Source: Gluconobacter oxydans (GTDB taxonomy: Bacteria; Pseudomonadota; Alphaproteobacteria; Acetobacterales; Acetobacteraceae). Taken from it: DNA of 64,000 nucleotides. Below, one piece after another: positions 1 through 64,000 of this stretch. The stretch covers positions 1 through 64,000 of the forward strand of contig NZ_BJNM01000004.1 of the NCBI RefSeq assembly GCF_006539685.1, given 5' to 3'. The notes beneath the pieces were generated by a model. That model ran no database searches, had not been told where the DNA came from, and worked only from the letters and a program-made list of their open reading frames with translations. Position numbers and translations under genes: made by a program. The number at the start of each line of letters is the position of its first letter. Positions within the stretch are counted from its first letter, which is position 1.

Positions 1-220
1 AAACACCTACGGGCATTATGGCGGTGATTTTGGACGGAGTGCCCTGACTGCGCTCTGTACCGGGCTGGTGAGCGGAAGCTGTTTCTATTTCTGTTTCCTG
101 ACTGCCGAGAAGGATGTGGGGATCAGTCCTTTCTGGACGACAGCTCTGTGCCATGTCCTGTTCAACGGTACGGTTCTGGGGGTGTTTGGGCTGGCTTATG
201 TTCTGGGGTTCTTGTCCTGA
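1..220 (+). CDS. CPBP-family intramembrane protease, C-terminal fragment
   Basis: The reading frame enters from outside the window and stops with TGA at 218-220, leaving about 72 residues. The fragment is hydrophobic, with at least two membrane-spanning stretches. Near its end it carries CHVLFN, matching the HxxxN motif that forms the last metal-binding or catalytic block of CPBP (Abi/CAAX-processing) membrane proteases. The upstream EExxxR and FxxxH blocks lie outside the window, so the family call rests on one motif plus hydrophobicity. It converges with uvrA and shares a hairpin with it. Substrate unknown. Confidence 0.55.
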   Translation, partial: NTYGHYGGDFGRSALTALCTGLVSGSCFYFCFLTAEKDVGISPFWTTALCHVLFNGTVLGVFGLAYVLGFLS

Positions 221-241
221 AGAGAGACTGACTCTTCAGGA
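215..241. terminator. Hairpin between convergent CPBP gene and uvrA
   Basis: TCCTGAAGAG and CTCTTCAGGA form a perfect 10-bp stem around a 7-nt loop. It overlaps the stop codon of the plus-strand gene and lies just past the uvrA stop. There is no good T-run on either side, so it may be a weak or bidirectional terminator. Confidence 0.5.
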
Positions 242-252
242 CACGACCGGCT

Positions 253-3200
253 TCAGGCTTTGGTTTTGTTGCGGGATCCGGCGGGGCGGCCTCTGGGCTT
301 CTTTTCAGTAGCTTTTTCCGCTGCTTTCTCTTTGGCGGCCTTTGCCTTTTTCGCGGCTGTGCGTTCGGCTTTTGGCGGTGGCAGGCTGGCGGCGAGCATG
401 GCCTGCGTAACCTTGGTGGCCGTGACCTTGCGCGGCTGTCTTGCGCCCGGTGCGTCCAGCAGCGGGGCGAGGAAGCGGCCGGTATGGCTGGCCTTGCACG
501 CGGCGATGTCTTCCGGCGTTCCGGCTGCGACAACCTGACCGCCGCCGTCCCCGCCTTCGGGGCCGATGTCGATCAGCCAGTCGGCCGTCTTGATGACTTC
601 CAGATTGTGCTCAATCACCAGAACCGTGTTGCCCTGATCGACGAGGGTGTGGAGTACTTCAAGCAGCTTGCGGACGTCTTCGGTGTGCAGCCCGGTCGTG
701 GGTTCGTCGAGAATATAGACCGTGCGGCCAGTGGCGCGCTTGGCCAGTTCCTTGGACAGTTTGACGCGCTGGGCCTCACCGCCCGAGAGCGTGGTGGCCT
801 GCTGGCCGAGGGCGACATAGCCCAGCCCGACCTGTTGCAGGATGGCGAGACGGTCTCGGATCTTGGGGGCGGCCTGAAAGAACGGCAGGGCCTCGTCCAC
901 GGTCATGGACAGCACGTCCGCGATGGACTTGCCGCGGAACTTTACATCCAGCGTTTCGCGGTTGTAGCGCGCGCCCTTGCAGGTGTCGCAGGTCACGTAC
1001 ACATCCGGCAGGAAGTGCATCTCGATCTTGAGAACGCCGTCGCCCTGACAGGCTTCGCAGCGACCGCCCTTCACGTTGAAGGAGAAGCGGCCCGGTTTGT
1101 AGCCGCGTGCCTTGGACTCGGGCAGTTCGGCGAACCAGTCGCGGATCGGAGCGAACAGATCCGTATAGGTCGCAGGGTTCGAGCGTGGCGTGCGGCCGAT
1201 CGGGGACTGGTCGATCTCGATGATCTTGTCGAGATTGTCCACGCCTTCCAGACGGTCATAGGGCAGCGGCGTCTGGCTCGATTTCATGAGCTGGCGGGAC
1301 AGCGCCTTGTAGAGCGTGTCGATGACCAGCGTGGATTTACCACCACCCGAAACACCCGTGACGGCGATGAAGGTACCGAGCGGGAAATCGACCGTCAGAT
1401 CCTTGAGGTTGTTCCCGCGTGCGCCGTGCAGGGTCAGCATGCCGCTGGGCTTGCGGCGTTCGGTCGGGACGGGAATGACCTTGCGGCCTGACAGATAGGC
1501 GCCGGTGATGCTGTTGGGATTTTTGGCGACCTCTGCCGGGGTGCCGACGGCAATGACTTCGCCGCCGAGCTTGCCCGCGCCCGGTCCCATGTCGATCAGG
1601 TAGTCGGCGGCGCGGATGGCGTCCTCGTCATGTTCGACGACGATGACGGTGTTGCCGAGGCGCTTGAGGCGGTCGAGCGTACCAAGCAGGCGTTCGTTAT
1701 CGCGCTGATGCAGGCCGATGGAGGGTTCGTCCAGCACATACAGCACGCCCGTCAGGCCCGAACCGATCTGCGAGGCCAGACGGATACGCTGGCTCTCGCC
1801 GCCGGACAGGGTCGCGGAACCACGCGACAGGGTAAGGTAGTCCAGCCCGACATCATCGAGGAAGTGCAGCCGGTCCGTGATTTCACGCAGGATGCGTCGG
1901 GCGATCTCGGCGCGCTGGGGCGTGAGGGTGGCTTCCACGGTGGAAAACCAGTCGAGCGCCTTGCGGATGGGCATGTCCGAAGCTTCGGCGATGTTGAGGT
2001 CCTTGACCTTCACGCACAGGGCTTCGGGCTTGAGGCGTGCGCCGTGGCAGGCATGGCAAGGCTTTTCGGACTGGTAGCGGGAGAGCTCTTCGCGCACCCA
2101 CATGCTGTCCGTCTGGGCCATGCGGCGGCGCAGGTTCTTCAATACGCCTTCGAACGGCTTGGTGATGATATGGACTTTCCCGCCATCGCTGTAGGGAATG
2201 TCGATCGGCTCTTTCGAACCGTTGATGATGAGATCCTGCGTCGCGGGCTGAAGCTCGCTCCAGGGTGTGTTCATGTTGTCGCCGCAATGGCGGGCGAGGG
2301 CGGCGAGCGTCTGGTCGTACCAGTCCGTGCTTGCACCCTTCCACGGGGCGATGGCGCCTTCGGCCAGCGTCAGGCTGTCATCCGGGACGATCAGGTTCGC
2401 GTCGAAATGGGTTTCGGTGCCGATGCCGTCACAGACCGGGCAGGCGCCCATCGGCGCGTTGAAGGAGAACAGGCGCGGCTCGATCTCCTCGATCGTAAAG
2501 CCGGAAACGGGACAGGCGAAGCGGGACGAGAACACGACATGCGCCGGGGCTTCTTTTTCGCCCGCACGTTTGACTTCCTCGGCGTACGCCAGACCGTCGG
2601 AGAGTTCGAGCGCGGTCTCGAAACTGTCGGCCAGGCGGGATTCAATCCCTTCCTTGACGACAATCCGGTCCACCACGACTTCGACGGTATGACGCGTCTT
2701 GCGGTTCAGTTCCGGGGCTTCGGCGATTTCATACAGTTCGCCGTCGATCTTCACGCGGGTGAAGCCCTTGCGCGTCAGCTCGGCGAGTTCGCGCTTGCAG
2801 TCGCCTTTGCGGTCCCTCACGACGGGTGCGAGCAGCATCAGGCGCATGCCGTCCGGCATGGCCATGACGCGGTCCACCATCTGGCTGACGGTCTGCGCCT
2901 CGATCGGCAGGCCGGTCGCGGGGGAATAGGGAATGCCGACACGCGCCCAGAGCAGACGCATGTAATCGTGGATTTCCGTGATCGTCCCCACGGTTGAGCG
3001 GGGGTTCTTGGAGGTGGTTTTCTGCTCGATCGAGATGGCCGGAGAAAGACCTTCGATGGAATCCACATCCGGCTTGCCCATCAGTTCGAGGAACTGGCGG
3101 GCATAGGCGGAGAGGCTTTCCACATAGCGCCGCTGGCCTTCGGCATAGATCGTGTCGAAGGCCAGGGAGGATTTTCCGGAGCCCGAGAGACCCGTGATGA

Positions 3201-3297
3201 TCGTCAGGGAATCACGGGGGATCGTGGCATCGATATTCTTGAGATTATGGGCGCGGGCCCCACGGACGCGGATCGAATGATTGTCTGGAAAGCTCAC
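253..3297 (-). CDS. uvrA: Excinuclease ABC subunit A with basic C-terminal tail
   Basis: UvrA is the damage-recognition ATPase of nucleotide excision repair; it loads UvrB at lesions. The 1014-residue product has two ABC modules: the first Walker A is GLSGSGKSS near residue 40, the second GVSGGGKST near residue 640. Each module has an LSGGE signature, and CxxC zinc modules are visible (CPVCDG, CHACHG, CEACQG, CDTCKG). It is longer than the usual ~940-960 residues. The extra part is a C-terminal Lys/Ala/Glu-rich tail ending in [13 protein letters not shown], which contains an AT-hook-like GRP core. It is divergent from ssb across a 132-bp intergenic region holding a LexA-like half-site pair. 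Confidence 0.97.
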
Positions 3298-3363
3298 GGA
3301 GACCCCGGAATATGGAGAAAAGGTAGTTGTGAGATCAAACGCGCTTGAATGGCGTCGGATTGT

Positions 3364-3380
3364 TCCCCATTAGATGGGGA
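3364..3380. promoter_or_regulatory. 17-bp inverted repeat in uvrA-ssb intergenic region
   Basis: TCCCCAT-TAG-ATGGGGA has perfect 7-bp arms around a 3-nt centre. It sits between the divergent starts of uvrA (3297) and ssb (3430). It could be a protein-binding palindrome or a short hairpin in one leader; no known regulator is recognised. Confidence 0.35.
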
Positions 3381-3398
3381 CTTACGCACGTATGAAAA

Positions 3399-3413
3399 GA
3401 ACAATTCGAGAAA
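3399..3413 (-). promoter_or_regulatory. Possible LexA (SOS) box
   Basis: On the minus strand the site reads TTTC-N7-GTTC, one mismatch from the alphaproteobacterial LexA consensus GTTC-N7-GTTC. It lies about 100 bp upstream of uvrA and 17 bp upstream of ssb, both classic SOS genes. A single mismatched site by eye is weak evidence. Confidence 0.35.
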
Positions 3414-3429
3414 ATTGGTTGGGACGGGA

Positions 3430-3996
3430 ATGGCAGGCAGCGTCAACAAGGTGATTCTGGTCGGAAATCTGGGCAAGGATCCGGAAGTCCGCAACACGCA
3501 GTCGGGGGCGAAGATCGTCAACCTGACTGTTGCGACGTCCGACACCTGGAACGACAAGCAGTCGGGTGAGCGCAAGGAGCGCACCGAGTGGCATCGCGTG
3601 GTGATCTTCAACGAGCGCACGGCCGATGTTGCCGAGCGTTATCTGCGCAAGGGCCGCAAGGTCTACATCGAGGGCGAACTCCGCACCCGCAAATGGACCG
3701 ACCAGTCCGGCCAGGAAAAATACACGACCGAAGTCGTGATCGACCGTTTCCGCGGTGATCTGGTGCTGATCGACAGCAATCGCGGCGGTGGCGGCGATGA
3801 TGGCGGTTTTGACAACGGCGGTGGCTATGGCGGTGGTGGCGGCTTCGGCAGCGGAAGCCGAGGCGGCTCGGGTGGTTTCGGCGGTGGCTCCCGCGGGAAC
3901 ACGGGCGGTGCTTCCGGTGGAAACCGCTCGGGTGGCAGCAATGGCGGCTGGGATGCCCCGCCGGACAACGATCTGGACGACGAAATCCCGTTCTGA
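3430..3996 (+). CDS. ssb: Single-stranded DNA-binding protein
   Basis: SSB coats single-stranded DNA during replication, repair and recombination. The 188-residue product starts [19 protein letters not shown], the standard OB-fold opening. It continues through an OB domain to about residue 110, then a long Gly/Ser/Asn-rich linker, and ends in DDEIPF, the acidic tip that binds partner proteins. In-frame codons reach back to 3349 without family similarity, and a GGGACGGGA Shine-Dalgarno-like stretch directly precedes the ATG at 3430, so I chose that start. Pairing with a divergent uvrA is common in Proteobacteria. Confidence 0.97.
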
Positions 3997-4029
3997 TCCG
4001 GTCAGGAAAACCGGGTAGCAGATAAAAAA

Positions 4030-4057
4030 ATGGCGGATGTCAGCCGACATCCGCCAT
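4030..4057 (-). terminator. Rho-independent terminator
   Basis: A perfect 12-bp stem (ATGGCGGATGTC / GACATCCGCCAT) with loop AGCC is followed on the minus strand by a run of seven Ts. It ends the small lipoprotein transcript and can also act as the barrier for the convergent ssb. Confidence 0.85.
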
Positions 4058-4091
4058 GCGTAGCATTTTCCGTCAGCCCGTGGGCCGGGTC

Positions 4092-4268
4092 TTAAAAGAC
4101 CGCGCGGTCCGGAATACTGGCCGGGTCCGGCGTCATCACAGCAACCGTGTTGGCAAAATGGCTCCGGCCGTCGGTTCCATTGGCAACACCGCCTGAGCAG
4201 GCGGACAGGGCAAGAGCGCAGGACAGTAATACTGCGTCGAATACCAGAGCTTTCTTTCTGATCATCAT
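4092..4268 (-). CDS. Small lipoprotein of unknown function
   Basis: This 58-residue product begins MMIRKK, followed by a hydrophobic stretch and the lipobox LSAC (Cys24). It is therefore predicted to be exported by Sec, cleaved by signal peptidase II and lipid-anchored. The mature part is only ~35 residues (SGG..NGTDGRSHF..DPASIPDRAVF). AGGAAG seven bases before the ATG at 4268 supports this start over an in-frame codon at 4301. It has its own terminator (4030-4057) and sits 75 bp downstream of a perfect palindrome (4343-4365), so it appears to be a separately regulated monocistronic unit. Function unknown. Confidence 0.7.
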   Translation of the reverse strand: MMIRKKALVFDAVLLSCALALSACSGGVANGTDGRSHFANTVAVMTPDPASIPDRAVF

Positions 4269-4342
4269 TGTTATTCTTCCTTTTCTGATCGTGACGACCA
4301 TACGATTCTGAAAAAGGAGAGTGAAATCTTATGTTTCTATCT

Positions 4343-4365
4343 GTTCATAAGTACCACTTATGAAC
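4343..4365. promoter_or_regulatory. Perfect 23-bp palindromic operator candidate
   Basis: GTTCATAAGT-ACC-ACTTATGAAC has perfect 10-bp arms around a 3-nt centre. It lies upstream of the minus-strand lipoprotein gene and downstream of the ppi terminator. No T-run follows it, so it looks like a dimeric regulator site (HxlR-, MarR- or TetR-like architecture) rather than a terminator. The cognate regulator is unknown. Confidence 0.6.
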
Positions 4366-4402
4366 GGGGGTATGATGCGTTCGTCCGGGAAAAGGCAATA
4401 AA

Positions 4403-4432
4403 AAAGGCCGGTGCATTCCTGCACCGGCCTTT
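4403..4432 (-). terminator. Rho-independent terminator of gyrA-coaD-ppi
   Basis: AAAGGCCGGTGCA / TGCACCGGCCTTT is a 13-bp stem with loop GGAA on the minus strand, followed by further Ts. It lies 25 bp past the ppi stop. Confidence 0.9.
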
Positions 4433-4457
4433 CCGTGTTCCTGCTTTTTAGCGGGAC

Positions 4458-4943
4458 TCAGGCCTCGACATAAGCCTTGAGAATGGTGTCGGGGTCCTTG
4501 ACCACGCCACCTGCGCCCGAACCGCGCTTGATCTGGTCCACGTATTCCATGCCTTCGATCACTTTGCCGACGATCGTGTACTGACCGTTCAGATGCGGGC
4601 TGTCGGCGAACATGATGAAGAACTGGCTGTTGGCGGAGTGGGGTGCCATCGTGCGGGCCATGCCCACCGTGCCGCGCTCGAACTTGGCCTTGTCCGTGAA
4701 TTCGGCCTTGAGGTCCGGATAGGAGCTGCCGCTCGTGCCGGTTCCCGTCGGATCGCCACCCTGGGCCATGAAGCCCTCGATCACGCGATGGAATGCCACG
4801 CCGTTATAGAACCCTTCGGTGGCCAGGAGCTTGAGGCGCTCGCACGCCAACGGAGCCAGGTCAGGGCGCAGCTCGATGACGACCTTGCCAGTCTTGAGCT
4901 CGAAAACCAGCTTGTTGCCGTCGGGCACTGCAGTATCGGACAT
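4458..4943 (-). CDS. Cyclophilin-type peptidyl-prolyl cis-trans isomerase
   Basis: Catalyses proline cis-trans isomerisation during protein folding. The 161-residue protein is one cyclophilin domain: FHRVIEGFMAQGGDPTGTG holds the catalytic Arg and the QGGD loop, and SQFFIM and HLNGQYTIVGKV follow in the expected order. It has no signal peptide (MSDTAVPDGNK), so it should be the cytoplasmic PpiB-like form. It is the last gene of gyrA-coaD-ppi, 31 bp after coaD, and is followed by a strong terminator. Confidence 0.93.
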   Translation of the reverse strand: MSDTAVPDGNKLVFELKTGKVVIELRPDLAPLACERLKLLATEGFYNGVAFHRVIEGFMAQGGDPTGTGTSGSSYPDLKAEFTDKAKFERGTVGMARTMAPHSANSQFFIMFADSPHLNGQYTIVGKVIEGMEYVDQIKRGSGAGGVVKDPDTILKAYVEA

Positions 4944-4974
4944 CTTGGAACCTTCCAGAAATCATTGAAGGTTC

Positions 4975-5505
4975 TTATGTCGGCCCTCGGCCCAGTTTCG
5001 ACAAGACGATACGTGCAACATCTTCGCTGACGAAGGGAGAAATATCGCCCCCCAGCCGTGCGATTTCCTTCACGATCCTGCTGGCCGTGCTGCGATGTTC
5101 TTCAGAAGACAGCAGGAAGACCGTCTCGATTTCCGGTGCCAGACGACGCAGTGCGCCGGAAAGCTGGCTTTCATAGTCGAAATCACCGCCCGACCGCAGC
5201 CCTCGGACAACAGTTCCTGCCCCGGCCTGCCGAACGGCATCAACCAGCAGCGTATCAAAACCGACGACCTCGATCCGGTCTGCATGAGGAAGCCTTGCCA
5301 CCTCATGCCGAAGAGCTGCAAGCCGTGCTTCCAGATCTAGAAGCGGCTGCTTGCCTTCATTGACCGCCACGCCAACCAGCAGGCGGTCGAACAAGGCAGA
5401 AGCCCGGTGGATGATGTCCAGATGCCCGAACGTTACCGGATCGAACGTGCCGGGATAGAACCCGACACGTGGATCCGTGCGCGCCTCAGGCGTCAGGTGC
5501 AGCAT
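4975..5505 (-). CDS. coaD: Phosphopantetheine adenylyltransferase
   Basis: Makes dephospho-CoA from 4'-phosphopantetheine and ATP, the penultimate step of CoA synthesis. The nucleotidyltransferase signature [16 protein letters not shown] (T/HxGH = TFGH) is near residue 12, and [12 protein letters not shown] matches the family's C-terminal ISSTxVRE block. I chose the ATG at 5505 (MLHLTPEAR, 176 residues, close to the usual ~160-170). Its first ~20 bases overlap the end of gyrA, implying translational coupling. An in-frame upstream codon at 5559 would extend far into gyrA and adds nothing family-like. Confidence 0.95.
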
Positions 5506-8329
5506 CGTCACCAGCGGCAGGCGCTTCTGGAGCGGCCTCGGAGGCACCGGCCTCGCCAATCACCTTGGCACCGGCTTCGGAGCCTTCGTCGGTATCGCCC
5601 TCTTCCGTGTCGTCTTCGAGAACGGGGAAGACGCAGATGACGGTCTCGGTATCATTCAGGCGGAACAGCGTAACACCGCTGGCCTGACGGGACATGACAC
5701 GGACCTGCGACACCGGCAGGCGGATCAGGCGGCCCGTATCCGTCACCAGCATGACGTCCGTTCCATCGAGCGTCGGCAGGGTGCCCACCACTTCCTTGCC
5801 GCGACGGTTTGCGGAGAAGGTCATGTTGGTGATGCCCTGACCGCCACGGCCCGAGACACGGTAATCATAGGCCGAAGAGCGCCGGCCGAAGCCGCCATCC
5901 GTCACGGTCAGGAGGATTTCCTCCTGCTGCTCCAGCTCTTCGAAACGCTCCTGCGTCAGATCACCCGTGATCTCGACCGTTTCCTCATCACCAGAAACGG
6001 TTTCGTCCTCGGCGCTGTCGTCCAGGGCGGCATTTTCGGCGCGGCGCTTGGCATTGGCCATGCGCAGATAGGCTGCACGTTCCTCGACGCTCGCATCCAC
6101 GTGATTGAGGATGCACAGCGAGATGACCGCATCGCCCTCGCCCAGACGGATGCCGCGCACGCCTGTGCTGCCACGACCGGCAAACACGCGCAGCGTCTCG
6201 TCCGTGATCTGGAAGCGGATGCAGCGTGCATTCTTCGTCGCTAGGAACACGTCCTGACCTTCACGGCAGGTTGCCACGCCGATGAGGGAGTCGCCTTCAT
6301 CCAGCTTCATGGCAATCAGGCCGGAAGCGCGGATGTTGCGGAAATCGCTCAGGCGGTTGCGACGCACATTACCGCTGGCCGTGGCGAAGGCGAGGTGCAG
6401 GTCTTCCCACAGCTCCTCATCCTGCGGCAGCGGCAGAACGGCTGTGATGGAGTCTGTTCCCAGTTCCGGCAGCAGGTTGACCAGCGCACGGCCCTTGGCG
6501 GTCGGCGCGGCTTCCGGCAGGTGCCAGACCTTCATCCGGTAGGCTTTGCCGCCCGAGGAGAAGAACATCACCCACTGATGTGTGTGCGCATTGAAGCTGC
6601 GGACGATGATATCGTCCCCACGGCGTCCGGAGGCCGTGCGGCCACGGCCGCCACGGTTCTGGGAGCGGAAGACCTCCAGCGGCGTGCGCTTGATGAAGCC
6701 GTCGCGCGTGATGGTGACGACCATCTGGCCTGGCTCGATCAGGCTCTCATCGGTCTGGTCACCGAGTGCGTCGGAAATTTCTGTCACGCGCGGTGTGGCG
6801 ACTTCCGCACGGGCGGCCAGAAGCTCTTCGCGCATGACTTCCATCCGGCGCGGGCGGCTCTCGATGATCGCCAGCAGTTCGCCGATTTTCTGCGCGACTT
6901 CGCCCAGTTCGCCCTGGATCTTCTCGCGCTCCAGCCCCGTGAGGCGCTGCAGGCGCAGTTCCAGAATGCCACGGGCCTGGGCTTCCGTCAGGCGGACCTT
7001 GCCATCGATGATGACATTGCCTTCGTCGTGGATCAGCTCCAGCAGCGGGACGACTTCCGAAGCGTCCCATTCGCGGGCCATCAGCGATTCACGCGCCGTG
7101 GCGGCGTCCGGAGCCGCGCGGATCAGCGCGATGACCTCGTCGATATTGGCAACGGCCAGAACCAGACCGACCAGCAGATGCCCGCGGTCACGGGCCTTGT
7201 TCAGATCGAAGCGGGCGCGGCGCAGGATGACTTCCTCGCGGAAGCGCAGGAAGGCTTCCAGGATGTCTTTCAGCCCCATCGTCCGAGGCTTGCCGTCGTC
7301 GAGCGCCAGCATGTTGGCGCTGAAGGACGTCTGGAGCTGCGTGAAGCGGTAGAGCTGGTTCAGCACCACATCCGGGGTCGCATCGCGCTTGAGTTCGATG
7401 ACAACGCGCATACCCGAACGGTCGGACTCGTCGCGGATGTCGGAAATGCCTTCGATTTCCTTGGACCGCACCAGATCGGCGATCTTTTCCTGCAACGTGG
7501 CCTTGTTCACCTGATACGGGATCTCGGTGATGATGATGGCCTGACGGTCCTTGCGGATCTCCTCGATTTCAGCGCGGGCGCGTACCGGGATGGAGCCGCG
7601 ACCCGTCTCATAGGCGCGACGGATGCCGCTGCGGCCCATAATGATGCCGCCCGTCGGGAAATCCGGACCCGGGATGATCTGCATCAGCTCGTCGAGTTCG
7701 ATGGCCGGATTGGCAATCATGGCCAGCGTGGCGTCGATGACCTCACCCGGATTATGCGTCGGGATGTTGGTTGCCATGCCGACGGCAATACCGGCTGCAC
7801 CATTGACGAGCAGGTTCGGGAAGACGGCCGGAAGGACCTTCGGCTCGTTCTCGCTCTCGTCATAGTTCGGCTGGAAATCGACGGTATCGCGCTCAATGTC
7901 ATCCAGCAGGAAGGACGACGCCTTGGCCAGACGGGCCTCGGTGTAACGCATGGCCGCCGGACTATCACCGTCCACCGAACCGAAATTGCCCTGACCGTCG
8001 ATCAGCTTGACGCGCATCGACCAGTGCTGCGCCATCCGGACCATGGCGTCATAGATCGAGCTGTCACCATGCGGATGGTATTTACCCATCACGTCACCGA
8101 CGGCACGCGCCGATTTGCGGTAGGGCTTGTCGGCCGTGAAGCCGCTTTCGCGCATGGCGTAGAGAATACGGCGATGGACCGGCTTCAGACCGTCCCGCAC
8201 ATCCGGCAGCGCACGCGATACGATCACGGACATCGCATAGGCCAGATAGGAGGAGCGCATTTCCTCCTCGATCGTCACAGGAAGACGGCCGGAAGGGGTC
8301 AGATCAGTCGGCTCGGTCAGCTCGGTCAA
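5486..8329 (-). CDS. gyrA: DNA gyrase subunit A
   Basis: Breakage-reunion subunit of gyrase, which introduces negative supercoils. In the 947-residue protein the catalytic tyrosine is Tyr129 in [12 protein letters not shown]. The quinolone pocket reads [17 protein letters not shown], so Ser90 and Asp94 (E. coli Ser83 and Asp87) are wild type. The GyrA-box in the C-terminal beta-pinwheel reads QNRGGRG rather than the usual QRRGGKG. Between pinwheel blades lies an acidic insert ([17 protein letters not shown]), and the protein ends in an acidic tail. It leads the operon with coaD and ppi. Confidence 0.98.
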
Positions 8330-8615
8330 GACAGGTCACCACGCTAGAATTCAGTTGCCCGAGCATACCGCATGCGTCGCCGACACGCCACACCCGGCTC
8401 CCGCAGGAAGCGTCTGTGTCGTGGATGGTTCCTGTTCCCTCAAGCTTCCCTCAGGCGGCAGGAAATGTCACGCGCACGAAAGATTCACAAATCCACGCAA
8501 GAATGCGGGTCTTAGTTTGTATATTATTAACTTGCGCAATTTATTTGAAACCGTTAGCAATTCCCAAACACGCTCCGGCGAGTCTCTGCCGGAAATCTTT
8601 TTGGAAGATCTCATC

Positions 8616-11600
8616 ATGGCCGATACGACCAACGGAACCGACGACGTCACCTACAACAGCAGCGAAACCAGCTTTCACCAGCACGACTATGCCTGGGACT
8701 GGAATGGCTCCGCGATGGGTGGCGACTGGTCCGATCCGAGCAACTGGGTTCTGAAAAACAACGGCAATCCGGTGGACACGAACGGCGAGTCCTTCAGTAA
8801 CGATGCTATCCCCCAAAGCGAGCAGAATGCTGATGTTAATGTTGGCTACTCGGGCAACGCTACGCCGAACGTGGTCGTCTCCAACGCTGTACTTTACAAC
8901 CAGATCCGTAGCCTCAGCGTCTGGCAGAACAGCACCCTGAAGATTACTGCGCAGGGCGGAAATGGAAACGTTTTCGCAACGGCTGGTCTGGAAAACCACG
9001 GCACGATTATCATCGATACCCCGTCGAAGGTCGAACTCGGTGGCGTGCCGACGGGTGATGGCACCCTGACGATCATGAACAACGACGGGAACGTGACGTT
9101 TGATGACGCATATCTGAACAACGGTACGCTGAATCTGATCAACTCGACCCTCGGCAGCGTGGACGCTCCCGTTACCGTCTCCGGCGGTACGATCAACCTT
9201 CAGCAGAACAGCACGCTCGTTGCAGACCTGTATGGTGAAGGCTCCACGCTCAATGTCGATCCGGCAAGCGTCAACACCATCTATGTCAACGACCGCAACT
9301 CCAACAACAGCGGTTCCGTACAGGGCACCGTCATCAACGGTGTGTCCGAAAACACCCATTTCGGCATTCTGAGCGGCTCTTCCAAGCCGACCGCCGCCAC
9401 CTACACCGAGAACTCCGACGGGTCCTACACCCTGACGATCAATCTCGATAACGGTCGTTCCATCACCTACCCGACGGTTCATGTCGCAGACGGCTTCACG
9501 CCTGCTGCCCAGGCCACGATCGTCCAGGACGGATCGAACGGCTGGCTGGTTGAAGATGCCGGTACGAGCACGGCTTCGGCGTCTTATGCTACAAGCGATC
9601 TGCACCAGCAGATGGCTTCGACGGCCGCTGCTGCAGCCAGCGCCGGTGGTGACACCTCCCAGTACAGCACCAACGCCGTCAGCTATCACAATCACGATGC
9701 CGCATGGCGCTGGACCGGTCCCGCCACCGGCGGTGACTGGTACGATCCGAAGAACTGGACGCTGTATAACAGCAAGAACCAGCCCGTTGACACGACAGGT
9801 AATTCCTACAACGGCGACGCCATTCCGCAGAGCGAGCAGAATGCCGACGTCAATGTTGGCTATACCGGCAACACCACGTCGTTCACCGTTGTCGCCAACG
9901 CACCGTCCTACAACCAGATCCGCAGCCTCAGCGTCTGGCAGAACAGCACGCTGGAAATCACGGCAAATGGCGGTAACAACTACAACGGCTATGTCTTTGC
10001 CACGGCAGGCTTCGAAAACGACGGCACGATCCTGATCAACACCCCGTCGAAGGTTGAACTCGGCGGCGTCACGATGAACCGTGACGACGGTACGATCACG
10101 ATCATGAACAACGACAACAACGTCGTGTTCGATACCAACAACGTCAATAACGGCGGCACGATCAACCTGATCAACGCCACGCTGGGCTCGGCGACCAACC
10201 CGCTCTGGATCAGTGGCGGCACGGTCAACCTGTCGCAGGACAGCAGCCTGTTCCTGGATCCGAGCGAAAGCATCAACACCATCAATGTTGATCCTTCGAC
10301 GGTAAATACGGTTTATGTCGAAGCCAACGGCTTCCTGCATAACAACTCGGCCAACAACCAGAACATCGTCATCAACGGTGTGTCCGCCAACACGCATTTC
10401 GGTATCTCCGGTGTCACATCCGCTCCGACGGCTGCCACCTACACGCCGAATGACGATGGCTCCTACACCCTGACGATCACGCTGGCTGACGGTCGCGAGC
10501 TGACCTATGGCAACATCCATACGGCTGACGGTTTCACACCTGCTGCCACGGCATCCATCGTCCAGGACGGCACCAATGGCTGGATTGTCGAAGATGCCGG
10601 CGTCACGACCTGCTTCCTCGCTGGCAGCATGATCCGCACGCCGGAAGGTGATGTCGCTGTCGAGAGCCTGCGTCTGGGCAGCACGGTTCTGGCCTTCGTG
10701 AACGGCGAAGCCGTGGAGCGGACCGTGACTTGGGCTGGACGTGCGCACATGCTTGCCAAGGCTGGTCTGAGCGATGCCGAAGCCGGTTATCCGGTCCGCA
10801 TCCTGAAGGACGCGCTCGCCGAGGGCGTGCCTTACAAGGACATGCTGGTCACCCCGGAACACTGCCTGTTCCTGAACGGTGGTTTCGTGCCGGCGCGTAT
10901 GCTCGTGAACGGTCGTTCCGTGATCTATGACCGCTCCCTTCCGTCCTACGACTACTTCCACGTGGAAACGGCCGAGCACTCCGTCATCATGGCGGACGGC
11001 ATGCTGACGGAAAGCTATCTCGACACTGGCAACCGTCATTCCTTCCGCCAGAACGGTACCGTCGTTTCGCTCGGTGGCCGTGCACGCAACTGGAACGATG
11101 ATGCGGCAGCCCCGCTGGTTGTCAGCCGCGAAGTGGTCGAGCCGATCTTCCGTGAGATCGAGGCCCGCGCCATCGCAGCCGGTCTTGAAAACACCATCGA
11201 GGCTCCGGCCCTGACCGAAGATGCCGGTCTGCACCTCGTCACCAGCACGGGTCAGACCATCCATCAGGTCCGGACGGCCAATGGCCGCGCGATGTTCATG
11301 ATCCCGTCCGATGTGACGGAAGTGCGCCTCGTGTCCCGTACCTTCCGTCCGAGCGAAACGGTCGGACCGTTCGTGGATGACCGCCGTCAGCTCGGCGTTC
11401 TGGTTGGTGAAGTCACGCTGTTCGACTCGGGCAACACAATCCGCATCGATCAGCATCTGACCGATGCCGGCCTGGCAGGCTGGGACGTTCAGGACGATGC
11501 GGCCGCCCGCTGGACCAACGGCAACGCTGTGCTGTCCCTGACGGCCCGCCAGCCGAACAGTCTCGGTATGCTGGCCATTCAGGTTCTGGCCGCAGGTCCG

Positions 11601-11648
11601 TACGTGCTGGTTTCCGAAGGTGAAGCCGAAACGGCTCACACCGCCTGA
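8616..11648 (+). CDS. Tandem-repeat surface-type protein with C-terminal Hint domain
   Basis: The 1010-residue protein has two near-identical ~300-residue modules (about 21-320 and 358-662). Both share GGDW.DP.NW, AIPQSEQNADVNVGY, YNQIRSLSVWQNSTL, TPSKVELGGV, NTHFGI and the ending VEDAG. They are Asn/Thr/Gly-rich and look like beta-strand repeats of adhesins. A Hedgehog/intein (Hint) domain follows: Cys666 in TTCFLAGSMIRTPEG is the nucleophile position and TPEH (746-749) is the conserved histidine block. No C-terminal HN dipeptide is evident, so Hog-type cleavage rather than splicing is more likely. A ~190-residue tail follows. No classical signal peptide is seen. Start is MADTTNGTDD at 8616. 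The role (released or covalently attached surface protein) is inference. Confidence 0.8.
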   Translation: MADTTNGTDDVTYNSSETSFHQHDYAWDWNGSAMGGDWSDPSNWVLKNNGNPVDTNGESFSNDAIPQSEQNADVNVGYSGNATPNVVVSNAVLYNQIRSLSVWQNSTLKITAQGGNGNVFATAGLENHGTIIIDTPSKVELGGVPTGDGTLTIMNNDGNVTFDDAYLNNGTLNLINSTLGSVDAPVTVSGGTINLQQNSTLVADLYGEGSTLNVDPASVNTIYVNDRNSNNSGSVQGTVINGVSENTHFGILSGSSKPTAATYTENSDGSYTLTINLDNGRSITYPTVHVADGFTPAAQATIVQDGSNGWLVEDAGTSTASASYATSDLHQQMASTAAAAASAGGDTSQYSTNAVSYHNHDAAWRWTGPATGGDWYDPKNWTLYNSKNQPVDTTGNSYNGDAIPQSEQNADVNVGYTGNTTSFTVVANAPSYNQIRSLSVWQNSTLEITANGGNNYNGYVFATAGFENDGTILINTPSKVELGGVTMNRDDGTITIMNNDNNVVFDTNNVNNGGTINLINATLGSATNPLWISGGTVNLSQDSSLFLDPSESINTINVDPSTVNTVYVEANGFLHNNSANNQNIVINGVSANTHFGISGVTSAPTAATYTPNDDGSYTLTITLADGRELTYGNIHTADGFTPAATASIVQDGTNGWIVEDAGVTTCFLAGSMIRTPEGDVAVESLRLGSTVLAFVNGEAVERTVTWAGRAHMLAKAGLSDAEAGYPVRILKDALAEGVPYKDMLVTPEHCLFLNGGFVPARMLVNGRSVIYDRSLPSYDYFHVETAEHSVIMADGMLTESYLDTGNRHSFRQNGTVVSLGGRARNWNDDAAAPLVVSREVVEPIFREIEARAIAAGLENTIEAPALTEDAGLHLVTSTGQTIHQVRTANGRAMFMIPSDVTEVRLVSRTFRPSETVGPFVDDRRQLGVLVGEVTLFDSGNTIRIDQHLTDAGLAGWDVQDDAAARWTNGNAVLSLTARQPNSLGMLAIQVLAAGPYVLVSEGEAETAHTA
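8676..9560 (+). repeat. Passenger module 1 of the Hint protein
   Basis: First copy of a ~900-bp intragenic duplication, from the HQHDYAWDWNG codons to VEDAG. Long stretches are identical at protein level to copy 2 (AIPQSEQNADVNVGY, QIRSLSVWQNSTL). The copies have diverged at synonymous and non-synonymous sites, so the duplication is not recent. Confidence 0.85.
9687..10598 (+). repeat. Passenger module 2 of the Hint protein
   Basis: Second copy of the module, from HNHDAAWRWTG to VEDAG, directly followed by VTTC, where the Hint domain begins. Differences from copy 1 are small insertions (NNYNGYV, TMNRDD) and substitutions in the middle third. Confidence 0.85.
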
Positions 11649-11670
11649 GACCAGACGGTCTGAAACGGAA

Positions 11671-11705
11671 AAAGCCTCATCCCTTCGGGGATGAGGCTTT
11701 TTTTT
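11671..11705 (+). terminator. Rho-independent terminator of Hint gene
   Basis: AAAGCCTCATCCC / GGGATGAGGCTTT is a 13-bp stem with a TTCG tetraloop, followed by eight or more Ts. It lies 22 bp past the stop codon. Confidence 0.93.
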
Positions 11706-11746
11706 GTCCATTCTCCCCGTGTGGGTGTAGGGCAAGGCCCCAACGG

Positions 11747-11776
11747 AAAAAGGCGCCCCTGTATGGGACGCCTTTT
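11747..11776 (-). terminator. Terminator of TonB-dependent receptor gene
   Basis: AAAAGGCGTCCC pairs with the opposite arm GGGGCGCCTTTTT (one mismatch) around a 4-nt loop on the minus strand. It starts about 25 bp past the receptor stop. Confidence 0.75.
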
Positions 11777-11801
11777 CTTGTAGGATAGTCTGAAAACGGG
11801 C

Positions 11802-14444
11802 TCAGAAGTTGGCGTTGATCCGTCCGTAGTAGTAACCGCCGGTGATGGGCACCTGCAGCGAGAACTGATCGTAGATCTGGGCGCCGCGGGAGTTGTTGAC
11901 CTGCTGGACGCGACGGGGGCGGACGTTGAAGATGTTGTTCGCGCCGATCGCCAGATGCCAGTTGCTGTTGAAGCGGTAGCCGACTTCGATATCCGTCAGC
12001 CAGCGCGGCGTATTCTTGAACTGCGCAAAGCAGCTGTTGGAATAGGCCAGGCTTCCACCGCTCGGGCAGGGGAGCGTCTTGTCCGTCCAGTCATAGTAGG
12101 TCAGCATGGACGTGGTTTCGCCATACCGTGTCTGGCGGACGTTGAAGTCCCATTTTCCGACCGTATATAGCGCGTTCAGGATGATCTTGCTGCGCGGATA
12201 GGCGGTCGTGATGTAGGCGATGTTCTGCGCATTCAGCAGCGGATTGCCGTTGGTGTCGGTACCGTTGTGGTGCAGGCGCGTGCGGTTCAGGTCCAGCGCC
12301 ATGCTGAGGTTCAGGTTACCGGCATTGTGGAAGCGGATCATGTAGTCCGCCTTGATATCCAGACCCTGCGTGCGGGTGCTGGCGCCGTTGGTCATGTAGT
12401 ACGCGGATACGTTGTCGGCCGTGATGCTGTTAAGCGGCAGGGAGTATCCCATGGCCTCGATGGCCTCGATGGCGGACTCGCCCTTGACGGTGCCACCACC
12501 CACGATGCGGTCACGCAGATTGATCTGGTAGACATCCGCTTCGACGTGGAAGTTCTTCACCGGCTCCACGACGATACCGCCGCTGGCACTGACGGAACGT
12601 TCCGGCTTCAGGGCGCTTGCCCCTAGGACGCGGGCGGCCGTTGAGCTGACGGGCAGCAGGCCGGAAGCGCCGGTCGGATCCACGTTCATGGCGCTGTAGT
12701 GCTGCTCGGCCAGCGTCGGCGCACGGAAGCCGGTGCTGATGGTGCCACGAAGCGCAATCTTGCTCGTCACGTCATAACGGGTCGAGACCTTGCCGTTCTC
12801 CGTGTTGCCGACATCGGTGTAGTGCTCGAAGCGGCCGGCGAAATCGAGATCCCAGTGCTTGAGGGGGTGGAAGTCGCCATCGACATAGGCCGCCCAGATG
12901 TCGCGGCTCCAGTTGCCGGCGCTGTTGGGACCGAGACCGGCATAGCCCTGCGTCCCGCCCAGTTCATAGGATGGCGGAGTACCGGCCTTGATCTGATAGG
13001 TTTCGAGGCGATGCTCGCCACCAAAGGCCAGCGTCATCGGAACGGTATGGGCGATGTTGAACTGGCGGCGGAAGTCCAGATTGTTGGTCCACTGCGCCAT
13101 GCGATAGGTCTCGGCGCGCGTGGAGCTGGGCGACCAGCCGCAGCCATCGGTCGAATAATAGGACGAGGTCGGATCGGTCGAGCAGGTGCTGGCGAGCATG
13201 CCTGTATTGGCGGTGTTCTTGTTGCCGATCTTGTTGCCGTCAGCACCATAAGTGGTGCTCAGGTCCCAGTCGAAACCAAAGAAATTGTCGCCTTTGAGGC
13301 CGAGCGTGGCGGCGTAATCGTTTTCTTCCGATGTTTCGAGCGGGGAGAAGCCAGCCGGGTACATGGTCGGCGCGATCGCCGGGGTCCGGTAGTTTTCGTA
13401 CGCTTCGCCATGGCGGTGCATGTAGGTGATGAGGCCGTAGAAATTCACGCCTTCGGTAATGGTCTTGCCGAAATCGATGGCGAGGCTTTCGCGGGTTTCT
13501 TCGGGCGTGCTCATGATCTTGTTGGAATCAGCGGGCACGTTCATCGCGTTCGGAACGACACCGTTATAATATCCGGTCGTGGTGGCGTTGTTGGGCCAGC
13601 TTCCGATCAGGCGGTGGTCGCGTGCGCCGACGACCATGTGGTCGGTGTGGTAGACTTCGCCGCTGATGTGCAGGTAGCCGTCATTGCCCCATTTTACGCC
13701 ACCATCGGCGTCCACCTTGTACTGCCAGCCGTCGCCGTTATAGGCGTTCGCACCGGTCTGCACCGAAGTGTGCATGCCGTGAGCCTGCTTCTTGGTGATG
13801 ATATTCACCACGCCCGCAATGGCGTCGGAGCCGTACATCGCGGCGGCACCGTCTTCCAGCACTTCGATATGGTCGATGGCGCTGGCGGGGATCGTGTTCA
13901 GATCAGCACCCGTGGAGCCGAACTGCGGGCCGGCATCGGCCGTGATGTTGGCCGTGTTGTGGCGGCGCTTGCCGTCTACCAGGACCAGGACTTCGTTCGG
14001 CCCAAGGCCGCGCATCTGGATGGAAGACGTCAGGGCGGAAGAATCCGCGCCCATGGCCTGCACGTTGATGGAGGCATAGGTCCGGGTCAGGGCATCCGCG
14101 ACGTTCATCATGCCGGAATGGCGCAGTGTTGCAGCCGAAATCACGCTGACGGGGGACGAGCTTTCACGGGCCTTGCGGTTGGTCGCATGGGTCCCGGTGG
14201 TGACGTTGATTGTCTCGGCTTCGCCCGTGAAATTGACGTCCGTCTTCTTCTTGCGGGGGGCGACAACGGCGGGTGTGGCCGTCGTAGCCGCAGGATGGGC
14301 AGCACTGTGAGCGGCGCTGCTGGGTTTAGCGCTGTGATGGCGTGTGGCGGGATGCGCCGTGGTGGTTGCGGCCAGGGCAGACATGCAGGGCATGACGGAA
14401 ACTGCCGTCGTTACGAGCAGGGAGATGCGATGCCGGGATTTCAT
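11802..14444 (-). CDS. TonB-dependent outer membrane receptor
   Basis: Energised outer-membrane transporter, likely for an iron complex or other scarce nutrient; the substrate cannot be read from sequence. The 880-residue precursor starts with a signal peptide (MKSRHRISLL...MSALAA). A low-complexity Ala/His/Thr-rich stretch follows, then a TonB-box-like ETINVTTG near residue 78. The plug domain is SSSPVSVISAATLRHSG, QMRGLGPNEVLVLVDGKRR, DLNTIPASAIDHIEVLEDG, ending GVVNIITKK. The remaining ~650 residues are an aromatic-rich beta-barrel that ends YGRINANF with the expected terminal Phe. It stands alone, without FecIR-type regulators, and is convergent with the Hint gene. Confidence 0.93.
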   Translation of the reverse strand: MKSRHRISLLVTTAVSVMPCMSALAATTTAHPATRHHSAKPSSAAHSAAHPAATTATPAVVAPRKKKTDVNFTGEAETINVTTGTHATNRKARESSSPVSVISAATLRHSGMMNVADALTRTYASINVQAMGADSSALTSSIQMRGLGPNEVLVLVDGKRRHNTANITADAGPQFGSTGADLNTIPASAIDHIEVLEDGAAAMYGSDAIAGVVNIITKKQAHGMHTSVQTGANAYNGDGWQYKVDADGGVKWGNDGYLHISGEVYHTDHMVVGARDHRLIGSWPNNATTTGYYNGVVPNAMNVPADSNKIMSTPEETRESLAIDFGKTITEGVNFYGLITYMHRHGEAYENYRTPAIAPTMYPAGFSPLETSEENDYAATLGLKGDNFFGFDWDLSTTYGADGNKIGNKNTANTGMLASTCSTDPTSSYYSTDGCGWSPSSTRAETYRMAQWTNNLDFRRQFNIAHTVPMTLAFGGEHRLETYQIKAGTPPSYELGGTQGYAGLGPNSAGNWSRDIWAAYVDGDFHPLKHWDLDFAGRFEHYTDVGNTENGKVSTRYDVTSKIALRGTISTGFRAPTLAEQHYSAMNVDPTGASGLLPVSSTAARVLGASALKPERSVSASGGIVVEPVKNFHVEADVYQINLRDRIVGGGTVKGESAIEAIEAMGYSLPLNSITADNVSAYYMTNGASTRTQGLDIKADYMIRFHNAGNLNLSMALDLNRTRLHHNGTDTNGNPLLNAQNIAYITTAYPRSKIILNALYTVGKWDFNVRQTRYGETTSMLTYYDWTDKTLPCPSGGSLAYSNSCFAQFKNTPRWLTDIEVGYRFNSNWHLAIGANNIFNVRPRRVQQVNNSRGAQIYDQFSLQVPITGGYYYGRINANF

Positions 14445-14544
14445 TACTACTTCTATACCTCCATGAGACGCCGCTCTTGGGTTCAGAGGGGGTTTCTGGA
14501 TAGTAATGATAAAAATTCGTTACATGAAAGCAGCAAAAATGATT

Positions 14545-14573
14545 CTTGCAACAGATTTCCGTCCTGTTGCAGA
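14545..14573. promoter_or_regulatory. Inverted repeat upstream of TonB receptor
   Basis: TGCAACAG-N9-CTGTTGCA has perfect 8-bp arms (14547-14554 and 14564-14571), about 110 bp upstream of the receptor start. The architecture suits a dimeric regulator operator; it does not resemble a Fur box. The rest of 14445-14724 is AT-richer than its surroundings and shows no gene. Confidence 0.4.
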
Positions 14574-14724
14574 ATAGCAACAAGATGTTTGTGCTTCCGA
14601 AAAACAAGAAATGAAATTCCGAAAGGAATATGCTTTGAGAAACATATTTCCGATTGAGGGGGCGGGATGAGCCGGAAGTGCTGTAGGGAAGGAGAGCCTT
14701 GTTACTTTAACGCACCAATCAGTG

Positions 14725-15147
14725 TCAGTCGTCCAGGCGGACCTTGCGGTTGTGTTTGATGCCGGCCCGGTGTGATTTTCCGTCAAGGCGACGCTGCCGG
14801 GCTGCTCTTCCGGGACGGGTGGCTACGCGGAAAGTGGGGCGGTGAGCCGCCTTGCGGATCAGCTCTGCCAGGCGTTCGATGACGTCCTCACGGTTTCTCT
14901 GCTGTGTGCGAAAACGGCGACCCGTAATGATGATTTCGCCATTCTGGGTCGCCCGGCTGCCTGCGAGTTCGATCAGGCGTGTCCGGATGCGGTCTGACAG
15001 GGCCGGAGAGCGCGCGGCATCGAACCGGAGCTGTGCGGCCGTGGCCACCTTGTTGACGTTCTGTCCTCCCGGCCCGGAGGCCAGGATATAGGTGACTTTC
15101 AGTTCGTCCTCTTCAATCCGCAGACCGGGAAGAATCTCGATGGGCAT
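14725..15147 (-). CDS. arfB: Alternative ribosome-rescue factor / peptidyl-tRNA hydrolase
   Basis: ArfB (YaeJ) releases stalled peptides by hydrolysing peptidyl-tRNA on ribosomes whose mRNA lacks a stop codon. The 140-residue protein has the catalytic GGQ in ILASGPGGQNVNKVATAAQL near residue 27 and lacks the stop-codon recognition domain of RF1/RF2. It ends in a long Arg/Lys-rich tail (RPGRAARQRRLDGKSHRAG, then KHNRKVRLDD), the part that enters the empty mRNA channel. Length and both hallmarks match the family. Confidence 0.93.
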   Translation of the reverse strand: MPIEILPGLRIEEDELKVTYILASGPGGQNVNKVATAAQLRFDAARSPALSDRIRTRLIELAGSRATQNGEIIITGRRFRTQQRNREDVIERLAELIRKAAHRPTFRVATRPGRAARQRRLDGKSHRAGIKHNRKVRLDD

Positions 15148-15340
15148 CTGTTTCTTCCTTTCGGACTGGAAAAGGGGTGGCTGTGGTCAGGAAACGCAGG
15201 ACGTCGCGCCCATAGCCTCTTTCGGCGCGGGAGACCATGAAGCGAGGTGTCGCATTGTCCGGTGGATGGGGACGAAAGCCTGTTTTTCCGGATGGCGAGG
15301 TTGACGCCCTCATGGGTTGTGAGGTAGCCAGCGTGCGGAT

Positions 15341-15416
15341 GAACCGGTAGCTCAGTTGGTAGAGCATTCGACTTTTAATCGAATGGTCCTGGGTTCGAGT
15401 CCCAGCCGGTTCACCA
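15341..15416 (+). tRNA. tRNA-Lys (anticodon TTT)
   Basis: The 76-nt cloverleaf has acceptor GAACCGG/CCGGTTC, D-arm GCTCAGTTGGTAGAGC, anticodon stem TTCGA/TCGAA with loop CTTTTAA (anticodon TTT at 15374-15376), T-arm CTGGGTTCGAGTCCCAG and an encoded CCA. It reads AAA/AAG codons. The flanking 15148-15340 shows no convincing gene. Confidence 0.98.
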
Positions 15417-15528
15417 TTTTCCTGCGAATTCTGAAAATACCATTCTGTCTCTGGCGGGACAGGTTGTGGCGCGTGGCGGTCTGGCGGCGTAGTGTGACGC
15501 GAGGAAACGATAATAAGAGGAAACGCTG

Positions 15529-15690
15529 ATGACGCGCGTTCGGATTGGGGTGGCGCTTGCGCTGCTGGCAGCTCTTGCGGCCTGTGGCCCGGATTATGGT
15601 GGTCAGGGATCGCGGCAGTTCCGCGGCGATGACTATGGAAATGTCGGGGCGGGCCGGAGCAGCTACGGCTATCAGGGTGGTCCGACCTGA
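15529..15690 (+). CDS. Small Gly/Tyr-rich lipoprotein
   Basis: This 53-residue product starts MTRVRIGVALALLAALAAC: a short basic n-region, a hydrophobic core and lipobox LAAC (Cys19). The mature ~35 residues are Gly/Tyr/Ser-rich (PDYGGQGSRQF, YGNVGAGRSSYGYQGG). AAGAGG lies ten bases before the ATG. It sits alone between tRNA-Lys and the convergent sucA. Function unknown; small, probably membrane-anchored and periplasm-facing. Confidence 0.65.
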   Translation: MTRVRIGVALALLAALAACGPDYGGQGSRQFRGDDYGNVGAGRSSYGYQGGPT

Positions 15691-15734
15691 GTTTTTCTCA
15701 GGCCGGGAAGGTTCAGGACAGGGCGTCCTGAACC
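15686..15734. terminator. Paired hairpins between convergent lipoprotein and sucA
   Basis: CCTGAG-TTTTT-CTCAGG overlaps the lipoprotein stop. GGTTCAGGAC-N5-GTCCTGAACC (15710-15734) overlaps the sucA stop. Neither has a clear T-run, so termination is plausible but not certain. Confidence 0.4.
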
Positions 15735-18370
15735 AGCTTTTCCTGCTGGGCGGCATGGACGCCCGGTAGCCCAGTTGCGGGAGAAGCCGCGCTTTCGCGA
15801 CCAACATAGTCCGGGCGCTGCACGCGATGATTGCAGCCTCGAAGCGCGCGTTCGATGCGACGATCCACGAAAATCCAGGCGCCGTTGTTCTGCGGCTCTT
15901 CCTGACACCACAGGACCTGTTCCGCTTCCGGATGACGGGCGAGTTGCTCCATCAGGGCATGATGCGGGAACGGGTAGAGCTGCTCGACGCGGATGATGGC
16001 GACGTCGTCACGGTTCTGGCGCGTCCGTTCGGCAGCGAGATCATAATAGACCTTGCCGGTGCAAAGGATGATACGCCGTGCGCCGTCTTCCTTTGCCGGG
16101 TCCGCGATGACGGGCTGGAAGCGCGTGTGCGGCCCCATTTCGTCCAGCATCGAGACCGCATCCTTGTTGCGCAACAGGGATTTGGGCGTGAAGACGACCA
16201 GCGGCTTGCGGCAACGGCGGGCGATCTGGCGGCGCAGGGCGTGGAAATAGTTGGCAGGCGTGGTGATGTCGCACACGCGCATATTGTTTTCGGCGCAAAG
16301 CTGAAGGATGCGCTCGGGGCGGGCCGAGGAATGCTCCGGGCCGCCGCCTTCATAGCCATGCGGCAGCAGGAGCGTCAGGCCGGAGGTCCGCAGCCACTTG
16401 GTTTCGCCCGAGGCAATGAACTGGTCGAGGATGATCTGTGCGCCATTGGCGAAATCGCCAAACTGCGCTTCCCACAGGACCAGGGCTTCCGGATCGCCAA
16501 GCGAATAGCCGTATTCGAAGCCGAGGACGGCATATTCCGAGAGCGGTGAGTTCCAGATGTTCAGCGGCGCCTGATGGGGCGCGATATGGGTCAGGGGCGT
16601 GTCTTCGCGTCCTGTGTCCTGATCGAACAGGACGGCGTGACGCTGGCTGAACGTGCCGCGACGGCTGTCCTGCCCGGACAGGCGGACGGGATGTCCGTCC
16701 ATCGACAGGGTGCCGAAAGCGAGGGCCTCGGCTGTGGCCCAGTCGATCGGGCCACCATCGGCGACGGCCTTGCCGCGGGCAATGATCTGTCGGGTCAGGC
16801 GCGGGTGAACGGCCAGACCTTCGGGGATCGTGCCGATGGCTTCTCCGACTTCCTGAAGGCGCCTGAGGGGCACGCCGGTCATGGGCTGGATGCGGTCCTG
16901 CTCGTCCTGCAGACGTGTCGGATCTTCGGGGCCGTCCAGCCAGTCCGTGCCGTCGGGCTGATAGGTTTTGGATTTTTCGAACTGTTCTTCCAGCCGGCGC
17001 TGGAAATGCGCCCACATCTCTTCGACTTCGGCTTCAGTCATGACGCCGGTGCGGATCAGGTGATCGGCATAGAGGCTGCGGGTCGTGGCGCGGGACTGGA
17101 TGGCGTGGACCATCGCGGGCTGCGTGAAGGCGGGTTCGTCGGCTTCGTTATGGCCATGCCGGCGATAGCAGACGACATCCAGCACGATGTCGGACTGGAA
17201 CGTGCGACGCCATTCATGCGCCAGGAACGCGCAGCGGGAGACGGCTTCGGGATCGTCGCCATTGACGTGCAGGATGGGGGCCTGAACGGATTTGGCGATG
17301 TCTGTGTTGTGCAGGCCGGAATGGGCGTCGGACTGGACGGTGGTGAAGCCGATCTGGTTGTTGATGATGACGTGAACCGTCCCACCCGTCCGGTAGCCTT
17401 CCAGCTTCGAGAGGCTGAGGGTTTCGTACACTACGCCCTGTCCCGCGAAGGCCGCGTCCCCATGAACGAGAATGCCCAGATGGTGCTGGCGCTCCCGGTC
17501 CTTTTCGCGGTCCTGATCGGCGCGGACGCGACCGAGCACGACCGGGTCCACTGCTTCCAGATGGGACGGGTTGGGCAGGAGCGAAATGCGGACGGTATGG
17601 CCGGCGTGTTCGAGCGTGGTGGCGGTGCCGAGATGGTATTTTACGTCGCCCGAACCCTCGATGGTGTCGGGCTTGAAGGAGGCGCCGGCGAATTCGCTGA
17701 AAATGGCGGCGAAGGGCTTGCGCAGGATGTTGGCCATCACGTTCAGGCGGCCGCGATGCGGCATGCCGAGCGAGACGGAACGTATGTCATCCTGTGCCGC
17801 GGCATCGATCAGGGTGCGCAGGGCCACGATAACGCTTTCGCCGCCCTCAAGGCCGAAGCGACGCATGCCCATGAAGCGCTTCTGGCAGAACTGCTCGAAG
17901 CCCTCGGCACGGGTCAGGGCGAGGAGAATGCGCTTCGGGTCCAGTGAGGGGCCGGGGGCCGGATTTTCCAGACGGTCGATCCACCACTGACGCTGGGCCG
18001 GGTCCTGAAGATGCATGAACTCGGCGGCAGTCGTGCCGCAATAGGCGCGGCGCAGACGGGCGATCAGATCCCGGTCCGCACCTGGGGGCGTCAGTTCGGG
18101 GATGTTGGGTGTGGGAGCGAGGCCGAGTGGGTCCAGCGCTGCGATCGAATGTCCGCGCAGGCGATAGGCGAATTTCAGGCTCTCGGCACTGGCATCGCTC
18201 TGATCAGCCGTATCCGCGCCGGTCAGGCGGTCGGAGCCGAGGGTCTCGAACAGGGACGCGAAAGCCGGGTCCACGGAGGCCGGGTCGTGCTGCCAGCGTG
18301 TGTGCAGCTCCGCCAGATAGACGGTGTTTTCGCCATTGATGGCGTCCCGGTCATCATGATGGTCGCCCAT
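15713..18370 (-). CDS. sucA: 2-oxoglutarate dehydrogenase E1 component
   Basis: Thiamine-diphosphate-dependent E1 decarboxylates 2-oxoglutarate and passes the succinyl group to E2. The 885-residue product carries the E1o hallmarks: MPHRGRLNVMANIL, GSGDVKYHLG, NPSHLEAVDPVVLG, the ThDP-binding GDAAFAGQG...NNQIGFTT, CYRRHGHNEADEPAFTQP, and the C-terminal transketolase and C domains. It is shorter than the E. coli enzyme (933) mainly at the N-terminus. Neither sucB (E2) nor lpd (E3) is adjacent; downstream is a convergent lipoprotein gene. Gluconobacter is known for an incomplete citrate cycle, so the complex probably serves mainly biosynthesis, but that is inference. Confidence 0.96.
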   Translation of the reverse strand: MGDHHDDRDAINGENTVYLAELHTRWQHDPASVDPAFASLFETLGSDRLTGADTADQSDASAESLKFAYRLRGHSIAALDPLGLAPTPNIPELTPPGADRDLIARLRRAYCGTTAAEFMHLQDPAQRQWWIDRLENPAPGPSLDPKRILLALTRAEGFEQFCQKRFMGMRRFGLEGGESVIVALRTLIDAAAQDDIRSVSLGMPHRGRLNVMANILRKPFAAIFSEFAGASFKPDTIEGSGDVKYHLGTATTLEHAGHTVRISLLPNPSHLEAVDPVVLGRVRADQDREKDRERQHHLGILVHGDAAFAGQGVVYETLSLSKLEGYRTGGTVHVIINNQIGFTTVQSDAHSGLHNTDIAKSVQAPILHVNGDDPEAVSRCAFLAHEWRRTFQSDIVLDVVCYRRHGHNEADEPAFTQPAMVHAIQSRATTRSLYADHLIRTGVMTEAEVEEMWAHFQRRLEEQFEKSKTYQPDGTDWLDGPEDPTRLQDEQDRIQPMTGVPLRRLQEVGEAIGTIPEGLAVHPRLTRQIIARGKAVADGGPIDWATAEALAFGTLSMDGHPVRLSGQDSRRGTFSQRHAVLFDQDTGREDTPLTHIAPHQAPLNIWNSPLSEYAVLGFEYGYSLGDPEALVLWEAQFGDFANGAQIILDQFIASGETKWLRTSGLTLLLPHGYEGGGPEHSSARPERILQLCAENNMRVCDITTPANYFHALRRQIARRCRKPLVVFTPKSLLRNKDAVSMLDEMGPHTRFQPVIADPAKEDGARRIILCTGKVYYDLAAERTRQNRDDVAIIRVEQLYPFPHHALMEQLARHPEAEQVLWCQEEPQNNGAWIFVDRRIERALRGCNHRVQRPDYVGRESAASPATGLPGVHAAQQEKLVQDALS

Positions 18371-18502
18371 GAACTCGTCTCCTGTGTCCCCGGGGGCCGC
18401 GCTCCTGCCGGGGAGAGGCGGGGCCGGGGGCTGTCATATGGCCGCGCAGTTTAGCGGATTGGCAGAAGAGGGCCAATCTCCGCCTGTCCCGAACATCCTT
18501 TG

Positions 18503-19465
18503 TCAGAGACCGAAGCCGCGTTTCATGGCGTCGATCCGGCGTGCGATGGAGCGGGTGGCGACCGGGGTGTCTGTCTGGTCGAAGATATGGCAGGCGCCGG
18601 GCACGATTTCCAGTTCTACGGAGATGCCCTGATGGATCAGACGCCGCGCATAGGCGAGATCTTCATCCAGGAACAGGTCCAGCGCGCCGACACACAAATA
18701 GACCGGGGGAAGATCGGACAGATCGGTTGCGCGAGCGGGGGCTGCATAGGGCGAGACATCGGCCGAACCGGGGGCTACGGGATTGAGGAGGGCCGTCCAC
18801 ATGAAGGTGTTGCTGGCGCGGGTCCACAGGAACTCGCCCCCGACTGGGGAAGCGTCAGGCTGACCCGTGATCGTGCGGTCGTCGAGTACGGGATAGATGA
18901 GGTTCTGGAACAGGAGCGCCGGCCCTTCGCGGTCCCGGGTCAGGAGAGCCAGTCCGGCCGCCAGGCCGCCGCCTGCGCTCTCGCCGGTCAGGCCGATGCG
19001 GGCGGGATCAATCCCGAGGGTGTCGGCGTTGCGCGTGATCCAGCACAGCGTCGTGTAGGCGTCTTCGATGGCGGCCGGAAACGGGTGTTCCGGGGTGAGG
19101 CGGTAATCCGGGGAGATGACCACGCAGTCCAGTTCCTGTGCGAACTGGCAGAGCTGCGTCGTGGTGAGTTCGGGCTGGCCGGCGAAATAGCCGCCGCCAT
19201 GCAGATGCAGGAGCGCCCGGCGCGGGCCTGTGGCCTCCTTGCGGGGACGGACGGTCAGGAGGCGGATGGGGGGTGCGTTTTCCGTGCCGGGAATGTTCAG
19301 ACGCTCAAGGATGACGGGATAGTCTTCGGCCTGAAGAAAGGATTGTCCGGCAGTCTGTTCGAGGCCAGCGCGAAAGGCGGGCAGGGATTCAGCAGAAAGA
19401 TCGACCGTCGGGATCTCTCCAAGAAGGGGAAGCAGTTCGGGAAGGACGAGGGAGCGTGTGTTCAT
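18503..19465 (-). CDS. Alpha/beta hydrolase, hormone-sensitive-lipase family
   Basis: Predicted carboxylesterase or lipase. The 320-residue protein (start MNTRSLVLPELL at 19465) has the HSL-family oxyanion motif HLHGGGYFAG, the nucleophile elbow GESAGG, an acid in the ALDLFLDED region and the catalytic His in GACHIFD. The order and spacing fit family IV esterases. In-frame codons reach back to 19573 but look unlike the family. No signal peptide, so cytoplasmic. It follows sucA upstream on the same strand, with a ~130-bp gap. Natural substrate unknown. Confidence 0.88.
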   Translation of the reverse strand: MNTRSLVLPELLPLLGEIPTVDLSAESLPAFRAGLEQTAGQSFLQAEDYPVILERLNIPGTENAPPIRLLTVRPRKEATGPRRALLHLHGGGYFAGQPELTTTQLCQFAQELDCVVISPDYRLTPEHPFPAAIEDAYTTLCWITRNADTLGIDPARIGLTGESAGGGLAAGLALLTRDREGPALLFQNLIYPVLDDRTITGQPDASPVGGEFLWTRASNTFMWTALLNPVAPGSADVSPYAAPARATDLSDLPPVYLCVGALDLFLDEDLAYARRLIHQGISVELEIVPGACHIFDQTDTPVATRSIARRIDAMKRGFGL

Positions 19466-19657
19466 GAGAGGACGCCTTGGGTCGAGGAAGGGGCGAAAAA
19501 TGAGGCAGGAAAATCGAGCAGAATTCCAGTGGTCGGACCGCTTGAAGGCAAAAATCTGTTCGTCGTGCCACAAAGTTGCCGCAACTTTTCATGGCTGAGA
19601 GTCGTCTAGTCTGGTGACCGGTCCTGAGCCGGCCTTGTTGGGATGGGAGTTTCGCTG

Positions 19658-19981
19658 ATGCGTGCTCTGCTGTTTCTTGCAGTTCTGACGGGAAGTGGTC
19701 TTGCGCTGACGGATGTGTCAGCAGGAGCGCAGGAACTGCGTCGGGACGGTCTGTCCGCGCATGCGGTTCTGACGGATGAAGTCAGCCAGTCGGGTGTGGA
19801 TCACCGTATGCTGGAATGCCGGACCGATCCGCGCCTTCTTCATACGGTCTGGGACGGGCGCGTCTCTGCGCAGCCGGGGCCGCATGTCTGTACGGGTGGC
19901 GCGAACCGTCTGGGGGCAGGATATGTCCGCTATCTGGCGACGAGCCGGATGGTGAAGGCCCATAAGCCGCTGCGGGGGTAA
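19658..19981 (+). CDS. Small secreted protein of unknown function
   Basis: This 107-residue product starts MRALLFLAVLTGSGLALTDVSAGAQE, a good Sec signal peptide with cleavage likely around residues 24-27. GGGAG eight bases before the ATG at 19658 favours it over 19643. The mature part is ~80 residues with one Cys pair (MLECRTD and HVCTGG), which could form a disulfide, plus Arg/His-rich stretches. I do not recognise the family. The gene stands alone, divergent from the esterase. Confidence 0.55.
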   Translation: MRALLFLAVLTGSGLALTDVSAGAQELRRDGLSAHAVLTDEVSQSGVDHRMLECRTDPRLLHTVWDGRVSAQPGPHVCTGGANRLGAGYVRYLATSRMVKAHKPLRG

Positions 19982-20061
19982 TATTCTTTCGTAAAAGGCA
20001 GGTCTCACATGTGTGGAATAGGCCTTGTCGCCGACGTGGGCCGCGTCTAGCCTTCCGCGCC

Positions 20062-20700
20062 ATGAGCAGGATTTCCCTTGATTATGATGCGTTCGAGAGC
20101 ACGCCCGTTGCGGAAAAACCGTTTCCGCATGTGGTGGTGCCGCATTTCATCGGCAATGACGATCTGAAGGCGGTTGTCTCGGAGTTGCCGGAGATGAAAT
20201 CCGGCGGCTCTTTTCCGCCGGAAGCGCTGAAGCTGACGCCGCGTGTCTCGGCCATGATTGCGGAACTCCAGGGGCCGAAACTCAAGGCGCTGGTGGCCGA
20301 GAAATTCGGGCTGGATCTGGCGGATGCGCCAACCATGCTGACAATGCGCGGGCGCACGCGGGAAAAGGACGGGCGGATCCATCGGGATTCGGAGGCCAAG
20401 CTGGTCACGATCCTGCTGTATCTCAATCCGCGTGGTGAGGACTGGGCGTCGCGCGATGGCTGTCTGCGGCTGCTGAACGGGCCGGATGATGTCGAGGATT
20501 TCGACGTCGAGGTGACGCCGGCGGAAGGGACGCTTCTGGTGTTCCCGAACGGTCCGGCAACCTGGCACGGGCACCGGCAGTTCGTGGGAACACGGTATGC
20601 GATCCAGCTCAACTACATGGCGACGGGGCGCAAGGCCCGCTACGAACTGCGGCGGCACCGTTTGTCGGCGCTTTTAAAGCGTCTGCCCTTTTCGGGCTGA
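20062..20700 (+). CDS. 2-oxoglutarate/Fe(II)-dependent oxygenase-like protein
   Basis: This 212-residue product has the non-heme iron facial triad pattern: HRDSE (His107, Asp109) and a distal His in WHGHRQF (169/171), followed by an Arg (GTRYAIQLNY) that would bind the 2-oxoglutarate carboxylate. The surrounding double-stranded beta-helix segments (VTILLYLN, TLLVFPNG) fit. The start at MSRISLDYD (20062) precedes the first family-like residues. It is immediately upstream of asd (23 bp). The substrate is unknown; such proteins hydroxylate peptides, sugars or small molecules. Confidence 0.75.
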   Translation: MSRISLDYDAFESTPVAEKPFPHVVVPHFIGNDDLKAVVSELPEMKSGGSFPPEALKLTPRVSAMIAELQGPKLKALVAEKFGLDLADAPTMLTMRGRTREKDGRIHRDSEAKLVTILLYLNPRGEDWASRDGCLRLLNGPDDVEDFDVEVTPAEGTLLVFPNGPATWHGHRQFVGTRYAIQLNYMATGRKARYELRRHRLSALLKRLPFSG

Positions 20701-20723
20701 TTTTCAGGGAACGGGAAAAGATC

Positions 20724-21788
20724 ATGGGTTATCGGGTTGCGGTTGTTGGCGCCACGGGTGCGGTGGGGCGTGAACTGCTGCGAATTCTGGCGGAGCGGGA
20801 CTTTCCGGTCGATGAAGTTGTGGCGCTGGCCTCTCCGCGGTCGGCCGGGCGTGAGATTTCTTTCGGGGACAAGAAAGTCCTGAAGGTCCAGAACCTCGAG
20901 ACGTTCGACTTCAAGGGCTGGGATATTGCGCTGTTTTCGCCGGGCGGAGCGATTTCGGCCGTCTATGCGCCGAAGGCTGCGGCTGCGGGCTGTGTGGTGA
21001 TCGACAACACGTCGCATTTCCGCATGGAACCGGGCGTGCCGCTGATCGTGCCGGAAGTAAACGCGGCAGCGATTGGCAAGGCGAGCCGTGGCATCATCGC
21101 CAACCCGAACTGCTCGACCGCGCAGATGCTGGTGGCGCTCAAGCCGCTGCATGATCTGTTCCGGATCAAGCGCATCGTGGTCTCGACCTATCAGGCCGTT
21201 TCGGGCGCCGGCAAGGACGGCATGGACGAACTGTTCGCCCAGACCAAGGGCACGTTCGTCAACGATCCGCCGACGGTCGCGCAGTTCACCAAGCAGATCG
21301 CTTTCAACGTTATTCCCCATATCGACCGTTTCATGGATGACGGTGCGACCAAGGAAGAGTGGAAGATGGCCGTCGAGACCCGCAAGATCATGGACCCGGA
21401 CATCAAGGTCCTGGCGACCTGCGTGCGCGTACCGGTGTTCATCGGACATTCCGAGGCCATCAGCATCGAGTGCGAGAAGCCGGTTGATCTGAAGAAGGCC
21501 CGTGAGGCGCTCCGCAAGGCGCCGGGCGTGATCCTGCGGGACGAGCGCGAAGACGGCGGCTACGTCACGCCGATCGAATGTGTGGGTGAGGATGCGACGT
21601 ATGTGTCCCGTCTGCGGATCGATCCGTCCGTTGAGAACGGTCTGGCGCTGTGGTGCGTCTCCGACAATCTGCGCAAGGGTGCGGCCCTCAATGCGGTCCA
21701 GATTGCGGAAAGCATTGTCGAGCAGGGACTTCTGAAGGATGGGCAGCTGTTCCGTCGCAATGAAGTGCCGGATGAAGACGAAGACTGA
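20724..21788 (+). CDS. asd: Aspartate-semialdehyde dehydrogenase
   Basis: Reduces aspartyl phosphate to aspartate semialdehyde with NADPH, the branch point to lysine/diaminopimelate, methionine and threonine. The 354-residue protein shows the Rossmann opening VVGATGAVG, the phosphate loop SPRSAG, the nucleophile Cys in NPNCSTAQ and the catalytic His in CVRVPVFIGHSE. It ends in an acidic tail (DEDED). It begins 23 bp after the oxygenase gene and ends 3 bp before murQ, so asd-murQ-anmK look co-transcribed. The DAP link suits a cell-wall operon. Confidence 0.97.
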   Translation: MGYRVAVVGATGAVGRELLRILAERDFPVDEVVALASPRSAGREISFGDKKVLKVQNLETFDFKGWDIALFSPGGAISAVYAPKAAAAGCVVIDNTSHFRMEPGVPLIVPEVNAAAIGKASRGIIANPNCSTAQMLVALKPLHDLFRIKRIVVSTYQAVSGAGKDGMDELFAQTKGTFVNDPPTVAQFTKQIAFNVIPHIDRFMDDGATKEEWKMAVETRKIMDPDIKVLATCVRVPVFIGHSEAISIECEKPVDLKKAREALRKAPGVILRDEREDGGYVTPIECVGEDATYVSRLRIDPSVENGLALWCVSDNLRKGAALNAVQIAESIVEQGLLKDGQLFRRNEVPDEDED

Positions 21789-21791
21789 GCG

Positions 21792-22679
21792 ATGACGTCA
21801 TCCCGTACCGAGACGGTTCTTGCGGCCAATGAGGATATCGAGCGCCTGTCGCTCGATGTTCTTCTGGACCGGCTTCTGACGTCCCAGAAGGCGGCTCTGG
21901 ACCGGGTTGGCGAGGCATTGCCGTCCATCGAGCGGACCGTCGAGGCCGCTGTGCCCCGGCTTCAGGCGGGGGGGCGGCTGGTCTATGCGGGGGCTGGAAC
22001 GTCCGGGCGGATCGGATTGCAGGACGGTGTTGAACTGACGCCGACCTTTGGTCTGGCTCCGGAGAAGCTGGTTCTGCTGTTGGCCGGTGGTGCTGGGGCG
22101 ACGACGCAGGCCGCCGAGGGCGCGGAGGACCGGGAAGATCAGGCGCGGCTTGATCTGATGGAACATCATCCGAACGAACATGACGTGGTGATCGGCGTCG
22201 CGGCCAGTGGCAACACGCCCTATACCTGCGCCATCGTTCAGTTCGGGCGGGAAGTGGGCGCGCTGACGATCGGTGTCGGCGGGAATCCGGAATCACGTCT
22301 GCTTCGGGAAGCAGAACTCGGGATCTGTATTCCGACGGGTGCCGAGGTTCTGGCGGGCTCCACGCGCATGGCCGCCGGGACCGCGCAGAAAGTCACGCTG
22401 AACCTGTTTTCCACGGCGCTGATGACGCGGCTGGGGCATGTCTATCGCGGTCGCATGGTGGATATGCGCATCAGTAATGACAAGCTTCAGGCCCGGGCGG
22501 AGCGGATGGTCATGGAACTGGCCGGCGGAACGGCCGAAGAGGCGCGTGAAGCCCTGAAACTGGCGCAGGGGAATACGAAACGCGCTGTTCTGGTGCGGCG
22601 AGGGGTGGCGCTGGCAGACATCGAGCCGCTTCTGGAGCGGTGTCAGGGCCATCTGCATCTGGCGCTTGCGGAGCTTTGA
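21792..22679 (+). CDS. murQ: N-acetylmuramic acid 6-phosphate etherase
   Basis: Cleaves the lactyl ether of MurNAc-6-P to give GlcNAc-6-P in peptidoglycan recycling. The 295-residue product has the SIS-domain sugar-phosphate motifs GGRLVYAGAGTSGRIG and VAASGNTPYT, and the family signature PTGAEVLAGSTRMAAGTAQK. The C-terminal region (EEAREALK, NTKRAVL) is the usual dimer/helical cap. It is directly followed by anmK, which supplies its substrate from anhydro-MurNAc. Confidence 0.97.
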   Translation: MTSSRTETVLAANEDIERLSLDVLLDRLLTSQKAALDRVGEALPSIERTVEAAVPRLQAGGRLVYAGAGTSGRIGLQDGVELTPTFGLAPEKLVLLLAGGAGATTQAAEGAEDREDQARLDLMEHHPNEHDVVIGVAASGNTPYTCAIVQFGREVGALTIGVGGNPESRLLREAELGICIPTGAEVLAGSTRMAAGTAQKVTLNLFSTALMTRLGHVYRGRMVDMRISNDKLQARAERMVMELAGGTAEEAREALKLAQGNTKRAVLVRRGVALADIEPLLERCQGHLHLALAEL

Positions 22680-22708
22680 GCGCGGCACAAAACACAGACG
22701 CGTCCGGG

Positions 22709-23794
22709 ATGGTCTGGGCGCTCGGGCTGATGAGCGGCACGTCCCTGGACGGGGTGGATGCTGCTCTGATCGAAACGGATGGCGTGCGCATCGGACGGAT
22801 AGGGCCGTCCCTGACAGTGCCTTACAGCCCGGAGCTGCGCGGCCGGACCCGCGAGCTGCTGGATCGTGCGGCTGGCCTTGCTCCTGATGATGCCGAAGTG
22901 CTGGCTGTCACGCGGGAGCTGACTCTCCGGCATGTGGATGCCGTGCGTCTGCTGCGCGAAAAGGCGCCGGGTCTGGAGCCTGCCGTCATAGGCTTTCATG
23001 GTCAGACCATTCTGCATCAGCCGGAACGTGGCCGGAGCTGGCAGATCGGCGATGCCCGGCTGCTTCAGGATCTCTGCGGTGTTCCGGTCGTCCATGATTT
23101 CCGGTCACGTGATCTGGAAAACGGCGGGGAAGGTGCACCATTGGTGCCGGTGTTTCACGCGGCCCTGCTTCATCAGGAAGTGCGGCCCGTGGCCGTTCTC
23201 AACATTGGCGGGGTCGCCAATGTGACGGTTCTGGGCCAGCAGGAGCCAAACGGACAGCGGGGCGTCTGGGCCTGTGATACCGGGCCGGGCAATGCCCTTC
23301 TGGATGACTGGGCGCTTCAGCATACTGGCCAGCCCTGTGATTTTGGGGGCGCTCTGGCAGCGTCAGGGGCGGTCCATCAGGATGTTCTGGAAAGGCTTCT
23401 GGCCATTCCGTATTTCGCGCGTCCCATGCCCAAATCGCTCGACAGGCTGAGTTTCCACCCTGAAGCCATGGCATGTGTACGGGATCTGTCTGCGGCAGAT
23501 GGCGCTGCAACGCTGGCGTCCTTTACGGTCGAGGCAGTGGCAGGGACAACGTTTCCGGTACGGCCGGAGGGATGGTTCGTCGCGGGAGGCGGCCGTCACA
23601 ATCCGGTACTGATGGACGGGTTAAACCATCGTCTGGGAAATGTGGCATCTGTGGATGTGCTGGGGTGGGACGGGGACGCCCTTGAAGCGCAGTGTTTCGG
23701 CCTTCTGGCCATGCGCTTTCTGCGGGGGCTGCCCTCCTCTTGGCCGGGAACGACCGGTGTCAGGCAGCCCTGCATTGCGGGAAGAGCCGTCTGA
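22709..23794 (+). CDS. anmK: Anhydro-N-acetylmuramic acid kinase
   Basis: Phosphorylates and hydrolyses 1,6-anhydro-MurNAc to MurNAc-6-P, the substrate of MurQ. The ASKHA-type N-terminal signature is GLMSGTSLDGVDAALIETDG. Other blocks are IGFHGQTILHQP, NIGGVANVT, ACDTGPGNALLDDW and WFVAGGGRHNPVL. I chose the ATG at 22709 (361 residues, MVWALGLMSGTS), which matches the family start. Possible GTG (22640) and TTG (22676, overlapping the murQ stop as TTGA) starts cannot be excluded; no start has an ideal ribosome-binding site. Confidence 0.95.
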   Translation: MVWALGLMSGTSLDGVDAALIETDGVRIGRIGPSLTVPYSPELRGRTRELLDRAAGLAPDDAEVLAVTRELTLRHVDAVRLLREKAPGLEPAVIGFHGQTILHQPERGRSWQIGDARLLQDLCGVPVVHDFRSRDLENGGEGAPLVPVFHAALLHQEVRPVAVLNIGGVANVTVLGQQEPNGQRGVWACDTGPGNALLDDWALQHTGQPCDFGGALAASGAVHQDVLERLLAIPYFARPMPKSLDRLSFHPEAMACVRDLSAADGAATLASFTVEAVAGTTFPVRPEGWFVAGGGRHNPVLMDGLNHRLGNVASVDVLGWDGDALEAQCFGLLAMRFLRGLPSSWPGTTGVRQPCIAGRAV

Positions 23795-23820
23795 CGGCCT
23801 CCCCGCAGGTCTGAGCGGGA

Positions 23821-24243
23821 TCAGACGGAGGCAAGTTCCGGCCAGCCGGTTTCCGGGCGGTCGAGATGCTTCAGAAGGTCATGGTCCGGCGTGTTGACGA
23901 GGTCCTTGACCAGCGTCTTGAAGAGCTTCTTTGCCGTCGGCTTGTCGAGATGCTCGCGGATTTCGTGCGAAGCCTGAGCCGGAGCGACAAGGAGGATGCC
24001 TTCAACGTCGCTGTTCTGTGCAGCCTTGTTGATATGGGCGGCCAGATCGCGCGTGAAGTGCTCCTTGAGCTGCTCGTGCGGGTTTTCGCGCGGCGCCTTG
24101 ATGGAGCCGACATCCGTTTCCGCATTGGAACCCTTGTGCAGGTCGAAGCTTGCAATGGTGCGCAGCTGTGCCCCTTCGAGGCGCAGGAAGCGGGCTTTTT
24201 CGCCGTCAGCAACAACGTAAATGACGGGATCCTGTGTAGCCAT
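23821..24243 (-). CDS. Host-attachment-family (BaeRF-like) protein
   Basis: This 140-residue cytoplasmic protein begins MATQDPVIYVVADGEKARFL and continues with DLHKGSNAETDVGSIKAPRE, GILLVAPAQASHEIREHL and a C-terminal LVKDLVNTPDHDLLKHL. This is the pattern of the PF10116 family, annotated as 'protein required for attachment to host cells' from an Agrobacterium study. Structurally the family resembles archaeal release-factor central domains, so a translation or stress role is as likely as attachment. The start at 24243 is preferred over in-frame codons to 24438, which encode basic, unrelated residues. It has no operon partner. Confidence 0.8.
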   Translation of the reverse strand: MATQDPVIYVVADGEKARFLRLEGAQLRTIASFDLHKGSNAETDVGSIKAPRENPHEQLKEHFTRDLAAHINKAAQNSDVEGILLVAPAQASHEIREHLDKPTAKKLFKTLVKDLVNTPDHDLLKHLDRPETGWPELASV

Positions 24244-24492
24244 GTCTGGAAAACCTTGTTTCAAAATCAGATGGTGTGTCTGTAACAGCTTCGAGATGGG
24301 ATGGTTGCCTGCAGACGACAAGATCATGCAGAGTCGTATTCTTCTAACCCGTTGAAAGAATTTGGATATTTCATTTCTTTGAATGTTTTTTGAAGAATTC
24401 CGAATTTTTTTGTTGAAACGCGGGGAGGATGTGCTCAATCTCTGAATCGAGCCTACCAGAAAATCTTTTCCAAAGGCTCAAAGGAGGCAAGT

Positions 24493-24624
24493 ATGGCTCT
24501 GACGAATACTCTTCTGCCGTATGTTGGTCCCATGACCGTCGCTGTTGCGGTGTTTGCCTATACTTTGCTGCAAGGGACCCGGAAACCGGATGTTTCCTAT
24601 GCGAAGGTAAGGCATCGACGATAG
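24493..24624 (+). CDS. 43-residue single-span membrane protein
   Basis: The sequence MALTNTLLPYVGPMTVAVAVFAYTLLQGTRKP... has one hydrophobic span (about residues 8-27) and a basic C-terminus (KVRHRR), predicting a one-pass inner-membrane miniprotein. A perfect AGGAGG Shine-Dalgarno sits five bases before the ATG, stronger than for most neighbours. It lies 78 bp upstream of hemH on the same strand. Function unknown. The AT-rich 24244-24492 upstream is probably its promoter region. Confidence 0.6.
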   Translation: MALTNTLLPYVGPMTVAVAVFAYTLLQGTRKPDVSYAKVRHRR

Positions 24625-24702
24625 CGTCCCGCAAGGGGCGCGTATCTCCAGACGCTTTCCCTCTTTCCTAAGTCGGTGCCCGGTTCCACAGTAGAGGGCA
24701 CT

Positions 24703-25734
24703 ATGGCATTTCTTCACAAAACACCCCGTATCGCTCCTCCGCCAGAAGGCCGGACCGGTATTCTCCTTATCAATCTCGGAACGCCTGATGACACAGGCTA
24801 TTTTTCGGTAAGGCGATACCTGAGCGAATTTCTCTCTGACCGTCGCGTCATTGAGAGTCCCCCCCTGATCTGGCAGCCCATTCTGCAGAGCATCATCCTG
24901 ACAAAACGTCCCTTTGCCAGCGGCGCAAATTACGCGCGGATCTGGCACAAGGAAGAAAATGCCTCGCCATTGCGGGTCTATACGCGCAGGCAGGCCGAGG
25001 GGCTGGCTGAACGTCTCCGTGCTGATGGTGTACCTGTCGAATGGGGCATGCGCTATGGCTGCCCATCCGTCGCGAAGGCTGTTGAGAGCCTGATGGATCA
25101 GGGCTGTGACCGGATTATCAGCATCGCGCTGTATCCGCAGTATTCCGCCACGACGACCGCGACCGCCAACGACCAGCTTTTCCGCGCGCTCATGCGCCTG
25201 CGTCGTCAGCCAGCCGTTCTGACTGTTCCGTCTTTCCCGGATCATCCTGCTTTCATACGCGCCCTCGAGACGTCCGTGCAGGACACGCTTGCGGGTCTGA
25301 GCTTCAAACCGCAGCAGATCGTGGCGTCGTTTCATGGCCTTCCCAAGACCTGTATCGAAAAGGGCGACACCTATCGCGATGAGTGCGAGCGCACTATTTC
25401 GGCCCTACGTCAGGCGCTGGGGCTGAGTGAGGAGCAGATGCCCCTGACGTTCCAGTCCCGTTTCGGACCGCTGGAATGGGTCCAGCCTTATACGGCACCG
25501 TTCGTCAAAGCCCTGCCAGCCCAGGGAATCACAAAGATTGCCGTCATCATGCCAGGCTTCATGGTGGATTGTCTTGAGACGCTGGATGAGATCGGAAACG
25601 AACTTCGGGAAGAATTCATGGAAGCGGGGGGTGAAGAGTTTGCCCTTGTGCCGTGCCTGAACGACTCGAAAGGAGCGATCGATCTTCTTGAAGACCTGTC
25701 CCGCTCTGCCATGGCAGGCTTTCAGCGCGGCTGA
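24703..25734 (+). CDS. hemH: Ferrochelatase
   Basis: Inserts Fe2+ into protoporphyrin IX, the last step of protoheme synthesis, supplying cytochromes of the respiratory chain. The 343-residue product has GILLINLGTPD at the N-terminus, QYSATTTATAND, the active-site HGLPKTCIEKGDTY (conserved His) and ITKIAVIMPGFMVDCLETLDEI (catalytic Glu). GAGGG precedes the ATG at 24703 by six bases. It is monocistronic or co-transcribed with the 43-residue membrane protein, and ends at a strong terminator. Confidence 0.97.
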   Translation: MAFLHKTPRIAPPPEGRTGILLINLGTPDDTGYFSVRRYLSEFLSDRRVIESPPLIWQPILQSIILTKRPFASGANYARIWHKEENASPLRVYTRRQAEGLAERLRADGVPVEWGMRYGCPSVAKAVESLMDQGCDRIISIALYPQYSATTTATANDQLFRALMRLRRQPAVLTVPSFPDHPAFIRALETSVQDTLAGLSFKPQQIVASFHGLPKTCIEKGDTYRDECERTISALRQALGLSEEQMPLTFQSRFGPLEWVQPYTAPFVKALPAQGITKIAVIMPGFMVDCLETLDEIGNELREEFMEAGGEEFALVPCLNDSKGAIDLLEDLSRSAMAGFQRG

Positions 25735-25761
25735 GCTTTCCCGCTTTTCAGCTTTCATCAG

Positions 25762-25791
25762 AACCCCACCCGCCATCGGGTGGGGTTTTTT
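25762..25791 (+). terminator. Rho-independent terminator of hemH
   Basis: AACCCCACCCG / CGGGTGGGGTT is an 11-bp stem with loop CCAT and six Ts, 27 bp past the hemH stop. Confidence 0.93.
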
Positions 25792-25831
25792 GTAATCCCG
25801 GGACCGGAAAGAGGGGCAGATTTTATTTAGC

Positions 25832-25860
25832 TTGCATTGCGCGCAGCTTTTTCCTATAAC
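25832..25860 (+). promoter_or_regulatory. Sigma-70-type promoter ahead of levansucrase leader
   Basis: TTGCAT (25832-25837), 17 bp, TATAAC (25855-25860): a near-consensus -35/-10 pair with ideal spacing. The predicted start is near 25867. It drives the short terminated leader below and, on read-through, possibly the levansucrase gene. Confidence 0.6.
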
Positions 25861-25866
25861 TGTGGC

Positions 25867-25962
25867 AACGAGCCATAAAACATGGTCAAAAACCGGTTCA
25901 GAACGCAATTTCACAGAATGATTTCCATAAAGGCCACTCCCTTGGGGAGCGGCCTTTTTTTG
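25867..25962 (+). ncRNA. Putative ~95-nt terminated leader RNA or sRNA
   Basis: Between the promoter at 25832-25860 and the intrinsic terminator at 25929-25961 lies a ~95-nt segment with no ORF that looks like a gene; an ATG at 25882 opens a frame that runs on, but without ribosome-binding site or family-like residues. It contains a small palindrome (AACCGGTT). It could be a stand-alone small RNA or an attenuator controlling levansucrase, whose ATG is 157 bp beyond the terminator. Confidence 0.4.
25929..25961 (+). terminator. Intrinsic terminator inside levansucrase upstream region
   Basis: AAAGGCC-A-CTCCC / GGGAG-C-GGCCTTT (one internal mismatch) with a 3-nt loop and a seven-T run. No gene ends just upstream, so it terminates the short leader transcript. 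Confidence 0.8.
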
Positions 25963-26042
25963 TTGCGTATGTCAGAAGCGAGACACGTTTTCCTGCGCAA
26001 ATATTACGGCTCAGGACAGGATTTCGACCGTCTCTTCTGTTC

Positions 26043-26081
26043 GGTTTCCATTAACCGGTGTTCTTCCGGTTACTGGAAACC
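26043..26081 (+). promoter_or_regulatory. Long stem-loop in levansucrase 5' region
   Basis: GGTTTCCA-T-TAACCGG-N7-CCGGTTA-C-TGGAAACC forms an almost perfect 16-bp stem ending 37 bp before the levansucrase ATG. A T-rich but interrupted stretch follows. It may be an operator, an mRNA-stabilising hairpin or a second attenuator. The 384-bp stretch 25735-26118 holds this, the leader and its terminator, and no gene. Confidence 0.55.
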
Positions 26082-26118
26082 GTCTGATTCTTTTTCATTT
26101 TCAGTTACGGGAAAAATC

Positions 26119-27429
26119 ATGAACGCTGTTTCCAGCACGCAGAGCGCAATCCAGTCGGGTTCGCGCTGGACGATCGCTGACGCGATGAAGATTCATACCG
26201 ATGATCCGACGACGACCATGCCGGTCATCGATTATGCTTTCCCGGTCATCGATTCCGATGTGTGGCAGTGGGATACCTGGCTGCTGCGCGACATTCACGG
26301 CAAGACCGTGACCTTCAAGGGCTGGTACGTCATGTTCGCCCTCGTGGCCGACCGCTCCGCAACGGGCGATACGGTTGAGGGCTGGCACAGCCGCAACAAC
26401 TATTCCTATATCGGCTACTACTACAGCCGCACCGGCAATGGCGCGGACTGGAAGTTCGGCGGTCGTGTCATCAAGGAAGGCGCCAACTCCCGTAGCTGGG
26501 AATGGTCTGGCTGCGCGGTCATGCGCGAGAACAGCGGCAGTACGGTCGATCTGTTCTACACCTCCGTCAATGACATCCCGTCCGAGTCCGTTCCGTCCTA
26601 CACGACGGGCCGTATCCTCGCGGATGCCAACGGCGTGTGGTTCGAGGGTTTCGATGTCTGCACGGATATGTTCCAGGCGGATGGCGTGAACTACGCCAAC
26701 ATCGTCGAGGACCAGTACTGGGACTTCCGTGATCCGCACATCTTCCGTAACCCGGACGACAACCAGATCTACGCCCTGTTCGAAGGCAATGTGCCGGGCA
26801 TGCGCGGTGACTTCACCATCGGCTCCGACGAGAGGGGCCTCGTGCCGCCGGCTACGACCGTTCCGGCCGGTGCGCAGTATGGCGCCGCCGCCATCGGTAT
26901 TGCCCGTCTGAAATCCGACTCCACCAAGGGTGATTTCTCACAGTGGGAAATGCTGCCGGCGCTTGTCACCGCGCTCGGCGTCAATGACCAGACGGAACGC
27001 CCCCATGTCGTGTTCCAGGACGGTCTGACCTATCTGTTCACGATCTCCCATCACTCTACCTTCACCGGCAACAGCACGGGTCCGGATGGCGTGTATGGCT
27101 TCGTGTCGCGCAACGGTATTTTCGGCCCGTATGCTCCGCTGAACGGCTCCGGCCTCGTGCTCGGCAATCCCTCTTCGGCGCCGTACGAGACCTACTCGCA
27201 CTTCGTCGATCCTGCCGGTTACGTGCAGTCCTTCATCGACACCCTGCCGCAGCCCGGTTCGGCTGATCCGCAGAATCCGGAAACCTATCGCATCGGTGGC
27301 ACGCTGGCGCCGACCGTGAAGATCGTTCTCGACGGTGAGCGGACCTTCCTGACGGAAGTTCATGCCTATGGTCAGGTCTACGCCCAGGGCGTCTGGCCGA
27401 CCTCTTCGGCCTGGGACAAGCGTTCCTGA
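26119..27429 (+). CDS. Levansucrase (GH68), no signal peptide
   Basis: Splits sucrose and transfers fructose to water or growing levan. The 436-residue protein is the single-domain GH68 type. The nucleophile is Asp52 in WDTWLLRD, the transition-state stabiliser Asp205 in WDFRDPHIF, and the acid/base Glu293 in DQTERPH. EWSGCAVM and FEGFDVCTD also fit. Length and start resemble Zymomonas levansucrase (~423). MNAVSSTQSAIQSG is not a signal peptide, so export, if any, would be non-classical. I chose the ATG at 26119 (GGGA upstream); in-frame codons back to 25882 cross the hairpin. It has its own terminator. Confidence 0.93.
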   Translation: MNAVSSTQSAIQSGSRWTIADAMKIHTDDPTTTMPVIDYAFPVIDSDVWQWDTWLLRDIHGKTVTFKGWYVMFALVADRSATGDTVEGWHSRNNYSYIGYYYSRTGNGADWKFGGRVIKEGANSRSWEWSGCAVMRENSGSTVDLFYTSVNDIPSESVPSYTTGRILADANGVWFEGFDVCTDMFQADGVNYANIVEDQYWDFRDPHIFRNPDDNQIYALFEGNVPGMRGDFTIGSDERGLVPPATTVPAGAQYGAAAIGIARLKSDSTKGDFSQWEMLPALVTALGVNDQTERPHVVFQDGLTYLFTISHHSTFTGNSTGPDGVYGFVSRNGIFGPYAPLNGSGLVLGNPSSAPYETYSHFVDPAGYVQSFIDTLPQPGSADPQNPETYRIGGTLAPTVKIVLDGERTFLTEVHAYGQVYAQGVWPTSSAWDKRS

Positions 27430-27438
27430 AGCCGTTTT

Positions 27439-27467
27439 GCCCTCTCCCGAAAGGGGGAGGGCATTTT
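27439..27467 (+). terminator. Terminator of levansucrase gene
   Basis: GCCCTCTCCC / GGGGGAGGGC with a GAAA tetraloop and one T-G wobble, followed by A then five Ts, 10 bp past the stop. Confidence 0.9.
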
Positions 27468-27543
27468 TCTGCGTTTCAGGCGCAGAAATGCTCTGGCCTG
27501 AGGCCAAGAAACTGTATCAGCGATTTCTGGAAAAATTATCGGC

Positions 27544-27620
27544 TGGTCGGAGTGAGAGGATTCGAACCTCCGGCCCCTGCGTCCCGAACACAGTGCTCTA
27601 CCAGGCTGAGCTACACTCCG
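27544..27620 (-). tRNA. tRNA-Pro (anticodon CGG)
   Basis: The 77-nt minus-strand cloverleaf has acceptor CGGAGTG/CACTCCG, D-arm AGCTCAGCCTGGTAGAGC, anticodon stem CTGTG/CGCAG with loop TTCGGGA (anticodon CGG), T-arm GGAGGTTCGAATCCTCT and encoded CCA. It reads CCG, a frequent proline codon at this GC content. Confidence 0.96.
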
Positions 27621-27680
27621 GCCGACGGCGCTTCTCCTACAGGGGTTAACGCTTTCCTGCAAGGGGGCCAGAGCGAAAAA

Positions 27681-28388
27681 TCAGAGAATGAGTGCCGTTC
27701 GGGTGATATCCCGCCACGACCAGAGGACGGTACGGGCCTGCCCCTGAAGGTTCCAGACCGGCAGAAGCCCTACGCCGCCTTCAGCAACGCTGACCCGTGA
27801 GTCGGCGGAATTGTCGCGGTTGTCGCCCATGACGAACAGATGACCGGCAGGGACCGTGAAAGGCGCAATGTTATCCAGTTCGCCATCCTGCGAAAGTTTA
27901 AGGATGTTGTGATGCACATTCCCCGGCAGGATCTCGTCATAGCGTTCCGCCGGAAGCCAGACGCCTCTGCGGTTCTCCTCGCGGGCAGGGCCCATGTCCT
28001 TCCATGGTAGTTCGGTCCCATTCAGGACGACATGTCCGTGGACGAGCGCGATCCTGTCACCGGGAAGGCCGATGACGCGCTTGATCCAGGTCTGACGCAG
28101 ATTGGCCGGTGCCCGGAACACGACGACGTCTCCGCGGCGGGGCAGATGCCCGAAGAGGCGTCCTCCGCTGCTGTCATGCGGCTTCAGGGCATGACCGAAG
28201 GGCAGGTTGGCCGTGCTGAGACCATAAGAGGGCACAACGACACCGATCTGGTCCCCGATCATCAGTGTCGGCTCCATCGAAGCCGAGGGTACGATGTAGG
28301 CGGCAGCAAGGGCACTATGAATGGTCAGGAAGCCCAGAAGGACGGGCAGGCAGGACAGGATGTCTCGGGCGAACTTACGCAGGGTCAT
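27681..28388 (-). CDS. lepB: Signal peptidase I
   Basis: Removes signal peptides at the outer face of the inner membrane. The 235-residue product has one N-terminal membrane anchor (LPVLLGFLTIHSALAAAYIV). The catalytic Ser lies in PSASMEPTL, the general-base Lys in WIKRVIGLPGD, and the C-terminal box GDNRDNSADSR is present. It is shorter than the E. coli enzyme, as is usual for alphaproteobacteria. It follows etfA on the same strand but a terminator separates them; tRNA-Pro lies downstream. Confidence 0.95.
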   Translation of the reverse strand: MTLRKFARDILSCLPVLLGFLTIHSALAAAYIVPSASMEPTLMIGDQIGVVVPSYGLSTANLPFGHALKPHDSSGGRLFGHLPRRGDVVVFRAPANLRQTWIKRVIGLPGDRIALVHGHVVLNGTELPWKDMGPAREENRRGVWLPAERYDEILPGNVHHNILKLSQDGELDNIAPFTVPAGHLFVMGDNRDNSADSRVSVAEGGVGLLPVWNLQGQARTVLWSWRDITRTALIL

Positions 28389-28465
28389 GATGGGTGTCTC
28401 CGTGCCTTGGAGAGTGCCTGATGGGCGCCGGAGAGCCAGTTAAACCTCTGTCAGGTCCTGTCATG

Positions 28466-28502
28466 AAAAAAGGGGCGTCCCGTTATGGGGTGCCCCTTTT
28501 TT
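28466..28502 (-). terminator. Terminator of etf operon
   Basis: AAAAAGGGGC.. / ..GCCCCTTTTT is a ~10-bp core stem extended by wobble pairs, with a T-run on the minus strand 22 bp past the etfA stop. Confidence 0.85.
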
Positions 28503-28524
28503 GCCGTTTCAGGAACAGGACGCC

Positions 28525-29430
28525 TTACAGCGCCTTTTCAAGTTCCGGCAGGACTTCAAACAGATCGCCCACGATACCGTAATCGGCGACCTTGAAGATC
28601 GGCGCTTCCGGATCGGCATTGATCGCCACGATGACGCGGCTGTCCTTCATGCCGGCCAGATGCTGGATCGCCCCCGACAGGCCCACGGCGATGTAGAGTT
28701 CCGGCGCCACGATCTTGCCGGTCTGTCCGACCTGCATCTCGTTCGGGGCAAAGCCGGAATCCACAGCCGCACGCGATGCGCCAATGGCGGCGTTCAGCTT
28801 GTCAGCGATGGGTTCAAGCAGCTTGAAGTTCGCAGCGTCCTTCATGCCCTTGCCGCCGGAAATCACCACGCGGGCGGATTCCAGTTCAGGACGGTCGGAT
28901 GCGGAAAGCTCGACCTTCACGAAGACGGATTTCTCGCTGGCCGGAGCCTCGACCGTCTCGATGGCAGCGGAGCCACCCTCGGCCGCAACCGGATCGAAAT
29001 TGGAGCCGCGGATCGTCAGCACCTTGATGCTGTCGGAAGAGCGGACCGTTGCCAGGGCGTTGCCGGCATAGATCGGGCGCACGAACGTGTCGGCGTCCTT
29101 GATCTCGACCACATCCGGGATCGGCTGCACGTCCAGCAGGCCCGCCAGACGCGGCAGGATGTTCTTGCCGGTGGCGGAGGCTGCGGCCACGATGTGGCTG
29201 TAGTCCTTCGCACGGGCAGCCAGAAGGTCGGCAGCGGGCTCGGCCAGATCATTGACCAGACCCGGCACGCTGAGAACGCGCGTCACACCCGGCAGGGCAG
29301 CAGCGGCTTGTGCACCGTCTCCGAACACGATGGCATCGACGGCACCGAAGCGGGAGGCCGCGGCAACAGCCGAACGGGAAGCCTGACGGACTGTGCCGTT
29401 TTCGACTTCAATCAGAACAAGAGCGGTCAT
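28525..29430 (-). CDS. etfA: Electron transfer flavoprotein subunit alpha
   Basis: FAD-binding subunit of ETF, which collects electrons from acyl-CoA and related dehydrogenases. In the 301-residue protein the C-terminal FAD domain has [59 protein letters not shown] and [22 protein letters not shown], the standard ETF-alpha signatures. Its ATG overlaps the etfB stop by one base (TGATG), so the two are translated in a coupled way for equal stoichiometry. Confidence 0.97.
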
Positions 29431-30179
29431 CAGATCACCTTCGCTTCTGTCTTGAGCTTCTCGACCAGTTCGGCCGCGCTGTTCACCTTCACGCCTTCCT
29501 TGCGCTCGGACGGCTCGGCCACGGAGACCACCGTCAGGCGCGAGGCCGTGTCGATACCGAGGCTGTCGATCTCGATCGTCTCAAGCGGCTTCTTGCGGGC
29601 CTTCATGATGTTCGGCAGGGAGGCATAGCGCGGCTCATTGAGGCGCAGATCCGCCGTGATCACGGCCGGGAGCGTGAGGGACACGACTTCCGTACCACCA
29701 TCGATCTCGCGGGCGACTTCGACGCGGCCATCGGCAACCGTCACGGCACTTGCGAACGTGCCCTGCGGCCAGCCAAGCTTGGCGGCCAGAATCTGGCCCG
29801 TGGCGTTCATGTCGTCGTCGATCGCCTGCTTGCCCATGCAGATCAGGCCAGCTTCCTCGCGCGTGGCGATGGCCTTGAGCACATTGGCCACGGCGCGCGG
29901 CTCAAGCGTGTCGTCCGTACGCACGAGAATGGCGCGGTCGGCACCCATGGCCATGGCCGTGCGCAGGACGTCCTGCGCGGCCTGTGCGCCGATGGTTACG
30001 GCCACGACTTCCTTTGCGGCACCCTTTTCACGCAGGCGTACCGCTTCTTCGACCGCAATTTCGTCGAACGGATTCATGGACATTTTCACGCCCTGCGTTT
30101 CGACACCGCTGCCATCGGCCGCTACACGTACCTTGACGTTGTAATCGACCACCCGTTTGACTGGGACCAGAACTTTCAT
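29430..30179 (-). CDS. etfB: Electron transfer flavoprotein subunit beta
   Basis: AMP-binding partner of EtfA. The 249-residue protein starts [18 protein letters not shown], the usual N-terminus. It has [38 protein letters not shown] and the ETF-beta signature around [19 protein letters not shown]. In-frame codons up to 30209 do not fit the family. The gene lies 106 bp downstream of the ETF-quinone oxidoreductase gene on the same strand, so all partners of the electron path are together. Confidence 0.97.
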
Positions 30180-30285
30180 CGTCATCTTTCGCTGCTGTCG
30201 CCGCCACAAAAACGGGCGCCACCGTAGCGGGACTGACTGAAAAAGTCACATTCCGCTCCGGATGCGCCCGTCTGCGGGAAGAAAT

Positions 30286-31926
30286 TCACATCCCGACGGG
30301 ATAGTTCGGACCGCCGCCACCTTCGGGCGTGCACCATTCGATGTTCTGCGTCGGATCCTTGATGTCGCAGGTTTTGCAGTGCACGCAGTTCTGGGCGTTG
30401 ATCCGGAGCTGCCAGGCGTTTTCGCCCGTCTGTTCCTGTTCATACACGCCAGCCGGGCAGTAGCGGCTCTCCGGCGAATCGAACACGTCATGATTGACGG
30501 TGCGCCAGATAGCCTCGTTACGCAGCTTGAGGTGAACCGGCTGGTTTTCCTCGTGGTTCGTGCCACTCAGGAAGACCGAACTGACGCGATCGAAGGTGAT
30601 CTTCCCGTCAGGCTTGGGATACTCGATCTTTTTGCACAGCGAGGCCGGACGCAGCGTTTCGTTATCGGCATGCGGATGATGCAGCGTCCAGGGGGCACGA
30701 CCGCGCAGGATCATGCTGTCGATGCCGGCATAGATCGCGCCGAGCTTCATGCCCCACTTCGCGAAGGCCGGGCGAATGTTGCGGACGTCGCGCAGTTCGG
30801 ACCACAGCCAGGACTGGCGGACACGCGCTGTCATGCTGGCGGCTTCCTTTTTGTCCTTTTCCAGAGCCTCGGCAACGGCTTCGGCCGCGATCATGCCGGA
30901 CTTCATGGCCGTATGCGTGCCCTTGATCTTGGGCACGTTCAGGAAACCCGCCGAATCACCGGCCAGCACACCGCCCGGGAAGGTCAGGCGCGGAATGGAC
31001 TGGAAGCCACCTTCGGACAGGGCGCGTGCGCCGTAGATCAGACGCTTGCCACCCTCGAAATGCTCCCGGAAGGCCGGGTGCAGCTTGGTGCGCTGCATTT
31101 CCTCGAAGGGCGAGAGATAGGTGTTGGCGTAATCGAGGCCGGTCACGAAGCCGAAGCTGACCAGATTTTCCCCGAAATGATAGAGCCAGGCGCCACCATA
31201 GGTATGGTCATCGAGCGGCCAGCCAAAGCTGTGCTGCACGAGGCCAGGGCGATGCTTTTCCGCCGGGATTTCCCAGACTTCCTTGACGCCAAGGCCATAG
31301 GTCTGCGGGTCGACGCCTTTGCGCAGCCCAAAACGCTTCATGGCATGGCCGGTCAGGGAGCCGCGTGCGCCCTCGGTCAGGATGGTCTGTTTGGCGCGCA
31401 GGATCATGCCGGGCGTGAAGTTCGGCCCGTGCTCACCGTTGCGCTCGATACCCATGTCGCCCGTGATGACACCGGCAACGCGGTTGTCTTCAATGAACAG
31501 TTCCGCGCCCGAGAACCCCGGATAGATTTCCACCCCAAGGGCTTCGGCCTGTTCGCCAAGCCAGCGGCAGACTTCGCCGAGCGAGACAACGTAGTTCCCG
31601 TGATTGGCCATCTGCGGCATCACGCGATCCAGATACGGCACCTCGAACGAGCGCATTTCCGTCAAGAACAGCATCCGCTCTTCCGTCACCTGCGTGCGGA
31701 GCGGGGCGTCCAGATCGCGCCAGTTCGGCAGAAGCTCATCAAGCGTGCGCGGCTCGATCACGGCGCCCGAGACGATGTGGGCGCCGATCTCGCTACCTTT
31801 TTCGATCAGGCAGATGCCCGCATCCGGCATCAGCTGTTTCAGGCGGATCGCGGCGGAGAGACCGGCGGGACCGCCACCGACCACCACGACATCGAATTCC
31901 ATTTCTTCGCGTTCGATCTGGGTCAT
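30286..31926 (-). CDS. ETF-ubiquinone oxidoreductase
   Basis: Passes electrons from reduced ETF to ubiquinone at the inner membrane. The 546-residue protein begins with the FAD-binding VVVGGGPAGLSAAIRLKQL. It has quinone- and membrane-binding regions in the middle and ends with a [4Fe-4S] ferredoxin-type site, NCVHCKTCDIKDPTQNI. Motif order matches mitochondrial ETFDH. It starts 38 bp after trmB and precedes etfB by 106 bp. Which dehydrogenases feed it is not evident from this window. Confidence 0.96.
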   Translation of the reverse strand: MTQIEREEMEFDVVVVGGGPAGLSAAIRLKQLMPDAGICLIEKGSEIGAHIVSGAVIEPRTLDELLPNWRDLDAPLRTQVTEERMLFLTEMRSFEVPYLDRVMPQMANHGNYVVSLGEVCRWLGEQAEALGVEIYPGFSGAELFIEDNRVAGVITGDMGIERNGEHGPNFTPGMILRAKQTILTEGARGSLTGHAMKRFGLRKGVDPQTYGLGVKEVWEIPAEKHRPGLVQHSFGWPLDDHTYGGAWLYHFGENLVSFGFVTGLDYANTYLSPFEEMQRTKLHPAFREHFEGGKRLIYGARALSEGGFQSIPRLTFPGGVLAGDSAGFLNVPKIKGTHTAMKSGMIAAEAVAEALEKDKKEAASMTARVRQSWLWSELRDVRNIRPAFAKWGMKLGAIYAGIDSMILRGRAPWTLHHPHADNETLRPASLCKKIEYPKPDGKITFDRVSSVFLSGTNHEENQPVHLKLRNEAIWRTVNHDVFDSPESRYCPAGVYEQEQTGENAWQLRINAQNCVHCKTCDIKDPTQNIEWCTPEGGGGPNYPVGM

Positions 31927-31964
31927 GATGTCAGGAAACTCGCTGAATAACAGGGTTGGAGAGT

Positions 31965-32660
31965 TCAGGGACGGCGCGTGAAAGTCCAGTAGAATGGCAC
32001 ACGCCCTTCGCGGAAGGCTTTGGCCTCATAGCGCGTGGGCGACCAGCCTTCGGGACGTTCTTTGGCCGGGGGAGGCGCATCGAACAGGTCCTGCTGGCCC
32101 ATCACTTCCGTGACCCACTCCTGATAGACAGGGTGATCACTGGCGACGCGCCAGATGGCTCCGGGTTTCAGGACGCGGTGCATCTGTCTGATATTTTCCG
32201 GATGCACGAAGCGGCGCTTGGCGTGCCGGGCCTTGGGCCACGGGTCCGGGAACATCAGATACGCCCGGTCCAGACATGCATCGGGCATGTCCTTGAGCAG
32301 CAGGCGGGCGTCTTCGGCCCAGATGCGGAAATGGGGCGGCGGCGTGGCCGTGTCTTCCTCGCCTTCGGGCACGAGGCGCGAAAGCAGGGAGCACAGACCG
32401 TTCTCGAAGACCTCGGAGGCGATATAACCAACATCCGGGTTCAGTTCGGACTGGCCGATGGCATGTTCGCCGCCGCCGAAACCGATTTCGAGAAAGACGC
32501 GCGAAACCGCATCGGAGAATCCCGCAGCGGGATTTTCCGGTGAGGTAAAGGAAAGCCGGGGCAGCGCCTTCTCAAGAAGGTGCTGCTGCCGGGCCCGGAG
32601 CGGATGGCCGCGCTGACGACCGTAAAGCCGCTCCGGCTGGGGTTTGAGAGACTCGACCAG
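31965..32660 (-). CDS. trmB: tRNA (guanine-N7)-methyltransferase, non-canonical start
   Basis: Methylates G46 of tRNAs using S-adenosylmethionine. The frame shows the N-terminal LYGRQRGHPLRARQ, the SAM-binding FLEIGFGGGEHA and the TrmB hallmark MFPDPWPKARHAKRRFVHP. The frame is open from the metK stop (32676), and both genes share it, yet it holds no ATG, GTG or TTG until a GTG at 32372, far inside the conserved fold. The only plausible initiator is CTG at 32658-32660, giving a 231-residue protein with normal spacing to LYGR. Alternatives are read-through of the metK TAA or a sequence error. Product identity is firm; the start is not. Confidence 0.85.
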   Translation of the reverse strand: MVESLKPQPERLYGRQRGHPLRARQQHLLEKALPRLSFTSPENPAAGFSDAVSRVFLEIGFGGGEHAIGQSELNPDVGYIASEVFENGLCSLLSRLVPEGEEDTATPPPHFRIWAEDARLLLKDMPDACLDRAYLMFPDPWPKARHAKRRFVHPENIRQMHRVLKPGAIWRVASDHPVYQEWVTEVMGQQDLFDAPPPAKERPEGWSPTRYEAKAFREGRVPFYWTFTRRP

Positions 32661-32675
32661 GGGTTTTCTGCCAGA

Positions 32676-33860
32676 TTACCGGTTCAGGGCGCCACGCAAC
32701 GTGGTGACCAGATCGGTCTGTTCCCAGGTGAAGTTGTCCAGAACCGGATCCGGCGCACGACCGAAATGGCCGTAAGCGGAGGTCGGAACATAGATCGGAC
32801 GGTTCAGGCGCAGATGCTTGCGGATGCCGCGCGGGGAGAGGTCCACAACCTCGTTAAGGATCGCACCCAGACGGGCTTCGTCCACGTCCTTGCCCGTGCC
32901 GTCGAGGTCAACATAGACCGAGAGCGGCTTGGACACGCCGATGGCGTAGCTGAGCTGGATCGTGCAGCGGTCGGCAAGGCCGGCAGCCACGACGTTCTTG
33001 GCGAGGTAACGTGCGGCATAGGCTGCCGAACGGTCCACCTTCGTGGGATCCTTGCCGGAGAATGCGCCACCACCATGCGGGGCTGCGCCACCATAGGTGT
33101 CGACAATGATCTTGCGACCCGTCAGGCCGGCGTCGCCGTCCGGTCCGCCGATGACGAAGTTACCGGTCGGGTTCACGTAGAACTCGTCTTCCGGGCAGGT
33201 CCAGCCTTCCGGCAGGATGCCGTTGACCACGTCGCGCAGGGTTTCGCGGATCGTGTTCTGGCTCATGCCCTCGACATGCTGCGTGGAAATCACGACGGAC
33301 GTGACGCCAACCGGCTTGCCATCGACATAACGCAGCGTGACCTGGCTCTTGGCATCCGGCAGAAGGCCGACCCCACGGGCGTCGCCGTTCTTGCGGTAGT
33401 CGCGGATGCGCTCGAGGATCGTCTGCGCGTAATACAGCGGCGCAGGCATCAGGTGTTCGGTTTCGCGCGTGGCGTAGCCGAACATGATGCCCTGGTCACC
33501 AGCGCCCTCGTCCTTGTCGCTGCCGCTGTCAACGCCTTGGGCGATGTCGGCGGACTGTGCGTGCAGGTAGGAGGTGATGTCGGCCTTCTTCCAGGAGAAA
33601 CCTTCCTGGTCGTAGCCGATGTCCTTGATGGCTTCACGGGCACGGTCGATCAGCGTGTCCTCGACCTCTTTGGGGCCGCGGACTTCACCGGCCAGGATGA
33701 CGCGGTTGGTGGTGACCAGCGTCTCACAGGCAACACGTGCTTCCGGATCGGCCTGCAGATAGGCGTCCAGAACGGTATCGGAAATGCGGTCCGCCACCTT
33801 GTCGGGATGGCCCTCGGAAACGGACTCGGACGTGAAAAGGAAATCGCCGTGATTGCGCAC
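32676..33860 (-). CDS. metK: S-adenosylmethionine synthetase
   Basis: Makes S-adenosylmethionine from methionine and ATP. The 394-residue product has [13 protein letters not shown] at the N-terminus, the ATP-binding [12 protein letters not shown] and the phosphate loop [16 protein letters not shown]. The start is GTG at 33860 ([14 protein letters not shown]), with GCGAGG upstream. It heads a minus-strand group with trmB, which uses its product, then the etf genes. The TAA stop at 32676-32678 is in the same frame as trmB. A structured hairpin lies 35 bp upstream of the start. Confidence 0.97.
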
Positions 33861-33894
33861 TCAGGGACCTCGCAGGGAATGAGTGGTGAGAAGG

Positions 33895-33926
33895 GCCACA
33901 GGGTGTCTTGGCAGACAGGCTGTGGC
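33895..33926 (-). promoter_or_regulatory. Two-tier stem-loop in the metK leader
   Basis: On the minus strand GCCACAG-CCT-GTCT-GCCA-AGAC-ACC-CTGTGGC gives a 7-bp outer stem, a symmetric 3x3 internal loop and a 4-bp inner stem with a tetraloop, 35 nt before the metK GTG. I do not recognise a described SAM riboswitch. The rest of the 301-bp gap 33861-34161 shows no gene; it must also hold the xylitol dehydrogenase promoter. Confidence 0.4.
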
Positions 33927-34161
33927 ATTCAGGGAGGTGACGGCTTGGCGGAATTGGTCGCAAGGGTCAAGGGGCTGCATGGGGTCTGAACGCGGTTTTC
34001 TGCGGGAAAGTCCCGAAAACCGCCGTGAGATCACAAAAAAGAGAGCCGGCGCCCCCGTTTCATTTTTCAACGACACCGTCCATGCTGCGTTCGTGTTCCC
34101 GCGACCCTTGTTGCCCGTCACGGGTGCGGTCCCGGGAAAAACAGAGTTTGAGGCATTCGGA

Positions 34162-34950
34162 ATGTCGAAGAAGTTTAACGGTAAAGTCTGTCTGGTCACC
34201 GGCGCGGGTGGCAATATCGGTCTTGCGACCGCCCTCCGTCTGGCAGAAGAGGGCACGGCCATCGCCCTTCTGGACATGAACCGCGAGGCGCTGGAAAAGG
34301 CGGAAGCCTCCGTCCGTGAAAAGGGCGTCGAAGCCCGCTCCTATGTCTGTGACGTCACGTCCGAAGAGGCCGTGATCGGGACGGTGGATAGCGTGGTCCG
34401 GGACTTCGGGAAGATCGACTTCCTGTTCAACAATGCCGGCTATCAGGGCGCCTTCGCCCCCGTGCAGGACTACCCGTCCGACGATTTCGCGCGCGTGCTG
34501 ACGATCAACGTCACCGGTGCCTTCCACGTCCTCAAAGCCGTTTCGCGCCAGATGATCACGCAGAACTACGGGCGCATCGTCAACACCGCCAGCATGGCCG
34601 GTGTGAAGGGACCGCCAAACATGGCCGCCTATGGTGCGTCCAAGGGCGCCATCATCGCCCTGACCGAAACGGCCGCGCTTGACCTTGCCCCCTACAACAT
34701 CCGTGTGAACGCCATCAGCCCCGGTTACATGGGGCCCGGTTTCATGTGGGAGCGTCAGGTCGAGCTTCAGGCCAAGGTCGGAAGCCAGTATTTCTCCACC
34801 GATCCCAAGGTCGTGGCCCAGCAGATGATCGGCAGCGTTCCGATGCGCCGCTATGGCGACATCAACGAGATCCCGGGCGTAGTAGCGTTCCTGCTGGGGG
34901 ATGATTCCAGCTTCATGACGGGGGTGAACCTGCCGATTGCTGGCGGTTGA
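34162..34950 (+). CDS. Xylitol dehydrogenase (SDR family)
   Basis: NAD(H)-dependent oxidoreductase interconverting xylitol and D-xylulose in the cytoplasm. The 262-residue protein has the classical SDR nucleotide motif VTGAGGNIG, the NNAG motif (FLFNNAGYQGAF), a catalytic Ser in NTASMAGVKG and YGASKGA with the Tyr-x-x-x-Lys pair. Sequence and length closely match, from memory, the crystallised G. oxydans xylitol dehydrogenase. I chose ATG 34162 (MSKKFNGKVCLVTG); the open frame upstream to 33883 lacks family features. It is monocistronic, ending at an intergenic repeat. Confidence 0.93.
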   Translation: MSKKFNGKVCLVTGAGGNIGLATALRLAEEGTAIALLDMNREALEKAEASVREKGVEARSYVCDVTSEEAVIGTVDSVVRDFGKIDFLFNNAGYQGAFAPVQDYPSDDFARVLTINVTGAFHVLKAVSRQMITQNYGRIVNTASMAGVKGPPNMAAYGASKGAIIALTETAALDLAPYNIRVNAISPGYMGPGFMWERQVELQAKVGSQYFSTDPKVVAQQMIGSVPMRRYGDINEIPGVVAFLLGDDSSFMTGVNLPIAGG

Positions 34951-34954
34951 TCGG

Positions 34955-35007
34955 GGGAGTCCGGGCTCTGCCCGGGCCCGGCAGGGATTTTAATCCCTGC
35001 ACCCTGT
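34955..35007. repeat. Double-hairpin intergenic repeat-like element
   Basis: GTCCGGGC-TCT-GCCCGG is followed directly by GGCAGGGATT-TTA-ATCCCTGC, two back-to-back GC-rich hairpins between the convergent xylitol dehydrogenase and dapB genes. The pattern resembles short dispersed elements I recall from other Acetobacteraceae genomes. It probably doubles as a bidirectional terminator (TTTT at 35007-35010). Confidence 0.5.
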
Positions 35008-35013
35008 TTTAAG

Positions 35014-35760
35014 TTAGCGTTTTAAGGCGTCGGCCATTGTGTAGAGGCCGGCGGGGCGTCCTGCGAGCCATCTTGCGGCCAGCAGGGCGCCTCTTGCGAA
35101 GACCCTGCGGTCCAGTGCGCGGTGCGACAGAGTGATCTGTTCGTCTGCGGCCATCAGAACGAGATCATGTTCGCCTACGATCTGTCCGCCGCGCAGGGAG
35201 GCGAATCCGATCGCGCCATCCGGACGTCGGCCGTTCTGGTCGGTCCGGGCCACGTCCTCGAAACTGACACCACGTCCTTCCGCCACAGCCCGGCCGATCG
35301 CCAGTGCCGTGCCGGACGGCGCGTCCAGCTTCTGGCGGTGATGAACTTCCAGAATTTCCGCATCATAATCCGGCAGCCCTGCACCAAGCTGACGGGCGAG
35401 CTCCAGAAACAGCGTCAGCGCCGGTGAGAAATTGGCGGCCTGAAGAACGGGAATATGCTGCGCCGCCGCGTTCACGGCATCCTGCGCGCCCTGATCGAGC
35501 CCCGTCGTCCCCAGAACCCAGGCGCATCCGGCCTGCGCAAAGGCTGCCGCATGGGCCGGAACGGTCGAAGCATGGCTGACATCGATCACGACATCGCAGT
35601 TTTTCGCGAGTGCGGCGGGATCGGTGGTGATGTTGCGCTGGGGGTCTGCTGTCCGGGAGAGGCCGCCGACGAGGGCAGAACCAGCCTCTTCGGCACAAAG
35701 CGTTCCAAGCCGGCCCGTAATGCCGGCGATACCAATACGGGGAGCAGAAATCAGGGTCAT
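35014..35760 (-). CDS. dapB: 4-hydroxy-tetrahydrodipicolinate reductase
   Basis: NAD(P)H-dependent step of the diaminopimelate/lysine pathway. The 248-residue protein has the Rossmann motif GIAGITGRLG, VVIDVSHAS, the GTTG block (VLGTTGLDQG) and the signature EVHHRQKLDAPSGTAL with the catalytic His-His-x-x-Lys and the substrate-binding SGT loop. It starts at ATG 35760. The hxlR gene lies 24 bp upstream on the same strand, so co-transcription is possible though functionally unrelated. Confidence 0.96.
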   Translation of the reverse strand: MTLISAPRIGIAGITGRLGTLCAEEAGSALVGGLSRTADPQRNITTDPAALAKNCDVVIDVSHASTVPAHAAAFAQAGCAWVLGTTGLDQGAQDAVNAAAQHIPVLQAANFSPALTLFLELARQLGAGLPDYDAEILEVHHRQKLDAPSGTALAIGRAVAEGRGVSFEDVARTDQNGRRPDGAIGFASLRGGQIVGEHDLVLMAADEQITLSHRALDRRVFARGALLAARWLAGRPAGLYTMADALKR

Positions 35761-35784
35761 GGTCGGTCCATCAGAACGGAAAAA

Positions 35785-36198
35785 TCAGGTGTTGGCGTCA
35801 AGCCGGGCATCGAAACGGGCACGGGCCGCCTCGATTTCGGGACGGTTCGACAGCGCCCACTGACCGAAAGCTTCGGTCAGCGTCCACAGCGATTCCCCGA
35901 GCGTCGTCAGCTCATAATCCACGCGCGGCGGAGTCGTCGGGGTGACGGTCCGCAGCACGAGAGCGTCGCGTTCCAGATTGCGCAGGGTCAGGGTCAGCAT
36001 CCGCTGTGAAATCCCGTCAATCGCGCGGCGCAGTTCGCTGAAACGGTGCGGTCCGCGCCCGAGCGACTTGACGATCAGGATGCTCCACTTGTCCGTCGTG
36101 CGCGCCAGAATGGAGCGGATGACGGCACAGGCATCGCTGTTCTGCGCGCAGTCTGGCGGGGATGGAGACGGAGAGGTCTCGCTGACGCGAACATCCAT
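35785..36198 (-). CDS. HxlR-family transcriptional regulator
   Basis: This 137-residue winged-helix regulator contains RTTDKWSILIVKSLGRGPHRFSELRRAI, SQRMLTLTLRNLERDALV and VDYELTTLGESL, the HxlR DNA-binding core. Two cysteines lie near the N-terminus (residues 17 and 24), one in the DACAV position that in YodB-type members senses electrophiles or quinones. It is divergent from azoR across ~90 bp carrying an inverted repeat, strongly suggesting that it controls azoR and itself in response to quinone- or azo-type compounds. The effector is inference. Confidence 0.88.
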   Translation of the reverse strand: MDVRVSETSPSPSPPDCAQNSDACAVIRSILARTTDKWSILIVKSLGRGPHRFSELRRAIDGISQRMLTLTLRNLERDALVLRTVTPTTPPRVDYELTTLGESLWTLTEAFGQWALSNRPEIEAARARFDARLDANT

Positions 36199-36242
36199 GT
36201 GCCTATGGCTCCGGAATGTGCCTTCTTGCGGCGGGGTTCAAA

Positions 36243-36277
36243 GGTTCCTTATCTGGTGCTGGTTACGATCAGGAACC
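36243..36277. promoter_or_regulatory. Inverted-repeat operator between hxlR and azoR
   Basis: GGTTCCTTATC (36243-36253) and GATCAGGAACC (36267-36277) form an 11-bp inverted repeat with one mismatch and a 13-bp spacer, ending 12 bp before the azoR ATG. This is the likely binding site of the divergent HxlR regulator. Confidence 0.55.
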
Positions 36278-36289
36278 GGAAAGATCAAA

Positions 36290-36898
36290 ATGAAACTTCT
36301 CCACATCGATTCCAGCATCCTCGGTGACAGCTCCGCCAGCCGTCACGTCAGTGCCGCCGCTGTCGCCCAGTTCCGCAAAAAGGATCCGTCCGTCGAGGTC
36401 ATTTCCCTCGACCTCGCCAGCGATCCACTGCCGCATCTGGACGTCGAGGCGCTGTCCTGGCTCGGCAAGGATCTGACGCCGGATGTCTCTGGTCGTCCCG
36501 AACTGATCGCCGGCGCCAATGCCCTGAAGGACTTCAAGGCGGCCGACATCGTGGTCATCGGCGTGCCGATGTACAACCTGTCGATTCCCAGCCAGCTCAA
36601 GGCCTGGATTGATCGCATCATGGTGGCGGGCCAGACGTTCCGTTACACGTCCGGCGGCGGGATCGAAGGTCTGGCCAAGGGCAAGAAGGTCGTGCTGGCC
36701 GTGGCGCGTGGCGGCCTCTATGGCGAAGGCTCTCCGGCCGCATCCTTTGAGCATCAGCTCAGCTATCTGAAATCCGTCTTTGCCATGATCGGCATTACGG
36801 ACCTCACCGTAATCGAGGCCGAGGGCTTGGCTACGAATGGTGGCGCCGACCGTGCCCGCATCCTGTCGGACGCGGAGCAGAAGGCCAGCGCGCTTTAA
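36290..36898 (+). CDS. azoR: FMN-dependent NADH-azoreductase / quinone reductase
   Basis: Two-electron reduction of quinones and azo compounds using NADH and FMN. The 202-residue flavodoxin-like protein starts MKLLHIDSSILGDSSASR. It has the FMN-binding VVIGVPMYNLSIPSQLKAWID and GKKVVLAVARGG, then FEHQLSYLKSVFAMIGI, all typical of AzoR. It is divergent from hxlR. Its TAA stop directly abuts the TGA of the convergent hmp gene with no base between them, so there is no room for a terminator outside the coding regions. Confidence 0.95.
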   Translation: MKLLHIDSSILGDSSASRHVSAAAVAQFRKKDPSVEVISLDLASDPLPHLDVEALSWLGKDLTPDVSGRPELIAGANALKDFKAADIVVIGVPMYNLSIPSQLKAWIDRIMVAGQTFRYTSGGGIEGLAKGKKVVLAVARGGLYGEGSPAASFEHQLSYLKSVFAMIGITDLTVIEAEGLATNGGADRARILSDAEQKASAL

Positions 36899-38080
36899 TC
36901 AGTCCGTAACGCCGGTATCCGGTCCGAACGTCTCGTAACGCAGGCGCTCGGCCGGAACGCCGGCTGCCGGCAGGCCGTGCACCATGTCATGCATGAAGCC
37001 TGTCGGACCACACAGATAGGTCGAGACTCCGCCCGGCAGTTGCTCGGCCACCCAGGCGGCAGTCGGGTGACCGTCTTTCTCCGTCAGGCGCGTGACCACC
37101 CGGATGCGCCCTGCAGAATTGTGGGACAGCTCCGCCAGACGCTCCGCGAACGGCGCAGTCTCGGCGGAATGGGCGATCTGCACGACATGAACGGGCGTCG
37201 TGACACCGGGCTGGGCCAGCGCTTCCAGCATCCCGATCATCGGCGTGATACCAATTCCGGCGCAGACAAACGCCAGCGGCCCCTCGACCTTTTCCGGCAG
37301 CACGAAATTGCCGGCAGGCGGCGACAGCAGGACTTCCGTCCCTTCACATTTTCCGCTGTTCAGCCAGCCCGAAACCGCGCCGTTCGAAACATGGCGCACG
37401 CTGATACGATAGCCCTTCCGGTTCGGGCTGGACGTGATGCTGTAATTGCGGCGCGTGCGGCCACGGTCCGGAATGTCCAGATCAACGCCCAGATACTGCC
37501 CCGGAACGGCGCTGATGACCGGCTTGCCATCCACAGGCTCCAGCTCGAGCGACGTGACATTCGCGCATTCCGGCACGGCGCGGGCAATGCGAAACGGACG
37601 CCAGCCGGTCCAGCCGCCTTCGGCATGGGCGCTGCTGTCGTAAAGCTGGTGCTCACGGCCGATCAGGATATCCGCAAGCGCCCAGTAGGCCTTACCCCAG
37701 GCATCGAGGATTTCCGGCGTTGCGGCCTCTCCCAGAACGGACGAAATCGCGCCGAGCAGGGCCGTGGCGACATGCGGATAATGCTCCGGCTGGATTTCGA
37801 GGCTGGCGTGTTTCTGCGCGATCCGTTCGACCGCACTGCCCATCACACCCAGATTGTCGATGTTCTTCGCATAAGCCAGCACGGCCATGGCCAGCGCACG
37901 GGGCTGCGTGCCGGTGGACTGGTGCGTCGGGTCGAACATTTCCGCAATCGCGGGATCAGCCAGCAGGCGGCGGTACATTTCGGACGTGATCGTCACGCCA
38001 TGGGCTTCGAGTGCCGGGATGGTCGCCTTGATGATGGCGATGGTCTCGGGCGTGAGGCTGCGGTCGGCGGAAGTGGACAT
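36899..38080 (-). CDS. hmp: Flavohemoglobin nitric oxide dioxygenase
   Basis: Oxidises NO to nitrate with O2 and NAD(P)H. The 393-residue protein has an N-terminal globin domain with proximal His in IAQKHASLEIQPEHYP. The FAD domain follows (RNYSITSSPN, the RxYS motif) and then an NAD domain (AFVCAGIGITPMIGML, YLCGPTGFM). Motif order and length match E. coli Hmp (396). It is divergent from nsrR, with an NsrR-type operator just upstream of its start, giving a self-contained NO-detoxification module. Confidence 0.97.
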   Translation of the reverse strand: MSTSADRSLTPETIAIIKATIPALEAHGVTITSEMYRRLLADPAIAEMFDPTHQSTGTQPRALAMAVLAYAKNIDNLGVMGSAVERIAQKHASLEIQPEHYPHVATALLGAISSVLGEAATPEILDAWGKAYWALADILIGREHQLYDSSAHAEGGWTGWRPFRIARAVPECANVTSLELEPVDGKPVISAVPGQYLGVDLDIPDRGRTRRNYSITSSPNRKGYRISVRHVSNGAVSGWLNSGKCEGTEVLLSPPAGNFVLPEKVEGPLAFVCAGIGITPMIGMLEALAQPGVTTPVHVVQIAHSAETAPFAERLAELSHNSAGRIRVVTRLTEKDGHPTAAWVAEQLPGGVSTYLCGPTGFMHDMVHGLPAAGVPAERLRYETFGPDTGVTD

Positions 38081-38094
38081 GAGCGGTCCCCTTA

Positions 38095-38117
38095 AAGGTT
38101 TATTTGAAATACATCTT
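38095..38117. promoter_or_regulatory. NsrR-type NO-responsive operator
   Basis: AAGGTTTATTT-G-AAATACATCTT is an 11-1-11 inverted repeat. The right arm exactly fits the NsrR consensus (AAATRCATCTT) and the left arm matches 9 of 11. It lies 15 bp upstream of hmp and 44 bp upstream of nsrR. Confidence 0.88.
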
Positions 38118-38160
38118 TAAAAACGTGACCTGCGCCTGTCAATCTGGCAGAGGAGTCGCC

Positions 38161-38610
38161 ATGCGCCTGACACTGCACACCGATTACGCCCTGCGCGTGC
38201 TGATCCATCTTGGAGTTCACACGTCACACCGCGTCTCCATCCGCGAGATCGCGCAGGCCTATCGCATTTCCGAAAACCATCTGGTGAAGGTCGTGCACCG
38301 TCTGGGGCAGGGCGGTTTCGTCACGACCGTTCGCGGACGCGGTGGTGGGCTGGAGCTCGCGCGCCCGGCTTCAGAGATCAACGTGGGCGCGGTCGTCCGC
38401 TTCACGGAAGATGACATGACGCTGGTGGACTGCGAGGGCCGCAACAGCACGGACGGAACACCCTGCGTCCTGTCCCCTGCCTGCGTGCTGCGCGGCGTGC
38501 TGGGCGATGCACTGGGCGCGTTTCTGACAGTACTGGACCGCTACACGCTGGCCGATCTGCTGACAGGTCGCGAGGCTGCCCTGCTGGGCCTGAGCATTCC
38601 GGAAAACTGA
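38161..38610 (+). CDS. nsrR: Rrf2-family NO-sensing repressor
   Basis: Iron-sulfur repressor relieved by nitric oxide. The 149-residue Rrf2 protein has a winged-helix N-terminus (MRLTLHTDYALRVLIHL, SENHLVKVVHRLGQGGFVTTVRGRGGGLELAR). Three cluster-ligand cysteines lie in VDCEGRNSTDGTPCVLSPAC, the NsrR pattern. Divergent hmp and the shared operator identify its target and probably autoregulation. ATG at 38161 was chosen; in-frame codons from 38104 run through the operator region. Confidence 0.93.
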   Translation: MRLTLHTDYALRVLIHLGVHTSHRVSIREIAQAYRISENHLVKVVHRLGQGGFVTTVRGRGGGLELARPASEINVGAVVRFTEDDMTLVDCEGRNSTDGTPCVLSPACVLRGVLGDALGAFLTVLDRYTLADLLTGREAALLGLSIPEN

Positions 38611-38697
38611 CATTTCCGGAATGTGAATGGACCCATCTGTGTCCCTGTGCGTCATCTCGGATGAGCGCAAAACAGGCACAGATCCGAGGAGCCTCTC

Positions 38698-39541
38698 ATG
38701 AGCCAGCAGAATTTCCGCAGCATCCTGACCGGATCGTTCTCCACGCCATGCGATGACAACCCGACCGTCGCCATGATCGAGGCCGCGTACCGGCACCACG
38801 ACATCGATGCGCGTTACATCAACTGTGACGTCAAGGCGGACGGTCTGAAGGACGCGGTCGCGGGTGCGCGGGCCATGGAGTGGGTCGGGTTCAACTGCTC
38901 CCTGCCGCACAAGGTTGCGGTGATCGAGCATCTGGACGAACTGGCGGAGTCCGCCCGGATTATCGGTGCGGTGAACTGCGTCTCCATCCGGGACGGGCGC
39001 CTGATCGGCGACAATACGGACGGGAAGGGCTTTCTGGCGTCCCTGAACAAGGTCGGGGATCCGTCCGGAAAGAAGGTCCTGCTTCTGGGCGCGGGCGGGG
39101 CTGCGCGTGCCATCGCCGTGGAACTGGGGCTCGTTTCCGCCGCCCATATCATGGTCATGAACCGCGATCCCAAAAAAGCCGAAACCATTGCTGCACTGGT
39201 GCGGGACAACACCTCCGCCAAAGCCGATGTTCAGGCATGGGACGGCGAGGCCAGCGTGCCGGAAGACGTGGACATCCTGATCAACGCCACGTCAATCGGT
39301 CTGGGGGATGCGGACGCCATGCCGCCGCTGAAGGTCGAGACCCTGCGCAAGGGCTTGATCGTCGCCGATGTCATTCCGAACCCGCCTGCTGCGGGAAGCA
39401 GAAAACAGGGGCTGCACCGTGCTGGACGGGCTCGGGATGCTGGTCAATCAGGGCGTGATCGGCGTGGAGCACTGGCTGGGCAGGACGTTGGACGCCGGGG
39501 TGATGGAGCAGACCCTGAAGGATATTTTCGGCGCGGCCTGA
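38698..39541 (+). pseudogene. Shikimate-dehydrogenase-like gene, frameshifted
   Basis: NADP-dependent shikimate/quinate dehydrogenase family. The first ~229 codons are normal: SILTGSFSTPCDDN, the substrate block NCSLPHKVAVIEHLDEL, AVNCVSIRDGRLIGDNTDGKG, Rossmann LLGAGGAARAIA and NATSIGLGD. After NP at 39384 the original frame gives unrelated Ala/Arg/Gly-rich residues. The +1 frame from 39386 restores the family ending (LLREAENRGCTVLDGLGML, VNQGVIGVEHWLG) and stops at 39541. Loss of about four codons' worth of sequence (probably 11 nt) explains this. The dimer/C-terminal helix would be lost. It may be a strain-specific mutation or a sequence error. Confidence 0.82.
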
Positions 39542-39545
39542 CATG

Positions 39546-39583
39546 AAAAAACCCGGTGTCTCCGAAGAGAGCACCGGGTTTTT
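39546..39583. terminator. Bidirectional terminator
   Basis: AAAAACCCGGTG..CTC-CGAA-GAG..CACCGGGTTTTT is a long stem with A/T tails on both sides, between the convergent shikimate-dehydrogenase-like gene and dnaJ. Confidence 0.9.
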
Positions 39584-39597
39584 GCAGAGCTGAAAGA

Positions 39598-40740
39598 TCA
39601 GCGGCCTTCGAAGAAGTCGCGGACCTTGGCGAAGAAGCCGCTGTTTTCGGGACTGCCCTTAGCGTGGTCGTCCCCGGCTTCCTTCTCGAATTCTTCGAGA
39701 AGTTCGCGCTGGCGCTTCGTCAGATGGCTCGGCGTTTCGACCGAAACCTGGATGTACATGTCTCCACGGGCCGAGGAGCGCAGGACCGAGAAGCCCTTGC
39801 CGCGCAGGCGGAACGTCTCGCCCGTCTGTGTGCCGGCAGGGATGCGGACCTTGCTGCGGCCACCATCCACAACCGGAACCTCGACTTCCGTACCAAGAGC
39901 CGCCTGCGTCATGCGCAGCGGAACGCGGCAGTAGATGTTCGCCCCGTCGCGCTGGAAAATGTCATGCGACAGGACGGAGATGTGGACATACAGATCACCC
40001 GGCTGCACGCCTTCGCCACCGGCCTCGCCCTTGCCAGCCATGCGGATGCGGGTGCCATCCTCGACGCCAGCCGGGATGTCGATGCTGATGGTTTCCGTCT
40101 TCGCTTCCGTGCCCGTACCGTGACAGACCTTGCACGGATTGGCGACGGTGCGTCCCGAACCGTGACAGGTCGGGCAGGGGCGCTCGACGAGGAAGAAGCC
40201 CTGCTGCGCACGAACCTTGCCCGCACCATGACAGGTGGGGCAGGTGCTGCTGCCAGCCTTCGGATCGGCCGAACCCGACCCATGACAGGCTTCACAGGTC
40301 ACGCGCGTCCGGACTTCGACGTCCTTCGTCACGCCCGTGAAGGCTTCCATCAGCGTAATCTCGACCTGAACCTGGACATCCGCCCCGGTCCGGCGTCCAC
40401 CATCACGACGGCCCCCCATCATGTCGCCGAACATCTGGTCGAAGATGTCGCCCAGACCGCCTGCACCGGCAAAGCCACCACCGAAGCCGCCGCCCATTCC
40501 GCCCATGCCACCTTCAAAGGCGTCATGGCCGTAGCGGTCATAGGCAGCCCGCTTCTGCTCGTCCTTCAGGACGTCATAGGCTTCATTGATTTCCTTGAAC
40601 TTCTGCTCGGCGGCGTCATCACCCGGATTACGGTCGGGATGGTACCGCATGGCCTGTTTGCGGAAGGCTTTCTTCAGCTCGTCCTGCGAGGCCGTGCGGG
40701 AGACTTCAAGGGATTCGTAATAGTCGATTCTGGTGGCCAT
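39598..40740 (-). CDS. dnaJ: Chaperone DnaJ (Hsp40)
   Basis: Co-chaperone that delivers substrates to DnaK and stimulates its ATPase. The 380-residue class I DnaJ has a J-domain with HPD ([10 protein letters not shown]) in the first 70 residues, then a Gly/Phe-rich stretch. A zinc domain of four CxxCxGxG motifs follows ([32 protein letters not shown]), then the C-terminal substrate-binding domain. Start is ATG at 40740 ([13 protein letters not shown]). It is 142 bp downstream of dnaK, behind a hairpin. Confidence 0.98.
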
Positions 40741-40798
40741 GTTCGGTCCTTGGGGCGGTCCTGAAGGCGGTCCCTGTGGAGGGCCGGAAAACAAGAAT

Positions 40799-40828
40799 GG
40801 CGCCCACCCCCTTGCGGGAACGGGCGCC
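40799..40828 (-). terminator. Hairpin between dnaK and dnaJ
   Basis: GGCGCCC / GGGCGCC closes a 30-nt stem-loop with an inner CCC/GGG pairing. There is no strong T-run, so it probably attenuates or processes the dnaKJ transcript rather than ending it fully. Confidence 0.45.
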
Positions 40829-40882
40829 CTCGGAAAACAGGGTCAGACGGAGCGTTCAGCCCCGTCTGCGGATGTCACCCGA

Positions 40883-42787
<1,905 letters not shown>

Positions 42788-42888
42788 GTAATATCAGTCC
42801 TCTCAGCGGTCCGTCCCGGCCCTGTGAGGCACCGGATCGGACCCTATTGACGTATCCAGACCCTCACGGGCCTGTGTTCCGACTACTG

Positions 42889-42917
42889 ATCTAGGCAACG
42901 CCGCAAGGTGTTTCAAG
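42889..42917 (-). promoter_or_regulatory. Sigma-32 (RpoH)-type promoter of dnaK
   Basis: The minus strand reads CTTGAAA (42917-42911), 15 bp, CCTAGAT (42895-42889), close to the alphaproteobacterial RpoH consensus CTTG-N17/18-CCTATNT. It lies ~100 bp upstream of the dnaK ATG. Confidence 0.6.
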
Positions 42918-43057
42918 CACTTGGACGACACATTTCGTCGAGAATGTTCGCTTCACGGGGCCGGAAGGGGAAGATGGCTGTTTCCGATACGGACATCCCC
43001 CTCTAGTAAGGTTGGGCCTTCCGCTTTGCCTGCCAATGGGACAGTCTTCACACAGCC

Positions 43058-44212
43058 ATGCCGAATCATCCTTACTTTCGTGCCACGCTGATGGCTGCCC
43101 TGGCCGTTTTCTCCGTAACCGGTCTCTCCGCCTGTGGCCCGATGGGGCCCGGAAAACTGCGGAACGACCAGCTCGAATACTCCCGCGCGCTGGGGGATAC
43201 CCAGAAGCACGAGATGCTGCTGAACATCGTCCGGCTGCGTTACGCCGATCCGCCGACATTCCTGGATACGACGCAGGTGATTGCGGGATACAGCGTTTCC
43301 AAGAGCATCAGCGGCGGCTTTTACGCCTATCCGGCGACGGCGGTCGGGAACTACCTGTTCGGCACGGGGACGATGTCGCTCGGGGAAAGCCCGACCTTCA
43401 CCTATCAGCCGGTGACGGGCCAGCAATATGCCGAGAACGTGGTCCGGCCGATCTCACCGACGGTCATCATGCCGCTCAGCCTCGGCGGCCTGCCGATCGA
43501 CACGCTGCTGCGTCTGACGGCACAGTCCATCGACGGCCTGTCCAATGTCCGCGGGCTTGGCGCTGGGCCGTCTGGTGGTGGTTCGGTCCGCTTTTATCTG
43601 CTTCTGCACGATCTGCGGCAGCTTCAGATCCAGGGGGCCATGACCATCCGGATCACAAGCGAGACTCCGACCCCGCCGGACAGCAAGAAAAACGACGGCA
43701 AGTCCGACAGCAATGGCAACGGGGGAAACAGCACGGGCACCGAGCGCTCCTATCTGGTCCTGACCTCGACATCGGACAGCAACCTTCTGGCGATCCAGGC
43801 GGAAGTACGTCGTCTGCTGCATCTCGATCCGGGGGCCGAGGAAGCCGAAATCGTCTATGGCCCGTATCCCAAGCACCCCGGCAAGCAGATCGCGATCCTG
43901 ACGCGCTCTATGCTCGCGATGCTCACGCAGCTCGCCTACGAGGTCGAGGTGCCGGAAGACGACATCAAGAGCGGCCGTACGCCGCCCACGATCGGGCAGA
44001 TCGGCATTGAGAACCGCCCGGAAGTCGTGATCCATTCGAGCCGGGAAGAACCGGACTCCCACTATGCCGCGGTCAGTTACAACAACACCTGGTTCTGGAT
44101 CAGCGATCGCGATTTCCAGAGCAAACTGGCGTTTACGATGGTGCAGGTTCTGGCGGCCCTTGCGGCGACGAACCATACCGCAGGGGCGGTCGTAACAATC
44201 CCGGCCGGGTAA
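43058..44212 (+). CDS. Conserved-looking lipoprotein of unknown function
   Basis: This 384-residue precursor has a signal sequence and lipobox (LMAALAVFSVTGLSAC, Cys26), so it is lipid-anchored. The mature part opens with KLRNDQLEYSRALGD and HEMLLNIVRLRYADPPTFLD, a block I recall from many uncharacterised proteobacterial lipoproteins. The middle holds a low-complexity Lys/Asn/Gly/Ser linker (about residues 205-230). It ends with SYNNTWFWISDRDFQSKLAF, then FTMVQVLAALAATNH. It lies upstream of sldBA on the same strand, with a ~150-bp gap. No function is assigned. Confidence 0.75.
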   Translation: MPNHPYFRATLMAALAVFSVTGLSACGPMGPGKLRNDQLEYSRALGDTQKHEMLLNIVRLRYADPPTFLDTTQVIAGYSVSKSISGGFYAYPATAVGNYLFGTGTMSLGESPTFTYQPVTGQQYAENVVRPISPTVIMPLSLGGLPIDTLLRLTAQSIDGLSNVRGLGAGPSGGGSVRFYLLLHDLRQLQIQGAMTIRITSETPTPPDSKKNDGKSDSNGNGGNSTGTERSYLVLTSTSDSNLLAIQAEVRRLLHLDPGAEEAEIVYGPYPKHPGKQIAILTRSMLAMLTQLAYEVEVPEDDIKSGRTPPTIGQIGIENRPEVVIHSSREEPDSHYAAVSYNNTWFWISDRDFQSKLAFTMVQVLAALAATNHTAGAVVTIPAG

Positions 44213-44312
44213 TAAAGATAACGCGCATTTGAATTTGTTGAAGTGCAACCGTGTTATTACACGTTTTTGTTAGAATTATATTCAACAATATTGAAAAAGA
44301 ACCGTAGCTTTC

Positions 44313-44345
44313 CTGAAAGTCTGGACTTACCGTCCGGACTTTCAG
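44313..44345 (+). promoter_or_regulatory. 14-bp hairpin just before the sldB ribosome-binding site
   Basis: CTGAAAGTCTGGAC-TTACC-GTCCGGACTTTCAG has one wobble or mismatched pair and ends 4 bp before the GGAGG of sldB. It could stabilise the 5' end of the sldBA mRNA or act as an operator. The AT-rich stretch 44230-44300 upstream is the likely promoter region. Confidence 0.6.
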
Positions 44346-44363
44346 TTCTGGAGGCTTTCACCA

Positions 44364-44744
44364 ATGCCGAATACTTATGGCAGCAGAACCCTGACCGAGT
44401 GGCTCACACTGGTCCTAGGGGTTGTCATCATTCTGGTGGGGCTGTTCTTCGTGATCGCCGGGGCCGACCTCGCGATGCTGGGCGGCTCTGTCTATTACGT
44501 CATCTGTGGCATTCCGCTGGTTGCCGGCGGTGTTTTCATGCTCATGGGACGGACGCTTGGCGCATTCCTGTATCTGGGTGCGCTGGCCTACACCTGGGTC
44601 TGGTCCCTGTGGGAAGTGGGCTTCAGCCCCGTTGACCTTCTGCCGCGCGATTTCGGCCCGACGCTGCTGGGCATCCTTGTCGCCCTCACCATCCCGGTTC
44701 TTCGCCGGATGGAAACCCGCCGTACCCTGAGGGGAACCGTCTGA
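44364..44744 (+). CDS. sldB: Membrane subunit of PQQ polyol dehydrogenase
   Basis: Small hydrophobic subunit that anchors and matures the quinoprotein SldA. The 126-residue product has four to five predicted membrane spans (LGVVIILVGLFFVIAGADL, VYYVICGIPLVAGGVFMLMG, TLGAFLYLGALAYTWVWSL, LGILVALTIPVL), matching the membrane domain of PQQ glucose dehydrogenase. GGAGG precedes the ATG by nine bases. Its stop overlaps the sldA start by one base (TGATG), giving coupled translation. Confidence 0.94.
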   Translation: MPNTYGSRTLTEWLTLVLGVVIILVGLFFVIAGADLAMLGGSVYYVICGIPLVAGGVFMLMGRTLGAFLYLGALAYTWVWSLWEVGFSPVDLLPRDFGPTLLGILVALTIPVLRRMETRRTLRGTV

Positions 44745-46975
44745 TGCGCAGATCCCATCTTCTCGCCACCGTTGCCTGTGCCACGCTGGCCTGCGCACCG
44801 CTGGCTGCCAATGCCCAGTTCGCCCCCGCAGGCAGCGGTGGCTCGCCGACCTCCTCCGTGCCGGGCCCCGGCAATGGCAGCGGCAATTCCTTCGAGCCGA
44901 CTGAGAACACGCCGGCCGCGAAGAGCCGCTTTTCCGGCCCGTCCCCCTATGCGCCCCAGGCTCCGGGTGTGAACGCGGCCAACCTGCCGGATATCGGGTC
45001 CATGGATCCGAACGACGTTCCGCAGATGGCCCCGCAGCAGAGTGCCAGCCCCGCCTCCGGAGACTGGGCCGCCTACGGCCATGACGACAGTCAGATGCGC
45101 TATTCGCCGCTGTCCGAGATCACGCCGCAGAACGCCGATCAGCTCAAGGTCGCTTTCGTCTATCACACCGGCAGCTATCCGCGTCCGGGCCAGACGAACA
45201 AATGGGCTGCCGAAACCACCCCGATCAAGGTGGGTGACGGCCTCTACATGTGCTCGGCACAGAACGACATCATGAAGCTCGACCCGGCGACGGGTAAGGA
45301 GATCTGGCGTCACAACATCAACGAGAAATACGAAGCCATCCCCTACACCGCAGCGTGCAAGGGCGTGACGTATTTCACGTCGTCTCAGGTGCCCGAAGGC
45401 CAGCCCTGCCATAACCGTATCCTTGAAGGCACGCTCGACATGCGCCTGATCGCGGTTGATGCCGCGACCGGCAATCTGTGCGAAGGCTTCGGCAATGGCG
45501 GCCAGGTCAACCTGATGCAGGGTCTTGGCGAATCCGTCCCCGGCTTCGTCTCCATGACGACGCCGCCGCCGGTCGTGAACGGTGTGGTTGTGGTCAACCA
45601 CGAAGTTCTCGACGGTCAGCGCCGCTGGGCTCCGTCGGGTGTGATCCGTGGCTATGATGCCGAGAGCGGCAAGTTCCTGTGGGCCTGGGACGTGAACCGC
45701 CCCAACGATCACAGCCAGCCGACCGGCAACAACCATTACAGCCGTGGTACGCCGAACTCCTGGGCTGCGATGACCGGCGACAATGCGCTGGGCCTCGTCT
45801 ACGTCCCGACCGGCAACTCGGCTTCCGATTACTACAGTGCCCTGCGTAGCCCTGAAGAAAACAAGGTCTCGTCCGCAGTTGTCGCGCTTGACGTAAAGAC
45901 GGGTTCGCCGCGCTGGGTCTTCCAGACCGTTCACAAGGACGTCTGGGACTATGACATCGGCTCGCAGGCCACCCTCATGGACATGCCCGGCCAGGATGGT
46001 CAGCCTGTTCCCGCACTCATCATGCCGACCAAGCGTGGCCAGACCTTCGTGCTCGACCGTCGTGACGGCAAGCCGATCCTGCCGGTCGAAGAGCGTCCCG
46101 CTCCGTCGCCGGGCGTGATCCCGGGCGATCCGCGTTCGCCGACGCAGCCCTGGTCCACGGGAATGCCGGCTCTGCGCGTGCCGGATCTGAAAGAGACGGA
46201 TATGTGGGGCATGTCCCCCATCGACCAGCTCTTCTGCCGTATCAAGTTCCGCCGTGCGAACTATACGGGTGAGTTCACGCCACCGAGCGTCGACAAGCCC
46301 TGGATCGAGTATCCGGGCTATAACGGCGGCAGCGACTGGGGTTCCGTGTCCTATGACCCGCAGAGCGGCATCCTGATTGCGAACTGGAACATCACCCCGA
46401 TGTACGACCAGCTCGTAACCCGCAAGAAGGCCGACGAACTTGGCCTGATGCCGATCGATGACCCGAACTACAAGCCGGGTGGCGGTGGCGCCGAAGGTAA
46501 CGGCGCCATGGACGGCACGCCTTACGGTATCGTCGTGACCCCGTTCTGGGATCAGTACACGGGTATGATGTGCAACCGCCCGCCCTACGGCATGATCACG
46601 GCCATCGACATGGAGCACGGCCAGAAGGTGCTGTGGCAGCACCCGCTGGGAACGGCCCGCGCCAATGGTCCGTGGGGCCTGCCGACCGGTCTTCCCTGGG
46701 AAATCGGTACGCCGAATAATGGTGGCTCGGTCGTGACGGCCGGTGGCGTGGTGTTCATCGCGGCAGCTACGGATAACCAGATCCGTGCCATCGACGAGCA
46801 CACCGGCAAGGTGGTCTGGAGCGCGGTCCTGCCGGGCGGCGGTCAGGCTAACCCGATGACCTACGAAGCCAATGGTCATCAGTACGTCGCCATCATGGCG
46901 GGTGGTCATCACTTCATGATGACGCCGGTCAGCGATCAGCTGGTGGTTTACGCACTGCCTGATCACAAGGGCTGA
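44744..46975 (+). CDS. sldA: PQQ-dependent polyol (sorbitol/glycerol) dehydrogenase, large subunit
   Basis: Periplasmic quinoprotein that oxidises sorbitol, glycerol, gluconate, arabitol and related polyols, passing electrons to ubiquinone. The 743-residue precursor has a signal peptide (MRRSHLLATVACATLACAPLAANA) and a Pro/Ser-rich spacer. Then comes the eight-bladed propeller with SGDWAAYGHDDSQMRYSPL, TNKWAAETTPIKVGDGLYMC, VFQTVHKDVWDYDIGSQATL, GSDWGSVSYDP and a C-terminal VFIAAATDNQIRA. This is the key enzyme for L-sorbose and dihydroxyacetone production in Gluconobacter. sldB directly upstream confirms identity. Confidence 0.96.
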   Translation: MRRSHLLATVACATLACAPLAANAQFAPAGSGGSPTSSVPGPGNGSGNSFEPTENTPAAKSRFSGPSPYAPQAPGVNAANLPDIGSMDPNDVPQMAPQQSASPASGDWAAYGHDDSQMRYSPLSEITPQNADQLKVAFVYHTGSYPRPGQTNKWAAETTPIKVGDGLYMCSAQNDIMKLDPATGKEIWRHNINEKYEAIPYTAACKGVTYFTSSQVPEGQPCHNRILEGTLDMRLIAVDAATGNLCEGFGNGGQVNLMQGLGESVPGFVSMTTPPPVVNGVVVVNHEVLDGQRRWAPSGVIRGYDAESGKFLWAWDVNRPNDHSQPTGNNHYSRGTPNSWAAMTGDNALGLVYVPTGNSASDYYSALRSPEENKVSSAVVALDVKTGSPRWVFQTVHKDVWDYDIGSQATLMDMPGQDGQPVPALIMPTKRGQTFVLDRRDGKPILPVEERPAPSPGVIPGDPRSPTQPWSTGMPALRVPDLKETDMWGMSPIDQLFCRIKFRRANYTGEFTPPSVDKPWIEYPGYNGGSDWGSVSYDPQSGILIANWNITPMYDQLVTRKKADELGLMPIDDPNYKPGGGGAEGNGAMDGTPYGIVVTPFWDQYTGMMCNRPPYGMITAIDMEHGQKVLWQHPLGTARANGPWGLPTGLPWEIGTPNNGGSVVTAGGVVFIAAATDNQIRAIDEHTGKVVWSAVLPGGGQANPMTYEANGHQYVAIMAGGHHFMMTPVSDQLVVYALPDHKG

Positions 46976-47006
46976 GAAAGCGGGGGCTGAGGCCGCCGGG
47001 TGATGG

Positions 47007-47050
47007 AAGGGGTGGTTTTCGTGCTGCAAATGGCACGGAGACCGCCCCTT
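47007..47050 (+). terminator. Hairpin after sldA
   Basis: AAGGGGTGGT (47007-47016) pairs with ACCGCCCCTT (47041-47050), with an inner GTGC/GCAC pairing. A weak T-tract follows. Probable terminator of sldBA. Confidence 0.6.
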
Positions 47051-47163
47051 TGTCGTTTCCGGGGCCGTTTTTTCCATTTTTCGGGTGGGAAGCGCCTTCA
47101 GACCCGGCTACAGGCTGTTTTCGTTCACAAATATCTTCCCGGAACAGGCCACCTCCGACCGTC

Positions 47164-48348
47164 ATGACCGATCGCTCTCCCGTCATCCTTCAGGTTCTTC
47201 CGGCGCTGGGCACCGGCGGGCTGGAGCGCGGGGCTGTCGAGATTGCCGCGGCAATCACCCAAGGGGGCGGTACGACGCTGGTCGCCTCCCGCCCCGGCCG
47301 GCTGCTGGTGCAGCTCCGTCATGCCGGTGCGCGGCATATCGAGCTTGATCTCAAGAAGAAATCCCCTGTCGCAGTGCTGCGCCGGGCGCGGGATCTTCAG
47401 GCCATCATTCGCAGCGAGGGCGTGGATCTGGTCCATGCCCGCTCGCGGATTCCTGCCTGGGCCGCGTGGATCGCCTGCCGCCGGGAAAACATCCCGCTCG
47501 TGACGACCTGGCATGGCGTGCATGAGGCCAAATGGCGGGCCAAGAAGCTCTATAATTCCGTGCTGGCGCGCGGCACCCGGGTTATCGCGATTTCGGAGTT
47601 CATCGCCCGGCGCCTGCGCAGCGAATACGCCGTGCCGGAGAGCCGCCTGCGCGTCATTCCGCGCGGGGCGGACCTGCAGGAGTTCACGCCCGGCACGATC
47701 TCCGGCGAACGTGTGCAGAAACTGGCCGAGGCCTGGCGCGTGCCTGTCGAAGCAAGGATTATCCTCATGCCGGCTCGTCTGACGGCATGGAAAGGGCAGG
47801 GCGTTCTCGTCGAGGCGCTGGGACTGCTGCGCCCGCGGATGGACGCAGGCTGGATCTGCGTTCTGGCCGGTCCGGAGAACGACCGGAAGTTCTCCCGTAA
47901 ATTGCAACAGCGCGTGCGGGAACTCGGCCTTGAGGAGCATGTCCGTTTCGCTGGAACCTGCACCGACATGCCGGCGGCCTGCGAACTGGCGAGCGTCGTC
48001 GTGGCCCCCTCGCTCCGGCCCGAGCCGTTCGGACGCACACTGGTGGAAGCGCAGATGATGGGCCGCCCTGTGATCGGTACCGCACAGGGAGCCATGATGG
48101 AGACGATCCTGCCCGGCGAGACGGGTCTGGTCGTGCCTCCCGATGATCCGCAAGCCCTGGCGGATGCGCTGAAAAGCGTTCTGGAAACGGACGAAGACGC
48201 GCTGGACTGGCTGGCGGAAAAGGCCCGGGCCCATGCCGTCGCCAACTATACGACAACGCTGATGCAGGCCCGCACGCTGGGTGTGTATGACGAACTTCTG
48301 GGCACCCGTCTGCGGGAGACATTCGAGGAAGACAGCCATGACCAGTAA
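47164..48348 (+). CDS. Glycosyltransferase family 4 protein
   Basis: Retaining GT-B glycosyltransferase of the lipopolysaccharide/exopolysaccharide type. The 394-residue protein opens VILQVLPALGTGGLERGAVEIA. The C-terminal nucleotide-sugar domain has ILMPARLTAWKGQGVLVEAL, FAGTCTDMPAACELASVVV and the donor-binding PEPFGRTLVEAQMMGRPVIG (E-x7-E). ATG at 47164 was chosen; open codons back to 47050 lie in the sldA terminator. Acceptor unknown. Two further genes follow with overlap or short gaps. Confidence 0.9.
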   Translation: MTDRSPVILQVLPALGTGGLERGAVEIAAAITQGGGTTLVASRPGRLLVQLRHAGARHIELDLKKKSPVAVLRRARDLQAIIRSEGVDLVHARSRIPAWAAWIACRRENIPLVTTWHGVHEAKWRAKKLYNSVLARGTRVIAISEFIARRLRSEYAVPESRLRVIPRGADLQEFTPGTISGERVQKLAEAWRVPVEARIILMPARLTAWKGQGVLVEALGLLRPRMDAGWICVLAGPENDRKFSRKLQQRVRELGLEEHVRFAGTCTDMPAACELASVVVAPSLRPEPFGRTLVEAQMMGRPVIGTAQGAMMETILPGETGLVVPPDDPQALADALKSVLETDEDALDWLAEKARAHAVANYTTTLMQARTLGVYDELLGTRLRETFEEDSHDQ

Positions 48349-48517
48349 GGACGCAAAACCGACAGAACAGATCGTCCGTGACCGCGCCGCAGCGGCTAAG
48401 GAAGAGCGGGAAAGCCGTGAGGCCAAGGCGCTCCGGGCCAATCTGATGCGGCGCAAACAGCAGCAGCGTGCGCGGCCGCAGGATGACGCTGTCTCATCCT
48501 CTACCGATGATCGCTGA
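48338..48517 (+). CDS. Small charged protein
   Basis: This 59-residue, strongly hydrophilic helix-forming protein (MTSKDAKPTEQIVRDRAAAA, then Arg/Lys/Glu/Ala repeats and QQQRARPQDD) lies between a glycosyltransferase gene, whose end it overlaps by 11 bp, and a transporter gene 6 bp downstream. The tight packing argues that it is a real gene. It resembles small DUF-type proteins seen beside cell-envelope genes, but I cannot name a family. Confidence 0.55.
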   Translation: MTSKDAKPTEQIVRDRAAAAKEERESREAKALRANLMRRKQQQRARPQDDAVSSSTDDR

Positions 48518-48523
48518 GCCTCG

Positions 48524-49438
48524 GTGAAACGCAGCTTTCCCCTGCCTTCGCCGCAGGAACTGGCGCTGACGGGCGTCACGGTGCTGTGGGGCGGGACGTT
48601 TCTCGTGCTGCATATCGCCATGCAGCAGTGCGGGCCGCGCTTTTTCGTTTTCGTCCGATTCATGATGGCGGCGGTGTTCGTCGGGCTGCTGGCCGGGCAG
48701 AAACTGCTGGACTTCAACTGGCGGGAAGTGCGGGCAGGCGCGCTGATCGGTGTGGCTCTGGCGACCGGCTACGTGCTGCAGAGCGCCGGTCTGCACGACA
48801 TCACCAGCAGCCGCTCCGCCTTCATCACGGCGCTTTACGTGCCGCTGGTGCCGATCTTCCAGTGGGCGTTCCTGCGCAAGCCGCCACATCTGATGAGCTG
48901 GCTCGGGATCGCACTGGCCTTTGCCGGTCTGGTCTGTCTGGCGGGACCAGCGGCGCTGTCGCTGTCCTTCGGGCGCGGGGACCTGCTGACGCTGTTTGCG
49001 GCCATCGCCATCGCGGTCGAGATCGTGCTGATCAGCCTCTACGCCCGGGGTGTGGACAGTCTGCGCGTGACGGTCATGCAGCTTCTGGCCGGGAGCCTTT
49101 TCGCCGGGCTGATGGTCCCGGTTTCGGGTGAGGCGCTCCCGGCGTTCTCATGGATCTGGTTCGGTTGCGCGCTCGCGCTGGGTGGGTTGAGCGCCCTCGT
49201 GCAGGTGGTGATGAACTGGGCGCAGAAATCCGTCGCGCCGACCAAGGCGGCCGTGATTTATGCCGGAGAGCCGGTCTGGGGGGGGCTTGTCGGCTGGCTG
49301 GCGGGCGACAGTCTGCCCCCGGCGACCCTGCTGGGGGCCATGCTGATCGTGGGCGGCGTGCTGACCAGCGAACTGCGCCCGCAATGGCTTGAAGCCCTGC
49401 TGGGACGTTCATCACAGACCCTCACGAAAAATGACTGA
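48524..49438 (+). CDS. EamA/DMT-family transporter
   Basis: This 304-residue inner-membrane protein has ten predicted spans in two EamA halves (TGVTVLWGGTFLVLHIAMQ opens half one, LTLFAAIAIAVEIVLISLYA half two). The characteristic AVIYAGEPVWGGLVGWLAGD lies near the end. This family exports amino acids, nucleotides or metabolites; the substrate cannot be deduced. The start is GTG at 48524, six bases after the small charged gene, so it is probably the third gene of that unit. Confidence 0.88.
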   Translation: MKRSFPLPSPQELALTGVTVLWGGTFLVLHIAMQQCGPRFFVFVRFMMAAVFVGLLAGQKLLDFNWREVRAGALIGVALATGYVLQSAGLHDITSSRSAFITALYVPLVPIFQWAFLRKPPHLMSWLGIALAFAGLVCLAGPAALSLSFGRGDLLTLFAAIAIAVEIVLISLYARGVDSLRVTVMQLLAGSLFAGLMVPVSGEALPAFSWIWFGCALALGGLSALVQVVMNWAQKSVAPTKAAVIYAGEPVWGGLVGWLAGDSLPPATLLGAMLIVGGVLTSELRPQWLEALLGRSSQTLTKND

Positions 49439-49530
49439 TCCGACACATTGCGTGATCGCCCATCGCTCGCTAGAGCAGGTGGGTTAGACGCACAGGGCGA
49501 TTTGTACCGCCCTCGTTCAGGAGTGCCTTC

Positions 49531-50082
49531 ATGCCCATCATGCCCGACACATGGATCCGCCAGATGGCCCGGGAAAAAGGCATGATCGAGCCATTCGTGG
49601 AGGCTCAGAAGCGCGAAGGCGTCATTTCCTACGGCCTGTCGTCCTATGGCTATGACGCGCGCGTCGCAGAGGAATTCAAGATCTTCACCGACGTGGACAG
49701 CGCCATCGTCGATCCGAAGAACTTCGCCTCCAACAGCTTCGTGACCCGTACCGGCGACATCACCATTCCGCCGAACAGTTTTGCGCTGGCCCATACGGTC
49801 GAATATTTCCGTATCCCGCGTGACACGCTGGTGGTGTGCCTCGGCAAGTCCACCTATGCGCGCTGCGGCATCATCGTGAACGTCACGCCGCTTGAGCCTG
49901 AATGGGAAGGCCAGGTCACGATCGAGATCAGCAACACCACGCCGCTGCCCGCGCGAATCTATGCGAATGAGGGCATCTGCCAGTTCCTGTTTTTCCAGGG
50001 TGCCAGCCCCTGTGAGGTCAGCTACGCCGACCGTGCTGGAAAATACATGCGCCAGTCCGGCGTCACCACGCCCCGCCTCTAA
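49531..50082 (+). CDS. dcd: dCTP deaminase
   Basis: Converts dCTP to dUTP, the main bacterial route to dTTP precursors. The 183-residue protein opens [19 protein letters not shown]. It holds [17 protein letters not shown], the trimer-interface [20 protein letters not shown] and [16 protein letters not shown] with the catalytic Glu, ending [13 protein letters not shown]. It is followed 38 bp later by murA. Confidence 0.97.
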
Positions 50083-50120
50083 AGCCCAGCTCTCAAGGCC
50101 TGTTTCTCAAGGATCGCACC

Positions 50121-51377
50121 ATGGACCGTTTCATCATTCGCGGTGGCCGCCGCCTGACAGGCGAAATCGAGATCGGGGGGGCCAAGAACTCCGGCCTCAA
50201 GCTCATGGTCGCGGGCCTGCTGACGTCCGAGCGGCTGGTGCTGTCCAACGTGCCGGCCATCGCTGACATCAAGACGATGCGTGACCTGCTGGTAGGATTG
50301 GGTATCACGGTTGAGGACGCCGGACCGCGCACGCTGTCCATCGGTGGCGAGATCGGCTCTGTCGAGGCACCGTATGACATCGTCTCCAAGATGCGCGCCT
50401 CCATTCTGGTACTCGGGCCGCTTCTGGCCCGTGCGCGTGAGGCGAAGGTCTCCCTGCCGGGCGGCTGCGCCATTGGCACGCGCCCCGTGGACATGCATCT
50501 CAAGGGGCTTGAGACGCTGGGCGCCGAGATCCGTCTGGAAAACGGCTATATCAATGCGACCGCGCCGGACGGGCTGAAGGGCGACCGGATCATCCTGCCG
50601 TTTGCCAGTGTGGGCGCGACCGAGAACCTGCTGATGGCCGCAACGCTGGCCAAGGGACGCACCCATATCGTCAACGCCGCGCGTGAGCCGGAAATCAGCG
50701 ATCTGGTGCATTGCCTCAACGCCATGGGCGCGCAGATCACGGGCGAAGGCTCGGGTACGCTGGTCATTGACGGTGTGGAAAAGCTGCACGGCGCGCATTA
50801 CGCCGTCATGCCGGACCGTATCGAATGCGGCACCTATGCCTGCGCGGCCGGTATCACGGGTGGCGACCTGCTGCTCGTGGGCGGACGGGCCGACGATCTG
50901 GGTGCCGTAATCCGCACCCTTGAAGAAACGGGCGTCGAGGTTCTGGAAGAAGAACGGGGCCTGCGTGTCCGTCGCAGCGGCACGCTTCAGGGCGTGGATA
51001 TCATGACCGAGCCGTATCCCGGCTTCCCGACGGACATGCAGGCGCAGTTCATGGCAATGCTGTCCGTGGCCGAGGGCGCGTCCATGATCACCGAGACGAT
51101 CTTCGAGAACCGTTTCATGCACGTCCCGGAGCTCAACCGCATGGGTGCGCGGGTCAACGTGCATGGCCGTTCCGCCATCATCCGCGGTGTGCCGAAGCTG
51201 TCGGGTGCTCCTGTCATGGCAACCGATCTGCGCGCCTCGTTCTCGCTGATCCTCGCGGGTCTGGCGGCGGAAGGTGAAACGCAGCTTAGCCGCATCTATC
51301 ATCTGGACCGCGGCTATGAAGGCGTGGACCGCAAGCTCGCCGCCTGCGGTGCCGACATCGCCCGCGTTTCAGACTGA
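50121..51377 (+). CDS. murA: UDP-N-acetylglucosamine 1-carboxyvinyltransferase
   Basis: First committed step of peptidoglycan synthesis: transfers enolpyruvate from PEP to UDP-GlcNAc. The 418-residue protein opens [20 protein letters not shown] with [11 protein letters not shown] (catalytic Lys). The fosfomycin-target cysteine is in [33 protein letters not shown] and [11 protein letters not shown] also fit. Cys at the active site predicts fosfomycin sensitivity at target level. It ends at a GC-rich hairpin next to a composite repeat. Confidence 0.98.
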
Positions 51378-51386
51378 CAGGCAAAA

Positions 51387-51414
51387 CAGGGCGCCCGGCG
51401 ATCGGGCTGCCCTG
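51387..51414 (+). terminator. GC-rich hairpin after murA
   Basis: CAGGGC-GCCCG / CGGGC-T-GCCCTG is an 11-bp stem with one bulged T and a 5-nt loop, ten bases past the murA stop. Poor T-run, but well placed for termination. Confidence 0.6.
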
Positions 51415-51420
51415 CTTAAT

Positions 51421-51508
51421 GTATAAAAGTTTTTGGGTTCCGCCTTTTTTCAAAAAGGCGGAGAGCCCTGAAGCTTTTTGGAAAAAGCTTCACCAAAAAC
51501 TTTTATAC
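51421..51508. repeat. Composite three-way inverted repeat element
   Basis: The outer arms are GTATAAAAGTTTTTGG (51421-51436) and its exact complement (51493-51508). They enclose two further hairpins: TCCGCCTTTTT/AAAAAGGCGGA (51439-51462) and GAAGCTTTTT/AAAAAGCTTC (51470-51491). Together they fold as a three-way junction. I recall similar AAGTTTTTGG...GGCGG...AAGCTT elements dispersed in other Acetobacteraceae, so this is probably one copy of a REP/MITE-like family. The right end supplies the stop codon of the neighbouring dehydrogenase gene. Confidence 0.8.
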
Positions 51509-52978
51509 GTTTGTGACCAGATCCTTCAGGACGGCCGCTGTACCGCGCGTTTTCAGGTCTTCGCGGGTCTGGATGAAGCGGGTGAGGAACTCGGCGGAGT
51601 TCTCAAGGCCCCACCCGGCGAACACGCTCATCTCCAGCGCCTTGGCGGGGTTGGCGTCCAGCGCCAGAGCGCGGTCTTCGGCGCTGAGGCGCGGTTCCGT
51701 GACGGCGAATGTGGCTTCCACGTCATCGCGACCGGTCAGATAGGCACAGTAACAGGCGAGGACGAAAGCGATCCGGCGTGGGTCCTGAGCCTTTTTCAGA
51801 ACATCCTCGGCCGTGGCGCGCAGGAAGACCGGCAGCTTGGATGTGCTGTCGGATGTGATGCGCAGAAGCTGGTCACTGACGGCATGATTGCGGAACCGCT
51901 GCAGAAGCTGGGCTGCGTAATCCGGCAGGCTGATGCCCGGAGGGGCGGTGAGCTGCGGCTCGACGTCATGACGCAGGAACTGCTCCAGCAGGGCGGCCAG
52001 ATGTTCGTCGCCCATGGCCTCATCGACCAGCCGGTATCCCATCAGAACGCCCGGCAGGGCCAGCGTGGAATGGGACGCGTTCAGCATCCGCAGCTTGACC
52101 TGTTCGTAAGGCTCGACATCGTCTGTGAACAGCACGCCGACCTCCTCCCAGGCCGGACGTCCGGCCGGGAAGTGGTCTTCCACAACCCACTGGATGAAGT
52201 CCTCGCAGAACACGGGAACGCGGTCCTCGATCCCGCTCTGCGCATCCAGACGCGCCACGTCGGCGGGGTGGACGGCTGGGGTGATGCGATCGACCATGCA
52301 GGACGGGAAGGCGACATTGACCTCGATCCACTCCGCCAGTTCCGCGTCGCGAAGGCGGGCGAAGGACAGCACGGCATTGCGCGCGACATCGCCGTTTGCG
52401 GGAACGTTGTCGCAGGATAGGATGGTGAACGGCGCAACACCGGCATCCCGGCGCTGGCGCAGGGCTTCGGTCATCAGGCCGAACGCCGTGTGCGGGACCG
52501 GACGGTGCAGGTCTTCGGCAATGGCAGGATGTTCGGTCATGAACCGTCCGGCCTCATCCATGTAATAGCCGCCTTCGGTCACCGTCATGCTGACGATGCG
52601 GATGGCCGGGTCTGTCAGACGCTTCAGCGCGGCGTCACGGTCGGCCGGGGCATGGATGTATTCGACCAGCGATTTCACCACCCGGACCGTATCAGGCCGG
52701 TTCGGCGGACATTCGCGCAGGGTGTAAAGCCCGTTCTGCGCATGCAGGGCCTCGGCTTTCGCCACTTCCGCCGGATGGTCCATCAGACCCATCCCGACAA
52801 TGCCCCAGCCCGACTGGCCCGCCAGCGCAAGCGCGCGGTCCGTATAGACGGCCTGATGGGCACGATGGAAATTGCCGACGCTCAGATGGACAATGCCAGG
52901 CGTCACCGCATCCCGGTCGTAGGACGACGTCAGGATGGAGTCCGGCAGGTGGGACAGGGTCTGGGAAGTCAGGATCAT
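51503..52978 (-). CDS. Mannitol-dehydrogenase-family reductase, probable L-sorbose reductase
   Basis: NAD(P)-dependent long-chain polyol dehydrogenase interconverting ketoses and polyols (sorbose/fructose with sorbitol/mannitol). The 491-residue protein has IVHLSVGNFHRAHQAVYTDR, the Rossmann region WGIVGMGLMD, TILSCDNVPANG and the PSLDR catalytic block KLRMLNASHSTLALPG (Lys, Asn, His). In Gluconobacter an NADPH-dependent sorbose reductase is, from memory, encoded a few genes beyond sldBA in this order, so cytosolic return of L-sorbose to sorbitol is the favoured role; mannitol 2-dehydrogenase is the alternative. Its last two codons, GTA TAA, lie inside the composite repeat. Confidence 0.88.
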   Translation of the reverse strand: MILTSQTLSHLPDSILTSSYDRDAVTPGIVHLSVGNFHRAHQAVYTDRALALAGQSGWGIVGMGLMDHPAEVAKAEALHAQNGLYTLRECPPNRPDTVRVVKSLVEYIHAPADRDAALKRLTDPAIRIVSMTVTEGGYYMDEAGRFMTEHPAIAEDLHRPVPHTAFGLMTEALRQRRDAGVAPFTILSCDNVPANGDVARNAVLSFARLRDAELAEWIEVNVAFPSCMVDRITPAVHPADVARLDAQSGIEDRVPVFCEDFIQWVVEDHFPAGRPAWEEVGVLFTDDVEPYEQVKLRMLNASHSTLALPGVLMGYRLVDEAMGDEHLAALLEQFLRHDVEPQLTAPPGISLPDYAAQLLQRFRNHAVSDQLLRITSDSTSKLPVFLRATAEDVLKKAQDPRRIAFVLACYCAYLTGRDDVEATFAVTEPRLSAEDRALALDANPAKALEMSVFAGWGLENSAEFLTRFIQTREDLKTRGTAAVLKDLVTNV

Positions 52979-53055
52979 GGACAGGATCTTTCAGGCGAAA
53001 GGACCGGCTTCTTTTAGAAGCCTCCACCTTCGAGGAAACCGTTTTTGTATTTTGT

Positions 53056-53074
53056 GAATTATTTCTAATAATTC
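53056..53074. promoter_or_regulatory. Perfect 19-bp palindrome upstream of reductase gene
   Basis: GAATTATT-TCT-AATAATTC has perfect 8-bp arms around 3 nt, 78 bp upstream of the MDH-family gene and 124 bp upstream of the divergent fRMsr gene. AT-rich operator candidate; regulator unknown. Confidence 0.5.
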
Positions 53075-53197
53075 TCCCGAATACGCGAGCATTAGCGGAA
53101 ATGGTTATTTCCCATAGATATGGCGACCTTTTCCGTTTTTTCCCGTCTGTCCTATGATCGGCGGCCCCATTCTTCGTTTTTTGCAGGACAGTTTCTC

Positions 53198-53674
53198 ATG
53201 AGTGCCCCCATCCATCGTCTGAGCGTGGACGAACTCGTCCCCATGGTGCGGTCCGTTCTGCAGACCGAGACGGACATGATTGCCAACATGGCCAATATCG
53301 CGGCCCTGCTGTTCGAAACCCTGCCGCAGATCAACTGGGCCGGGTTCTATCTGTGGAAAGAGGCGGATCGCCAGCTCGTGCTGGGGCCGTTTCAGGGCCG
53401 TCTGGCCTGCACGCGGATTCCGCTCGGGCGCGGCGTCTGCGGAACGGTCGCGCAGAACCGGGAGACGCTGGTCGTGCCGGACGTACATGCGTTTCCAGGA
53501 CATATCGCCTGCGATGCGGCTTCGGAATCGGAAATCGTGCTTCCGGTCGTGGCCAGAGGCGCGCTCGTGGGCGTGCTGGACATCGACAGCCCCGTAAAGG
53601 ACCGGTTCTCCGACGCCGATCGCACACGACTGAAAGAGGTGGTCAGTCTGCTCGTGGCAACACTGGAAGGCTGA
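53198..53674 (+). CDS. Free methionine-(R)-sulfoxide reductase (GAF domain)
   Basis: Reduces free Met-R-sulfoxide. The 158-residue GAF-domain protein contains NWAGFYLWKE, LVLGPFQGRLACTRIPLGRGVCG, then FPGHIACDAASESEIVLPVV. The three cysteines sit at the positions conserved in fRMsr (resolving, second, and catalytic in HIACD). I chose the ATG at 53198 (MSAPIHRLSVDELV); open codons back to 53120 lack the family pattern. It is divergent from the MDH-family gene. Confidence 0.92.
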   Translation: MSAPIHRLSVDELVPMVRSVLQTETDMIANMANIAALLFETLPQINWAGFYLWKEADRQLVLGPFQGRLACTRIPLGRGVCGTVAQNRETLVVPDVHAFPGHIACDAASESEIVLPVVARGALVGVLDIDSPVKDRFSDADRTRLKEVVSLLVATLEG

Positions 53675-53701
53675 GCGGGGACTGGCCCCGCTCAGCCGGG
53701 G

Positions 53702-54292
53702 TCAGGCCGGGACGCTGACGGACAGGTGGCTCATCAGTTCCGGCACGTCCTCGACGACCGTGAACAGCTTGCGGGCCGACGGGTCCGCAAAGCCCTGATC
53801 GACCGCATCATTGAGCGTGTTGACCAGGGACGTGGCCCAGCCGCCGATATTGACGATGTAGATCGGCTCCTGATGCAGGCCGAGCTGCTTCCAGGTCATG
53901 ATTTCCATGAGTTCGTCGAACGTGCCGAGACCACCCGGAATGATCGCATAGGCGTCGGACAGCTCGAACATCCGGGCCTTGCGGGTGTGCATGTCCGGCG
54001 TGACTTCAAGCTGCGTCACACCCTTGTGCATGACTTCGCGGGCATGGAGGAATTTGGGAATGACGCCGATGACCTTGCCGCCCGCCTGAAGCGCCGCATC
54101 CGCCACCGTGCCCATCAGCCCCACATGGCCGCCGCCATAGACCAGTGTGATTCCGTGTCGCGCCAGGGCCGTTCCGATTTCTTTTGCACCTTCGGCATAG
54201 ACGGGGGAGTTGCCGAAGCGGGAGCCACAGAAGACGGCGCAGGAACGAATGGTCATGTCGGGTCCGTGTAAGTTGAAGCGAAGATCCGTCAT
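53702..54292 (-). CDS. LOG-family protein (cytokinin riboside 5'-monophosphate phosphoribohydrolase type)
   Basis: This Rossmann-type hydrolase of the lysine-decarboxylase-like/LOG family removes ribose 5-phosphate from nucleotide-like substrates. Motifs are AVFCGSRFGNSP, LVYGGGHVGLMG, the LOG signatures THKARM-type MHTRKARM and PGGLGTFDEL. Two starts are possible: ATG 54292, which overlaps the upstream MFS stop as ATGA and suggests coupling, or ATG 54256 (MTIRSCAVFCGS), nearer the family norm. The 54292 start gives 196 residues. The physiological role in bacteria is uncertain. Confidence 0.9.
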   Translation of the reverse strand: MTDLRFNLHGPDMTIRSCAVFCGSRFGNSPVYAEGAKEIGTALARHGITLVYGGGHVGLMGTVADAALQAGGKVIGVIPKFLHAREVMHKGVTQLEVTPDMHTRKARMFELSDAYAIIPGGLGTFDELMEIMTWKQLGLHQEPIYIVNIGGWATSLVNTLNDAVDQGFADPSARKLFTVVEDVPELMSHLSVSVPA

Positions 54293-55482
54293 GCGGTCCG
54301 GCGCCCCAGGGAACGGCTGATCAGCACACCCACCAGACAGCAGATGGCGGTGGTGGCGAACATCGTCCTGTAACCGGCGAACTCGATGACCTGTCCAAGA
54401 AACAGCCCCGAGCACGCGATGGCAAGGTCAATGAAGATGGAATAGGCCCCAAGAGCTGCCCCGCGGTTCTCCGGACCCGCACTGTTGACGGCCAGAACGC
54501 CCAGAGCCGGGAAGAGCAGCGAGAAACCTGCGCCCGTCAATGCAGCGCCCACAAGGGCAGCGGATGGTGTCTGGAACACGCTGAGCGTGGCGAGTCCGAG
54601 CGCTTCCACCAGCAGCGAGACGATCGCCACGAACACGCCGCCGCGCTTGGCGATCTGCGAAGCGAAGAAAAACCGGATGACGACGAAAGTGAATCCGAAA
54701 ACCGCCAGCGCCGTCGCCGCGCCCTGCCAGTGCAGCACCGAATAATACAGCGCCAGGAACGATGAGATCGCCCCGAATCCGATGGACCCTGCCGCCAGGG
54801 CCGAACCATGCGGGAGGACGAATCTGAGCGCGCGGGAGAAAGGAATGGGCTGGCTGGTCGAGGGAATGGGTTTGACGGCAGGGTAGAAGCCGATCAGCGC
54901 CAGGCCGAACAGCGGCAGGGCCACCGAGAGGATGCCCACCGAAACCAGCCCGCCATAGGGTGCGGCCAGCATGGACAGCTTGGCCCCGATCGGCGCACCC
55001 AGCGCAATCCCGCCATAGGAGCAGATGCCGTTCCAGGAAATGGCGATGGCGGTATTTTCTGCCCCGGCACGCCGGATGTTCCAGACGATCACCCCGGTCG
55101 CGGCCCAGCTTTCCGCCCACCCCAGCAGCAGGCGGCTGGACAGCAGCACACCCAGCGACAGCAGCGGTGTGGCCGCGAGCAGTCCCGACCCGGTCACCAG
55201 AAGGCCGGACAGCAGACAGGTGACGAGCCCGCCGATGACCACGGGTTTGGGGCCGATCCGGTCCACCAGCCGTCCGGCGGAGGGCCGGGCCGCAAAAGTC
55301 GCGAAATACTGGAGCGAGAATGTGATGCCCGCGACGGTCGTGCTGTAACCCAGTCCCTGATGTACGAAAATCGTCAGGACGGCGTTGGGCAGGCCGATCA
55401 CGATATAGACGAGAAGATTGAACAGGACGACGGCAAGAACGCGTTTCGTCGGTGAGTCCGCCGGCGTGTCTTGCGCGGTCAT
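54289..55482 (-). CDS. MFS transporter, YfcJ-like
   Basis: This 397-residue protein has twelve predicted membrane spans. The cytoplasmic A-motif region reads ARPSAGRLVDRIGPKPVV after span two, and GWAESWAATGVIVWN is a charged span. This resembles the YfcJ/YhhS group of major facilitator drug or sugar efflux proteins. AGGAGA lies ten bases before the ATG. The stop overlaps the LOG gene start by four bases, so the two form an operon. Substrate unknown. Confidence 0.9.
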   Translation of the reverse strand: MTAQDTPADSPTKRVLAVVLFNLLVYIVIGLPNAVLTIFVHQGLGYSTTVAGITFSLQYFATFAARPSAGRLVDRIGPKPVVIGGLVTCLLSGLLVTGSGLLAATPLLSLGVLLSSRLLLGWAESWAATGVIVWNIRRAGAENTAIAISWNGICSYGGIALGAPIGAKLSMLAAPYGGLVSVGILSVALPLFGLALIGFYPAVKPIPSTSQPIPFSRALRFVLPHGSALAAGSIGFGAISSFLALYYSVLHWQGAATALAVFGFTFVVIRFFFASQIAKRGGVFVAIVSLLVEALGLATLSVFQTPSAALVGAALTGAGFSLLFPALGVLAVNSAGPENRGAALGAYSIFIDLAIACSGLFLGQVIEFAGYRTMFATTAICCLVGVLISRSLGRRTA

Positions 55483-55610
55483 GGATCTGCTCTCCTGAGA
55501 CTTGGCTGTAAAAAGATCTTCTCTGGCATAAGCCAGATGAGGGAGGCCGTCACGGGGCCGTGTCTTTCCGGACTTTCACAATAGCGAGTGAAATCGTCCG
55601 GAATCAGAGG

Positions 55611-56057
55611 CTAAACGGGCTGACGCAGACGGGACGCGACAGACGTGCAGACTGTCTGGCGCAGCGGTAGGGGCATGGACGGCAGGGCATACTGTTCGCG
55701 CTGTCCTGTCCGTAGGCTGAGAGCCTGAAGAATGCCCTGTTTTCCCGTGACATAGTCCCGGTCGTTCTGAACAGGGGAGGTGGGACTCCCGGTCTCGTTT
55801 CCCGTCAGCATGGCGTTCTGCCGGCAGTAATGCAATGTCCCCACAAGGTTTGCGGTGGTAGCAGAGGACAGGTCAGGCTCTCCCAGAAATGCTACCGAAT
55901 TGCGTGCTGGGGAGAAGGGATGTCCCTGCTGGTTGCGGGAGAGGGTTTTCTCGAAATCCGGCGACAGAGCGGCTCTGGAGGCACAGCCTCCCATCATCAG
56001 GAGCGGCGCCAGCAGGACAGTGGCCGGGAAAGTGGGGCGGGGCATGCGTTGGTCCAT
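55611..56057 (-). CDS. Lipoprotein of unknown function
   Basis: This 148-residue precursor has a signal sequence ending in lipobox MGGC (ATVLLAPLLMMGGC). The mature part has AFLGEPDLSSATTANLVGTLHYCRQNAML and a C-terminal LPLRQTVCTSVASRL; the two cysteines may pair. The pattern suggests a small periplasm-facing lipoprotein. It lies 93 bp after dinB on the same strand. No family recognised. The in-frame ATG at 56045 is an alternative start. Confidence 0.65.
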   Translation of the reverse strand: MDQRMPRPTFPATVLLAPLLMMGGCASRAALSPDFEKTLSRNQQGHPFSPARNSVAFLGEPDLSSATTANLVGTLHYCRQNAMLTGNETGSPTSPVQNDRDYVTGKQGILQALSLRTGQREQYALPSMPLPLRQTVCTSVASRLRQPV

Positions 56058-56150
56058 GCGGTGGAAAAAGGGCCCGTTCAGAACAGGCTGATCCCCAACG
56101 CATCAGACGCCGGAAAGAATGCAATTCTGTCCGGACAGCGCCGGGTGCCC

Positions 56151-57221
56151 TTAGAAAAGCAGTTCCATCTGGTCGCAGGGCGGGCTCTCCGCCGCATGAA
56201 AGCCTGACAGTGTCAGCCCCAGCAGTCGCACGCCCGGCACGAACGGAAACAGCGGCGCCATGAGGCTCTGGCCCGTCTCCAGCAGGACCTCTTCGGACGG
56301 AACCGGCGCGGACAGGGTGCGGGCACGGGTGATCTGGCGGAAATCGGCGTATTTGACCTTCAGGGTCACCGTCCGCGCCTGAAGCTGGCGGCGCTGGGCG
56401 CTGCCCCACAGCGTGGCCGCGATCTGCGTCAGCGCCTGATGCGCGTCGGCTTCGGAAGTCAGGTCCCGAAGATAGGTCTGCTCTGTCCCGAGGGATTTGC
56501 GCTCCCGGTTTACGACGACAGGCCGGTGATCGATCCCGCGCGAAATACCGTAATAGAACGTTGCCGCCTTGCCGAAATGTCGGGTCAACGTCTCGATATC
56601 CCGCTCCCGCAGATCGGCTCCCGTCTCAATGCCGAGAGCACGCATTTTTCGCGCCATGGCCGGCCCGATACCGTGAAACGCATCGACGGGCAGGGCGGCC
56701 ACAAACTCCGGCCCCATGGCGGGCGTGATGACGAACAGCCCGTCCGGCTTGCGGTAATCCGAGGCCAGCTTGGCGAGAAACCGGTTGTAGGACACACCGG
56801 CGGAGGCGGTCAGGCCAGTCTCGGCGTGGATGTCCGCGCGGATGCGGTCCGCGACCAGCGTGGCCGAACCATAGGCGCCGAGATGGTCCGTCAGATCCAG
56901 ATAGGCTTCATCCAGCGACAGCGGCTGGATCAAAGGTGTGTAGCGCGAGAAGATGTCATGGATCTGGGCCGAGACGCTGCGATAGACGTCAAACCGCGCC
57001 GGTACGAACAAAAGCTCCGGACACAGGCGTTTGGCCGTGACCGATGGCATGGCCGAGCGGACCCCGAAACGGCGGGCCTCGTAGCTTGCGGCGGCCACCA
57101 CGCCCCGTGCCTCGCCCCGACCCACTGCGAGCGGACGGCCGCGCAGGGAAGGGTCGTCCCGCTGTTCGACAGACGCGTAAAATGCGTCCATGTCGATATG
57201 CACGATCCGGCGTTGCTCCAT
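56151..57221 (-). CDS. dinB: DNA polymerase IV
   Basis: Error-prone Y-family polymerase for translesion synthesis. The 356-residue protein starts with the catalytic IVHIDMDAFYASVEQRDDP (first Asp) and continues with VAAASYEARRFGVRSAMP and PLSLDEAYLDLTDH (second Asp-Glu). Helix-hairpin-helix VDAFHGIGPAMARKMRALGI and the little-finger domain follow, ending in DQMELLF, a beta-clamp-binding motif. It is divergent from the NUDIX gene by 50 bp. I did not find a convincing LexA box there. Confidence 0.96.
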   Translation of the reverse strand: MEQRRIVHIDMDAFYASVEQRDDPSLRGRPLAVGRGEARGVVAAASYEARRFGVRSAMPSVTAKRLCPELLFVPARFDVYRSVSAQIHDIFSRYTPLIQPLSLDEAYLDLTDHLGAYGSATLVADRIRADIHAETGLTASAGVSYNRFLAKLASDYRKPDGLFVITPAMGPEFVAALPVDAFHGIGPAMARKMRALGIETGADLRERDIETLTRHFGKAATFYYGISRGIDHRPVVVNRERKSLGTEQTYLRDLTSEADAHQALTQIAATLWGSAQRRQLQARTVTLKVKYADFRQITRARTLSAPVPSEEVLLETGQSLMAPLFPFVPGVRLLGLTLSGFHAAESPPCDQMELLF

Positions 57222-57271
57222 GAGGCAAGTTTCGCCGATTCGGAAGAACGAAACAAGATCAGGATCCGTCC

Positions 57272-57850
57272 ATGAGCTCCGACACGACCCTTGAAGACGC
57301 CCGCAGGGACGCCGGTTTCCAGACGATTTCGACCCGGCTGGCCTATAGCAATCCCTGGACGGCCCTGCGCGAGGACATCATCGTCCATCCCAACGGAAAG
57401 CAGGGCCTGTATGGCATCGTGGAGCGGGGCGAGTTCGTCGTGATCCTGCCGCTGCACGCCGACGGCAAGGTCACGCTGATCCAGCAGTTCCGCTATCCCG
57501 TGGGCGAGCGGCTGTGGGAGCTTCCGATGGGCATGTGGGAGACGAAAGAGAACGTCGATCCGGTCGAGCTCGCGCTGGGCGAACTGCGGGAGGAGACCGG
57601 GCTACGCGCCGGTGAGATGATCCATGTCGGCAGCATGTATCAGGGTGCAGGCTATTCGAACCAGAAAGGCCATGTCTTCCTGGCGCGCAACCTGACGCGT
57701 GGCGAGAGGGATCTGGAAGCCACGGAAGAGGACATCACCTGCCACGACATGACGCTGGCCGCGTTCGAAGCCATGATCCGAGACGGCGAACTGAAATGCA
57801 TGGTCTCGCTGGCCGCTTTTGCGCTGATCCGGGCAAAAGGGCTGATCTGA
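57272..57850 (+). CDS. NUDIX hydrolase (ADP-ribose pyrophosphatase type)
   Basis: Hydrolyses nucleoside-diphosphate sugars. The 192-residue protein has the NUDIX box ELALGELREETGLRAGEM (REEtGL core), preceded by LIQQFRYPVGERLWELPMG, which is characteristic of ADP-ribose/NDP-sugar pyrophosphatases. AGGA lies seven bases before the ATG. It is divergent from dinB; a membrane protein gene follows. Confidence 0.92.
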   Translation: MSSDTTLEDARRDAGFQTISTRLAYSNPWTALREDIIVHPNGKQGLYGIVERGEFVVILPLHADGKVTLIQQFRYPVGERLWELPMGMWETKENVDPVELALGELREETGLRAGEMIHVGSMYQGAGYSNQKGHVFLARNLTRGERDLEATEEDITCHDMTLAAFEAMIRDGELKCMVSLAAFALIRAKGLI

Positions 57851-57915
57851 GGGGTTTTCCCCGACCTCACGGAACCGGAGATGTGTCTGGGGCGCTAGCT
57901 GTTCTCCAGTACATC

Positions 57916-58440
57916 ATGAAGGTCCCGATGGTCGAAACCGCATCGCCGTCTCCCGATACCAGCCAGATCATCGCGCGCGGCCATCCGACCGATAATGAGC
58001 TTCTGGCGTTTTACCGCTCGGAAATCCGGTTCGAGACGGAAGTCGTGAACGGCCGCCTTCAGGCGCTTCTGGGATCGCAGGCCTTCCTCGTCATCGCCTA
58101 TGCGACGGCCATGACGGGCTCCACAAAAAGATGGGGCGACAGCATGGTTCTTCTGCTGCCGCCCCTGTTTTCCCTGTTGGGATTTGTCCTCGCCCTGATG
58201 GCGCTGCCAGGCATCCGCGCGGCCTATGCCGCAATCGGGAAATGGGAGGGCAAACAGCGCAATCTGTACACCCGCAGCCCGGACCTGACCGATTTCACAC
58301 TGGCGCCGAACGAGGACGAAACCCGCGACATGATGCGCCGTGCCCAGCGTGGCGCACTTTTCGCCCATCAGGCCCCGTTCATCTTCATGATCGCCTGGGC
58401 AATTTTCGGGATCATCCCATTCTATCTGTACCTGAAATAG
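57916..58440 (+). CDS. Small membrane protein of unknown function
   Basis: This 174-residue protein has a hydrophilic N-terminus (residues 1-55, with NELLAFYRSEIRFETEVVNG), then spans SQAFLVIAYATAMTG, MVLLLPPLFSLLGFVLALM and a C-terminal PFIFMIAWAIFGIIPFYLYL. This arrangement, with a short cytoplasmic helix before a membrane pair and one final span, resembles small DUF membrane proteins, but I do not recognise a family. ATGs at 57916 and 57928 are possible starts; codons further upstream overlap the NUDIX gene. Confidence 0.6.
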   Translation: MKVPMVETASPSPDTSQIIARGHPTDNELLAFYRSEIRFETEVVNGRLQALLGSQAFLVIAYATAMTGSTKRWGDSMVLLLPPLFSLLGFVLALMALPGIRAAYAAIGKWEGKQRNLYTRSPDLTDFTLAPNEDETRDMMRRAQRGALFAHQAPFIFMIAWAIFGIIPFYLYLK

Positions 58441-58442
58441 CG

Positions 58443-58726
58443 TCAGATCACGGCGTCAAGAAAGACGACTTCCGATCCGCCCCCTTCAACCAGAGGCGTA
58501 ATCGTCTGGTTGAACACCCTGCCGTGCTCCGTTGCCATGTGGCCGCATCATCCCGGTAGGTTTCTTCCACATGAAACAGGTCGGGGTCCGAGGCGAGCGT
58601 ATAGACCATGAAACGCTCACAGCCCGGTTCGGCGCGAACGTCCCCAGCCAGTTTCGTCAGCAGAGCGCGCAGGGTTTCGCGCTTTCCGGGCAGCGCTTTG
58701 AGCGTGGCGTAAAGGGACTTGGCCAT
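58443..58726 (-). pseudogene. Antibiotic-biosynthesis-monooxygenase-family gene, frameshifted
   Basis: ABM-fold dimeric ferredoxin-like proteins are quinol or small-molecule monooxygenases. The first ~62 codons are normal (YATLKALPGKRETLRALL, EPGCERFMVYTLASDP, FHVEETYRDDAA). Then the frame breaks near 58540. Continuing it gives unrelated Arg/Thr-rich residues and a stop at 58448. Another frame gives the expected C-terminal strand and helix (HMATEHGRVFNQ, TPLVEGGGSEVVFLDAVI), stopping at 58443-58445. A small deletion of length not divisible by three fits. The product is probably non-functional unless the break is a sequence error. Confidence 0.78.
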
Positions 58727-58806
58727 GACGCGGAACCTCGTGCTGTTGGAAGGTCCGTTATCATTGAGCCGTTAAGGCCGATCCTCAACGGCACAGCTGC
58801 GTGAGG

Positions 58807-59184
58807 CTAGGATTTCTCCAGCAGAGCCTTGCAGCGCATCCAGGACATACGGTCGCGGAAGATGAACAGGACGTAGTAGTCCAGCTCGCGGCTGCGGGTT
58901 TTCGTGGTGCGGGTATAGAAGGGATAGACGTCGAACGGCCCCTGAAGTCCGGCAGGGGCGGGTTCGGACGGCAGGATGCAGTTGACCCGGAACAGCGGCA
59001 TATAGACTGCGTCATCGCCGGGATTGCGCCGCACATGCCACAGGTTGCGCCGGAACTTTTTCAGCCGTTCAGGCAGAAGAAAGACCATCGATTTCTCGAT
59101 GAATCCTTCTCCGAAATGCTCCGGCCGGTAATACCGCATGTCCTCGGGCATGTTGCAGAAATGGGGATGGTCCTGAACGATCAT
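58807..59184 (-). CDS. Uncharacterised cytoplasmic protein
   Basis: This 125-residue soluble protein is rich in aromatic and charged residues (MIVQDHPHFCNMPEDMRYYRP, KKFRRNLWHVRRNPGD, SRELDYYVLFIFRDRMSWMR). AAAGGATGG precedes the ATG at 59184. It has no signal peptide or membrane span. It lies between the broken monooxygenase gene and padR on the same strand; function unknown. Confidence 0.6.
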   Translation of the reverse strand: MIVQDHPHFCNMPEDMRYYRPEHFGEGFIEKSMVFLLPERLKKFRRNLWHVRRNPGDDAVYMPLFRVNCILPSEPAPAGLQGPFDVYPFYTRTTKTRSRELDYYVLFIFRDRMSWMRCKALLEKS

Positions 59185-59242
59185 AGACCATCCTTTACGG
59201 CATTGTGCCGGCCGTTGGGAGAGGTACGCCGGTGTTCCTGCC

Positions 59243-60067
59243 TTATTCGGCCGAAGTCTTTTCGGCAGATGCCTCGTCAGCAGCCGGACCGCCGATTTCC
59301 GCAGCGGCACGGCGCAGGATCGCCACGATGCGACGCAGTTCGTCCGCATCCGCGCCACGGCGGGACTTCAGGGCAGCTTTCAGAGCGAACCTTGCGTCAT
59401 GAAATTCCTGCCCCAGCGTCGGGTCGAGGTCATTGATGCCGGTAAAGGCTTCGCGGACATCGGCCATACGGGCACCGATCCGGCTCATGATGTCGAGGAT
59501 GCGGGCTGCTTCAGCCTTGTTGGCCTCGTGATGCGCCTTGCCCTCGTCCGTCAGGCTATAGAGCTTGCGGTTGCCTTCCTGGGTGACGGCGGCGAGGCCG
59601 GTTTCTTCCAGATAGGTAAGGGACGGGTAGATCACGCCGGGGCTGGGCTTGTAGAAGCCGCCGGACCGCTCTTCGAGGCGCCGGATCAGCTCATAGCCAT
59701 GGGCCGGGGCCTCGGCGAGCAGGGCGAGGATGACGAGCTGAAGCTCATCGGCCGTCAGCTTGCGACCTCGTGTGAAGCCTTCGCCCCCCAGATCACCGCC
59801 AAAGCCCTTGCCGAAACGGCCGCCGCCCATTCCGCCGCCACGTCCGCCATGCCGACGGCCGAAACCGCCTTCACCGCGCTCCATGCCCCGATGGCGTCCG
59901 CCGCGTCCTTCGCCGCGCCCCCGGTCTTTATTGGGGCCATCTCGCCGCTCTGCGCCTTCTGCGACGGGACCTCCCATGCGGAAGAAACCGCGGCGATGGC
60001 CGCGACGGGGGCGCTGTCCGACATCCGGACGGTCGGTGTTGAAGCGGTCAGTCTTGTGTTTGAACAT
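59243..60067 (-). CDS. PadR-family regulator with Gly/Arg-rich N-terminus
   Basis: The 274-residue protein divides in two. Residues 1-105 are low-complexity Gly/Arg/His-rich (GRGEGRGGRHRGMERGEGGF, GRRHGGRGGGMGGGRFG). Residues 105-190 form a PadR winged helix (TADELQLVILALLAEAPAHG, YELIRRLEERSGGFYKPSPG, VIYPSLTYLEETGL, NRKLYSLTDEGKAH), followed by a helical dimerisation tail. This layout resembles YqjI of E. coli, a metal-responsive PadR protein with a His-rich N-terminus. GATATATC repeats (60081-60117) just upstream of its start suggest autoregulation. Metal sensing is inference. Confidence 0.88.
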   Translation of the reverse strand: MFKHKTDRFNTDRPDVGQRPRRGHRRGFFRMGGPVAEGAERRDGPNKDRGRGEGRGGRHRGMERGEGGFGRRHGGRGGGMGGGRFGKGFGGDLGGEGFTRGRKLTADELQLVILALLAEAPAHGYELIRRLEERSGGFYKPSPGVIYPSLTYLEETGLAAVTQEGNRKLYSLTDEGKAHHEANKAEAARILDIMSRIGARMADVREAFTGINDLDPTLGQEFHDARFALKAALKSRRGADADELRRIVAILRRAAAEIGGPAADEASAEKTSAE

Positions 60068-60080
60068 TGTGTTCTCCTAT

Positions 60081-60117
60081 TCGATATATCGAACGATATA
60101 GTATCTTAAGATATATC
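60081..60117. promoter_or_regulatory. GATATATC operator cluster upstream of padR
   Basis: TCGATATATCGA (60081-60092) is a perfect 12-bp palindrome. CGATATA (60094-60100) and GATATATC (60110-60117) follow, spaced by about one to two helical turns. It lies 14 bp upstream of padR and is probably its own binding site. Confidence 0.6.
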
Positions 60118-60188
60118 TTCAAGAGAAAAAGAAGGCGGGTCGATTTTTTCTCCCGTCCCTGTTCCGGTACCCGGGGTGAAGGCATGAA

Positions 60189-60974
60189 ATGCTGTTTATG
60201 GTTCGGGCCGTAGCCGAAGGGCGGTCCGGCTGGTATCGGGCAGGGATGGGTAGCCCGATTTCTCTTCCCCCTGATCCGGAACTGCGTCGCACGCTGCGAC
60301 AGCTTGTCCCCTGGCGCGCGGCCCTGACGATCGGCGCGATGCTGGTCCTGGTGGCGGCCCTTCAGCGGCTGCCGTTCATTCATCACCTGCTGGAAAACGC
60401 GCCGCACTGGCACGAGACGCCGGGCGCGCCGCTGTGGTTTCTGCTGCTGGCCGTGCCGTACAGCGCGTGCGGACTGCCGCGACAGGCGCTCTGCGTGGCG
60501 GCCGGGCTGGCCTTCGGATTATGGGGCGGCCTTGTTCTGTGTTCGCTGGCCTATATGCTGGGGGCGGTTCTGGCCTATGGATGGGCGCGCGCACTCGCTC
60601 CGGCCGCGTTCCGGGCGCGGCTGCATGACAGGTTACAGGTGGACTATGTCGCGCTGGCCCGGACGCTCCACGCCAAGCCTTTCCGGGCGGTCCTGACGCT
60701 GCGCCTGATGCCGGTGGGATCCGCCCTGCTGGTCTCGACGGCGGCCGGACTGTTCGAGCTGCCGCTGCTGCCGTTTTCGGTCGCGACATTCCTGGGAGGG
60801 CTCCCGCAGACCCTGATCTTCGTGTTGGTCGGCTCCGGGACGCGGATCGGGCACGTCCTTCAGTTGGGGCTTGCGGGAATCCTGTTCGTCGTGTCGGGTG
60901 TGCTGGGCGCCATTCTGCTCCGGCAGCATGGCCAGACCGTCCCGAAAGACAACGCAGACACTCCGGCTTCCTGA
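60189..60974 (+). CDS. VTT-domain (TVP38/TMEM64-type) membrane protein
   Basis: This ~261-residue inner-membrane protein of the SNARE-associated/DedA-like superfamily has the VTT region YSACGLPRQALCVAAGLAFG, WGGLVLCSLAYMLGAVLAYG and a helical repeat ending FRAVLTLRLMPVGSALLVST. The DedA superfamily takes part in lipid-carrier or phospholipid movement, but members of this subgroup are mostly uncharacterised. GAAGG before the ATG at 60189 supports that start; ATG 60246 is an alternative. It is divergent from padR. Confidence 0.82.
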   Translation: MLFMVRAVAEGRSGWYRAGMGSPISLPPDPELRRTLRQLVPWRAALTIGAMLVLVAALQRLPFIHHLLENAPHWHETPGAPLWFLLLAVPYSACGLPRQALCVAAGLAFGLWGGLVLCSLAYMLGAVLAYGWARALAPAAFRARLHDRLQVDYVALARTLHAKPFRAVLTLRLMPVGSALLVSTAAGLFELPLLPFSVATFLGGLPQTLIFVLVGSGTRIGHVLQLGLAGILFVVSGVLGAILLRQHGQTVPKDNADTPAS

Positions 60975-61019
60975 AAAAAGCTTCACACCACGCAACCTGA
61001 ATTGAACAGGCAGACGCGC

Positions 61020-62288
61020 ATGACAGATCAGAACATGACATTCAGACGGGGAGATCCCCTGCCCGCATGGCTGCCGGTTCTGCTGGGAATCTTTACGGCT
61101 GTCGGGCCGGTCTCGACGGATGTCTACCTGCCGGCCCTGCCTGAAATGGAGCGTCAGCTTCATACGGCTGCGGGGTCGGGGAGTGCCACGATGGCAGCCT
61201 GGGTGATCGGGCTGGCCATCGGGCAGATCACCATCGGCCCGATCTCGGACCGCTTCGGCCGCCGCTGGCCGCTGCTGCTCGGCATGCTTGGCTATACGCT
61301 GGGCGAGATCGGTTGTGCGCTGGCACCGAGCATGACGTTCCTGTGCATCTGCCGTGTCTTTTCTGCCATCATGGCCTCGGCCGGACTCGTGGTGCCGAAT
61401 GCCTGTATCCGAGACCTGACGGAAGGTGATGCGTCCTCGAAAATGATGTCCCGCCTGATCGTCATCCAGGGCACGGTGCCGATCCTGGCCCCGATGCTGG
61501 GCGGCTTTGCGCTCAAATTCGTGGACTGGCGCGTCATCTTCTGGGTGACGGCCGTCTATGGCGGGATCTGTACCCTCCTGCTGATGACGATCTTCCCGGA
61601 AACGCTCGCCCCACACGATCGGAGGGACCTGCGTCCCATCTCCATCATCGAACGCTACGTCTATATCCTGCGGACCCGCAGTTTCGTGACGAACGGTCTG
61701 GTCTGGAGCTTCCTGGGTTTCGTGACCTTCACCTATCTGACGGCCGCCCCCATGCTGTTCGAGGACGTGTTCGGCATGTCACCGTTCCATTACGGCATGC
61801 TCTTTGGCCTGTTCGCGATCTGCATGATCGGCGCGTCGGCCATCAACGGACAGCTCGTCGGGCGCGTCAGCACAGGCCGGATGCTGTTCTCCGCGCTGGG
61901 CGTCAGTCTGGCAGGCTGTGCCATCCTGCTGCTTCTGGCAGTGGTCTCGAACTATGACCTCGACCCGCAGGGACACATCAAGGGGATGTTCCTGTGGCCG
62001 CTCATCATCGCGCTCATCATTACGATGGGGCCGACGGGCATTATCGGTCCGAACTCCATGGTGGGCGTCCTGTCCGAACAGTCCGACCGTGCCGGTTCGG
62101 CCTCGGCGCTGGCGGGGACGATGCAGTATCTGTTCGGCGCCGTAGCGAGCGCCCTGTTCGGACTGATGCCGTCGGGAACTGCCGTTCCCATGGCGCTTTT
62201 TCTATCCTTCGCCTTTGTCGCGGCCATGGGGTTTGCCCTGCTGCGCCCCAACCTGCCGGCCGTGGCAGAACCGTCGCATCACTCCTGA
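61020..62288 (+). CDS. Bcr/CflA-family multidrug efflux transporter
   Basis: This 422-residue major-facilitator protein has twelve spans. The DHA1 motif A is present as GPISDRFGRRWPLLLG after span two, the N-terminal signature as STDVYLPALPEMERQL, and the antiporter motif C region between spans four and five. Bcr/CflA members export bicyclomycin, chloramphenicol, cysteine or peptides; the substrate here is not known. Start is ATG 61020; an in-frame TTG at 61002 is less likely. It follows the VTT gene by 45 bp. Confidence 0.92.
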   Translation: MTDQNMTFRRGDPLPAWLPVLLGIFTAVGPVSTDVYLPALPEMERQLHTAAGSGSATMAAWVIGLAIGQITIGPISDRFGRRWPLLLGMLGYTLGEIGCALAPSMTFLCICRVFSAIMASAGLVVPNACIRDLTEGDASSKMMSRLIVIQGTVPILAPMLGGFALKFVDWRVIFWVTAVYGGICTLLLMTIFPETLAPHDRRDLRPISIIERYVYILRTRSFVTNGLVWSFLGFVTFTYLTAAPMLFEDVFGMSPFHYGMLFGLFAICMIGASAINGQLVGRVSTGRMLFSALGVSLAGCAILLLLAVVSNYDLDPQGHIKGMFLWPLIIALIITMGPTGIIGPNSMVGVLSEQSDRAGSASALAGTMQYLFGAVASALFGLMPSGTAVPMALFLSFAFVAAMGFALLRPNLPAVAEPSHHS

Positions 62289-62315
62289 AAATACATCCGT
62301 CATGAGGGCCCTGCC

Positions 62316-62672
62316 ATGAAAGCCTTGCTTGTCGAAGACGATGCCGCCATCGCCCTGGTGGTCGAAACGGTTCTGGTGCGCGAAGGCTGGAGCGTGCGCC
62401 ATGTGCCAGACGGCGCCTCGGCGCTGGAAGGGGATGAGGCACCGGATCTTCTGGTGACGGATCTCAACCTGCCCGGCGCACGGAACGGGCTGGAAATCGC
62501 GCATCTGCTGCGCGAGCGCCGCCCGCAGATGGCCGTCGTGCTCATGTCTGGGGACTACGAAGAAAGCGATATGGCCCCGCAGGGTATGGCCGTCCTGCCC
62601 AAACCGTTCCGCAGGGCAGGGCTTCTCGCAGCCATCGCACAGGCCACCGAACAGGTGCGGGATCAGGCTTGA
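62316..62672 (+). CDS. Single-domain response regulator
   Basis: This 118-residue receiver domain without an output domain has the acidic pocket LLVEDDAA, a phospho-acceptor Asp in LLVTDLNLPG (about residue 49), a conserved Ser in VVLMSGD and a Lys in VLPKPFR. It probably acts as a phosphorelay shuttle or by protein contact. No histidine kinase is in the window. It is 27 bp after the Bcr/CflA transporter gene. Confidence 0.92.
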   Translation: MKALLVEDDAAIALVVETVLVREGWSVRHVPDGASALEGDEAPDLLVTDLNLPGARNGLEIAHLLRERRPQMAVVLMSGDYEESDMAPQGMAVLPKPFRRAGLLAAIAQATEQVRDQA

Positions 62673-62766
62673 GGTTAGGCGTCCGGCGTAATCCGGGGTT
62701 GAGTCGGGGGGGAGAGTCCCCTACATGCCGCGCTGTTTGCCATGACCAGATGAAAGCAGTGCCGCC

Positions 62767-63306
62767 ATGTCGTTTCAGGATCCCCAGCCTCTCGATCTCA
62801 AGAACTACATTCGCGAGATTCCGGATTTTCCGAAGCCGGGCATCCTGTTCTACGACATCTCGACCCTGATCCGCTCGCCCGACGCCTGGCAGGTCGCCAC
62901 CGCCCGTCTGGCCCGCGTGATCGCCGCCTGGCAGCCGGACATCCTGGCCGGAATCGAAAGCCGCGGCTTCCTGACGGCCGCACCGCTCGCCCTGCGTCTG
63001 GGCTGCGGCTTCACGATGCTCCGCAAGCCGGGCAAGCTGCCGGGCAAGACCATTTCCCTGAAATACGGTCTCGAATACGGCGAGGACGAGCTGCACATCC
63101 AGGCCGACGCCATCAAGCCGGGCCAGCGCGTCGTGGTGCTGGACGATCTGCTGGCAACGGGCGGCACGCTCGCGGCCTCCATCGATCTTCTGCGCAAGGT
63201 CGGGGCCGAAGTCGTGGGCGCGTCCGTGCTCATCGAACTGGCGGACCTGAAAGGCCGTGAGAAACTGGACGTTCCGCTGAACGCTCTGATGACATACGAC
63301 GAATAA
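62767..63306 (+). CDS. apt: Adenine phosphoribosyltransferase
   Basis: Salvages adenine to AMP with PRPP. The 179-residue type I PRTase starts [20 protein letters not shown]. It has the FYDISTLI adenine-specific N-terminal region, [25 protein letters not shown], and the PRPP-binding motif [16 protein letters not shown]. It ends 11 bp before the nitroreductase-like gene. Length and motifs match family norms. Confidence 0.97.
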
Positions 63307-63317
63307 GGGAACACCAC

Positions 63318-64000
63318 ATGTCGGGCACCTCTTCCGAACGGATTTCCACGCTGTGGCAGACACGGTACCGCACGCCGGCGCCGAAAACCCTGCCGGACAA
63401 CGCGGTGCTCGACCTGCTGCTGTCGCATCATTCGGTCCGGGCCTATCTGCCCGACGCCCTGCCTGAAGGCACGCTGGAAGCCGGTATTGCCGCCGCATCC
63501 TCGGCCGCTACGTCCAGCAATCTTCAGGTCTGGTCCGTCGTAGCCGTTGAAAACCCGGAAACGCGCGCCCGACTGGCAGAGCTCTGCGGCAACCAGAAGC
63601 ATATCGAGGTCGCGCCCCTGTTCCTGGCCTGGATCGTCGATCTGGCCCGGCTGGAGCGGATCGCCGAGCGGGCAGGGATGGGGCATGAGGCGCTCGACTA
63701 TCAGGAGACGTTCCTCATGGCGACGCTCGATACGGGGATTGCCGCCCAGAACGCCGTGACCGCGTTCGAATCCCTCGGTCTGGGCACGGTCTATATCGGC
63801 GGCCTACGCAACCATCCCGAAGAAGTCTCCAGTCTCCTCTCCCTTCCGCCGCGTTCGGTCGCGGTCGTCGGGCTCTGTGTCGGCAAACCCGATCCGGCCG
63901 CCCAGAACGGCTACAAACCGCGTCTGGGGCAGGATGTTGTCCTGCACCGCGAGCGTTACAGCACGGAAAACGAAGCCAAAGGCATTGCGGCCTATGACCG
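63318..64000 (+). CDS. NfsA-type NADPH-dependent flavin reductase, 5' part
   Basis: The ATG at 63318 opens a frame that runs off the window end after ~227 codons. The translation shows LLSHHSVRAYLPDALPEGTL with the nitroreductase HxSxR FMN contact, ASSAATSSNLQVWSVVAVEN, a GLGTVYIGGLRNHPEEVSSL block and VGLCVGKPD, as in NfsA/FRP oxygen-insensitive nitroreductases and flavin reductases. The missing C-terminus (usually 10-40 residues) holds part of the substrate loop. It is 11 bp after apt. Confidence 0.88.
   Translation, partial: MSGTSSERISTLWQTRYRTPAPKTLPDNAVLDLLLSHHSVRAYLPDALPEGTLEAGIAAASSAATSSNLQVWSVVAVENPETRARLAELCGNQKHIEVAPLFLAWIVDLARLERIAERAGMGHEALDYQETFLMATLDTGIAAQNAVTAFESLGLGTVYIGGLRNHPEEVSSLLSLPPRSVAVVGLCVGKPDPAAQNGYKPRLGQDVVLHRERYSTENEAKGIAAYD

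Follow-up and report, generated by a model that had tools for sequence, protein, structure and literature searches.

A leaderless two-module Hint_2 protein of Gluconobacter oxydans with a plausible self-processing carboxy-terminus

The gene and its two modules

The window, i.e. the whole stretch of 64,000 nucleotides of Gluconobacter oxydans DNA that was analysed, carries on its forward strand a gene whose leaderless product combines two related modules with a Hint_2 domain and a tail. The gene is flanked by gyrA and a TonB-dependent receptor gene, both on the opposite strand, and no secretion, exporter or glycan gene adjoins it. The features are located as follows.

8574..8593, forward strand: hairpin in the leader with a U-rich run after it, shortly before the start codon
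8616..11648, forward strand: coding sequence of the leaderless two-module Hint_2 protein, 1010 aa (ATG at 8616, stop at 11646-11648)
8634..9569, forward strand: module 1, residues 7-318 (BLASTP of the halves; A3 profile match at 8649-9572)
9645..10607, forward strand: module 2, residues 344-664 (BLASTP of the halves; A3 profile match at 9657-10610)
10608..11027, forward strand: Hint_2 domain (PF13403), residues 665-804 (Pfam E 3.3e-32)
10611..10613, forward strand: Cys666, first residue of the Hint and candidate thioester nucleophile (Cys in 82 of 82 domains)
10851..10862, forward strand: block B, TPEH, residues 746-749 (His in 82 of 82 domains)
10959..11015, forward strand: block F region HVETAEHSVIMADGMLTES, residues 782-800, with a Glu-Ser end where inteins have His-Asn
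11034..11645, forward strand: tail domain, residues 807-1010, ending in ETAHTA (profile match at 11034-11618)

The coordinates, frame and start codon proposed in the first-pass annotation were all retained. Eleven Gluconobacter orthologues share the start (MAD...) and the upstream context, TTG being the start codon in one of them. The frame is open to 8355, and coding 5' of 8616 was ruled out by the orthologue L021, whose open frame begins SLLDDLTMADT after a stop placed a few codons before the start. The stretch just 5' of the start codon is kept as a leader across the orthologues (alignment A6), and the leader hairpin is preserved in most of the 12 sequences of this alignment, being broken in L023. 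Sites combining a hairpin and a U-run are not above chance in the region (4 found versus 3.6 expected) and Rfam gave no match within 8000-12000.

The nearest relatives among 34 public-genome loci include the 11 Gluconobacter orthologues (L020-L030), with 79-92% identity in the best segment, and an Acetobacter persici gene (L031) with 54% identity. The window gene and gyrA are divergent, and in each of the 11 Gluconobacter loci the matched part of gyrA starts ~310-325 bases upstream of the gene. The receptor gene lies downstream in 7 of these loci and on the gyrA side in the other 4, as after a rearrangement. At the level of the family, Acetobacteraceae, Hint_2 genes are present in 119 of 150 sampled genomes, with up to at least 24 matches per genome among those scored.

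The module duplication and the Asn/Thr/Gly richness described in the first-pass annotation were both recovered. Residues 7-318 and 344-664 share 204 identical positions out of 321 (64%, BLASTP E 1e-131), and most of 10 direct-repeat families in the DNA place two copies 1002-1038 nt apart. Residues 1-664 contain 13.0% Asn, 11.9% Thr, 10.2% Gly and 9.6% Ser, and no Cys. When module copy number was surveyed, both copies were found in every one of the 12 near-full-length relatives (the A. persici gene and the 11 Gluconobacter orthologues). In a module tree of 25 rows, built from the window, 10 of the 11 orthologues, A. persici and one fragment, the Gluconobacter first copies (with the fragment) form one group and the second copies another, each branch being supported at 99/98; the duplication thus predates these Gluconobacter species. 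The copies of A. persici sit on long branches and are placed with little certainty.

Among 26 genomes of the genus, 13 carry the modules, in each case as a tandem pair in a window-type gene. Diverged arrangements were also retrieved: two diverged modules followed by Hint and tail in L087 and L088, one diverged module followed by Hint and tail in L096, and a single module with no Hint or tail match in L089-L095, in 7 of the 26 genus genomes (in L089 the protein finishes in a Gly/His-rich stretch that matches a Pfam collagen repeat). The Hint therefore appears dispensable for the role of the module in these Hint-free proteins, which sets a limit on any reading based on self-processing.

Pfam returned no match above cut-off for the window modules, a PDB profile search with the module gave chance-level matches only (best E 0.18) and a PDB search with the whole protein gave none. 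The first-pass annotation had called for structure prediction of both modules; the AlphaFold model of module 2 is mostly strand (mean pLDDT 81, pTM 0.84). Of 13 other Hint_2 proteins scanned, 4 have passengers with AIDA stalk repeats, and one of the proteins scanned contains an endonuclease/exonuclease/phosphatase domain. The strand pattern of the model, taken together with these AIDA-like passengers, suggests that the module may be a beta-solenoid. The window modules resemble AIDA-type adhesins in being strand-rich and N/T/G-rich, but the protein differs from them by lacking a Sec signal, by a genome without a barrel match and by modules without significant Pfam match.

The Hint domain and its tail

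Hint_2 is the sole Pfam family above cut-off in the window protein. The match reaches 112.3 bits versus a cut-off of 28.4, covers profile positions 1-146 of 147 and has an E of 1.6e-33 in the genome search, in full agreement with the Hint domain postulated in the first-pass annotation; PF13403 is likewise matched in all 35 members scanned. In the window protein this domain is preceded by the duplicated, beta-rich passenger and followed by a conserved tail.

The motifs on which the first-pass annotation relied, namely Cys666, the TPEH block and the lack of a splice-type C-terminal His-Asn, are all as described. Cys666 is preceded by Thr665, and the only other Cys of the protein, Cys750, adjoins the TPEH His. 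All of 82 distinct Hint_2 domains share the first Cys, the block-B His, two block-F His and a Glu; these domains were derived from 91 hits to a profile built from tail-bearing Hints, which may miss strongly deviant ones. Thr and His of block B are invariant in 35 of 35 members. The window Hint ends in DGMLTES, and the invariant Glu is followed by Ser (76 domains) or Thr (6 domains), His-Asn being found in none of the 82. We take this end (DG-x-L-x-x-S-Y) to resemble the Hedgehog end more than the intein end. The catalytic-type residue set thus appears intact, and its invariance combined with the missing His-Asn points to a Hog-like or BIL-like domain, not an intein.

The nearest solved protein by HMMER profile is the bacterial intein-like (BIL) domain 2lwy (E 6.6e-5, or 9e-4 in another search), the similarity spanning the first ~36 Hint positions only. 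Weak similarities were detected to PT-HINT (16 of 35 members, best 1e-5) and to the Pfam Hint family PF01079 (10 of 35 members, best E 0.0035), the window protein itself having no PF01079 match at E up to 10. Of the four domains compared within the 12 Gluconobacter genes, the Hint is the most conserved (89.6% identity) and has the lowest dN/dS (0.095 versus 0.14-0.17 for modules and tail); the 26-residue linker has a dN/dS of 0.092, with dS close to saturation at 1.2. An AlphaFold model was obtained for Hint and tail together (mean pLDDT 83, pTM 0.67); its Hint part is mostly beta and has a pLDDT of at least 90 in 10 of its 14 ten-residue blocks, features that would fit a Hint fold.

The tail measures ~200 residues, slightly more than the ~190 of the first-pass annotation. 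No Pfam family matches it significantly (E 0.1 at best), and its sole PDB sequence match is a 49-position mannanase stretch at E 1.4. Positions D116, R118, G121, V122, G149 and W160 are invariant in the 34 rows of alignment A5, and the tail is ~85% identical on average among the 12 Gluconobacter genes. Searches of 10 genomes with the Hint and tail profiles gave 62 tail matches, 60 of them directly behind a Hint and the other two partial; the same genomes hold 70 Hint genes (72 matches, two genes being split in two), 10 of them without tail. The tail is therefore a near-obligate partner of the Hint. The conserved, Hint-linked nature of the tail is new here and had not been recognized in the first-pass annotation.

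Two known systems are close in layout or motifs. In the available part of PMC7765530, B-type BILs are described as having the intein motifs except the C-terminal one and as able to cleave their N-terminal flank; by this description the motif pattern of the window Hint is compatible with the B-type, the A-type differing by the His-Asn end that is missing here. Hog proteins carry a sterol/adduct recognition region behind the Hint, according to the accessible portion of PMC2362128. They share with the window protein the order passenger, Hint, dedicated C-terminal region and the lack of a splicing end. The likeness is in layout only, with the weak PF01079 matches found in relatives but not in the window protein, which is bacterial and leaderless and has a tail without significant Pfam match.

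Export and the proposed self-processing

Nowhere in the first 75 residues does the Kyte-Doolittle mean over 15 residues exceed -0.36, so that no Sec-type hydrophobic stretch is present and the earlier statement that the protein lacks a Sec signal holds. An autotransporter (type Va) was rejected since no PF03797 barrel was found in the protein or the genome; the controls matched (E. coli, Caulobacter; 2 of 14 genomes). PF03865 (ShlB, the TpsB partner) had no match in the genome, nor in the control genomes. The genome encodes a HlyB-like ABC protein and a HlyD adaptor at G000:C13, followed by Sel1-repeat and glycosyltransferase genes. HlyD is above the TIGR01843 cut-off and the ABC protein, best matched by TIGR01846 (HlyB), is below the type I cut-offs. 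A leaderless protein and an ABC/HlyD exporter, a combination expected of a type I substrate, are thus found in the same genome. RTX repeats (GGxGxD) were not found in the window protein (0 occurrences of GG.G.D), which argues against export together with the lack of an adjoining exporter gene; some type I adhesins are devoid of RTX repeats.

A strong exporter match is present in 97 of 119 Hint-bearing versus 10 of 31 Hint-lacking genomes (p 3e-7, descent being ignored and ten genomes with weak matches being counted as lacking; 102 of 119 versus 15 of 31, p 3e-5, if these are included). The proportion reaches 58 of 61 in genomes with five or more Hints, and 22 Hint-bearing genomes have no strong match. 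The C-terminal residue was compared between the Hint ORFs of L001-L086 and the longest non-overlapping stop-to-stop ORFs (at least 250 codons) of L020-L086, a set that may include non-genic ORFs: Ala is found in 60 of 82 Hint proteins versus 66 of 357 control ORFs, and Ala, Gly or Ser in 92.7% versus 35.5%. Counted by cluster of Hint proteins, Ala amounts to 35.6 of 48 at 60% identity, 9.7 of 15 at 50%, 4.9 of 7 at 45% and 3.5 of 4 under a coarser clustering of 90 ORFs into 4 clusters. The excess is common to tail-bearing and tail-less Hint proteins. This terminal signature is a possible C-terminal recognition signal for export; an export signal located behind the Hint would require cutting to follow export.

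The earlier reading is thus sustained in part, as a duplicated adhesin-like passenger and a real Hint reside in one leaderless protein. From these sequence data we propose, with the chances about evenly balanced, a surface-directed adhesin-like protein with a Hog/BIL-type self-processing C-terminus. The passenger would be exported and then cut from the Hint-tail at Cys666, and the scheme can be briefly summarized as follows. The full chain, lacking a Sec signal, would be made in the cytosol and exported uncut, the most likely route being a HlyB/HlyD-type exporter that reads its C-terminal end. The Hint would then fold and Cys666 would attack the Thr665 carbonyl to form a thioester, a step suggested by the conservation of Cys and His in all 82 domains. 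Water or a small nucleophile would resolve this thioester, and the passenger (residues 1-665, predicted at 69.5 kDa where the first-pass annotation had estimated ~68 kDa) would be freed or re-anchored. A Hint-tail of 37 kDa (residues 666-1010, 37.1 kDa) would be left over, the tail acting as a dedicated Hint partner that positions the nucleophile or carries the export signal. As the His-Asn end is missing, no splicing is expected.

This reading is favored by the Hint_2 match (E 3e-32), the residues invariant in all 82 domains, the similarities to 2lwy, PT-HINT and PF01079, the highest identity and lowest dN/dS of the four domains, and the location of the tail directly behind the Hint (60 of 62). 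It is also favored by the AIDA passengers of relatives, by the exporter pair and its co-occurrence with Hints, and by the C-terminal Ala.

Alternative readings and significance

The first alternative, rather unlikely in our view, is that of a Hint that does not cleave: a folded structural or export-related domain in a protein that works uncut as an adhesin. Pro before Cys is usually unfavorable to the first acyl shift in inteins. This residue occupies position -1 in 39 of the 82 domains (22 of 25 among the tail-less ones), which weighs against cleavage; it is also found in some Gluconobacter orthologues (e.g. L020, L024 and L030), the window protein having Thr. No cleavage data were found in the parts of the literature consulted, and PMC11999647 lists a Hint domain protein as of unknown function. 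Conversely, Cys and His kept in 82 of 82 domains and a low Hint dN/dS are hard to explain without chemistry.

A second alternative, which we hold to be improbable, is a Hog-like transferase in which a lipid or glycan of the envelope, bound by the tail, attacks the Cys666 thioester through a hydroxyl or amine, leaving the passenger anchored by its C-terminus. The tail, linked to the Hint in 60 of 62 cases and with D, R, G, V, G and W invariant in 34 rows, sits where the sterol/adduct recognition region of Hog proteins is placed in the accessible portion of PMC2362128. A family 4 glycosyltransferase (GT4) is moreover fused or adjacent to 7 of 19 tail-less Hints versus 0 of 49 with tail (Fisher p 5e-5), in a count that omits 4 Hint ORFs lacking downstream sequence and where tail-bearing Hints are over-represented, L020-L053 having been chosen by similarity to the window protein. 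The GT4 is fused behind the Hint in L061, L074, L076 and L080 and is the next gene in L059, L062 and L081; it was identified by Pfam in L059, L061, L062, L076 and L080 and by homology in L074 and L081. The tail/no-tail split depends on the profile and may shift by a few genes: the 2797-residue ORF of L068, tail-less in this count, matches the wider A5 tail profile (E 3.7e-15), and in L083 a short part of the tail is matched. This glycosyltransferase link of the tail-less sister group is new here. In the window's own genome, G000:C1 (1750 aa) consists of an endonuclease/exonuclease/phosphatase domain, a Hint_2 and a GT4, the Hint separating a probably extracellular enzyme from a probably cytosolic one. 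GT4 enzymes are usually cytosolic, a point that stands against transfer at the envelope, and the fusion suggests that separation in the sister group takes place in the cytosol and not after export. The absence of significant Pfam similarity in the tail, whose only PDB match is the mannanase stretch (E 1.4), also disfavors a transferase, and we know of no adduct.

It is very improbable that the protein is of the polymorphic-toxin type, with a Hint freeing the tail as an effector for a neighbor cell. The tail is indeed C-terminal and 16 of 35 members have the weak PT-HINT similarity; PT-HINT pretoxins differ, however, as the window tail belongs to a single conserved family that stays with the Hint (~85% identical) instead of being a variable end, and the flanking genes on the other strand, gyrA and the TonB-dependent receptor gene, are not small immunity-like genes. 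An intein or a splicing BIL domain joining its flanks is hardly credible despite the Hint family and the N-terminal block match to a BIL domain, since Glu replaces His in 82 of 82 domains and is followed by Ser/Thr and not Asn, and since the window Hint is not inserted in a conserved host protein; intein and A-type BIL identities were rejected on this Glu-Ser end.

To return to self-processing, a search of the literature on Hint_2 in these bacteria, in which subscription journals were thinly covered, retrieved no functional study, and Hint_2 proteins figure in print, in the available parts of PMC11999647 and PMC12487129, as proteins of unknown function or as an enriched domain. We consider the Hint_2 layout as sound and the self-processing mechanism as plausible on the sequence features presented above. 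A far-reaching and doubtful extension would see here an envelope-surface counterpart of hedgehog processing in acetic-acid bacteria and their relatives. Hint_2 might then, equally speculatively, form a thioester at the C-terminus of varied leaderless passengers such as solenoid adhesins or a nuclease. The thioester might conceivably be passed on to a lipid or glycan of the envelope that a dedicated second domain would select, and this domain might, with as much reservation, be the tail or, in the sister group, the glycosyltransferase making or presenting the acceptor. If true, this extension would amount to a sortase-like covalent anchoring for Gram-negative surfaces.

The varied passenger, the invariant thioester-type site, the tail or glycosyltransferase partner and the preferred C-terminal residue provide a direct handle on the role of Hint_2. 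Release of the passenger would make these proteins a widespread means of shedding adhesins; its transfer would make them a new covalent surface anchor in Gram-negative bacteria, and the links to the tail and to the glycosyltransferase make transfer worth testing.

C-terminal residue of the Hint proteins
The last residue was examined in all Hint_2 open reading frames of the loci L001-L086 whose stop lies within the sequence. Alanine, glycine or serine ends 92.7% of these 82 Hint proteins, versus 35.5% of 357 control frames (the longest non-overlapping stop-to-stop frames of at least 250 codons in L020-L086), and this preference is common to tail-bearing and tail-less Hint proteins.

Gene organization and related loci
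Hint_2 genes occur in tandem arrays and in a multidomain fusion, and the genome carrying the window (G000) also holds a type I exporter locus:
L041:2931-12433, tandem array of three consecutive Hint_2 genes
L075:2800-16556, tandem array of four consecutive Hint_2 genes
L061:4778-10030 (G000:C1), minus strand, Hint_2 protein of 1750 residues, single chain
L058:7199-16879 (G000:C13), type I exporter locus
The L061 chain displays, in order, an endonuclease/exonuclease/phosphatase domain, Hint_2 and a GT4 glycosyltransferase. The exporter locus additionally encodes, all in the same orientation, a Sel1-repeat protein, a double glycosyltransferase and an unclassified protein of 330 residues; a relative (37%) of this double glycosyltransferase adjoins a Hint gene in L050.
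Two further places in G000 may hold degraded genes. At L065:5545-7382 (G000:C19), a Hint reading frame lacks a complete passenger and is immediately preceded by a passenger-like frame; this gene may be broken or frame-shifted. A partial tail match without Hint, retrieved by profile search at G000:C11:87886-88128 inside an 89-residue open frame, is probably a gene remnant.
One-module proteins devoid of Hint and tail are encoded by seven genomes of the genus (L089-L095). The only one inspected, L089, ends in a collagen-like, Gly/His/Trp-rich stretch that may bind metal.

Leader of the window gene
Alignment of 12 Gluconobacter sequences revealed conservation in the leader (window:8516-8613):
window 8524-8533, invariant TTATTAACTT within an AT-rich block
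window 8553-8557, invariant GTTAG, 3' of the AT-rich block
A CCGGC/GCCGG hairpin, disrupted in L023 among the 12, follows GTTAG and precedes a U-rich run immediately 5' of the ribosome site. Terminator-like sites in the surrounding region are no more numerous than expected by chance. The leader could combine a promoter with a translation- or termination-control element.
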